A stretch of 64,000 bases of DNA from contig OY727093.1 in the NCBI GenBank assembly GCA_963402885.1, positions 12,163,501 through 12,227,500 on the forward strand. The letters are read 5' to 3'. Below, in pieces: positions 1 through 64,000 of the stretch (positions are counted from its first letter, which is position 1; every line of letters starts with the position of its first letter). The position numbers were made by a program, and so were the translations under genes. Below the pieces are notes generated by a model. The model saw nothing but the letters and a program-made list of their open reading frames with translations. It searched no databases and was not told the origin of the DNA. Origin of the DNA: Antedon bifida (Eukaryota; Echinodermata; Crinoidea; Comatulida; Antedonidae).

Positions 1-190
1 ATTGAAAAGAAAGACAAATACAGTACACGCTGGACAGCTGTGAATACAAAACCATTGGAAAAAACAACACTCCAAGCAGAAGGTCTTAAGGAAGGACAGG
101 AGTATCAATTCCGTGTTCTTGCACAGAATTTGGCTGGTCTAAGTGAACCAAGTGAGCCCTCAGATAGCATCATCGCTAAGTTACCATTTG
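1..190 (+). CDS. Exon 1 (5' truncated): C-terminal two thirds of an FnIII domain
   Basis: The window opens in frame inside the domain at IEKKDKYSTRW. The strand-F motif YQFRV and the loop NLAGLSEPS follow, and the exon ends LPF before GTAAGT. The missing N-terminal part must lie on an exon to the left, or the exon simply begins before the window. Confidence 0.9.
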
Positions 191-3100
191 GTAAGTTTTG
201 CTTTTTATTAGGTTATATGCATTATCATGCATATAACATATTGATTCTGTCACAATCTTTATTTATTTATTGATTTATTCTTTTCTTAGCACTATTTTGT
301 CCGTTAATTATCTTGATATCAGTTTCATCTAGCTAAGTCAATTTTTCAGAGTATATTCCTTATGGCCAGGAATCGATGTGGTTATGTTTTCACGGTGCGC
401 AATCAAAAATAATTTTTTTAATTTAATGAAATCACGTTTGTAATCATATCTTCACAAGCATAAATATAATTACGTGCGTAGCGCATATAATGCACGCTTA
501 AAATTGTTTAAATTGTCAAAATTTGTTTTCGATGAAATTAGAGTACGTTTCAGGCAATTTTAAGCGTTTAAAAAATTGCCATGAGTGCGCACGCTTTTTG
601 TTCGATTTCTGTTTTACAACCTTTCTTTAATAATATCATCATATTTTATTCACTTTTCAACGCAAAATTACGTTATACGAGCACGTCAAAAGTGACAGGC
701 TACGCACGTGTAAGTTAAAAAAATGGTGAAAATATGCTAAATTAAAAAATTAATTTAGATCGTCAGAATGCTCGGGAACACCTATTTTTTATTTTATTTT
801 CTTGAAGTGTATGTATCATATGTATGATTTATTATTAATTTAAGAGAACTAAAGTTGATTAAGTCATCATTAATTGCATATTAAATTTTAAAAAATTAAT
901 TTCGACAATCAAACAAATTGTGACATTTTCTTAGGCCAAAATAACAAACTTAACATTTACTTTCTTCCTTCAAAAGTTCATATATTAAAGTTAAAAGTAT
1001 ATAGTTTGACAGTGCATCATTTTTTTACATTTTTAAAGATGTCATCATAGTAAAAATTATAATTCATTGCGGTATGTAATATTAATCTATCTGCACCAAA
1101 GTGGTTACTGCATAGTAAATACACGGAGGAATTTTTCTACAACTTTTAGTCAGTTGTGTATGGCTCGGTGGTCTGTGCTCGTGTCTATGGCATTCAAGGT
1201 ACCGAGATCGAGTCTCACCTTGGGAAACGAAATAATATTTTTTTTTATTATCCGTATTGTTTGTTCAATTTTATTTTTTAGTGTATAGATTATACACATA
1301 ATTTATAATGAAATCTAGATAAAAAGTGAGTTTATTACTATCTCCATGACGGTTGTCACATAATGCTTTTTATTATTTTTTATTGTATTTATATGTTTCA
1401 TATGGACAGTTTGTCTGAAATAAAGTTGAATTGTAACAATGTGGTTTATGACATTATATGCAGAGGGATCTTTGATTGGATTGTGATACCGGCTATTGTA
1501 TTCGTGTTAGCAAGATCCTATCATTTATTATAAATAATTAAAGATTCTGAGAAAATCAATCAATCAATATATCTTTTAAACATCAATTATCTTTATTTAA
1601 ATCAATGCATATAACCTATAATTCGTCATATTGACGAATTAAAGCTAGTTTATAATTATAATTTTAGCTACAAATATTTATGATTAGCTTTTATAGTATT
1701 AGTATCTAGTATTATTTAAAAATACAGTTACTATACACAATACAATAACATACTGTCTGTATTTTCTATTTTGTAGATCCTCCTGGCTCTCCAGGAAAAC
1801 CAGACATTATACCTATATCTGCTACCTCTATGGATTTAACATGGCTGGCGCCTTCATCAGATGGTGGATCGCCAATTATAAATTATGTCATCGAAATGAA
1901 AGAAAGAAATATGAGTCGATGGAGTAGGCTGAATGATTTTAATGTAGCTGAAATGAAATTTTCTGTTACTTCCTTGAAAGAGAAACGCGAATACCAATTC
2001 CGTGTTAGTGCTGAAAACAAAGCTGGTGTTGGAAAACCAAGCCCATCTACTGACTTTGTCATTGCAAAGTCACCTTATGGTGAGTTTTATTATTACTTAC
2101 TAAGTAGTAGTATTAATATTAATTCTAAATGTTCATAATAAAATATCAATATATGTCAATAATTGCAAAATCAATTGTTTTCCCAGATGTACCAGATGCA
2201 CCAAAAGCATTAAACTTGGATAAACTTGGAACTACATCAGTCAGTCTAACATGGGTAATTCCAGACACTGATGGCGGTTCACCAATCACTGGATACAACA
2301 TTGAGATGAAATCTACTTCAGCATGGTCACGTATTAATGACAGTATTGTGTCTGAAACCAAATACATAGTGAAAAACATGAAAGAAGGGGTAGCATATAA
2401 CTTCAGATGTTTTGCCATTAATAAAGAAGGGCAGAGTGAGCCGAGCAACATAGCAAATCTTGATGTGACACCACCATCACCACCTAGTAAACCAAAGATA
2501 TCCAACATCAACAATGTATCTGCTACAGTTACATGGACAGCTCCTGAATCGGATGGAGGATGTTCTATTACTGGCTATATCGTGGAGAAAAGAGATACTG
2601 CTAGAGACAGATGGATAAAAGTTTCAAAGACAGATGGTTTGACGTTGAATGTTTCAGATCTCAGTGAGGGCTCAAAGTATGAGTTTAGGGTGACTGCTGA
2701 AAATAAATGTGGAAAGAGCAAACCCAGCACACCATCAGATTCTTTTGTGGCTAAGCTACCATTTGGTAAGATATTGATACAATTTTGATGCAGCTTGTGT
2801 CTCTTTTACAATTATTGTTAATATACTGTTTTTATTTCTGTTTTATGACTACAGTATTCAAATATTAATTTTGTTTTTCTAAAGATATTCCTGATCCTCC
2901 ATCAAAACCTAAGATTATAGATGTGGACAGCACAGAAATGACTGTCAATTGGAATCCTCCAAAGAATGATGGTGGATCACCAATTACAGGCTACATTGTT
3001 GAGAAAAAAGAATACTTTGCTACACGGTGGTCAGAAACAAAAACTCAATCAACATCCTTAACAGTTACTGGACTAAAGGAAGGATCAGATTATCACTTCC

Positions 3101-6100
3101 GGGTCATGGCTGTGAATGCGGCTGGGTCTAGTTCACCAAGTACAGCATCTGATTCAACAAAAGCAAAGTCTCCATTTGGTAAGACACATTTATGTGCTAT
3201 GTTATATGCTAAAAAATACTAATTTTTTTTGTTATATACAAAGATATTTTTAACTGAATAATTCTGTATTTTTTGCTCTGCTTTTAGATCTGCCAAGTGA
3301 ACCTTCAGATTCTACAATTATAGAAGGAGAGCCAACATCATTAAAGTTAACTTGGAAAGAACCAACTAAAGATGGTGGATCTCCCATAACAGGATACTAT
3401 GTTGAAATGAAGGATTTCTTCAGCACTAGGTGGACTCGTTTCAATAAGGAAGTTATATCAGATACATCCTGCCGTATTAGTAAGTTGGAACCTGGTTTAG
3501 AATATGAGTTCAGAGTTTCTGCCGAAAACAAAGTTGGTGTTGGAAAACCAAGCAATACTTGTAAAAGGACATTCACTGTACCTGACCCACCTGGAAAACC
3601 TGATGCAAGTGAAGTTACAGAAAATTCTGTCAACCTTCAATGGAAACTGCCAGCAACTGATGGCGGGACCAGTGTAACAGGTTATACCATTGAAAAATGT
3701 GACATATCTAAGAATAGATGGTTAAAGGCAAATCGAACGACTGTTAAAGAACCAAAGTTCAACATTGTTGATTTGTCAGGCAACACCACATACAAGTTCC
3801 GTGTGGCAGCTATCAACAAAGTTGGCACAAGTGAATGGTCAGACTCAGATGAAATTGTCACAAAACTAGGAATTGGTTAGTACATTCATCATGAAATAAT
3901 TATTATTTAGGTCAGATACATAATGTCTGCCAGTACTAATCAAGTTCTTTATGTAAATATTACAGTATAACACACAATATTTTGTCATCTGAAATGTATA
4001 ACATAACACATGTATAATATTATTATTCTACTATTTAGAAGTACCAGGTCCACCAAGTGTCCCTGCTATTAGCGACGTCACCAGCTCGAGCATGCAACTG
4101 AAATGGGAGCCACCAGCGAATGACGGTGGTAGTGCAATTAACCATTATATACTGGAAAAAAGAGAAGCTTTGAATAAATGGGTTGAAGCTGACAAGCCAA
4201 GACTACCTAAATGCAAAGTAGAAGGTTTAAAAGAGAATGCAGAATATGAATTCCGAGTTGCTGCAGTAAACCATGCTGGCACTGGAAAATTCAGCCAGTC
4301 TTCTTCTATGAAAGCAAGAGATCCGTATGGTAAGTTAGTTGTAGATGTTTGATATATTGATTTAAAACAAACTTTATTATTTTGCTTGTATTTAAATTTG
4401 CATTTTTGTTTTTCAAGATGTACCTGGAAAACCAGAGCCTCCTACCATTGGTGATGTTACACATTGCTCTGTAACGCTATCTTGGAAGCCACCAGTCTCA
4501 GATGGTGGAAGTAAAATCATCGGCTATGTCTTGGAAAGGAAGGAAGAGTACTCGACAGCTTGGACAAAAGCCCATAAAGCTCAAATTATGGACACATCTT
4601 ACACAGTCACTGACTTGAAGGAACAATCCACCTACACATTTAGAGTTAGTGCTGAAAATAAGGCTGGTGTTGGTAAACCAAGTGATGCTTCATCTAGTGT
4701 ACTTGTTAAGAAACCTTATGGTAAGCACATGACTTAACTTCCACTTCCACTCGTATAGAAAGCTAAGACAATTTAATTGAGTGTAACTTGATGTTATATA
4801 GCTACCAAAGTCGAAATTTATGTTACAGGTATTGGTACATATTTGTATTGGTTTTGCTTTACAGTAGTGTATAGTATATTTAATAGTATATCTATAAGAA
4901 TGAGGTTTTCATCAAATTGTGCTATAAAGCATCATAAATATAAATAACATTTATAAAATCTCCCTAGCCTATTATTAAAATGGCATAATATTTTTGTCTA
5001 TTTCGTGAGATCCTTACCTGTATAGACTCTACATATGCAATTATTTCCAATATTTTTATTATCTAGATGTTCCTGATGCTCCATATACACCATCTATATC
5101 GGATGTGACAATCAAAAGCATGGTTGTGTCATGGACACCACCCTCACGTGATGGAGGTTCTCCAATTACACAATACCTAGTAGAAAAGAAAGTTAAACAG
5201 AGTTCATACTGGAGCAAGGTGTCTACTGTTGATACTACAGAAACAAAGCTAACTGCGAGTGATCTTCACGAAGGAGATGAATATCAATTCCGTGTGAGCG
5301 CTAAAAATGCTGCAGGCTTTGGAAAGCCAAGTGTCCCCTCAGAACCGAGAATTGCCAAGCCACCTTATGGTATGTTCTGTTTTTACAATTTCCTAGAATG
5401 ACAATTGATCCCAAAATTATTTAAGCCCTTGTAGAATAATTTATCCAAAGAAAATAATTAAGGGAAACAATGAGTGTGTATTCAGAAATAGATATGCATA
5501 CGGTAATATTTTTATTATATATTCCATTCATTTGTTTTTCAATTATATGATATATACTTGTTTCAGACGTGCCAGGCGCCCCAGGAACACCAAAGGTCAC
5601 TGGTGTAACTAAATCTTCAGTGTCACTGTCATGGTCAGCTCCTAAATCCAATGGTGGAAGTCCAATCACCAACTACAAAGTTGAACGTAAAGAAAAGTTT
5701 TCGAACCGATGGACAAAAGTGAACCGTGATGAAATAGTAGATGAAGTCTCATTTACTGTGAAAGATTTAACAGAGATGAGTCAATACTTGTTTAGAGTAT
5801 CTGCTTGCAATAAAGCAGGAACTGGTCCACCAAGTGAAGAAACTGGTCCTGTTACGGTGAAAAATCCGTATGGTATGTTGTTTTATATATGTAGGTAATT
5901 GACAATTATGATGATAAAATACAGATAAATTTGGTGACAGAAATGATGTGATAATGGAAAATCCTTAGGATTAATAATATTGATAATAATGGTATGTAAT
6001 TGTAATAATAATGATATATATGATGTATAATTGTTTTTCTAGATCCTCCTGGTGCACCGTCAGCACCTAAAGTTTCAGAAATTACAGAGTGCTCAGCATG

Positions 6101-9100
6101 TTTGTCATGGCAAGCTCCAGAGAAGGATGGCGGTAGCCCTGTGATTGATTACACAGTTGAAAAGAGGGAGAAATATTCAACCAAATGGGTACCTGCAACT
6201 TCTGAACCAGTAACAAGTCCAAATTGCAAAATTGATGGCTTGAAAGAGGGTCAGGACTATGAGTTCAGGATAAAGGCGAGGAATAATGCTGGTTTTGGAG
6301 AACCAAGTGAATCGTCTGCCCCATTTAAGGCTAAATTACCATATGGTAAGCTATTCCTAATACTGATTTATTAATGCCTATTTAGATATTATTTTTAACA
6401 TATGTTAAGTTCACTGATAAATCAATACAATATTTCTGTTTTACATAGATGTACCTGGAGAACCAGAAAAACCAGATCTTTCTGAAGTCAATATTTCATC
6501 GGTTGTATTGTCATGGTCACCACCAACTTCTGATGGTGGCAGTCCAATTATTGACTACATAATTGAGAAGAAAGAGAAGACCGGAAGATGGCATAAAGTA
6601 AAAAGAGGAAGAAATGTAGAGACAACATACAAAATAGCTGATCTGTTGGAAAATCATGAGTACCAATTCCGCGTAAGTGCTGAAAACAAAGCCGGAGTCG
6701 GAAAACCAAGTGAATCGACACAGTTGATTAAAACGAAACATCCATTTGGTAAGATTTTTATTTGTATTTTAGAAAATGTTATATTCTTTTCAGGCATTTG
6801 TATTTCATTTATGAAAATGGATGTAAGGAATTTTTTTTAATTGTGTTACTATAGATGTTCCAGGAATACCAGGAACTCCAGTTATCAGTGATGTTACAGA
6901 AACATCAGCAACAGTAACATGGTCCCCACCTGAATCAGATGGGGGTTCTACAATCACAAACTACATCATAGAGAGAAAAGAAAAGACAAGTTCTCGATGG
7001 ATCAAAACTGGCGACAACAAGATACGAGAAACCACATGTACTTTAACTGATCTGTTTGAAGAGGCTAGTTACCAGTTCAGAGTAAAGGCAGAAAACAAGG
7101 CTGGAGTGGGAGAACCCAGTTTACCAAGTGACACCATTACTGCTAAACCTCCATATGGTAAGTTGGGCTTCCATTATCAAATGTTGTGTGACTGTAAAGT
7201 TTCCATCCAATAACATTGTATGGAAATATCATGCTTATTGGTAAGATTGGTTTTTTTGTTCTTAATAGATCCTCCTGGTCCACCAATTAATGTAAATGTT
7301 ACGAAAACAGACTTTACATATATCGGGCTGTCTTGGGACATTCCTAAGAATGATGGTGGTGCTCCTATAAAAGGCTACGTCATTGAAAAACGTGAAAGCA
7401 AGGGGACTCGTTGGTCCAAAGTAAATACAGCCCTTATAACGGATACATCATTCACTGTTGAGGGATTAGTTAAAGACAACATGTATGAGTTTAGAGTGGC
7501 TGCTGAAAACAAGGCCGGTGTTGGCAAACCCAGTGAACCTACAGGTCCAGTCAAGGCAAAACCAGAATATGGTAAATATATTTTATATTTTCAAAACATT
7601 TTATAACTATTTCATACCTTACCCGTAATTTATGAGGCTTTTGTTTCAAAGCTATCAAAAGTATTTTTATACTATTATTTAATCTAATAGACGTACCTGA
7701 TATGCCAGGTGAACCTGTAATAGAAAAAGTGAAACCGACCTCTGTGGCTTTATCTTGGTCTGCACCAAAGACTGACGGAGGATCACCTCTTGAAGGTTAT
7801 ATTGTGCAAAAGAAAGACAAGTTCAGCCCAAGATGGTCTTCTATTAATACAGAACCTATCAAAGATACATCATTTAATGTTACTGGGATATCTGAGGGAT
7901 CAGAGTGTGATTTCCGCATAGTTGCCAAAAACAAAGCTGGAATCGGTGAACCAAGTTCAACAGTAGCTATAATTGTGAAACCTCCAGGCCCACCAGGTGT
8001 TCCCGATGTTAGTAAGATAACCAAAATAACAGCAACATTATCATGGACACCACCAAAATCAGATGGAGGTAGCAAGATCACATATTATACAATTGAAAAG
8101 AAAGAGGCTGGTAAAAATCAATGGTCTAAAGCAAATAAATATTCTGTTAAGGATACTTCCTACACAGTGACTGATCTTAATACAAATAGTAAATATGAGT
8201 TCCGAGTGGCAGCAGAAAATAAGGCAGGGTTAGGAGAGTTCAGTGAACCATCCATTGCTGTTCTTATTAAATCTCCATTTGGTAAGTCATTGATAAATTT
8301 GATTTTATTTGTGTTATCTATATTGGTTATGTTCTCAGCACGTACTCAAATGGAACTGCACTCTAATTTATATAGTGATCTTGTCATGTTCATACATTCT
8401 AGTGCATGATACATTTAAAGTAAGTAATGATAATTATAATATCTACTGTATGCATATTAGAAGAATAACTATCTTGGACCTATCCATCGAAATTGCAATG
8501 ATTAAATACTATCTATAATTGCACGTTCCTTAAACACTTAAATTCTATCATCATGTTTCTTTCTTCACTTCCCACTCATGCATGCCTTTATTTTTTACAC
8601 ACATTTTGTGCTTGCACATACTTCTAACAATAAATAGATCTTCCCGATGCTCCGAATGCACCAGAAATAATAGAAGTTACAAAAGATACAATGAAAATCA
8701 AATGGTCTGAGTTGAACTCAGGTTATGACTCGAAAGTCACAGCATATGTTCTCGTAATGAGACAAAATAGAAGTTCTGAGTGGTCGTTTGTTACAAGGAG
8801 TAAGCGGTTGACGTACATTGTGAAAGGTCTTGAAGAAGGTTCAGTGTACGAGTTCAAAGTCAGTGCTGAAAATGAGGCCGGCGTGGGTGAATACAGTCTT
8901 TCGACTCCTGCGACTGTGGCTAAAGACCTGCATGGTATGAGCAGAATAACTCGTCGTAGTGTTTGTCAATTCTTTGAAGCCCTATTCCTATTCTTGTTGT
9001 GTTGTTTGGATTTCATTCTTTAAGATCACCATAATGTTGATAATACTGTACATTTGTAAATATTATGCCTGTTTCATGAATGCATTGAATGTATCACTTT

Positions 9101-12100
9101 GATTCTGATTTTGTTATGTTCATATGAAGTCTTGTTTTTTTGTATTATATTTTGTTTTCACATTGTTATTATCTTTGTTGATCTCAGTGTTATAGCTGTT
9201 TATTTATCACTATACTATATTATTTAAAATAGACAAACCAGATGCACCAGGAAAGCCAGAAATATCTGATGTACAACAACATTCAGTGACCCTGACCTGG
9301 AGCACATCACCATCTGATGGTGGAAGTCCAATAACTGGTTACATAGTAGAAAGGTGTGAGGCATACAGTAGCAAATGGACTGCAACTCACCCCGGGAGAT
9401 TACCAACAACTAGTTATACAGTTGGAGACCTTAAGGAGGGATCTGAGTACACATTCCGTGTAATAGCAGAAAACAAAGCTGGTTTGAGCAATCCAAGTAT
9501 TGCATCATTACCAGTTGTCCCAAGAAGAGCTTATGGTAAGATTGACATTTTACAATTTCTTTTGTAGTTTTTGAATGCTTAATTCTTATAATTGGTAATA
9601 TCATTAAAAAATGATCTATAAATAATTCTGTATTGTACTATACCTTTGTTTTTCTAGATGTACCATCGCCCCCAGGAGCCCCACTAATATCGGATATCGC
9701 ATCAACATCTGCAATGATTAGTTGGACCCCGCCTCCAACTGATGGAGGCTCTCCTGTCACAGCATACATACTAGAACGAAAAGGAGAATATGCACGTCGT
9801 TGGGGAAAACCTCTTAAGTTGGCTCCAAGTGATCTGTTTTATGTTGTAAAGGATTTAACACAAGGCAGTACCTATGAATTCCGTGTATCTGCAGAAAACA
9901 AAGCTGGTGTAAGCGCCCCAAGTAGTCCATCCACCTCATTTGTTGCAAAACCACCTTACTGTAAGTATTATATTATGAATATTATTATAACTACATTCAT
10001 AAATCAGTTTGAGTCCAAACTAAGTCAAATATAATAAATTATCATAGACAAATATTTGTTATATTGCTAAATATCAATATTTTTGGATGACAAATTGAAT
10101 GTTTCGTTTTATAATTATTCAGCTGTTCCAGATGCACCAAGTGCTCCATCCGTTCACGATATTACAAGTCAAGCAGTGACATTGAACTGGAAAACACCAG
10201 CTGATGATGGTGGAAGCAAAATAACATCATACGTCATTGAAATGAAAGAACCATTTGCTCTAAGATGGCGCCGTATTGGACATACTTTAGATATGCAGTA
10301 CAATGTCACAGGCCTGACACAAGGTGATAAATATGAGTTTAGAATTATTGCAGAAAACAAAGCTGGACTTGGAAATCCAAGTAACCCATCAGAACCTGTT
10401 GAAGCAAGACCACCAGGTGGTAAGAAAAATGTGCAATTTAAAATATATTTATTATATTTAGAACAGTAGATTGCTTACAACCTATAAATTGGCTCACTAT
10501 AATTAATTTAAATCTGAAAAATGATGATATGGAAGGATGTTGCTTATACTGCGGACCATTATAAGTGATTGGAAATAGTATATTATTGGTATTTTTATAG
10601 CACTTTTTAAATTCAAATAATGACTATTTATTACATTTTACAGATGTACCCAGTGCACCTGGTCAACCAATAGTATCAGATATACAAGAAACATCTGTAG
10701 CAGTACAATGGACTCCTCCAGCAACTGACGGAGGAAGTAAAATCACAAGTTATGTAGTGGAGGCAAAAGAACAATTTTCACCTTTATGGAAACGAGTGAA
10801 TGTAATGGATACAACAGAAACGACTTTCAAAGTTACATCTTTGCGCGTAAATGTTGTTTATGAATTTAGAGTTGCTGCTAAAAATGAACGAGGAGTTGGG
10901 GAACCAAGCCAGCCATCTCAACCAGCTAAATGCAAGGCTCCTTATGGTATAGAATGGTGTTTGTTTATCTTCCATTTCTAGCATCACAATTTTTTGTCAA
11001 TCACTGATGTTCAACCAATATGAAATATTAGTTATATAATTATAATATACTTTGATCAGCATAATTCGAATGGTTGATACAGTATCAAGCAGAATTAAAA
11101 ATTTATTGACTTAATTATTTCCAATTTTACAGATATTCCAGAAGCTCCAAGTGTACCTGAGATTTCAGGCATCACCGACACCTCCATGAAGCTAAATTGG
11201 TCTCCTCCTGAATCAGATGGAAATTCACCAATCACTGGGTACTTGGTCGAGAAATTTGACACCAGGAAAGCACGATGGACGACAGTAAATAAAACCCCTG
11301 TCATGGCTACAGAACTAGAAGTAGATAATCTGCTTCCTGGTTCAGAATATCAATTTAAAGTTTCAGCACAAAATGCAGCTGGTGTTGGTAAAGCAGGAAA
11401 ACCATCTGATCCAAAGATTGCCAAACTACCATATGGTAAGTCATGTTTGGTAACACTTATTATGTGATAAATACTATTATGATATTTAACCGAAAACTGA
11501 TAATATAACGCTTATTGTTATGTTAATGATTATGATTTGAATGTTAAACTATGTTTGACAGAATTATACAATTTACTGTATGGTTTATCTTCTATTTCTC
11601 CAGATGTTCCATCAAAACCAGGAAAACCATCTATTAGTGACTTTGCCTCAACTAGTATTACAATAAAATGGTCTTCTCCTAAATCAGATGGTGGAAGCCC
11701 AATTACAAATTATGTCATAGAGAGGAAAGAGATCAAAGCTACTCATTGGGTGAGGGCTACTCGTAACATGTGGACAGATACCACTTTCTGTGCTAGTGAT
11801 CTGGTTGAAGGATTTGAGTATGAGTTCCGTGTGGCTGCTGAGAATAGAGCAGGAGTTGGACCATACAGTGATAAGTCTGACCAACAGATTGCCAAACCTC
11901 CATATGGTAAGAAACTATTATTATTTAATTGTTGGGTATATTGAGTAAATTGTACAAAACGGGAAACTCTATTGATTTATATTATCTTTTAACAGACCTT
12001 CCCGAAGCACCACAATCACTGGTTGCATCAGATATCACTGGACAATCACTAACACTATCATGGAAACGCCCTCCGTCGGATGGAGGCAGTCCAATATTAG

Positions 12101-15100
12101 GATATTATGTTGAGAAGAGAGACATTCAGAGTACACAGTGGACTATTATTAATAGACAACCACAGAAAGAGTGTACTATGCAAGTAGAAGAACTTAGACA
12201 AGGACATGAATATGAGTTTAGAGTTGCTGCAGAAAACAAAGCTGGTCGTGGAAGATACTGCACTTCTGATTGTATCAAGTCCAAACCACCTTATGGTAGG
12301 TAGTAATAATTTAAAGTCCATAATGAATAATGTAATAAGTATCAACAAAGTAACCTCTGTTCAAAGTTGTTTCAATCAGAAAATATTAACATTGTAATTT
12401 GTTTAATAGTAATAATAATTTTGTTTATAGATGCACCTGGTAAACCTGTTACTCCGACTACCAGTAATGTTGATAGTACTTCACTGACCGTGAATTGGGA
12501 GCCACCAAAGTCAGATGGTGGATCTCCAATCATTGGTTATATTGTTGAACAGAAGGATCGATATAGTACAAGATGGGCTAGACTAAATGCAGAGCCAGTC
12601 AAAGATACTACATTCAATGTAACTGGATTGGAGACTAAGGGTGAATACCAATACAGAGTTATTGCTGTCAACAAAGCTGGTGAAAGTGCTCCAAGTGATG
12701 CCACTAATATGGTTGTTGCTAAACCTCCATATGGTAATTATTATCTTGTCAATTTTATGGATACTGTGTAGATTTTATGAAGACAGTTTGTTACCATGTG
12801 TTGTCAGTTTTATTAACCAATTTGGTGTCCTTAGCTGTATTTTATAATTATTTTGTTCTTTTAGATGTTCCTGGAATCCCAGGAGTACCAAGTGTCACTC
12901 GGGTCAAAGAGAAGAGCATAAGTGTTCAGTGGGGACCAGCAGACGATGGAGGCAGTAGACTTCTTGGTTATTTTGTAGAAAAGCGTGAGATGTTTGGTAC
13001 AAGGTGGATACGTGTAAATCGAGAACCAGTTCTTGAGACAGAATACTGTGTTACGGGCCTAATGGAAGAGTCAGAGTACGAATTCAGAGTAATTGCTACA
13101 AACAAGGCTGGAGAAGGTAAACCAAGCCAATCTAGCATTGTGGTGAAGACTAAAGCATCATATGGTAATTGTATTACTTATTTTGATAGAAATTATAGGA
13201 TTATCAATAGTTTGATGATATATAGCAATAGCAGGGCTGTCGATACGATAAACATACTATTTTTTGAATTTTTTCGCAAGTATTCTCAAATGTACTACGT
13301 CAGAGTAGGGCAAAACATCTAATCACTCAACTCCCTGACGCAAAACTACAATTACAATCCTGTTGGTGCAGTACTCGCTGCTTACTTGGGCTTGAATCTA
13401 ACCACTAGCCATCAGCGCAAGCTCGGTGGTCTAGAGGTATGAACGCCAGGCTAGTGATCTGGAGGTCGTGGGTTCGAGTCCCACCCGAGAACTACTTGCG
13501 AATTTGTTCGCAAGTATTCTCAAATGTACTTAGTATAAAGTACATATTACGTCTGAGTAGGGCAAAACATCTAATCACTCAACTCCCTGATGCAAAACTA
13601 CAATTACAATCCTGTTGGTGCAGTACCCGCTGCTTACTTGGGCTCGAATCTAACCACTAGCCATCAGCGCAAGCTCGGTGGTCTAGAGGTATGAACGCCA
13701 GGCTAGTGATCTGGAGGTCATGGGTTCGAGTCCCACCCGAGAACTACTTGCAAATTTTTTCACAAGTATTCTCAAATGTACTTAGTATAAAGTACAAATT
13801 ACGTCAGAGTAGGGCAAAACATCTAATCATACTATTTGATCTTTATAGAATTAATAAATAGGAGGTGGATGTCCTAAATCTATTCATATTATTTAGAAAG
13901 AAAAAAATATATATATATTCAAAAATAAAAAACTTTGTTTGAATTTGTAGGTTTACCTGGTGCACCAGGAACTCCAATGTTATCTGAGGTTTCAGCTACT
14001 TCAATGACACTTAACTGGGCTTCACCAGATTCGGATGGTGGTGCACCCATTACAAATTACGTAATTGAGAAGAAGGATGCTGTGGACACTTGGACCAGAA
14101 TCAACCGATGGGATGTCTCCGTGCCCTCATTTGTTGCTAGTAGTCTGAAGCAAGATCAAGAGTATATCTTCCGTGTGTCTGCAGAAAACAAGGCTGGAGT
14201 TGGAAAACCCAGTGAACCATCACGACCAACAATTTCTAGACCACCATACAGTGAGTTCTAGATTATATTCCAGTGTGGTATATAATTCTTTTTGAGCAGT
14301 TTTGTACATTTGTTAAAATTTAATTTTTAAATGTATATTTTTTAATAGTATTATATCAACTAATGCCAATCATTTTTAAAGTAAAGGTGTTACTGGTAAT
14401 TCTTTAATACTTCATTAAATGCTCTCATACAAATGTGTTAAATTATTATGCTTTCAGTTATAAAACTCATAGCTATATTACTTTGTCCAACACAGATGTT
14501 CCAGAAAGCCCAAGCGTACCAATAGTGTCAGATATCCAAGCTACGTCTGTGACTTTGACATGGACACCACCGGCTTCAGATGGTGGAAGTCCAATTACAG
14601 GCTACATAATTGAAAAACGAGAAACAAACAAGACTTGGGTAATGGCAACCAGAAATCTTGTTCCTGGTACAAAGTATACAGTTACTAGCCTAAGACAAAA
14701 TGCAGAGTATGAATTCCGAGTTACGGCAGAGAACAAGGCTGGTACAGGAAAGCCAAGCCAGCCATCAGAAGCAGTGATTGTGAAACCTCCTTATTGTGAG
14801 TTGTTACTGATATTGTGTGAAATAAAGCAAAGATGTTGAAAATAGCTTCATGAAGTTTATACAACATATTTGTGTATTCATTAGAAGTAATGATTAATTA
14901 TTCTTACAGCTACCCCAAGCGCTCCAGAAACATTAGTGTGCTCCAACATCAACGCAACCACTGTTACCGTGACATGGGAAGCACCGTCAGATGATGGTGG
15001 TTCACCAATTACTGGCTACGTTCTGGAATACAAGCAAGACTTTGGATCTCGTTGGATTAAACATCCAAAAAGTATTACAGGAACTTCTCATAACGTCCAG

Positions 15101-18100
15101 ACGCTACTTGAAGGTTCAGAGTACATATTTAGGGTATCAGCTGAAAATAAGGCTGGGGTTGGAAAACCAAGTAAACAATCAAGCTCCTTCACAGCAAAAC
15201 TTCCATACGGTAATTATTTTTATCGCTTCAAAATCTTCTAAAACCAAACATACTGATTTCAACCTTTCAATTCATTAGCTCACTACAAACAAATTAGCAA
15301 ATAACACATTTATATATGAGTTACTGACAACAATCCAACTGTATCATCCAATCCAACATACAGTACTATTTATATAATTTCTTTATTATCTAGAACCACC
15401 AGGAACACCCAGCCCACCACATGTCTCCAACATTACATCAAAATCAGCAATGGTAGCCTGGAATCCACCTTCAAATGATGGCGGTTCTCCTATAACTTGC
15501 TATATTATTGAAAAGAGAGATAGCTTCTCTAAACGATGGGTGAAAGCAGTGGATGTTGATAAAGATGTGACAACCAAAACAGTAAAATTAGATCCGACAT
15601 ACGAATTTGAGTTTCGTGTATCTGCAGTGAATAAGGCTGGTGCTGGTAAACCAAGTTTACCATCACAGAAATTTGTTGCAAGAGAACCATATGGTAAGAC
15701 TTTATTTATATTTCTTGAGATCACTACCTGTGTAGACTCTACATACTCCATTACCCCCAAATATGGATGCCCCTCGAAAGGACAATAGAATAGTTCAGGC
15801 ACCGTAATACATTTTTTTTTTCAGATTTTCGGTTCATACTTGATTGAAATATGGAAAGTGGGAAAATTATCAAAGTTCAATATAAAGCAAGAAGAACATT
15901 ATTTTAATTTTTTTTTAAATTAAATTTCAGATGTTCCAGATTCACCTAGCCAGCCAAAGATATCTGACGTTTCGTCAGAATCAGTAGTTCTTGAATGGAC
16001 TGCTCCAAAAGATGATGGAGGAAGTCCTATTCTGGAATATGTAGTCGAAAAACACGATCTTACCACCGGACGTTTTACCAAAGTACCGATAAAAACTGTA
16101 CCTGTGCCAAATATGTCTGCTAAGATTACTGATTTGGTTTCTGAAAGAAAATACAACTTCCGTGTCATTGCTGTCAACAAGGCAGGAGAGAGCAAACCAA
16201 GTGATAATGTTAGCTGTACTGTTAAACTTCCATATGATGTTCCGTCTCAACCAGGAGTACCAGAAATTATAAAGACTGATGAGGTAGAGATGACCATTAA
16301 CTGGCAGAAACCAAGGTCAGATGGTGGAAGTCCAATAACAGGGTATATGATTGAACAGAAAGACGCAGTGGCAATAAAATGGACCAAAGTTAACAGAGTT
16401 CCAATTCAGGATCTCGAATATAAAATTAAAGGATTAACTCAGGGAAATTCATATCAATTCCGTGTGACTGCTGTAAATAAGGCAGGAGAAAGTAAACCCA
16501 GTGATGGATCAGAATCAAGAATTGCTAAACTACCATATGGTAAGAACAGTGCTTTTCAATGTGCATGTTTACAGAACAACATAGCATGCAATTATAAGGT
16601 GTAACTATTATATTTTTATTGCTTATCCATTGCTTCTCCTCTTCCTGGGACCTGTACACTATACACTATGTTGCAAAAATATAACATAATATCATTACTG
16701 TTATCAGATCCACCTGGTAAACCAGAAGACCTTCATATAACCGAAGTCGCTGCAACATCGATTTCTTTGAAATGGCAGCCTCCGGTACGAGATGGCGGTT
16801 CACCGGTTGTGGGATATTACATTGAGAAGAAAGAACATTTCAGCACTCGGTGGATACGCATCAACAGAACAGCAGTCATAGATACAGCATTTGTAGCGCA
16901 CGACATCCGTGAGGGACTAGAGTATGAATTTAGAGTGGCTGCTGTAAATAAGGCTGGCGTTGGTGAGCCTAGTGATACAACACAGCCAACTATTGCAAAA
17001 CATCCATATGGTAAATTTTACATTTAATTTTGATAATAATTTGTAGAGAGTACGTTGTGTGTACTTTGATTGTTTTATTAATGAATTGACCTAAATTGCT
17101 AATATACTATATTATTTCTATGATAATTCAAACACTCATTCACAATCTCATATTTGTTTACTTTAGTTGTTCCTGATACACCTGGTACACCTATTTTGTC
17201 TAACATATTTCCTAAATCTATGACGGTTACTTGGACTCCACCAGTGTCAGACGGTGGTAGTCCTATAAGCGGATATATAATAGAAAAGAAAGAACCTATG
17301 CTTAGCCGTTGGACACAAGTGGAACAGTTATTGGGAACTACATGTATAGTAACTGGCCTCAATGAGGGCAGTGAATATCAATTTAGGGTGATAGCAACAA
17401 ACAAAGCTGGTAAGAGTAAACCAAGCAATGCCAGTGAGTCCAAAGTAGCAAAACATCCATATGGTAAGTATATTTGTAAATAATGTATATGTAAGATTTT
17501 TCACATGTCATGTTTGAGAGTGTTTCAACCCATATTGTTAATAACTAAACTTATTCTTTCGTTTTACTACAGATGTCCCAGGACCGCCAGAGCGACCTGA
17601 AATATCATCAGTGACTGAAAAATCAGTCTCATTAACTTGGAAACCACCTTCTTCAGATGGAGGCTCACCTATTACAGGATATATAATTCAAAAGAAAGAT
17701 AAACATACTTCACGCTGGTCGTCTGTTAATCAGGTTCCAATTACTAACAAGATGATAACAGTTGATAAGCTAACAACTGGCATGGAGTATCAGTTTAGGG
17801 TACTTGCTGAAAATAAAGCAGGACTAGGTCCAGCCAGTGATCATTCTAAAACAGCTATACCAAAACTTCCATATGGTAAGGAAAATATTATTAAAGTCTA
17901 TGTAATATTATTGTACTATTTATTGGAATATGATATAGAAACAGTACACTTTCCTTGATTGTAAATGGTTCTGATAACCCTACTCTACTACTTTTTTAAA
18001 GATCCTCCTGGTCCACCTTCTGCACCAATACTTGATGATATTACTGAGAAGACAATGGCATTGTCATGGTCTCCACCAAGAACTGACGGAGGTGCACGAA

Positions 18101-21100
18101 TCACTGGATACACAGTAGAGCGATGCGAAGGCTATTCTATGAAATGGACTAAAGTGGCATCAGTGATGGATCCAAGGTGCATTGTTACTGATCTCAAAAC
18201 AGGTGCCCAGTATGAGTTTCGTGTTAGTGCAGAGAACAAAGCAGGTATTGGCCCTGCAAGTGAACCATCTGACAGAGCTACTGCAAAATCACCATTTGGT
18301 AAATTTTTTTGTTTCATTATTAGAAGTCATTTTTAATTTTCAAAATTCAAATTAATCATTAAATTCTTAAACTACTTTCAATTAATTCAAGATATCAATA
18401 AAGATAAACAATATACAGTAGTAGTAAAAATTATTTTCAACATGGCTATTTCAATTTTTCAGACCTACCTGGGCAACCCGGTATGCCTGAAGTAGTCTCA
18501 GTTACACAATCAAGCATATCATTAACATGGTCAGCTCCTTCATCTGATGGTGGAAGTCCAATAATAAATTATGTTGTTGAAAAAGCCGAGAAGTTCAGTT
18601 CTAGATACACAAAGGTCAACACATCACCAGTGTCAGAATGTTCTTACAATGTAACCGACCTTGATCAGAACTCTGAGTACCAATTCCGTGTATCTGCAGA
18701 AAATAAAGAAGGTGTTGGTAGACCTAGTCAATCGACAGGAGTTGTACGATTAGCGAGTATGTCTTTTTTTAAAAACTATATTGAATAGTCTTATGTCAGG
18801 TGTGAATTATAGCATAAGTTTTAAATTATAATACCTATATTACTTTATTTTATATTATTGTTATCTTTAGTTGCGCCACAACTGGATTTCAACAAATACC
18901 GTGATGTCATAATTGTGAAAGCAGGAACAACATTCCATATTGACATTCCATGGAAAGCGTACCCAACTCCGACTGTATCATGGAAGAAAGAAGGCATGTC
19001 AATTGAAAGTACAACAAGAGTTAAAATTGACACAAGTGAGAGGAGTACTGTAGTAACTGCAAAGAACTGCATAAAAAGTGATGAAGGTACTTACGAGCTC
19101 TCTGTAGTCAATAGTTGTGGTGAAGCTTCAGCTACAGTCAAAGTTCAAGTACAAGACAAGCCAGGACGACCTGTGGGACCTGTGCAGTTACGAGATGTCA
19201 ATAGTACCGAGGTTACAGTTAGCTGGAACCCTCCTGTAGATGACGGAGGATGTCGTGTTACTCATTATATAATTGAAAAACGAGACACTAAAAGAACATC
19301 ATGGTCTCGTGTACCCTTGAAAATACCTGATTGCTCCCATCGGGTACAGAACCTATTAGAAGGAAATGAGTATATCTTTAGAATTGTGGCTGTTAACAAG
19401 ATCGGTGAAAGTGAACCACTTGAGGGTGCGCAATCAGCTGTTTTAAAGAGTAAATTTGGTAAGTTTGTATTGTGACTGCTATAGTAACATTGAATTCATG
19501 TCAAGTCATGTCATTTTTACGCTATTTCCTGTATTAATGCATCATGCCATGGTGCATATTTTTATGAATCACGGATTTGTATTTATTATATTTCAGACAA
19601 ACCAAGTGTTGTAAAAATACCACAAGTTTCAGACGTTACCAGTGATTCTGCAATGCTTTCCTGGTCTGCACCATCAAGCGATGGCGGTACTCCACTTACT
19701 GGATATATTGTTGAGAAGAAAGAAATTGGCAATACAATGTGGACAAAGGTAGCACATACTCAGCCAAAAGAAATGAAGTACCGGGTTAGCAGGCTAAACA
19801 AAGGATCGCATTACGAATTCCGTGTTGCCGCTGAGAACAAAGTTGGTGCCGGTCCATTCAGTCCACCAACAGATGCAGTAAAAGCAGAAGAAGCATCAGG
19901 TTAGATTTAATTTGTTAATTAAGAAAGATCACTTTTATATTAATATAATATGTTCATTGGAAAAAGCATAATTTAGTATTTAAGCATATATATATATAAT
20001 TTATATATTCTTCCTTCCAGTTAAACCAACCATTGATATTAAACCTGATTCGATTTCAACCAATTCTGGAACTACTATTACTGTTCATGTTCCATTTGGG
20101 GGATATCCGACACCAAAAGTTAAATGGAGCAAATATGGCGTTGAAATTGTTCCAAGTATACGTACAAAGATTGAATCATCAAGCAATGCCACTGTGTTTA
20201 CCATAAAAAACAGTGACCGATCAGATAGTGGTGCGTATAATATAACTATCAGTAATGAACTTGGTAAGGACTCAGCAGATTTTGATATAGAAGTCTTCAA
20301 CGTTCCTGGACCACCAGAAGGTCCATTGGGTTACAGTAATGTGAATGAAAGTTGTGTTACTTTGATTTGGAAGCCTCCAAAAGATGATGGCGGTGAGAGA
20401 ATCTCAACGTACATTGTTGAAAAACGTGAAGAAGGACATCACAGATTTCATCCAGTTACGAAAGACCTTATATTAGAACCATCATATCGAGTGAAAGGAC
20501 TGACAGAAGATAGACGCTATCAATTCAGAGTGTTGGCACGTAACAAGCATGGTAATAGTGAACCATTGGAGGGTGATCGCATCCGGCCTCGAGGAAATTA
20601 TGGTAAGCAACATTTACTGCCATGATGTTACACAAATACTTTGTAATGATAACTAATCAAATTTAATATTTTTTTATTAAATATTTGTTGGTTTAATTTG
20701 CAGTTGTTCCAGATGCACCCTCTACTCCAGAAATTAGTTCTATTACATCAGAATCAATGGCACTAAGTTGGTCTCCACCACTAAGAGATGGTGGAACACC
20801 AGTTACGAGTTACATTCTTGAAATGCGACAGACCACAAGTTCCCGGTGGACAAGAGCATCATTATCGCCTATTCAAAATACATTTTACAAAGTATCACGA
20901 CTCAGTAAAGGGTCCGAGTATGAATTTAGGGTGTTGGCTGTTAATAAAGCTGGTGAAAGTGAACCTAGTGAGCCTTCCAACTCAGTTACAGCCGAGAATC
21001 CTCCAGGTAAAATTCATTGTAAATATAGGAAGTGTATTGTTGCCACAATATTTACCATCGAAATGTGAAAGATAAATAGATGAATGTAAATAAAATGTAT

Positions 21101-24100
21101 ATTTATGTCTTTCAGTTGCTCCAAAGTTCAAACTTGATTTATCTGCTCATAGAGAAATAACTACACGTGCTGGAATTATGTTCCGAATAGATATACCATA
21201 TGAAGGAACACCAAAACCAGTCATGAAATGGGTAAAAGATGATACTCCAATTACACCAACAACTAGAGTAAGTGTTGAACAGTCGGATTACAGTGCTATT
21301 GTTGTAGCACGAAAAGCAGAACGTGCTGACAGTGGAACCTATACAGTTACTGCTACCAATAAGGCTGGACAGGACACTGCATCAACTATTGTAAGGGTCG
21401 TTGATAGGCCTGAACCACCTCAAGGACCTCTTGAAGTTGTGAAGTTGGACAGTGAGAGTGTAACCTTGTCGTGGAGTCTCCCCGATGATGACGGTGGTAG
21501 CCCTATTATCTGCTACTTGTTAGAAAAACGAGATTTATCATTGAAAATGTGGAGTAAAGTTTCAACATCACTTAGTGAATTGAAAACTACAGTACCAAAG
21601 CTTATTGAAGGAAATGAATACCAATTCAGAGTTCGAGCTGAAAACAAGTATGGAGTTAGTGAACCTCTAGAAGGCGATACAGTCATTCCAAAAGGAGATT
21701 ACAGTAAGCTTTTTTTTAATTATGAGATAATACCCATTTATTTGCTTCTTTGTAATATATTATGCATTTATTGATTAACTAAAACTAAAAATGGTTTTTC
21801 TCACCAATGATCCTAACATTATATATTTTGAACTAAAAAATGGAATGTTCATTTTCTTCCTTAATAGGTGTTCCTGGAAAAGCAGGTACTCCAGAGGTTA
21901 GTAACATTCAGGAAGATTCTGCAACACTTACTTGGACTCCTCCAAGAAGCGATGGTGGAACCTCTATAACAGGTTATATTGTTGAGAAGAAGAACCAGTC
22001 AATGCAGAGTTGGGCTAAAGCTTCGATACCTCACATTACTGAAACTACATGTAGAGTTATACGCCTGATTACGAATACAAAATATGAGTTTCGTATAATC
22101 GCTGTGAACAAAGCTGGAATGGGTGAACCGAGCGACGCCTCTTCACCAGTTATGATTGAACGACCAGCTGGTAAGTATAATAGGTGTAATAGTAAGAATA
22201 CTAATTTTAACATTTATATTATCCAATTTGTGTACTGATTTCTCGATTCAGTCTAATGCCTAAATAATTCCATTTTATCTCCAGCTGCTCCTAAACTTGA
22301 TCTTGGTCAATGCAAAGATATTGTTGCACTGGCAGGATCTGTCTTCCATCTAGACATTTCATGTAGAGGAACACCTACACCCACAGCTTCATGGTTTAAA
22401 AACACGACACCAATTGTTGAGGACCTTAGAGTCCGTACCTCAACAACACCCTACGGGACCGTTCTAACAGTAAAGAACAGTGTACGCAATGACGGTGGAG
22501 ATTATAAAATAACTGTTGAGAACAAGGCAGGAGTAGATTCCGGTATTATTAAAGTAACTGTATTAGGTAAGCCTATTTTTTCTCCTTAAGTTTCTCATCT
22601 TAATTCTTTTACATTATTATTTCAGAATGTGACTGGATGAATGTTTTTGTCCTTTTGTTAAAAGTGATTCAATATCTTACATAAGTTTGCTTTGCAGTAG
22701 ATTAACATTAATTATTCATTGGAAACCGCAGACAATTTTAGCAACATCAATATGAGCAGTAATACATTGTACAATAGGACAATAAATAATTATTCATTCT
22801 TCTTTGCACATAATACTTGATATAGCATCTAGGTATTTATGTCGTGTTTTTTTATTATAACAGATAAACCAGGAAAACCAGAAGGTCCATTGGGCATTAC
22901 ATGTACAACCAAAGATTCAGTATTACTGTCATGGAATCCTCCTCTTGATGATGGTGGAAGTGAAGTTACTAATTACATCATTGAAAAATGTGAAGCTGAT
23001 AGGCTAACATGGACAAGAGTGTCATCATCTGTAACAGGCTTAAAATACACTGTAACCAATCTCCAAGAGGGTCAAAGGTTTAACTTCAGAATTAGAGCAC
23101 AGAATAAACACGGACAAGGAGAGCCATTGGAGTCTGATCGGGCTATATTGATTAAGAGTCCATACGGTAAGCTAAAAATTATACATTTTATATTTTGAGA
23201 CTAATTCGGTACAATAGCTGGCAATCTAAATTATTTATAAGTGTACATCTTTACGTATATATTGGTAAAGCATTATACAAATTAGTATCGTTATATCACA
23301 ATAGATGTGCCAGATCCTCCAGGAATTCCAGAAATATCAGAGATTGACGATGAGTCTGTTACCATGTCTTGGCGCCCTCCACGTAATGATGGAGGTGCCG
23401 AGATTACTAACTACATTGTTGAAATGAAGGATATTCGTGGTCAACGGTGGATGAGAGCAACTAGAAAGCTTGTTCCAGAATGCCATTCTACAATTACTGG
23501 TCTAAAGAAAGGAAGAGAGGTTGAATTCCGTGTTAGTGCACAGAATGAAGCTGGAACTAGTAAACCAAGCAGAGCATCTGACCCTGTGTTGATAAAGAAA
23601 CCAATCGGTATATGTACATTTAGTATTCTTTTTATAATATACTACTGTAATTATCATAGTAGGTAACCCGAAACAGTTGCATATTCTTGACAGTGTTTTT
23701 TTCTAAAATAATAGAAACTGCTGAATTCTTGGAACCACTACAAGATATATCAGCAAAGGTTGGTGCAACTGTCACATTTGAGTGCAGAATTTCTAACGAT
23801 AGAGCTGAAGTGTCTTGGTATCGAGATGGTTTACAAATTTTCTCCGGAGACAACCTTAACATTGCGAAAGAAGGACAACGTCGAGCATTGATGATATTTA
23901 ACGTAGGACCTCATGATATAAGAAAGTATAGCTGCATATGTCACGACAGAAAAACAGAAGCTAATCTCATGGTTTCAGGTTTGTCTTTGACCTCTTTTAG
24001 GACTATGAATTTAATTAATTTAGTAGGTGTTACTAACAACACATTGTATAATTAATGCACTAATAACACATTGCATATTGTTTTTAGCTGCCCCTGAAAT

Positions 24101-27100
24101 TGATCTTGGAGGTTACAAAGATGTTGTGACAGTTCGAAATGGAGGGGTTCTACGATTGAATGTACCAATTACTGGCTGCCCAGCACCAGTAGCTGCCTGG
24201 CATCGCCATGACCTGCTCGTTAAAGATGATATGATGACTAAAATTGACAGCTCTGAGAATAGAACGCAACTAACAATCCGAAATGTTAAGAGGTCTGATG
24301 CAGGAATATACACAGTATCTGTCTCTAACCAGGCAGGAAAGAAAACAGGCAATATCACAGTACTCGTACTTGGTAAGTTATTATTATTGAATTATATGAG
24401 TATTCTGATCATGTTTGAACAACGTACCATGTGTACAGTAGCTCTCACAAAAGTTAATCTTTTGAAATATTATTTGATATAATAGATGTTCCAGGACCAC
24501 CAGAGGGACCACTGAATGTCTCTGATGTTGGACAGTTTTCAGCTGCATTGTCGTGGAAAAGACCACTCGATGATGGTTGCTGTAAAATTGAATGTTATAC
24601 AATCGAGAAACGTGAGGTTGGTCGAAAAATGTGGATCACAGTAACCAGTTACTGCACCAATACATCATACACTGTAACAGGTCTCCAAGAAGGTGTTGAA
24701 TATGAGTTCAAAGTTTGTGCGGAAAACCAAAATGGTGTAGGACAAGCACTGTTTGGAGACAAAACAGTTACTTGTACCAGACCCCATAGTAAGTAGGCCT
24801 AAAAAATATAGTTATTTTGCCTCATGCTACAGTGTGTTGATTTTGGATTCTTTGTTTAGTATTGATTCATTTTTTGGCTTAGTATGGAATATAAACTTTA
24901 TAATTAACTAAATTTTATGATTTTCTTTAGCCGTTCCAAGTGCCCCTGGTAGGCCTGAAGTCCATAACATAACAAGCACCAGTATGACACTCACATGGTC
25001 AGCACCTCGGTATGATGGTGGACTTCCACTACTAGGATATACAGTTGAAAAACGAGATACATCTACTATTCATTGGCTGAAAGTCAACCTGGAGCCAGTA
25101 CTGAATACGTCATACATCGTAAAGAACCTTGACACAAACCATGAGTATGAATTTCGTGTATCTGCGGTCAATAAAGAAGGCACTGGAAAACCAAGTGAGA
25201 GTTCAATGCCTCCACGATTTGCCAAGGATCCTTCTTGTAAGTATTATTTTATGTGGTTTCAATAACTGTTTCAATATCCATAATGATAATCATATGATCA
25301 TTATTATAACTTTTTTTTGTTTAAAGTGAGACCCTCCCCTCCAGGATGTCCATCCATCAGCGAGGTTACAGCTACATCAGTTGTTCTTAATTGGACAATG
25401 CCATTATCGGATGGTGGGTCGCCATTAGATTTCTACGTAGTAGAAAGACGAATGAGAGATACACTGGAATGGACAGACAGGCAGACAACCAAAGGAGTCA
25501 CCATGCATGTTACGGACCTAGTACAAAACAGAGAATATGTTTTCAGAGTCCGTGCTGTCAATAAAGCTGGCCTTGAGAGTGACCCTAGCAAAGCGTCACA
25601 ACCATTTGTTGCTAATGATCCATGTGGTAAGATAACTATTGCATACTCAACTATATTTCCGATACTCTTGAAATACTCTGTTTATAAAAGAGAACTAAGC
25701 TATCAATATCTTACTTAATATTACATCGATATCCATTTCATGCATACATAATATTGAGTGGTAGTTATATATTTATTATGTTTCTTGTGTTTAATTTTTT
25801 AAATAGCTGGTGAGACTCCAGTATTTGTTCAAGAACCAACTGATGCAATGATCAAAGAAGGAGAGCCTGCAGAATTCATCTGCCATGTGTCCGGATCACC
25901 TAATCCTGTTATAACTTGGTAAGTGAATAATGAACAAGTTTATTAGTATTTGCATTCTTATCATAATGACATTTGAAATGATAGCATAGAAAATATGTTT
26001 TAACTCATTTTTATTGCTATAGGGTAAGGAAGGGCCGAGATTTATACCCTGGTAAACGGTACCACATATTTGATGAAGGTGATGGTAAACACCGTCTAGT
26101 AATACCAACCCCTCATGAGATTGATATTGGATCATACACTGTAGTTGCTCAGAATGCTTCTGGAAAGAGCCGCTGTTCAGTGGAGCTGGGAATTCAACGT
26201 AAGCTACATAGTTAATTTTAGTCTATTTTAATATGCAAAGGTGCTGCCTGCCTAGAAATAAAAAAGGACACCTACTATAATTGAAAATAAGCCTATAATA
26301 AACAATAATAATACTGTATCATGAAATTTGAAAATATATGCATTGTACCATAAAATGACTATATAACTCTATAACTTTGAACAGAGCCAGCTACGCTAGA
26401 GTTAGATAAACGTTTGAGAGAGATCAGTGTTAAAGCAGGCCTAACAACTCGAATGACTATCAATTTTGGTGGTATGCCTAAACCTGCTATTTCGTGGACA
26501 AAGGATGGTATTCCAATTGAAAGCAAAGGACGATTTAAAGCAGATTCTTATGGAGATATTGCAGAGTTGAGTATTCGTGAATCTGAAAGAGAAGACACTG
26601 GTGAATACCAGATTACTGTCACTAATTCTTTGGGTTCACAGAGTTTGCCAATTAAAGTTAAAATCCATGGTAAGATTCTATATTTCTTTCTTATATAAAT
26701 AACAAATTTATGCTCTAAATATAGATTTAAATTTCTCTCTTTCTTCTATTAGTATTATATTAATATTATTATTGTTATTATTATTTTTCAGACAAACCTG
26801 GAAAACCAACTGGTCCAATTACTGCCGAAGAAGTAAAGAAAGATTCCATAGCTATTTCATGGCAGCCACCAACAGATGATGGAGGCAATGAGATATTGCG
26901 TTATCACATTGAGATGCGAGAGGCCGACAAACATGCATGGCAGAAGGTGGGAACATCAATGGCTACGCAATTTAGCGTCAGCAGACTTCGCCAAGGTATT
27001 TCACTTATCTTCAGAATATCCGCAGAGAATATTGATGGCATTGGAGTTCCATTAGAGGGAAGGGAATCTATTCAAGCAAAGAGTCCATTTGGTAAGTATA

Positions 27101-30100
27101 GAAAACAATCATGTATACATCGTTAATGGAAAGTAGGTTATGAAAAGATTTGTATTATCCTTTTTCTTTAAATGTTTTGTATTTAAGATGTTCCATCTGC
27201 TCCTGGCAAACCAACACTCAGAGGTATAGAAGCAAACAGTGTCCACCTCTCTTGGACAGCACCAAAGTCAGATGGTGGAAGCAAGATTACTGGATACATT
27301 ATTGAGAAACGTGAGACTACAAGCAAGCGTTGGTTCCGTGCTAATAGAACGGAAGTAATTCAACCTGATCACGTAATCGAACATTTGATTGAAGACAGTG
27401 AGTATGAATTCAGGGTGTTTGCTGAAAACAAAGCAGGGCTAAGTGTGTCAAGTGAACTATCTCAACGTGTAGTAGCTAAAGATCCAAGAGGTAAGTTTAA
27501 AATATTTGAATTGTATTTCAAGACTAAATCATTATTGAGTATAGTAGCTGGCAAATCATTATGGTCAGCCAATATAATGTGAATTTAAGACTTGAAACAT
27601 TTACCTCTTTTAATTTTACAGACTCTACAGAACCAGAGATCGTAAAAGTACCACATACAATATCTGTTGCACAGGGTAAATCTGGAACTATTGAAGTAGA
27701 GGTTAAAGGTTATCCATTACCAGTATGTAAGTGGTATCGATATGGTAGAGAGTTGCGAGATGGCCGAAAATATCAATTGAAGAACTTTGGAAAAGTGTGT
27801 ACGCTTACTCTGAACGACGTATATGAAGAAGACACTGGTGAGATCATGGTAAAGGCCGTGAACAAAGCAGGAATGAGAATAGCAACTACCATTGTTCAGC
27901 TACGAAGTAAGACTTTTACACAGCTTAGTATTTTTAACTGAAGTCTAATAATATACTACACCCATTCACACTAAACATTGGCCATACTGTTTTATAATGA
28001 CTCTCTTGAACAATACATGTTTTTATTCATTCACTACAGTACCTCCACATCTGACACTTCCAACAAGACTACGTTCACCACTCTATTGCCTGGAAGGAGA
28101 AGTCTTGAAGCTTCGTATTTCAGTCACCGGTGTTCCCAGGCCTACAATAGCATGGGATCACAATGGTCGCGATCTTGTAGAAGGCGGACGATACGAAATG
28201 AAAGAAACAGATAGGGATACCATATTAGTCATTAATAAGATTACAAATGCAGATGCAGGAAAGTACACTGTTGTCGCTACCAATGAACTAGGAGCTGATA
28301 CAGCGAGTGTTAGCATCAACATTCTCCGTAAGTATTTTAAAAGTTACAGTGCTTTGCCTACATGCACAACATTCAACACATTTTTAATTGCCATAATTTT
28401 TTCGTCGTTTTTTTACAAATTCAATATTGTTTGTACAGGACACTCTGATCCACCACGTAACCTTGAGGTAACAGATATCTCAACTGATGCAGTACGTCTT
28501 TACTGGCAACCTCCTTTGTATGATGGTGGCAATACTGTTACAAGCTATATGATAGAGAAACAGGAATCTGGACAGATTGCATGGACACGGGTTTTAGCTA
28601 GCAGAAATTGCTTTTTAACTGTTGTTGGACTCAAATCTAATACTGAATACACATTCAGGGTGACAGCTCTTAATGATTATGGCCCAAGTGACCCCTGCAC
28701 TGCAACTTCACTCATAAAAACAAAACGTAAGTTTACTTTGGCAATTAATGTTATAAAGATAGTACAATATCTAGTAAGGAAGTTGGATTGGTTGCAAACT
28801 TTTCGTTTTATTTCAGGCTACTCTGTTCAATTAAGTGTGTTTTAATTTTGTATTAAAGTTGAGACAATTCACATTTATAAGTTTAAGTTATGTACTAAAT
28901 AAGATTTGTTTCACTTATAGCATCAGACAGAGATCGTCCTCAGTTTGAAGACATTGAGTCTAGAAGAAAATACTATGATTCCATTGGTAAGTTCAACATA
29001 GTAGAAAGTAACAAATATAATTACTTTCAAACTTATGAAAAAAATGAATGTTTACAATAAATATGGTGTCTTATCAGCACTGCTGTCGTTTAGTTTACCA
29101 AATTTATTCCATGTCCTACCAAGATACATGTTTAGAATTACCTACTATTTCTTACAGTTGATACATCGTACATACCATCAAAATATGACTTCAGACGTAA
29201 GGCAGGATCAGTCTACGATTATTATGAAATATGTGAAGAAATTGGCAGGTAAGAATTACACCACTACATTTGAATACATATTGGTAGTGTAAGAAGAGTT
29301 ATCACATATTATTCATTTCAATTATGTATCAAAACAACAATTAAAATCGTATGTTTTATTTATTTAGAGGTTCGTATGGTATTGTGTACCGAGCTATTGA
29401 GAAGGCTACAGGTAAAACATGGGCTGCAAAGTTCATTCGTTGCCATGGCAAGGAGCGGGAGGTAGTCCAGCGTGAGATAAACATAATGCTGAAGATGCAC
29501 CATAACCGACTTCTACAACTGCATGACGTCTTTGAGAATGACGAAGAGATTGTTATGATTATTGAATTGTAAGTTCTTGGTATTTATAATTTGTTATATT
29601 ATTGATATGTAGTTCAATTTTGACTCAAAGGACTAATTTTGAGTGATATTCATTTTAGCCTTTCTGGTGGAGAGATGTTTGACCGATTGGTTGATGAGAA
29701 CTACATCTTGACAGAACCTGAAATTGTGCACTACATGCGCCAGATATGTGAAGGCATAAAACATATGCATGAACGTCATCTCATTCATTTAGATATGAAG
29801 GTAAATATAAGTTGCAAGAGGTGTGTGAATATTTTGTTAATTATTTCCAATATTAACATCATAACCACCACTAACTACACTTCTTTATTAATTTCTTCAA
29901 TAGCCTGAAAATATATTATTCAAAACACGAACGAGCGAAGATATTAAGATTATTGACTTTGGGCTTGCCCATGAACTTGACCCTAATGAACCCGTACGAA
30001 TGATGTTTGGCACACCAGAGTTTGTGGCACCAGAGGTAGTCAACCATGAGCCAATTGGACTGCCGACAGATCTCTGGTCACTTGGTATTCTTGCTTATGT

Positions 30101-33100
30101 AATGTGAGTATCAAACTCTATTGTTGCAAATATAGGCATAGACAATAACTATTCTATGACACTTCAAATTAAATTAAACTGTATGTGATTGAAGACCCAG
30201 AATTCAGTCTAAGTAGATAAAATAAAAATTGGTTGCACCCTTGTAAACCAGTACCTACCTACCTTAATGTCTTCTCTTTCTTCATCGTGTTCACTGTTTT
30301 ATTTGTACATTAGGTTGTCTGGTATGTCACCATTTATGGGTGATACTGATCAAGACACTCTCAAGAACGTAGCTAAAGGTGATTGGGAATTTGACGACGA
30401 GTGCTTTGATTATGTCTCAGATGAAGGACTTGACTGGATAGAGAAGATTTTAGTAAAAGACAAAGAGTAAGTATACGTAGACCTATTTAATAATAAATTA
30501 TTTATGACAAAATGAACTGTGGCAATTTCACAACTACTCTTATTAATAATGCTATATGTTTGTTTATAGTAAACGTATGACAATTCAAGAAGCATTACGT
30601 CATCCTTGGTTGACAATGGATTCTGACATCTTAGCACGCAGACGTGCTCGTCGTATTGACCCAACTCGATTGAGATCATTCTACGAAAGAAGAAAACCAG
30701 AGGTATGGTACTATCCCACCTTGTCATCACAAATCTGCTTACAACTCTAAATTACTAATATACAATCAGCTACTATAATTTCAAGTAATGGTAATTGGTG
30801 TGGTTATTATTGATTCAAACATTACTTGATCTACTATTTTAGGGTGCTGGACAAACAGCATTGGCTATTGGTCGGTTGGCCCACACAGGATCCCTGCGTG
30901 AAGTACACAAGACGTTTAGAGGCCAAACTTTGAACGAAAGAATTGTGTTTATGGGTAAGAATTAAATATTTATAAAAGTTTGTCTTTTGGTTTGCAAATC
31001 AAAATTGGTTTGCTTTTACTAGTAGCTATAATAGCTAATTTAATTTAGTAATAATATTGGTAAATTATCTTGTTGTATTAGGTGTGCGAGATGCTGCACC
31101 ACAATTTGTCAAGCCACTTGTTAATACTACAGCTATAGAAGCCAGCAATGGTCGCTTTGAATGTGAAGTGTCTGCTCTTACAGAACCTCTTATATTGTGG
31201 TGAGTAAACGATATTTTTTTAAGTATAACTATAATTTTCACAATATTTAATTCAAAATACTGTACTATACATTATTTATTTTTTATTTACAGGTACAAGG
31301 GATCTAAGTTATTGCCAATCAGCATCAAATACAAAATGTTTTATGATGACAGAAAATACACGCTTGTTGTTCATGATGCAAACATTGACGACATTTCCAA
31401 ATACACATGTAAAGCCAGTAATTCATACGGTCATGCAACATCAACAGCGTCGCTTGATGTAGAATGTACGTATTTCCTATATAAAAGGGCAGTTGCATCG
31501 TATGGGGAAAAAATAACCAATATTGTAGATTAAGCAATATCCAATAGTACATTTAGATTAATAAATAGATAGATTACTTCTTTTTTTATTTGAGAGTTGA
31601 CAATTGAATATATTTTCAGTATTAGATGATGATGAACTTGCTAACCGTGGTGAAAGAAGAACCATTGGCTTCAAGCGTCAAAAGTAAGTTTAAAGTCAAA
31701 TGTGTGATTGTAGTGTATACTGTATTAACCATAGCATTCAGTTACTGTTGGCTGGGAATACTTTCTTTACTTTCATTTTAAATAACTATGTATATTACAG
31801 GATTCCACTGGGAGAACGTGCAAGAAGACGTCGTTCACTACACGCTGCTGCTACAGGCTACTTGGATATGCCTCCTCAGTTTGTGGCAACACTTCAAGAT
31901 CAAGAATGTGGATTAGGCTTTATTCTACCACTAACCTTCCAAGGTATTTTTTCAAATATTACACTCAACCTATGTATGTTACAGTTACTGTGTGCTTATG
32001 AGATGTAGATTGTATTACAAACCACTTCAACCCAAAGCTGTATTTATTCATTATTGTTAGTTTATAATTAGATCATAAATGGGCTCCAAAGGAAATAAGC
32101 TCCTAAGCTCTTTGGCTACTTCTGAGCTGGTAGCTTAAGTGAAGTTGTGATTTTGTATAATATATGTATTTTAATTGATTTTCTAATTTGAATCATTTAA
32201 TTTTTATTTTTAGTACATACACCACCAGAGCCTCGTGTTACCTGGTTCAAGGGTACAACAGCGATAGTAGATGACCGCCACTACACACAGCATGCTGCTA
32301 ATGGTTCATACGCATTAACAGTACAAGAGACAACTTTAGAAGACTCCGGTGAATACTCAGCACAGGTTTCAAATATTGAAGGAACATCTATTACAAAATG
32401 CATCATTTCTGTTGATGGTAATTATTTTATTATTTAGTTTATTTATGTGTTCACATATTGCATTACCAAATTATGGCAAACCGGTGAAGGCTGTGATTTC
32501 TATTATTATCTCATTGAAATTCATTCAGATTTATGTTTACCTATGAAACTCTGATATCATTAAAACTAAGTACATTTTTTTTATCTTAGAACATTACATC
32601 GACAAATATGCTGGCTACAAGAAGCCATATTTTGAGAAGAAATTACGAGATATTTTGATTGTTGAGGGCAGTGCAGCCCGCCTTGAGTGCAATATTAGTG
32701 CAGTACCTGATCCAGAAATTAGATGGTATGTTTACATTTAATTATGTTCTTGTTTTCCTGACTCTAAATCTGTAGTACTCAAATTAGACAATTAACAGTT
32801 AAGCATGCTTGTGTGTATCTCAGTTGCCAACTATATTATTAAAAAGTTTTATCAGGTGTTAAACACATACATCTGGCCGTTTCCCTTTGTTGTAGTATTT
32901 GGTAATTATGCAGGATTACTTTTTCTTACTTAAAAAAACCCTTTCAACCTGGGATTACACATTAAAATATTGTATATTTTATAAACTAATTATTACTTTA
33001 TAGGTTCAAAAATGACAAAGAGGTAGCTGATGGACATCACTACAAGATAGATTGTGAGGATGACGGTACCCATACACTGACAATACAAGAGGCATTCTTA

Positions 33101-36100
33101 CAAGATGCTGGATCATATACCTGTCAAGCTAGTAATCTACTTGGACGTATCTCATGCGAAGCTACCCTCAGTGTAGAACGTAAGTTAAACTTATTTTTCA
33201 GAATTATTTCAATTTATAAACAATGTAGCTCAATTTTTTTGTATACGTCTGTAAACAGGAAGGTACTTCATCATAATTTACTGATGGAATGTTGAATGAA
33301 ATTTGTATAGCATTGAATTAAAGTAGTCTGTCCAAAGATGTTGAAAATGCATCTCAATGATTTTGAATGAACCAGATTTACAATTGATGAATGATCAATA
33401 AAAAATGATCTTGAATCATATGTTCATTCTTCACCAGAAGTTCATAATATAACTTTTGTACAGTAAAAAAGTATAATCATACAGTGATGAAAGTTCAATC
33501 ACTTATTTAGGAAAACTTGTTGGTCTAATCTTTCAATATTATTACTGGGAACCCAGTATTTTAATAGGAGGGCGTGTACTGACCAGATCAACCATAATCA
33601 AGAATTTCTTTTGTTATATTATGAACCAGGATGAAAGAAAACAAATCATTTTTATAAGCTTGAATAGTCTTCACCAATTTTGGGCAAAGAAGGGAAAACT
33701 TTAAAAATGTCTGTAGACCTATCAGCGTCTATTTATACCCTTTATGTGTTTGTTTATTACGTCAAATATTTATGTAATTGAAAGATGATATACAGATTAT
33801 ATATCATATGTTTTCTAATTTTGCTAAACGTAAATTCTATAGGTGTGCATAGAAGTTGTGGGGGTTTTTACTGTCACGATATCAAATTAAGTAATATCAT
33901 ATTTCGCCGAATATAAAGTTTTGTTGAAAGCTGCCAGCTTATATCTCTCATTGACATGTTGCTTGAGGAATTTGACCTTTCGTGCGGATGAAGATTCTGT
34001 TTGTATAGATCGTTAATGAGAATTCTTCTAGCAGTTCCCTCTACGCGATGAAATATTTCAGATAGATTGGATAACATTTTGCACTCGGCTTTTGAGAACA
34101 ATAAAAGTTAAGCGTTGATTAAAATTATATTGCACAATCCTTGATTTAAAACAAAATTCAATGGCGTTTTACTTTGTGAATATCAGTTACATTTAATGTC
34201 ACAGTGTTTTCTATAGACTAAAATAAATAATATCAATTGTTGTATAGTTGTAACATGTTGTTGTAATAGTCTAACTTCATTTTATTTCACTTTACTAATA
34301 ACTTAAATAAATTTAAAATAATATTACAAAATTAGGAACTCCAAAAACAACAACAGACTTATATAATGATGAAGATTTTTTTCTTAACTAATATGTTTTT
34401 CCAAAAAGTTTAAAAAATAAATAATAATAAAAGTAATATAGATTATATAAATTTAAGATAATTTATTTAGTTAATATCCAAATATGTAAATATTAAAATA
34501 AATTACAAAGAACCTTTAACTAATAAAAGTTTAAATTTACGTTTAAATAAAGAATGGTTATGTGATTTTTTTAAGAGATAATGTTTAGTGATCTACAATA
34601 CAAAAACAAAACATATACATTTGGTCTACAATTTGACGAAATTCTATCGTTTCGGCGTTTTTTTGCAACAGCTTTTACAAATTGGACAAGTAACTTTTGA
34701 TATAACCCTTTTTAACTAAAGTAATATTTAATTTTGTTTCGATATTAAAGTTAATAAGAAGTGTAGTATCATTTGCTCATTTAGAATGCTAAGTCATGCA
34801 AGCATACACTGTAGGTATCGTATCGAATGTCTTGGAATGCAATCATACGCCGCTATAAATCTAATCATAGCTCGACTCTCGGCTCAAGTATGTATATCTG
34901 AGTAGTGCGGTATGGCTTACGAATGACATAAACGCTGGCATGCTGAGTTAAATTTCAAATTCACCCAGGCCTGCATAAGACGAAGACGTGTCATGGAATA
35001 TAGGCCTACCTATCGCAAAGATGGGTTTTCTCCAAAGACAAGGACATCTCGTGGTCGCGGTAAAAAGTTACGCCGATTGCGAAGGAGTGCTTCAATAAAG
35101 AATCTTATGACAACTTACCTTGGGGAAGATTCTGGATCTGACGATGGTTTTGATCCAAAAGTTGTATCCGTAGCCAGGAAGCCTTTTGTCAGCTCTAATT
35201 TTACAGATTATACGCCTAAGCGGACGAAGCTCACATTTGCTGATACAGATTTCAAATTTCCGGCCAGACCTGTAAAGAAATCATATAGTGATTATTCATA
35301 CACGAGTCCAAAAGTATCTACCTACAAAAAACCATTGACAGATTATCCATACAGAAGTCCAAAATTAGACTTTCGTATTCTTGATGACATATACGAGGAT
35401 GACTTGGTAAAATCTGATACAGAAGACGTGGAGACATGGGACCTTCCAGCATCCAAAGTAGAGAATTTCATAGATGAACCCCTTGAAGATATCTTAGAAA
35501 GATATTTACCTGGATATACTCCACCAAAACGAAACAGTGTCATGAAGACAGTCTTAACAGAAAAGTATCCAGTCAGTTTGAGCAAAAAAGCTGTCTCCAT
35601 ACCATTGAAGGAACGTGATATTTATTTCAGAAATGATGGCTACAGTCCAGATAGATATATTACTAGTCGCTCAAGAAGTCCTACTAAAACGCCAGTTAAC
35701 AAAAAGAAGAAAAACATTTGGAAAAATAAGAAACTTGTTGTGCAATCGTATGACTCGCCCTCACCACTAAAGTCAAGAAGTCCGACAAGAGCTCCACGTA
35801 ATCACCGTGAAATCGAAAATGACAATTTAATTGACCGGTATTTACTAGCTTACTGGTTACAAGATAGTTATGATAGAAGTCCTAGAAATAGTCGTAAGCT
35901 TGATTATGATTACTTATCAGTCCCTTCTTATTCTTATACAGGCTTGAGTGTATCTAGTGATTATGGATCGCCATTATCAAGGTAAGACAAGTTTTGTTTA
36001 GAAAATCATGTAATCATTTAAACATATATGTAGTATTATGACTTTAATATATATTTTTTCATTTAATAACTGTGCGATTATGACGGGTTTTTTTTACATT

Positions 36101-39100
36101 TTTGTATTTTTGTTTACATATTGGTACAAATAATGGTTTTTTTTATCACAGAGAATCTAGTACTGAAGATCTGACCAACTTTGTTCCGAGACGACGGAAA
36201 CCCAAGAATGTAGCACCATTCTTCAGCCTTCCTCTTCGTCGAAAGACAATAGTAGAAGGCCAGACAGCAGTGCTGGTGTGTACTGTACAGGGAACAAATG
36301 AGCCTATAATAACATGGACTAAAAATGGACGTCAAATTCTGGATGGAGAAACGTGTAAAATAGCTTTCAAGAGAGGGTCATGTTCACTGGAGATTGGTAA
36401 TGCGCAGCAGACTGATACTGGTACATATCGTTGCATCGCAACTAATGCTGATGGTGACGAATTTACAACCTGTGAACTTGTTGTTGACGAAAGTAAGCCA
36501 TTGTTGATTTATTAAAATATTTATTAACAAATCCATCATTAAGGGTATGTTACTTGCCATTTTATGTTGCATTTAAAAATAAAAAATCGTATTCCTTCCC
36601 AATACTGAAAAACTGAGGAAATGCGAAATACACTAGTTACGCGATCCAGATTTATAATACTGTACATACGCACATATATATTTTTTTTTCAAACAAGATT
36701 GTGCTAAGATACCTGACATTCCTTGCTGTTTATTTTGAACGATGACACAACATTACATGATCGTAATGTTTATTTATTTAGGATAGAAATAGATATCACT
36801 TATAACTCCCAAATCAATTGAATAGGATTGCAGTGTTTACGTAGTTTTTGCAACACGATATGCCAACGCATTAAACAATTCTTACTTAATTTCGTCATCA
36901 AATAAAATGTCAATAATGTGAAGCCCATATAAGGATATCTATACTTGTATTCATTATCTACATTTTCTGAGAGTATAGTAATTATGTACACGTAGGCCTA
37001 CAAACTAGCAGTACATGATAACATGATAATAAAACCAGACATGTCGTTATTTTATCACAGATGTGAATCTATCGGTAAATCGTTAGCTAACACAGCTGTT
37101 ATGACATGAATTTATGAACAGGAAACATGTGGTTTACGAATTATTTAATTATACAAGTAAATTGAAATGACTTAATAGCCGATCTGTTGTTACTATGTAA
37201 TGGAAATAAGCTAATAGCGTTTTGGTCTATCATGGAAAATCTTTTATGTATTTTTATTTGGAAAGTCAGTAATTTATGTTATCACTTTGTATGTATTTTT
37301 ATGATGATTTTCCTAATAAATTCAAATCAAATCAAATACCACGGAGAAACCTCTTCATGGTAATACAAATCTGTATTTTAACAATCTAAATTCGTTTATC
37401 GTGTAACATTATGTTATTAATATTTCAGGTAAATTATGCTTCTTTATTCTGTGTATCACTATGTTTAGGTTTACCTCCCGATGACAGATTAAACTACACT
37501 AGGCCTTCGTTTCTGAAACCACTCAAGTCCCAGTATATACAGGAAGGCAAAACGGCTCGGTTCGAGATCATGGTAACCGGAACTCCTGAGCCAAAACTTA
37601 CATGGTGAGAGACTTGCTGCGCAATAATATTATTTTAGTATACCCATTGCTGAGTGACTAATGATTATTATTATTACATCATCATTATGTTTTTGACCAT
37701 GTTATCAAGTTCAACATTAAATGTAATTAGCTTTACGGCCACAGGTATACATTGATTAGTCACTATGTATAAACACATTTCTGGTTTAAATGAATATATA
37801 CAAATTCCATGAAACATAATAGATTACTAACTAGTAATTGTTTATTTTATAATAGGTGTAAAGATGGTGACACAATATATCCTTCCGGTCGTATCTTACT
37901 TGATAAGTATCTAGGAGGTGCATATTCACTTTCAATAGCTAACGTTGCACCTACCGATGCTGGTCGATACACACTGATTGCTTCATCACCCGCTGGAACA
38001 GTATCCTGTGGATGTGAGCTTGCTGTTATGAAAGGTACGAGAATTATGCTTGGTATTCAAAAGTGTATACTTATTTACAAAGATATTTGTTAGTAAATTC
38101 AGTTTACAATATTGTAGTAAAGTTTTATCATTTATATTTTAGCTGAAGCAGACATAGACGGAGATGAATTCGATAGAGATGATGATCATCGTCGAACACA
38201 AAGACAACACCGAAGATCACGATCTGAAAGACCGCAACGTGAGAAACGATCACAAAGAAAATCAACCAGAACATCACAATCACTGACAACCGACTACGAG
38301 TATAGAAGAAGACAACGTGCCATAAAGTACCCTTCACCAGACACTCGTGGAAGCTACACAGCGGCCTCAAGTTATTCCAGTGCATCTCGATTTTCTAGTA
38401 GCAGCAGCTCTCGAACAAAATATGATCGATACCTCACAACAGACTACAGGTCAGGATCACCAGATATCAGTGGAGAGCGTAAATCCAGAAGAAGATCGAG
38501 TGACGATGCAAAAAAGAGTGATGTACCTGAACCAATAGTTCCAAAAGCTGACGATAAAGAGGGCACCGGAGCTCCGGTGTTTGTCCAAGAGCTGAAAGAC
38601 ATTTCTGTTTATGACGGCGAACGAGTTGTTCTCGAAGTAGAAATTGATGGTTAGGAACTATGTTTAATCTAAATTTAACTAATATAAAACTAATGAACTC
38701 AACTCTTCTTAAATTATAACTAAAGCCGTTTTACGATTAACAATAAAACATTATTTTAGGTTAGTGCAATTTTATCTCTTGATATAACCTGGTTTAAAAA
38801 CCTACAACGAAACAAAGGTGATGATTTATATGTTGTTCTAAATGTTGTTCACTCTTCTCTAGTTTGAAGAAATATTTCTAAATCACAATATTAATTATGT
38901 TGTTGTTAATAGGTGCACTGCCAATGGATATCGGTTGGCTGCGTGACGGTAATGATATTCCAGACGGCGATAACTTCCGATATGTTACCAAAGGAAAGAT
39001 ATACCAACTTGAAATTACTGAAATACTCCAAGAGGACGCTGGTAAATACACTTGTGAAGTGTTGAATGATTATGGTGAAGCTGATAGCAGTTGTAATGTC

Positions 39101-42100
39101 AAAGTTCAAGGTAGTAATCTAATGATTATTTACATATTGTGCTTTTTATACCAATATTTTCATCATTTAGACTATTTCTTATTCTCAAAAATTTTATTAA
39201 ATCTACTACTACTAATCTACGAAATATCTGAGACAGCAGGGTGAGTAACATAGACAACATTTGTTTGCATTGTGCCTGTCTCAAAAGTAAGCATAATGTA
39301 TGTATAGATGCAGAAAAAAATTCATTTAAAAATATATCTATAATAGAAGTTAAACCAATTTATATATCTTCACATTAACAGAAGAGCCAAGTGTTAGCAT
39401 AAGTCAGGATATAAGTATTAGTATAAGCACGGATCAGCCTGCAATAATTGAAGAAGATCCAGTTCCACCAGAGTTTTTCGACAAACCAAAAAATACAACA
39501 TTTACCGAGGGAACAAGTGTTATGTTATCATGTGATTGCGATGGAGACCCATTACCTACAGGTAATTTACTTGTATTTAACGGAATGTTATATAATAATA
39601 TTATAAAAGATAACTAATAATTTTAGCTTCTACTTTCAAATAAATAAATTAAAAATAAAAATAACATAACATAAGATGGTTTTAATTTGACTTTTGCAGT
39701 GAGTTGGTATAAACAAGGAGATGATAAACCACTTAGAGAAAACGACCGATTTAAATTTACTGACGAGAAGTTTGTGCACACATTTGAAATACCAAGTTCA
39801 GTGGCATCCGATGCTGGGGCGTATTTGTGCAAAGCTAGCAATGGAGAGGGTGAAGTAGAAGCAGAATTTGAACTAACATTAGCTACTGTTGACGAAGATG
39901 CTGATGGCGTTCAACAACCTGAGTGAGTTACAGTATTTATTTATTTATTTTCTTAATAGCCAGTGCTAAAATAATAGTGAGAAAAGGTTTGTGTGGTATC
40001 AGTCATTGTCAGTAGGGACATTTTGTTTTGATAGTTACGTCATGAATTCGGTGTGCGCATGCGAGGACCGATGCGCTTCCGATCACCAACGAAACAACGT
40101 AGGTCCTAGGTTTTAGGTCGTCAAAAATCAAAAGTTCCCTATTGTTGGTAGGTTCACTGGATTTAAGCGCTCAGCATTATGCAATTTAATCTAACGTTTC
40201 ACATGGGTACCCTTTTATATGACGTATGGTACATCGTAAACATGGAAACAAAATTAACAAAATATTTGTAAGGATTCTGAATTTTATAAAATGTATATTT
40301 TGTTTAGTGTGATTTTTAATGAATTACATGCTCAATTTCATAGTGTAAAACCACAACAAACTGATGCTGATAATAACATTACTCAAGACAAAGATGCAAA
40401 GACAGTTCCTGAAGAAACATCATCTATTAGCAATATTAGAATAGAAATATCACCAGTTCAAACAAGTAAACCAGAAGACTGCTATAACAAAATATACCAC
40501 GAGACACTTATCACAAAACTTGGTATCAATGAGGAAGACTTAATAAGAAAACCTAAACAACCTAATACTAAAGATAATGGAAGTGCTAATAATATCGCTG
40601 AAAAGAAAGATGACAGTTTGCCAGAGTGCACACAGTCTAAAGTTCGCATCCCTTCATGGTTAGCAGGTTCTTTCAAGCATGATACGAAGGCGGTAAAAGC
40701 TCCAGAGCAAATGACATCCAAACCTAAAAAACAAGTTGAAGCAACAGATGGAACCAAGTCAAAAGATGCTATCAATATTAAAGCTATTCAGCCAGGTGGG
40801 AAAATTGGTAGTGACAATGATGCAGAGAATAACACTACTTCAGATGATCGTAAGTCTTCGAAAATGGGTAAATATGATAAGAAAGACGAGAGCCTAGAAC
40901 AAGGAAGGAACGCTAACACTGACATATCCCAAGACGTTAACTCAACCAAACAGTCTGATGCAAAATTGAAATCTCAAAAGTCAAATGAAACTGCAGATAT
41001 CAAGCCTGCAATTCTCTCATTTGTTGTCACTACAGATAATCAATCTCAAAATGTCCACCATGATGTCACGGTAGACAAGTCGATAAAACATAACGCTGGT
41101 ATCAATATTGGAAAAAAATATCAAGTTAAACCAAATGGTGCATCTCTACCTAAAGAAAATGTAGCCAATAAACAACCTAAGAAAAGTTTTACCGGCCCTA
41201 AACAGCAATCAGACATAAAGCAAACGATGTCATATCAAGACTACAAGAAGAACAAAGATAGTATGAAAAATGCTGAATACAAATCGCTGCCGCCCTGGCT
41301 TGAACATCTTGGAAGTAAGAACAATGAGTCTGGTAGTGAAAGTGACGATGATTACGATAGTGACGATGATGAAGAGGATATTCTGGAAGAAATGCCAGTA
41401 CCAAGAAAAAGGTTGATTTTAAACATTCTGACACAAACTCTGCACCGTCACGAACTCTGCACCGTCACGAAAAGATCAAGAAATAGTTGAACACAACACA
41501 ATGTAGACCTAGATAAGAATTAAACCCACATTAATTATTTGCACTTTTTACGCCTGTTGATGGTGGGTACTTCACATGTGGTTTTGTACTGCGTACCGAT
41601 TGGTTTACTAGTTATGTTTTCAATACGTAATGACTTCATGTTACAGTTCCAACACTGCCAACTGCACATTACATGCAAAATTATGAAGGACAGAAGTGGA
41701 AGGAAAGTAAGGACGCGTATTAGTTAGTTACCGCTACCGCGCGCCTTTATAATCACTCACGTCGTTTCACAACCACACCTTATTTTCACTTTACATACGG
41801 TTAATTTTCACTTTACATATCGTATTGTGGAAATAACTTTTTTTAAATTTGATTTGATTGCCTAAACTGGATTAATTACATAATTTTAATTTATTTAGGA
41901 TGATTGGAAGTGTACCAGAACACCCCGTTGGCAAACCTCATGTGTCAAATGTGACTAAAAACAGCCTGACGCTGGCATGGTATGAACCGACATATGATGG
42001 TGGAAGTGAGATCACATCATACAAGGTAAACATTTTTTTTTTTTACGTTGATACCTTCTGTTTTTTCTTATAAATGTCAAACATTATTTCAAGGAATCCT

Positions 42101-45100
42101 CTAAATTATGTTGCTAATATTTCTGATAGATTGAGGAGGGTTCCAACTCGATTTGGACAGAAATTGCCGAGGTTAATACAACATCTCACCATCTCAGTAA
42201 TCTTCAACCAAATACGGAATACAAATTCCGAGTTAAAGCAGTTAACAGAAACGGCTGCGGTGCTGTCAGTAAAACATCGAAACCTGTGACCACAAAAGAC
42301 CCAACAGGTGAGACTTATATTCAATGTTCATCTATCGATGTATCACTTGCCAATTGAAACCTCTGTTTATAGCGACAACATCATTGACTTATCTATTCTA
42401 TTTATTTGTTTTTCGATTCACAGATGATGAAATTAAAACGCATGAGAAGTGGGTTAAGCCTTACTTTGAGACAAAGATGAGTAATGTTGAGGTCGTTAAA
42501 GGCAAAGAGATGAGATTTGACTGTGTTGTTAAAGGAACACCAGTCACAGACATCAAATGGTGTGTTTTTTTTCTATCATATTTGTAGTCGACACAGTTGC
42601 AAACGTATGGAAACCGAATTATGAAAGTTGGTATACAGGTTCAGTGGAAGGAACCATTAGTAGAGATAGAAGTTGTTTGTATAACGTCTGGTCTACTGCA
42701 CTTTGAAACAGTTATACTATAACTTTATTAATTTTATTCTATTTAGGTTTAAAGATGGAAAGGAATTAACAGACAGTCGACGTTATCAATTTGCGCAAGG
42801 TGTCGAGGTGATCAGTTTACAGATCGCCAAATCTGAAGACGACGACGCCGGAAACTATATTTGTGGAGCAGAAAACACGGCTGGAATAGCATACTGCAAA
42901 GCACATGCCGTTATTAAAAGTTAGTTATAATTGTATACATTATAATTATTACTGTCTCCGATATCGTTAGATAATTCAATTAGATGTTGCTTTATTATGA
43001 GAATATGACAGGTGATTAATATACGAAGTCCAAATGGGATAACATCACGATTACCAACTGTATCCAGAATTTTAACATTTACAACAAATTATATCTATAT
43101 TTGACATAGTTATTACTTTAGTCGTTTGATTAAAAATAAGCGACTTCAAGCTGCTGCCCGTAAGCTTGAAGTATGCAAATTTAATCTCACAATAAATAAA
43201 TAAATTAGTTAGTTTAAGCAAATTAAGCTACGTATGTGGTAGCTCTCTTTTGTTTTGACGTGTTCGTAGACGCAGACACATCCGGACATTTAATATAAAA
43301 TAGTAGTAATTATGCAGTAATGGAATCCACAATTCAGGTATCGAGATTGTTTGTGTTTGTAGTAAGCAACAATACCGTAGTCATTATAAATTAAAATACA
43401 TAATTTTAAAATAGTATTTATTGTTCACCGAAAATTGATTAGTAAATAAAAGTGCAATTACACAAAAAGGCTTCGTTATGTTATCGTCAGAGATTTTTTT
43501 TTCTCAAAATGACCAAAATATACACATTTCAAAATTAAATTATATTACAGATGCACGTATAATGTCATACCATAATTCTTAATACTGTTATTACTGTACA
43601 TACTTTTTTTAGAAAATGAAAATCTTTTCCAAATATAACCATCAATCAAAATTCACTAACATTGTTATATGTGCACGTATATCATCATCTTATGGTGTCA
43701 TAACCAATTTGTATCAACAAATAAGAGGATAAACATTTACTCATTTTTCTTTAAATATTCTTTTACTATTATTATTACTATGCTGGGATTTAAACGGTCG
43801 AAAATTGGTCATTTTTCGAAAAAAAAATCCCTGTACTAAAATATGGCTATATATGCGCATATATTGCTCTTGTATCATCTTATAGAGCCATAGTAACCAG
43901 TTTTGTCGAAAAATAAAAGGGTCGAAATTTTGCCATTTTTTGAAAAAAATCCCTGTACTAAGGCCTACAGAGATTTTTTCGAAAGATGCCCAAAATATCG
44001 AATTTTTTAAATGCAATTATTATGCGATAATATGGCTACATATGCGCATATATTGCTCTTGTATCATCTTATAGAGCCATAGTAACCAGTTTTGTCGAAA
44101 AATAAAAGGGTCGAAATGTTGCCATTTTTTGAAAAAAATCCCTGTACTATTAGTAGGCCTACAGAGATTTTTTCGAGAGATGCCCAAAATATCGAATTTT
44201 TTAAATGCAATTATTATGCGATAATATAGCTATATAATATGCGCATATATTGCTCTTGTATCATCTTATAGAGCCATAGTAACCAGTTTTGTCAAAAAAT
44301 AAAAATATGCCTAATTATTTTGCGATAATATGGCTATATATTGCTCTTTTATCATCTTATAGAGCCATAGTAACCAGTTTGTCGAAAATAAAAGGGTCGA
44401 AATTTTGCCATTTTTGGAAAAAAAATCCCTGTACTATAGTACAGGAATTTTTTTCGAAAGATGCCCAAAATATCGACTTTTAAAATGCAATTATTATGCG
44501 ATATTATGGCTATATATTGCTTTGTATCATCTTATAGAGCCATAGTAACCAGGTTTGTCGAAAAATAAAAGAGTCGAAATTTTGCCATTTTTTGAAAAAA
44601 AATCCCTGTACTAATAGTACAGGTATTTTTTCGAAAGATGCCCAAAATATCGACTTTTTAAAATGAAATTATGATGCGATAATATGGCTATATTGCTGTA
44701 TATGATCATATATTGCTTTATAATCATCTTATAGTACCATAGAAACCATATTTTGGACATTTTTTTTAGAAAAATTGGCAAATTTGAGCTATTTATTTTT
44801 TTCAAATATATAATTAATTTGTCAACACCAATTGGTCATGATACCATAAAATGTTAATAAATTAATTTTGAAAAGTGCCTATTTTTATCATTACATTGAA
44901 TAAATTCATCTGGTTCCAAATAATATTTTTGTGGATTTTTACTTTTATGTTGAACCAAAGAAACGATAAGGAATAAATTACCTTCGTGACGTTTCGTTCC
45001 AACCCAGGCTTTAGTCTGAAGCAGCTGACAGATTGTCGGCGAAACGTCACGAAGGTAATTTATTCCTTATCGTTTCTTTGGTTCAACATAAAAGTAAAAA

Positions 45101-48100
45101 TCCACAAAAAAAATATTTTTATCATGTTTTGAACAAATCCCTGTAAACATAAAATGGTCATACTACACAATTTTACAGATATATATATATGTTTATATTA
45201 TAATTTCAGTAAATACCATAATGTATTACTAAAATGCAATTTCATACAAGAACACTTCAGGCTTCAATGATAGTTTCTTCTTTCAAACCTAAACAAAAAT
45301 CACATTTGTTTTTATATAAACATATAATAATTACAGAAATGTTATACGTGTATTCAAGCATTGTAAGACAGTGCTTACCATTAATAATTCCTTTCAGAAT
45401 ACGAGTATCACCAACTTGATCAGCAATTTCACTCACAAAAAAACGAGCCACACCCATTAGCAAGCTTCCGTCATACATAAACACATTGACGCTGTTAACG
45501 TCACTATATGGAATGTTCAGATACATCTCGAATCCACTGATGCCACACCATTTATAAACGTGTATTTCACCGAACTGGCTAAGAACGACAAGATATGGAG
45601 TGCCTAGAAATATACAACAAAAAACTCGTCTAAAATGTCCTATAGCATATTAATAGGTTTTCCCCCTTTTGGGTGTTCCCACATTTATTTACTGTAGTAG
45701 AATTAATTAAAATAATAGTTAATTCACCGTCTACACTAAAGCTATCTAGTCCAATAACGCCTTGCCCCTCGAACTCGGTTATTTCCGCCCATTGCTCGTC
45801 TTTAAAACATACTGTTACGACAGGCATATAGTAATCTGTAGTATCATCATTGTTTCTTTCAGATGAGGACACTACGCAAGGCTGACCATTTATTTCTATG
45901 TTAACGACATCTATGTATTCACCAGAAATCTGATGCTGCAGCTACAAAAACAAAACATCATCTCAATTAAAATAAAACAAATAAAAATATGAACACTTTC
46001 TTAACTAGATATATCTAAAAAGGCCCAACTTCCTAATTGGAAACCTTTTCCAAGTTGACTAAAAGGGGAGACCAGTTGAAAAAACATCGGTAAATTGCAG
46101 AAAGCCAGGGAAGAGTGAAATTACAATGTTTGCATTTTTTGTAGAACGTATACATAGGGCTTAATTGTGTAAAATAAAAAAATGTATTCAATGAAATTAA
46201 TGTAGGTCTATATAAACAAAATATATAATTACCTCAAAATTCATTCCGGACCATTGATAAATATCAGTTGTTGTAAGACCAGTTTCCAACTCAGAATCGT
46301 AATAATTGGCAAACACTAACCAAGGATCATAATCATCATGCTCAATAAACAGAACAGTGATGGCGCCTTGTGTTACAAATGACTGTTCTAACACGAATGA
46401 TTTATCCATTCTGCTATATAGATATAACCCTGAATTTACAACACTTGATCCTGTTTCAGAAAAAAAAGTATTCAATATAACAGTAACTTTCTAATTAATG
46501 TGAAATTTATTCCTAGGCCTAAACACTACATTACCTGTAACTGTGTCTTCCGAGTTTGCAATTGCCAAATATAAGCTTCCATTTATTGTGATCATATCGC
46601 TGTCAATTGGAGTTTCCGATGATATTTCAGCTAATATGAGATCTTCTTCAATCAGTATTACACGTGTAACATTATTGTAATCGACTCCTTCTGTGCAATA
46701 TCCAGATTGGATACTTCCAGTCAACACTAAGAAGGTACTCGTTTCATCGGGTGTTTCAAATGTAAAGGAAAACAACTGTGCAGTTGAAGCTGGAATTAAG
46801 CCTTCAGTCACCTGTTACACAGAATAATAACGTGTATAGTATTATAGACAGATTATATGACACAATGCCTTATATGTATCGCATTTAATATAATACATGT
46901 ACCATGTGATCAATATTTTTTATTAGTACACTGTTTACAAAATGTGTTTATGATACTGGACACTACTAGACAGCTAAACTCGGGTGTAAATTACTACGAA
47001 GTTGAATAAGTACTTGGTTAGAAGGCACTCGTTTTTGTTTTACAATCAATGAACAATATATACTTGGTTGTTATTTCCAACCAGATGGCAAGACTTTGGT
47101 TACTTGTGTTTCATTATCTTTTTTAAAAAAGATAGTGAAACACAAGTAAAATACTGTTTTAATTACAATTTAATGTAGACACAGTATATAGTTTCATATT
47201 ATAATAAGTCCTATCCAATCATTCTAATACCAGTCTGTTAGGCATACTAATTTCTAGTATTGTGTGCATAAAATTAGAAATGAAGATTATTACCAAAAAG
47301 CACGTGTCTTGGTCGTCATCGTACATGTATAGAGCAGATTGTATACATTCTTCAGAATATTGGTTTTCGGTAACACTTATCAACAGCGTGTCTTCATACG
47401 CCACTGCATAGATTGTAGCAACATCGGTTCGGTTGATAGTCTGGTAGTCCTCAAAGTAGCCGAATCTGACGGCTTGAGCTTGAATAATTATTAAGCAATA
47501 TTTATTCGGGTGGTGCCTTTACAAGGACCATATACGTTTTGAGAAAATCAAACTATAACATACAATACAACATATTATTTAAATGCTACCCAGATAATAA
47601 TGTGAAAAATATCATTAAACCGATCATTAAATAGTAATTAAACTTACTTTCATCATATGCTTCTTCGAGTAAATGTATTGGAAGACACTGAGTACGTAAT
47701 GAAGAATTTACTTGTATCAGGTCACTTTCAATCCTCTCCATGTTGCTGTCAAAATTGCTCAACATATCAGACAGATCAACACCAAGTACATAACCCGTAA
47801 CTGTAATATTTCCCGTAAAGGTAAGACCTGAGCTTGTAAAGTGCTGTAAACAGATACATATACTTGCTTATCATGTATTTATTAATAATGTAACAGTGAA
47901 GATTTATAGCTAACGCATAAATGAAATTCTGAGATTTACTTAAGACGTTCTGTGTCGTACCTTATGGCCTGAAATTTGAGTTGGTACATCATCACGTACA
48001 GCATGTGCAGCGTAGTACACTGGGCCTAAGTAGTCAATGTATCCGTAGTAGTCGGTATACATATCACCAAGAATATTCACATCAACCGAAAAATTTTTAT

Positions 48101-51100
48101 ACCCTCCGATATCTTGGTCACCGTATGTTAGAACTACATCAGTAGACAGGTTAAATGTATTCACCAGACCGTGTACAATCACATCATCTAAAACAAAATG
48201 AACCAATTATTTCATTATCTAAAGAGGGCAGAGACTACACTGCCAAAAACATTTGCAAATTTACTCAAATTATAAAAATTGAGAAAAGAGCTGAGAGCTT
48301 AGGCATATACTCACCAAATGCGTTGACATTACCGATTGACCACGTTCCTGTTATGGTTTGTGGTGTTGATAACGTCACCCGGTTTGCTACTGTAGAGTCA
48401 AATGGTACAGTATCCACATCGTTCGTAACAGTTGTATGGTCGAGAAATTTAACACTTGCAAATGTGTTGAGAGAACCAGTTAACGTTTGCGTAACGTTCT
48501 GAATCACAAAATCGTTTGGCATGGAAAGGCCGTTTATTAAACCTGAAATGGCGAAAAGCAACACTTGTTATATAACTAATATTATAATTAAACAATACAT
48601 TATCTCCACCAGTACGACTCTTCAACACCTCCATCAACCACCACTCACTTAACAATGCAAATCCTTTACCTGTAACAAAGAAGTCACCGTAAACTATAAC
48701 ATCATGTCCAAAGATGACGCGTCCGTCAATTGATGCATTTTCAGATTGGAGCACGAGTAGATCTAAAATCATTTTTAATGTCAAGTTTTCATAGACTATA
48801 TTTCCTTCAAAATCACCGTCGATCCATAAATTATCAATTTCAACGTCTCCAGTTACACTTTTGTTGCCAGTTATAGTCTAAAAAAATATATATAAGATAG
48901 ATTGTTATATGCAATTTCATAAATGAAGCCATATTTCAGACTGCGACAGAATCTGGAGCTTAAACTTGCAAATTGCTTTCTTATTTTTTTTAATTATTTC
49001 ACTTTAAAATGGTAGTGAATTTTCAGGCTTATACTAAAACAGAAAGAAAGCATTACGGTTGATTCTGAATATAAAACAGCATCATCAATTATGAAAGAAA
49101 TGTTTTCTCCGTTGACATGATCGTTGAACCAAGCGTCATCTTCAATATGAAGGAATCCTTCGAATGTAACAGATCCTTCGATGGTCAAATTTTCGTTGCT
49201 CAATGCGTTGTTGAATAGATCTATAATATTGAATAATCACACACATCACATAAGATTTTGTTATACAGTAGTAATGCTTATGTGTGTTGCCGCGGTAAGT
49301 CAAATATTATTAATAATACGGTATGTTGTTTTTCTTCTAACCTGATAGATCTGTTCCATTAACAGTTCCATTCGAAACAAGATCACCGTCGACATTCAAA
49401 CCATAAAACTGTTTTATACCATCGATAACAATCAATGAACCGGACACACGAACGGCCCACTCATCATACTAAATAAAAAAAAATGCAAATCAGAGTAAAG
49501 GTCAATTCATACCGTATGGTACTTTAAAACTATTTCCACGAATATGGCGTTCCATACCAATTTAATATTATTCAATGTGAATGAATCATATAATTTTGTT
49601 GCATACACTAACATCATACCTCAGTGATATTGAATCCACCTATTAAACCTTTTATCATTAAATCACCATCTATCATGATGTTAGAAAATGTCATAGGAAC
49701 TTGAATATTATAATCATGGTCGATTAGGATAACATTAGATATGTCAACTCCATCAATGAGAATACTATCTTCTAATGAAATAGCATCTGTAAAAAATGAA
49801 ACAATAGCTAGTGTTGTAATTGTATCCACACTGCATTAACTAGCATCTATCACTTGGATATACATACATACATAAAGCGGGACATTTAAATGAATTACGG
49901 TACACGCTTTCATAAACAGAAACATGCGGACCATGCGTTACGTCTTTACTTTGAGGTGGAGAAATGTTTTACTGGAATGCTCGTAATCGCCAAGCACGGG
50001 TACGTATCCTAAGTCCAAGAAAGGCCTACCACTTCTACAAATAACTTTAGTGAGCAAAATGTTGTGGGTGTAAATTACTCACCTGCTGAAACATTCATAA
50101 GGAATACCTTACTACTATTAATATATTGGTCGCTGTACTTGGATAAATGATTGGTATAAAGTTCATGAATGTATATATTATCTATCGTTCCATCTACATA
50201 CAGATCACCATCTATCGTAACATCACTGTAAATTGTACATAAAACTATTTTTTAGTTATAAAAAAACGTCTGTCTACATTCTTAATGGATGAATTAGGAA
50301 AGAAACATTGGATGTAATGTATCACAACATTTCGGTCATAAATCAAATGAAATAATTTATAGTTATGCTTGATGCATGCCTTTCGTGAACATCACAAGAC
50401 ATAATATATAGATGAATCAAGACGTATACTGGCAATAATATATAAACCTCTCATACCTCGAGAATATCTTCCTTCCTCTAATTTCTTCATCTGTATTGGT
50501 ATAAACTAATCTTTGAGAAAATTCGTATAACTTTATCCGGTTGACTTTGCTCAAAACCGAAATATTTCCGTAAAAATAGGCATCAGACTCAAACCTCAAA
50601 TCGGCTGTAAAAATAATCAAGAATTGGGTTGGTAACACAATTCTATTTTGGAAATAATTGGATCAAGCATCCTCTCTGTAATAAGTTTGCATCAACAATT
50701 TCTTTCTCATTTTCTTTACTGATTTCATCTTCAGACGACACCATTCACACGAGTTGGTTTCTAATAATCCTAACATTACGACAAATACAGGCTTTTTAAT
50801 ACGATGTTAAATTACAAACATGATTTTTTTTAACATTCACAACCATACACATAAAAAAATACAGCACATTCACTGATTTGTATTACAGATGTTTCCTCCA
50901 AGCAAAGATACTATATTTTTATTTTGCATTTTATAATTTTAACTTACCATCAAATGACTCGTCCGCCGACAACTGAATTGCGTTTAGATACAAATTGTCT
51001 ACATCTACACAATTAATAGTGCCTTCAACCAATACACAAGCATCAACTGAATAAGAGAAATCAAGTAACAGTAATCAATAAAACTACAACATCCATCAAT

Positions 51101-54100
51101 CACATTAGGCTGTTGGGGTCGGCTAGACGTAGGAGGTCTCCCGATGTGGTGACAGATACCGTGGCTTAACCGAATTTCAATAAAATGAAAGTCTCATTAT
51201 TATGCAATACCTGAAACATTCTGTGTAAACTCTTTGGTACCCTCGACGGTAATATTAGAATCTATACGGACAGCTTCCTCGTCCAGTTTTGTGATGTTCA
51301 CTCCATTGACAAAACCATCAACGGTCACATTGTTGGTTGATAAATTCCCTCGAAATGTTGCATTATCCGTAACAATAATGTCCCCTGCAAAAGAGAAAGT
51401 AACGTGATAGTTTGAATCGGTAACATATATTTGTATTGTTACAGTATTGCCAGTAGATGGTTATTCGAAATGATTTTGCAATGTACCATACTTATATACT
51501 TATACTTATGATTGAATATTGATAGAATACTAACCATATATGATTTGATCACTGTTCAACGTTACAAAATCTTCAGAAATGTCGCACTCGTTGACCGTTT
51601 CACTAACATGAATGTTTTTGTAAACTGTTACGTTTCCTATAATCTCTAAATTGCCTAGTAATGTTTGATTACAGTTTACCATCAAAGCCTATAAAGAACA
51701 AAGTATAAACGGATTTCAGTTGAGAGCTACACGTGTCGAGTCACATGCGCACGGTCAAAAACATACTTGTTTACCCGAAAGCTGCGCAATTCGAGTGACG
51801 CGTCGTGAAAAAAGACTTTCTTTAACGAAGAAAAGAATTGAATTTGCTATCAGTACATACTTTGTCGTAAAATTCCGACACATCAACATAATCGACGGTC
51901 ATGCCTTCTTCAAGAAACAAACTTCCATTTATGTGCAAGGAATCATTAAAAATCAGAAACCCTGAAACAAAAATACATTTTAGTTTTACAAGGATCTCAT
52001 TTTGATAAATTAATATGCAAGTGAATACATACGCAATTGAAGACGAGGAGATAGAAACCGTGTATAGGTTTACGGGCTAGTCTTATGAAGGAGCATTTTA
52101 GTACAGAAACGTATTATCCTACCTGTGACGTCTTGAGGGGAATTAAGTGTTACAAAGTCTTCTAGTCGTTGACCATCAAAGGTGCCCGCAAGACTGATAC
52201 CGCCATCCATGGATATGACACCGTCCAAGATGACATCAGACGTAAAGGTTATGTTGTCCGAAACGCGGAGTGCTTCCTGGTCTAGCGTGGTGATATTTAT
52301 TTCGTTGATAAGGCCATCGACTATGAGAGATCTTTGAACTGCGGAAAAGTATTTAACAATTAAGAATAAGAATACAGTTGGAATATAACTTTTTTTCATG
52401 TCACTGCCAGAGCTACAGCTAAAATATAACTGCAGATATGGTACGAGGTTGACTCATTTATTTACATGCCGTTTTCGATGGTGAAGAATTTGTAGAGAAC
52501 ATTGATGTCAAAAATTATGTTTGAGGCCATGCAACAGTCGTACTAAAGCCGTTTAGGCTTTATTTATTCACCCTGGCAAGTTGGTTTTATGGCCACAGTG
52601 GGTAATAACCAACTTACCGGGGTAAATAACTAAGCCTTAGTGGAAATGACAATTAAACAAAAATTCCATCTTACAATGAACGTCGTCTATAAAGATCTTC
52701 AGTCCCACGATGTCGGCGTTTTCATCAATCATGATAGTTCTGTTGTAAAGTTCACTTAAATCTTTATTATTGATTTTACTTTCATACGGTAGAATGATAT
52801 CACCATTTACACTGAATCCATTTGTAAAGAACACCGGCCCTATAAGACGAATATGTATTTATAATAATTATTCAAAATGTTGTCTAATAAAAAGGATACG
52901 ACTTAAATATACATAAAACTATTCATAATCAACTTTATTCGAATTTGCACTTTCGAAATATGGGTAGTACAGGCTCATTTTTGTAATCTGGAATTATTTG
53001 CAATAGGAACTAAAGTCAGTCATACTGGTAATAAGGGCACACTTACCTTCAATTTCTTGGTCTGCATCGAGTAAAACAAAGTTTTCTGGGCGAACACCAT
53101 TTATTGTATAAAACAAAGTCACGTTTGATTTAAATGTTATATTATTAGTTGCCAACAGATCACTATATATTGTTTGGCTACCGATCGTTCGAATAAGATC
53201 TTCAGATATATCTATACCATTTAGTTCATTAAGCAGATGGAGATTTTCGAATGTTGTAAGCGAGCCTAGTAGATTTTGAGATGCTGGAAAAGTAAATATC
53301 GTGAAAATAATAACTTGATTTTGTTATCGTATTAAGAAATGTAATTATGTTGAACTAAACAGAAAATAAAAGACAGATTTAAACTGAAAGGCCACAAATG
53401 ACATCGACTTGAAAACTTATTTTGAAAGTTTCTTAAATACTGGCGAATTGTTCAAAATGGAAACGTTTGCATACCACACATGCAATTACCAAACTCTTCG
53501 ATGTCAATAACACTCTCGAAGAAATCCATTAAAGCAGATAGCTTAACCAATTCGGCGTCTTTTCGAAATGTACAATATTAGTACAATGTTTGAATGAAGT
53601 ATTTACCATTACTACTTACAATATTCACTCTTGACAAATTCTGCTTCTTTAGAATGTTAAAAAAAGGTGCATAACACGATTGAGGGCTCAATTATGACCG
53701 AGGGAGGCAGGATGGTCCTATTCCCAAATAGCCTCAATCGTGTCAAGTTGACATTTCTCAAGTTCGATATTTAATCTATTTTATCCTCGATACAAATTGT
53801 AATATGTAAAAATCAATCGCAATTCTGTTTTACTGTGCAGATTATTTTTAATAAATATACCATTATGAATGAATGAATAATTTTTGATTTTCTTTAGTGC
53901 CTCATTACGCGTCATTTAGATTTAAATTAAAATATTCATGAATATTGACAAACCTTCTATAACAACATCGCCGTGTGTCTTTACAACATTCTTAAATTTA
54001 TTGATATTTGTTGAATCTATATGGCCATCCAGGATTAACAGATTATCAAAATATACATCAGCTTCGAAAACAACGTCATCTTCCAGTATAATATCATCCG

Positions 54101-57100
54101 ATGTTAAGAATACAGAATTTATAAACTTGTAAAGGTCAATCTAAAAATCAAACATTTGTAATTATGGAATAATTCATGCCATTCAAAATTAAAATTAGTG
54201 ATTCCTTTTCCACACACACCAACAGCGACAACCCAGCCAATTGGATGGAGACAATAAAAAAATAGTAAATGATAAGAAAATGAAGCACAAAAATTGAATA
54301 TATAATTGTAATATAAACATAATCTGTTGCAGGGTACTATATACCTTACCCCATTCATGGTTGTACCTAGAAGCATATCAGCACCGTCGAGGACTGTCAC
54401 GTTACCCCAGAATGTCTTGTTTCCTTCAATGTATTGATGATCCTTTGTCATTATGACCAATTCTTCAGGAATATAAATCCCATTAAGAGTGCCATTCAGC
54501 GCAAGCTCGTCAACATGCACATCCGTATCAAATTGTATATCGCCTATGTACACCTGGCTACCATTGGTTATAAGTAGATAATCGTCTGAAATTTTAGTTT
54601 ACAATTTGTCATGATACTGTATAGGCAGAATACAGTATGAACAACACAACTAAATAATTAATTCAAATTAATGAATGAACTTTATTTAAAGTATAGAAGA
54701 GTATGTTCTATTGTCTTTTTGTCAAGTGGTTGTTTTATGCTTTAAATTTTTTTTTGTATTTCGAGTCTTTTTATACCGATTAAATAAAAAAATAAAAATA
54801 TATATAGGGTGATTCAAACAATGTATCATATAACACATATAGTAGGATTATGACGTAAAATATCACTAGGCCTACAATGATTCCAAAGTAACGATAGCAG
54901 TGTTTTTTTGTACCGTACTTTAACATTACATTACATGAATACACTTATTTCATCTGCATTCATGTGTACTTTATTCTTTACGCAACTATTTCTCATTTTA
55001 TCACAAAGAGTTGACAAAATAACAACCACAAAAATACAATAGAACTATATAAAAACAATGCAAACGACCGCAACAATTATACCTGGTATCTTATGTCCAT
55101 TCGCCAACCCCAAAACGAAGACACTAGCACCTGCAGTAACCGTCTCCGTAAAAGTTATATTTCCAAAAATAACCGCGTTTTCGTTCTTCTTAATTGAGAC
55201 TGAGTCGATATGTTCTATGTTGACTCCATTTATAAGATCATTAGTCGAGACAACAGAATCATTAACATTTAGACTGGTTACATTTAATAATGAATAAAAC
55301 GTGACAGTACCTTTAAAAACAAATTTGATATGTCATTAGATTTGAATAAAAATGATGGTGACTGAAGTGTCCGCCTAATTTTCATTTAAAACCGTCCACT
55401 TTCATTGCATAAACACAATCGCCATCATATTGCGCATACCATTATTCTCAATTATTTTTATATAATTTATGCAAAATACCAAATAGCTATTTTTTACTTT
55501 CCTGATATACAGGCCATTCACAAGACATACATAATATGACCCACATAAACAAGAAAGTCGCACAGAAGAAGTTGAGAATGGAGTTTTTTTTTATCATGGT
55601 GATGGTCATGGTCTATATAAAAAGTTCATAAACAAAATATTTATTAAATTATGACTTATATATTTTTAAAAATGAGACTTCAATTGCAAATCTTCTCGGC
55701 GCGATGCTAGTGTTAATATAATAGCTTACCTCTAACCAGCTGATCTTCAACGTACAATGAAACAAAATCCAACATTTCGGTTTCAATCAAATCTAAATTT
55801 CTTTCATGTTTGTTGAGTAAATATCTCAATAGGACTAAAGACTCAAGTGCAAAATAATCGGCAGTGAAATTTTCGACATAAAGCGTATTTTCAAATGTCA
55901 CATTCTCTAAATATGAAAAAAAATATTACAAACATAAAAAAAATTATATACTGTAAAGTAACAAATTTCTGATCAAACAAGAAATCGGTGTAATTTTAAA
56001 TAAAAAAATAAAAAATTATTCTTATATATCGAATTGTTACCGGTGAAACGGAGATTGCTGTAAATACTCTCGTTCTTCGATATACTAGCCTTCGTCTCAA
56101 GCTCCGTACTTAATTCTCCCAGGCGTTCAATGTTTTCTCTCATTGAATCCTTAAGTTCAGGAATGCTGCTCAATATTTCATGTGTCTCTTGTGTAATTTC
56201 TAAATAAATTAATAATTATCTTGTTTAAACACCATTGTCTTTGGCTAAAAGTGTATTTACTTTGCCTCCAGATAACTATCATAAAAATGATGCTAATTAC
56301 CTTTACTCTCATTCATAAAGTTAAACCAGTAGAAACTTGAGAAATCGGACAGGTCCGTCGAGTTTTCACCATATGTAAACAGTGTGTAGACGTTACCATC
56401 TAATTCAAACACAGACATGTCATGAATAATCGCTCCTCCACCAGAGCGCGCGTTCCACTGGGGAAATTGCTGAGTAGATAATACCCAGTCACCAGCATCA
56501 TCACATTCATATATGACTGCTCCTACATATGGCTAAAGTAATAATTGTAAATGTAGTATTAGACCAGGAAATGTTACCCGCCCATACTACCTACCGTATA
56601 TTAAGGCCTAGTCGATAATGGCAAATAGGCCTATATAAATATACATTTCTACAGGGGAAAAAGTGTCGCCTAAAAAATGGAGTTTATTGTATAATTGAGA
56701 TGTTTCATAAAATATTCTATGTTGTGAAAATAAAGTTTCTTGAATAAATATAATATATACGTACGTCTTCGTTGGCTACAATTAAAATGTCATCACCATT
56801 TGCCAAATGTACATATATTATTTCTTTGGCAGCCGTAGTCGGCAATGATTGGTATTCAAGTACGAGTTGCCCTGAAATTCAAAATAAGCACAAATTAACG
56901 ATGTGGACGACGATGACGGTGTGGACGACGATGACGATGTGGCCGACGATGACGATGTGGCCGACGATGACGGTGTGGCCGACGATGACGGTGTGGCCGA
57001 CGATGACGGTGTGACCGACGATGACGGTGTGGCCGACGATGACGGTGTGGCCGACAATGACGGTGTGGTCGACGATGACGGTGTGGTCGACGATGACGGT

Positions 57101-60100
57101 GTGGTCGACGATGACGGTGTGGTCGACGATAACAATTTGACCGACGGTGGACGGTGATATGGAAGGTAATAGTGATATGGAAGGCGATAAAGATATGAGA
57201 AGGGTAACAATGACAGAAATAAGGTGATGTACTTACCCGACCACCAGTAAATTGTAGAATAGGTTTCTTCATATTGAATTTGATCATTTTCGATTACATT
57301 ATTCGTGAAAGCAATAAACGTGTTATGATTCATCTTAAAAGCAGTCACACTTCTAGGAGCCGTAGTGGGTACAGTTTGAATAAGAGTGATGGATGGACTA
57401 TCTGTTTTAAAAGAGTGTACACGTATATTATAAAAAATCAACTATTCAGATGCGTAAATAGTGAAATTGTCCCGATATTCTAGCAGTCTATTAAAAAGAA
57501 TTAACTTACAAAGGTCTATCTTAAGAATAAGACTACCAATGTCATACTCGAATTCATCATTAACAAACTGAGTCACTGCAACGTACAATTCCTCGCCCAC
57601 TTTAAAAAACTCTATGTCCGTGGCACCATGCGTTTCATAAACTAAAATTTCATCGAAATAACTCTCCTTCCATTCGTAGATTCTAAAGAAAAATATATAA
57701 CTTTCAATATTGCATTATTAAGCTATGTTTAAACAGTATAGTTTAAGTAAGAAAAGGTGTTCGTACAAAAAAAAATGGTTTCAACACATTTTCACATAAT
57801 TATAGTACTTAAACCAATATCATTACAGCATCGATTGACAGGAGCCCAAATGGACCATTGAATATAATGTAGATATATTTTAAAAACTAACCTGATATCA
57901 TTTCTGTATTTAACATTTAGGTCTGATCGAAAATTTGCCACGCCAAAAATCAATATACCATGATATGTAATACAATCTATGGCCGATGCACCGTTAGTGG
58001 TAAATGTGAAAAAAGGTTCTGGTACTGAAGCGGTACCATCCCAGATATGTACAGTCGACCTGCCTGTGTACGATAGAGTATTTCCAGAGTTGAACTGACC
58101 AATTGCCGTAACTAAAAATACCACGGTGTTGTTCAATGGCAATATTAGTAAATCTTTAACGAAGGAAGCGTCATATTCCGATAATTTATTAGTGATTAGT
58201 CGACCATTGTCATTGAGAAACATTGATATCTCGGCTATATCTTCGTATGCATTAAGAATATAGGTGTTACTATCCGTTGTGAAACCCCTTGTTACACCTT
58301 CTGTCCATGCGTCAATGTTACTCTGTTCTATCCTCCACTTATTGTTCGTTGATACATCAAATACTGCCAAATTCAAATATACATAAAGTAATAATTGGTG
58401 ATGGAAAGATTTGTGGTGAGTCTAATTTCGGCAGTTATTTTCTACAAGGACTGTTATTCAAATACATAGCATATAATATGTCCACGGCGATTCAAATATT
58501 ATTTGAATCGCCGTGGACATTAATTGTCCGTAAAGATAACCTTAACATTTATCATTAGGCCTATAACAAACTATTTTTGATTTAATAACATACCGTCTAT
58601 ATTTCGTTTTTGTCGTGATCTCTCATTACTTAGCATAACCTTTGACAAATCGCGTTTGTATTCTTGCAGCTTTTCATCAAGAAAGTTACGAAACGATTGT
58701 CTAAACTCCATGGCTTCGGATTCAGTAAGTGTGACGGAGTGTGATAAAGTTGACATGCACATCACAAGTAACACGACAAAGTTTAAGTACGTCATTCTAA
58801 CAAAACAAAAATTATACACTTACTTATTGACGCCATATTGCCTTGTAAAAAAGTTTGTCAATACATTCGTATAACACTGTGTTTTCGATTGGCATTATAA
58901 CAAAGAAGATAAAAAATTATTATCCAGCTATATCGGCCTAATTTGCAAGATTTACCGTACTAAAAAGTATCCACTTCTTAATACCTAAGAGCCTAACTCT
59001 TACCTTGCTTGATTCCAGAAGACGTTGGATGCGTACGTATTGCACCAACTTCGCTATCGAACCAAGTGTTCAGTTTCCTCCTAAATTGTCCAGTGGAGTT
59101 ATTTATGCAAATTAAGATTACCACATGCCTTCGACCGTAACGTTTTTTCACAGCCAGACTTTAAAAATAAAATATCATTGGTGAAATGTAATCTATTTTG
59201 ATGATTAAAATAATAAATAAACACATTATAACTCTCTTGATTTATCGAGAATAATACGGTGAACAGTTAATGAATGTTCATTTCTCGCAAAGACAAACAC
59301 ATCGTAATCCTTAGCAAAAAATGTAAACATCGCCCTCAATAATAATTATGAATAGAAAAGAAAACAATAGTTAAACAATCAATAGTATCTTATTTACACA
59401 CTATTTTCTTCTGCGTGTGTCATTGGTTAGTTGGAACCTATCCGAAAAGCAGTCCATGACATTGCAGACATGGGTAAGCGACTTTAGTTTTATTTTTATT
59501 GTAATAGGCCTATATCAAATGTACATTTGCAACCCTACATGGTTTGTTGATGTATTTTGATTAATTTGCTTGTGAGTCTATGTAATATATATATATAATT
59601 TGATTATAGTCTATAACCACAATATAACTACGTTTTTCGTATTATATTGTTCATTCATTCATTTTCTTTATTTCGAATAGTACATCCAAAAAATCATACA
59701 AAAAAGAACAAAAAGAGAAACATTTTCACCAGAAAATTAACAATAAGCAACTTCCACAAAACCAACCTACAATATCCTAAAATACCAATTTGCACCAACG
59801 CTGATGTAGGTCGGATTGTGGAAATTATGATTTATGCTTCTTTTTTTAAATTAAGAGTCGTTAAAACGACTCTTAATTTGTTCTTGATATACAAACTTAC
59901 CGCAAACTAATTAGGGTCATATAATTTCAATTTCAAAAATACATAAATTACATCGAAACGACAGTTAAAATGTACATGGTAATTGCCGTTACAAAGTAGT
60001 AATTAATTGTTATTATACAGTGTTGTTAAAATAATACAGTTCTTCATGTTGGTAACAGATTCTATGGTTCACAAAACACGACACCTAAAGCCATACCACA

Positions 60101-63100
60101 CACTTTTGACAATTTTAGAAATCGCAAATATTTAAATCAATAATGACAACAATAAAGAACCTGAAACTAACTTTACCTTACACAATATAGCAAGTGGGGT
60201 AAAACTATACTATGGGTATTATGTTTTACAGCTTATTGTGAATAAAGAAAAAGAGATTATTTGTTTAGGATTGTGTTCGCTGTAGCTGTTATTCCATTGA
60301 GCTTGAGTGTGTATTTGTGTTAAGGGTATGGACATAATACATCAAAGAAATAGTTAGGCTAAGTAGCGTAGTAGTAGTTCTCACTCGATCTTCCCAAATA
60401 CTTTATACTTAAATCAACATGTTACACCGTAGGCTTAGTTAATTTTATGATAGAGATAAAAATAGAAAAACTAATGACTTTTTCGTGTGGGAAAATAAGC
60501 ATAAGTATTGTGGGAATCTTAAAATGTGAATAATCATTGTACGTAATACCTATTCATTAAACCCTGGTCCTATTGAAATTCCGATAAATCATACACATCC
60601 CATGTTGAAAACAAGGTATTCTCTGTGTTATTACAATTGGTTATAGCCCCTGTTCACCCAGCCAATCAATGTTACGAAGAAAACAAAAATCGCTTTAGTC
60701 TATAAACAACGTCAGATCACCGTTATTTATAAGATATATCTCCAATTAATAAGTATGGATTTGTTTAGTACATTAGCACAATATAATAATACTGATGATA
60801 CAAATAAGCAAATGTCTGTAATAAAACCATATACGGAACAATATTACGATATCACACAAAAAGAGAAGGGAAATCAACAATGTAAATAATTGCTTTTTAA
60901 ATCCTCTATTAATTTTAATTTAAGTTTCCTTGTAGGCCTAACTGTAAATAGGCCTAGGCCTATTGTTAAATCATTTTTTTTTGTTAACTTTTATTTTACT
61001 TACTGTATTATGGACGCACCTCATTCAAGAAGTGTGACACTGTTTCAAAAGTATTACTTTTGTTAATGTTATTTTTTATATCTTGTACATAATTTAGTTT
61101 AAGTCCTTGTACTGTAAATAGGCCTATTGTTAAATCATTTTTTTCTCTAACTCTTATTTTACTTACTCTGGACGCACCTTCATTCAAGAAGTGTGCCACT
61201 ATTTCAAAAGTGTAGCTTCCAAATAAATTATTATTATTAAATGATAAGATTTAAATTTGTTTAAATTGCTCAGTACTGTACATATATAATCTTCGGTAAT
61301 TGCCCATTATATTTCTCAGAAAAATCTTGATCGATGAAAGTGGGTAAACATTTACATAGATAACAGTATCCACTTATGGTCGGACACAAATTATTTATTG
61401 ATCTTAGTATGTTTATTCAAAATTGATATACTAATCCAAGTAAGTAGAATCCCTGTTATAGGCAAAGTCTCTCTTTTTATTCTGGCTCACGAAAAGAGAA
61501 ACAATGATTAGGCAACGCATGTAGAAATTAATGAATTAACTTTTTTGGGATATCCTTTTAACTCGAGTCTTATTGTTGTACTGACTTTTTAATTGTTTTA
61601 TAAATACAGTATGTTTATATTGTATGTATTTGTGTGAATCTGGTTAATAAAGTAAATCAATCAATCAATAAAATATAAGAGCCAGAGGCCTATGTACTGT
61701 ATGTCTGAAATAAAATCCATGAAAACGAAATTAATTAATTTATTGATTGGTTATTGACTTCAGTTCGTTTCACATGAATATGTATCCCAGCACTGTAATA
61801 ATCAATATTTCTTTTTTCGCAGATATGAATGAAGACGGATATAGGGCTAATTATATCGAAGTGAAATTATGTGAAGTCGACAAATACTATGATATTTTTG
61901 AAGAAATTGGGAAGTAGGTTTTTACACACATTTACTTTTAAGAGAGAAAGAATAGAATAGAAAGAAATAGATTATAATAAAAAAAACAGTGTAGAGTAAA
62001 TATAACATAGGAAACAGTTAGGCCTAACATACAAAATAACGTATAGGTGTGCAAACTTGGAAGAGACAATGCTAATATTAATCGCTGAAATGGTTCTATA
62101 TTTTAGATTATAAAATTATTTATAAAATTAGGGGTGTATACCTACTTACTCAAGATAAATCAAGATCTCATTATTAACAGAATCTGGTAAATGAATAACA
62201 ATAATCATCTGTACCGTTGTATTTAATTGGTTACATGTTCTTGTTGCATGACCAATTATGAAAAGAGTGATCGATCCACCTTGATTTACTATCGGACAGT
62301 GTTGATAATTAGGTATTATACACAGCCGATTAGTTGCATTCCTTATTAAACAAATTAATAATCGTTGTGTCTTGCACAACCTTGGTGGATCGACAATTGA
62401 GATACCAGTAGTTTACTGGATCGAATGTGGGTTATTGCTAGATTGAAATTCAATGTACAAGATATCTATTTTCAATCAATTTTTACATTATAGGTGTTTA
62501 TACAGATGTGAATGTGAATAGTTACGAATTTTAATATAAATCAGAATGGGTATAATTCAATTAATGTATTTATTAATAAGTTAGTTGCTTGGGTACCGAC
62601 TGTTAATCATTATAAGACTAAATATTCCAAGCACCTGTACCTCCTAAAATGTTAATAATTGTTAAATTCAATGGACCTCGTGCATGTAGGCCTAATGAAT
62701 ATGTTAGCTGCTTGGGTACCGTACACACGGTACCGTACCGTAGTCAATAAATAATACTAATTAGGCTAAATCTTTCAAAAATAGCTACCTCCTAAAATAT
62801 AAATTAAATAGGCTTAATTCGTTAATAAGTTAGTCATTTTAATAAAGAGAGAAAATGTAATCATTATAAGGCTGAATTTGGAAAGCTATACTAAATCAAA
62901 AGGTCATGCTGTTTTTTAGTACAATACACTTATATTTTGTATTTTACACCCAGATAATTCGTGACGCGATAAATGTTTTTATAGTCTGCCATGAATACCG
63001 CCGCTTTGTTTTCAAATTGAACGAGCGCTATGAAATAACCAATGATCGCATTGTTACCGTATCATCTTTATGACAATGCTTGATTAGTGCAGAACAGGCT

Positions 63101-63851: not shown

Positions 63852-64000
63852 GTACGTATTCTAATGCAGTTACTCCATGGTATTCTGTATTTAATTAAGT
63901 TTTATTTTATTTCTTTCTTATATTGCACAATCAACACCGGTACCACAATTGGGTACACAATGAACAATATAAACAAAGACTGCTGCATATTTGAAAAAGT
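63852..64000. other. Start of the next kinase 2 intron
   Basis: Sequence after the GTACGT donor is AT-rich; by analogy with kinase 1 the next exon should follow within a short distance outside the window. Confidence 0.6.

Follow-up and report, generated by a model that had tools for sequence, protein, structure and literature searches.

A nested antisense gene of the crinoid Antedon bifida encodes a protein with EAR repeats at both ends of a long repeat stalk

Among the proteins with EAR/EPTP repeats, TSPEAR and ADGRV1 each have one EAR cluster, combined with laminin-G-like or Calx-beta/7TM parts. LGI proteins are presented in the literature with one propeller following an LRR domain, and LGI1 figures there as a secreted linker whose receptor is ADAM22. 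The titles and abstract openings among the top results from the open literature contained no described protein with two EAR regions. A second point of comparison is provided by the insect eggshell proteins Nasrat, Polehole and Closca, three secreted proteins that are reported to form a heterotrimer. The literature drawn on for this study as a whole comprises PMC10576393, PMC6303783, PMC6777369, PMC7040003, PMC3639227, PMC4659196, PMC10697589 and PMC6131155.

The gene studied here lies in a stretch of 64,000 nucleotides of A. bifida DNA (the window), on the minus strand and within a single intron of a plus-strand gene, the nested antisense placement given in a preliminary description of the locus (Table 1). 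The intron was measured from the end of the host Ig exon (42919) to the next host exon found (61823), and small host exons may yet lie between the two. When joined by hand, the host kinase exons scored 215 bits with Pkinase, with MLCK family member 4 and twitchin as best PDB matches, and judged by these domains the host is a twitchin/titin/MLCK-type gene, that is, a giant titin-like kinase. For the nested gene, a splice-aware search first gave 36 exons and 2,096 codons, which inspection then corrected by rejecting an exon of 69 nt along with two tiny ones and by shifting one acceptor and the start codon. Reinserting the 69-nt exon cuts the family-profile score (see below) from 692.8 to 662.1 bits. 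The resulting minus-strand frame is exactly that of the preliminary description: 33 exons and 2,081 codons with the stop, running from 58795 to 45257, with GT/AG borders at all 32 introns, agreeing phases and no internal stop. An open reading frame at 45257..45649 reads through the last intron and, since this intron is in frame and stop-free, it could be retained, in which case the product would have 2,110 residues.

Table 1. Positions in the window of the nested gene, its parts and the surrounding host gene.
Feature	Position	Strand	Remarks
Host Ig domain region, two exons	42423..42919	+	start approximate; read from frames; I-set 78.1 bits
Host intron holding the nested gene	42920..61822	+	18,903 bp; donor and acceptor read, phases compatible
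Nested gene, start codon to stop	45257..58795	-	33 exons, 2,080 residues; family-profile match over residues 23-2074
Last intron	45289..45378	-	90 nt; in frame, stop-free
C-terminal EAR/EPTP propeller, exons 28-32	45379..47478	-	about residues 1698-2070; EPTP 45.6 bits
Stalk, exons 9-27	47648..55310	-	some 25 repeats, each around 40 residues long
Linker, exons 7-8	55730..56199	-	probably helical, inferred from Asterias model
N-terminal EAR/EPTP propeller, exons 2-6	56301..58363	-	about residues 68-450; EPTP 44.9 bits
Furin-type site RQKR	58604..58615	-	residues 61-64; directly ahead of first propeller
Signal peptide, putative	58736..58795	-	about residues 1-20; hydrophobic start MTYLNFVVLLVMCMSTLSHS read from sequence
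Host exon with kinase start (YYDIFEEIG)	61823..61913	+	phase compatible with Ig exon
Host kinase exon	63648..63851	+	kinase runs on past window end

A family profile was built from 11 relatives, with the window protein left out. It matched the window protein at 692.8 bits in one colinear domain, against 1.1 bits for the best of 50 shuffles and -37.4 bits for the reversed protein. Profile columns cover at least 87% of the residues in 30 of the 33 exons, with lower coverage in exon 1 (66%), exon 6 (83%) and exon 33 (33% of 9 residues). This single match supports the assignment of all the exons to one gene model, whose product has a leader and a long repeat stalk with EAR repeats at either end. 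The hydrophobic leader agrees with the earlier view of a secreted protein. A site of the form R-x-[KR]-R occurs within the first 150 residues in 10 of the 14 family rows, and a propeptide would be cleaved there by a furin-type protease during secretion.

The Pfam EPTP profile scored above its cut-off of 21 bits at both ends of the window protein, with the repeat stalk between them, as had been expected of the two EAR clusters. With a local EAR profile we detected four N-terminal and four C-terminal repeats (domain E <= 1), fewer than the approximately seven per end counted previously. That estimate rests on the models of an Asterias relative, where 28 strands are listed for either propeller region, and on the alignment of residues of the window protein at 28 of 28 (N-terminal) and 26 of 28 (C-terminal) of these strands. 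The Asterias relative is predicted to have a seven-bladed propeller at both ends, and for the window protein it may be read through the strand alignment. In Foldseek searches with this relative, the top seven matches at each end were all LGI1 (best E 1.1e-14 and 6.4e-16), and solved PDB entries titled as LGI1 EPTP-ADAM22 complexes were among the matches. Likewise, six-row profiles of the two ends of the relatives matched LGI1 in the PDB with E-values of 2.4e-16 and 9.9e-9. Profiles of relatives were required here since a PDB search with the N-terminal 503 residues as a single sequence gave no match at E <= 1. Compared with the relatives as a single-sequence profile, the N-terminal end gave a weak match (125 columns, E 1.4e-5) and the C-terminal end a strong one (382 columns, E 4.2e-11). 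By homology, both ends of the window protein are predicted to form LGI1-like propellers, the modelled structures being those of the relative.

The first propeller of the Asterias model is followed by helices H364-397 and H441-473, suggesting that the linker of the window protein is probably helical as well. In the window protein, 26 stalk-repeat matches were found (domain E <= 1), several of them weak and the first (residues 496-515) falling in exons 7-8. The preliminary description had the stalk joining the two ends, which stands, and left its repeat unnamed; it can be named by its resemblance to the neck repeat of phage receptor-binding proteins. The stalk repeat matched nine PDB sequences of such necks with E-values between 4.9e-5 and 8e-5; the matches span 22-24 residues, roughly half the length of the stalk-repeat profile (48 positions). 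The likeness to the neck of the TP901-1 BPP lies in the start of the repeat (stalk consensus TITGNKTFTGDVTVEGNL), whereas the listed phage alignments have one scoring copy against the approximately 25 copies in the stalk. Pfam BppL_N was over its cut-off in three asteroid relatives and below it in the window protein itself (8.9 bits against 25.8); Bactofilin scored 30.2 bits in the stalk region (cut-off 27.9). The phage neck is presumably trimeric, and the likeness of the stalk to it therefore points to a trimer over a lone dumbbell, although some chain counts among the listed phage PDB matches (1 and 4) do not by themselves give a trimer, and a likeness of about 24 residues could be convergent. 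The stalk is of low confidence in both Asterias monomer models, which would fit an obligate trimer but also a shallow alignment.

The dumbbell with two EAR clusters, previously thought new, recurs outside this gene: the architecture was found in 13 proteins from echinoderms and arthropods, none bearing a functional name, and in two more genes of the same genome. Relatives of 1,980-2,380 residues from Asterias, Patiria, Acanthaster, Antedon, Diadema, Nicrophorus, Ischnura, Oedothorax, Stegodyphus and Procambarus, all uncharacterised, are members of the profile that matches the window protein colinearly and have the same stalk repeat, with at least one EAR-profile match per end in 10 of 10 (domain E <= 1, some very weak). 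They differ from the window protein in sequence (~16-21% identity), and the Diadema relative has an inserted NIDO domain. These comparisons delineate an old animal family common to echinoderms and arthropods. In a midpoint-rooted tree it falls into three groups, and rows from both echinoderms and arthropods occur in every one of them, which suggests several old copies; two of the three groups have long branches, and the root is the midpoint only. At least three members are present in the A. bifida genome, namely the window gene (C1) and genes on C10 and C11, the latter two found with three relative queries from which the best candidates were scored. The C11 member is intronless, and the family-profile match does not cover its first 285 residues. 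The window gene shares 3 of 30 intron positions exactly with the C10 gene, where shifts give an expectation of 0.18. At tolerances of at least 3 columns, however, sharing is not clearly above chance (p 0.11-0.29), making this weak evidence.

Membership in the known EAR families was rejected for the window protein. Pfam searches up to E 10 detected no LRR family, and two EPTP regions and a long stalk are present instead of the one propeller of LGI; neither a laminin-G/thrombospondin-N domain, as in TSPEAR, nor the Calx-beta repeats or 7TM of ADGRV1 were detected up to the same limit. Two further EPTP loci of the genome, on C7 and C15, were set aside because tblastn with seven relatives and the window protein gave no match to them at 1e-4. 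By eye, the C7 locus has WSC- and EGF-like frames, and the C15 locus has Calx-beta-like frames and looks like ADGRV1.

We favor, with a probability of roughly 0.4, a scheme in which the stalk of this double-propeller family would wind three chains into one fibre in the manner of the phage neck, placing three propellers at each end. By binding partners, these propellers would assemble or anchor a coat outside the cell, for which the egg coat is the likeliest site, and the three paralogues may supply the three chains. The three paralogous genes for Nasrat, Polehole and Closca are matched in number by C1, C10 and C11, and our leading hypothesis is that the two sets might constitute one family of trimeric egg-coat scaffolds. 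This link is circumstantial, drawing on number, secretion and range. A shrimp table labels polehole-like and EAR-repeat transcripts OB, which we read as ovary-biased; against the link, the pea aphid is reported to be without fs(1)N and fs(1)ph. More tentatively, the stalks of the three crinoid paralogues might intertwine to give a heterotrimeric fibre that would correspond, in deuterostomes, to the Nasrat-Polehole-Closca complex, an egg-coat scaffold whose three genes would predate the protostome/deuterostome split.

The foremost alternative, itself a possibility to be entertained with some doubt, is that single dumbbells act as soluble or matrix proteins of adult tissue, bridging a pair of receptors or of matrix ligands in the way that LGI1 connects ADAM22/23. 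Such bridging had been suggested for the window protein earlier; it would suit the LGI1-like character of both ends and the accounts of LGI1 as a linker with solved ADAM22 complexes, whereas the shrimp entries point to the ovary. The resemblance of the stalk to the presumably trimeric phage neck also speaks against it. A role in some other extracellular matrix unrelated to eggs, such as skeleton, cuticle or an adhesive secretion, is unlikely, and the arthropod members are not known to have an echinoderm-type skeleton. The leader peptide, the 47 N-glycosylation sequons of the window protein and the repetitive stalk would be in keeping with it, and the term EAR repeat-containing occurs in a coral skeleton paper. 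That the frame is an artefact, merged from two genes or derived from a decayed pseudogene, is very improbable despite a long branch in the tree, given the single colinear match, the intact borders and reading frame, and the match of each half of the protein to its own half of the profile.

The 13 relatives have no functional name, yet they range across echinoderms and arthropods. Their stalk would be a case of animals using a repeat familiar from the tail fibres of phages. Should the egg-coat reading be true, it would supply the anchor proteins of insect terminal patterning with a structure and with a relative among deuterostomes, and would open the question of how egg coats arose in animals to testing.

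The nested gene on the minus strand of the window was modeled by a splice-aware search using codon and splice-site scores, which first proposed 2,096 codons in 36 exons; after inspection the final model comprised 33 exons and 2,081 codons including the stop, with GT/AG borders at all introns and consistent phases, reproducing exactly the frame that the preliminary description had spliced. The opening frame's first ATG begins a hydrophobic leader, and an RQKR sequence follows at residues 61-64. The corresponding R-x-[KR]-R pattern is seen within the first 150 residues in 10 of the 14 family rows (the database relatives P0001-P0013 and the window protein), being absent in P0008, which is annotated as partial, P0009, P0012 and P0013. 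The last intron (90 nt) is in frame and stop-free, and judging by its sequence could be retained in the transcript.

It had also been claimed that these exons form a single gene. A family profile built from 11 relatives, excluding the window protein and two relatives of odd length (P0012, 3,268 residues; P0013, 1,490 residues), matched the window protein as one domain spanning residues 23-2074 with 692.8 bits, against 1.1 for the best of 50 shuffles and -37.4 for the reversed protein. Each half of the protein matched its own half of the profile (311.9 and 366.0 bits), and in 30 of the 33 exons at least 87% of the residues fall in profile columns. Taken together, these matches indicate that the exons belong to one gene. 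The plus strand carries a giant FN3/Ig gene, whose hand-joined fragments match Pfam fn3, I-set and Pkinase; among PDB sequences its kinase comes closest to MLCK family member 4 and to twitchin, followed lower down by death-associated kinases and then titin. Given that its Ig and kinase exons flank the nested gene, the latter lies antisense, as originally proposed, within an intron measuring 18,903 bp between the exons found, and this intron may hold further small host exons.

Features of the window and the third family member of the genome
Feature	Position	Strand	Remark
tRNA-Thr (AGT)	13420-13492	+	within giant FN3/Ig gene
tRNA-Thr (AGT)	13672-13744	+	within giant FN3/Ig gene
Last Ig exon found, host gene	ends 42919	+	
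Degenerate tandem array	43840-44748		units ~177-190 bp
Inverted repeat	44918-45118		79 nt, near-perfect (97%), hairpin-like, just downstream of nested gene's stop
Nested gene	58795 to 45257	-	
Minisatellite	56898-57156		intron 4 of nested gene; 18 bp, 14.3 copies
Next host exon found, kinase-domain start	61823-61913	+	
Host kinase continuation	63648-63851, then past window end	+	
L028	C11:17758447-17764632	-	

Propellers had been predicted at both termini, and Pfam EPTP indeed matched the window protein at each end (44.9 and 45.6 bits). When profiles of the end regions of six relatives were searched against PDB, human LGI1 ranked first for both the N-terminal (E 2.4e-16) and the C-terminal region (E 9.9e-9). 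Structures were predicted from alignments of five rows for the ends of the Asterias relative, standing in for the window protein. The N-terminal model had a mean pLDDT of 63.6 (59.5-63.6 over five models) and the C-terminal one 59.5, the remaining four models of the latter falling well short of this (36.1-50.0). In the propellers most values lay at 70-90, apart from a low patch in the C-terminal one, and the stalk was mostly under 50. In Foldseek searches the top seven matches of each end were LGI1 (best E 1.1e-14 and 6.4e-16), with TM-scores over the target of 0.78-0.83 against EPTP-only LGI1 chains, supporting an LGI1-like propeller at both ends of this relative. The estimate of about seven EAR repeats per end agrees with the number of strands of these models at which window-protein residues align (28/28 and 26/28), but the repeat profile detects just 4 + 4 in the window protein at a domain E of 1 or less. 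Counts vary among relatives, from 6 + 7 in Patiria to a weak 2 + 1 in Procambarus, and the repeat profile found none at the C-terminal end of P0012.

The stalk is typified by a repeat of 40 residues with the consensus TITGNKTFTGDVTVEGNLTVDGLVNGVDLSELANDAVLTN, which has 26 matches in the window protein, several of them weak. Pfam Bactofilin lies barely above its cut-off here; BppL_N is far below the Pfam cut-off in the window protein and above it in three asteroid relatives. A 25-repeat stalk profile picked up nine PDB sequences (E between 4.9e-5 and 8e-5, aligned length 22-24 residues) from the necks of the receptor-binding protein of phage TP901-1 and its relatives. Such necks are trimeric; the matched entries contain 1, 3, 4, 6, 18 or 54 chains. 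In the Diadema relative P0001 the stalk is interrupted by a NIDO domain (residues 897-1084), a part that also matches several places on sequences C10 and C13 of the Antedon bifida genome.

Searches of the protein database with the window protein, the N-terminal part of the Asterias protein and the Nicrophorus protein recovered at least 13 distinct relatives, five echinoderm and eight arthropod, all without a functional name; this range is a lower bound, as in two of the three only candidates sharing most words were scored. The dumbbell with two clusters had been considered new, and no description of a double-propeller and stalk architecture was found in the titles and abstract openings searched, but it recurs among these relatives. 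On C10 of the genome that holds the window, 28 pieces match residues 168-2128 of the Antedon mediterranea protein (P0004); their identities range from 65 to 98%, and 20 pieces lie at 80-93%. No match to the first 167 residues of P0004 was located in that stretch. This likeness marks the genome as that of an Antedon-like crinoid. The third member, L028, is an intact uninterrupted frame of 2,062 codons, whose protein matches the family profile over residues 286-2044 (645.3 bits) and is unmatched in its N-terminal part. The window gene has 32 introns, the C10 gene at least 27 and the C11 gene none; the last is possibly an old retrocopy. No additional full-length member turned up in the genome when P0001 and P0003 served as queries. 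Other EPTP loci include L011 (on C7), with WSC- and EGF-like frames by eye, and L013 (on C15), with Calx-beta-like frames and, by eye, a resemblance to ADGRV1.

A tree of 13 rows contained a group (100/99) of asteroids, Antedon, Oedothorax and three insects, a second (95/95) of Diadema, the C11 member and Stegodyphus, and a third (92/92) of the window gene and Procambarus, with long branches in the latter two. As it was drawn with a midpoint root, which need not be the true root, the first group need not be a clade. When either the window gene or Procambarus was dropped, the other still fell beside the second group. A tree with P0012 included and the C11 member left out placed Diadema next to Stegodyphus and joined the window gene to Procambarus (80/87).

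We hypothesize that the family could comprise egg-coat scaffold proteins, given three lines of evidence. First, insect Nasrat, Polehole and Closca, likened to this family by number, secretion and range, are presented in the relevant passages as a heterotrimer of the eggshell, one passage putting this as a supposition (PMC10576393), and as oocyte-secreted and mutually required (PMC6303783; secretion also PMC10697589); PMC3639227 calls fs(1)Nasrat and fs(1)polehole two related genes. Second, a Litopenaeus vannamei table gives the label OB both to an EAR repeat-containing transcript (11552.92) and to transcripts described as polehole-like (743.69 and 1017.81) (PMC4659196), a label which, as read from the rows alone, would mean ovary-biased; a Penaeus monodon transcript matching a polehole precursor is noted as expressed specially in the ovary (PMC7040003). 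These shrimp transcripts may be akin to the window gene's family. Third, the phage likeness of the stalk points to trimers, and the genome has three genes. Against this stand the reported absence of fs(1)N and fs(1)ph from the pea aphid and the possibility that the eggshells of insects are not homologous to the egg coats of echinoderms. The window gene is thus genuine and of interest, but it is not unique: it belongs to a widespread, uncharacterised family, and this family may supply trimeric scaffolds of the egg coat akin to those of insects.
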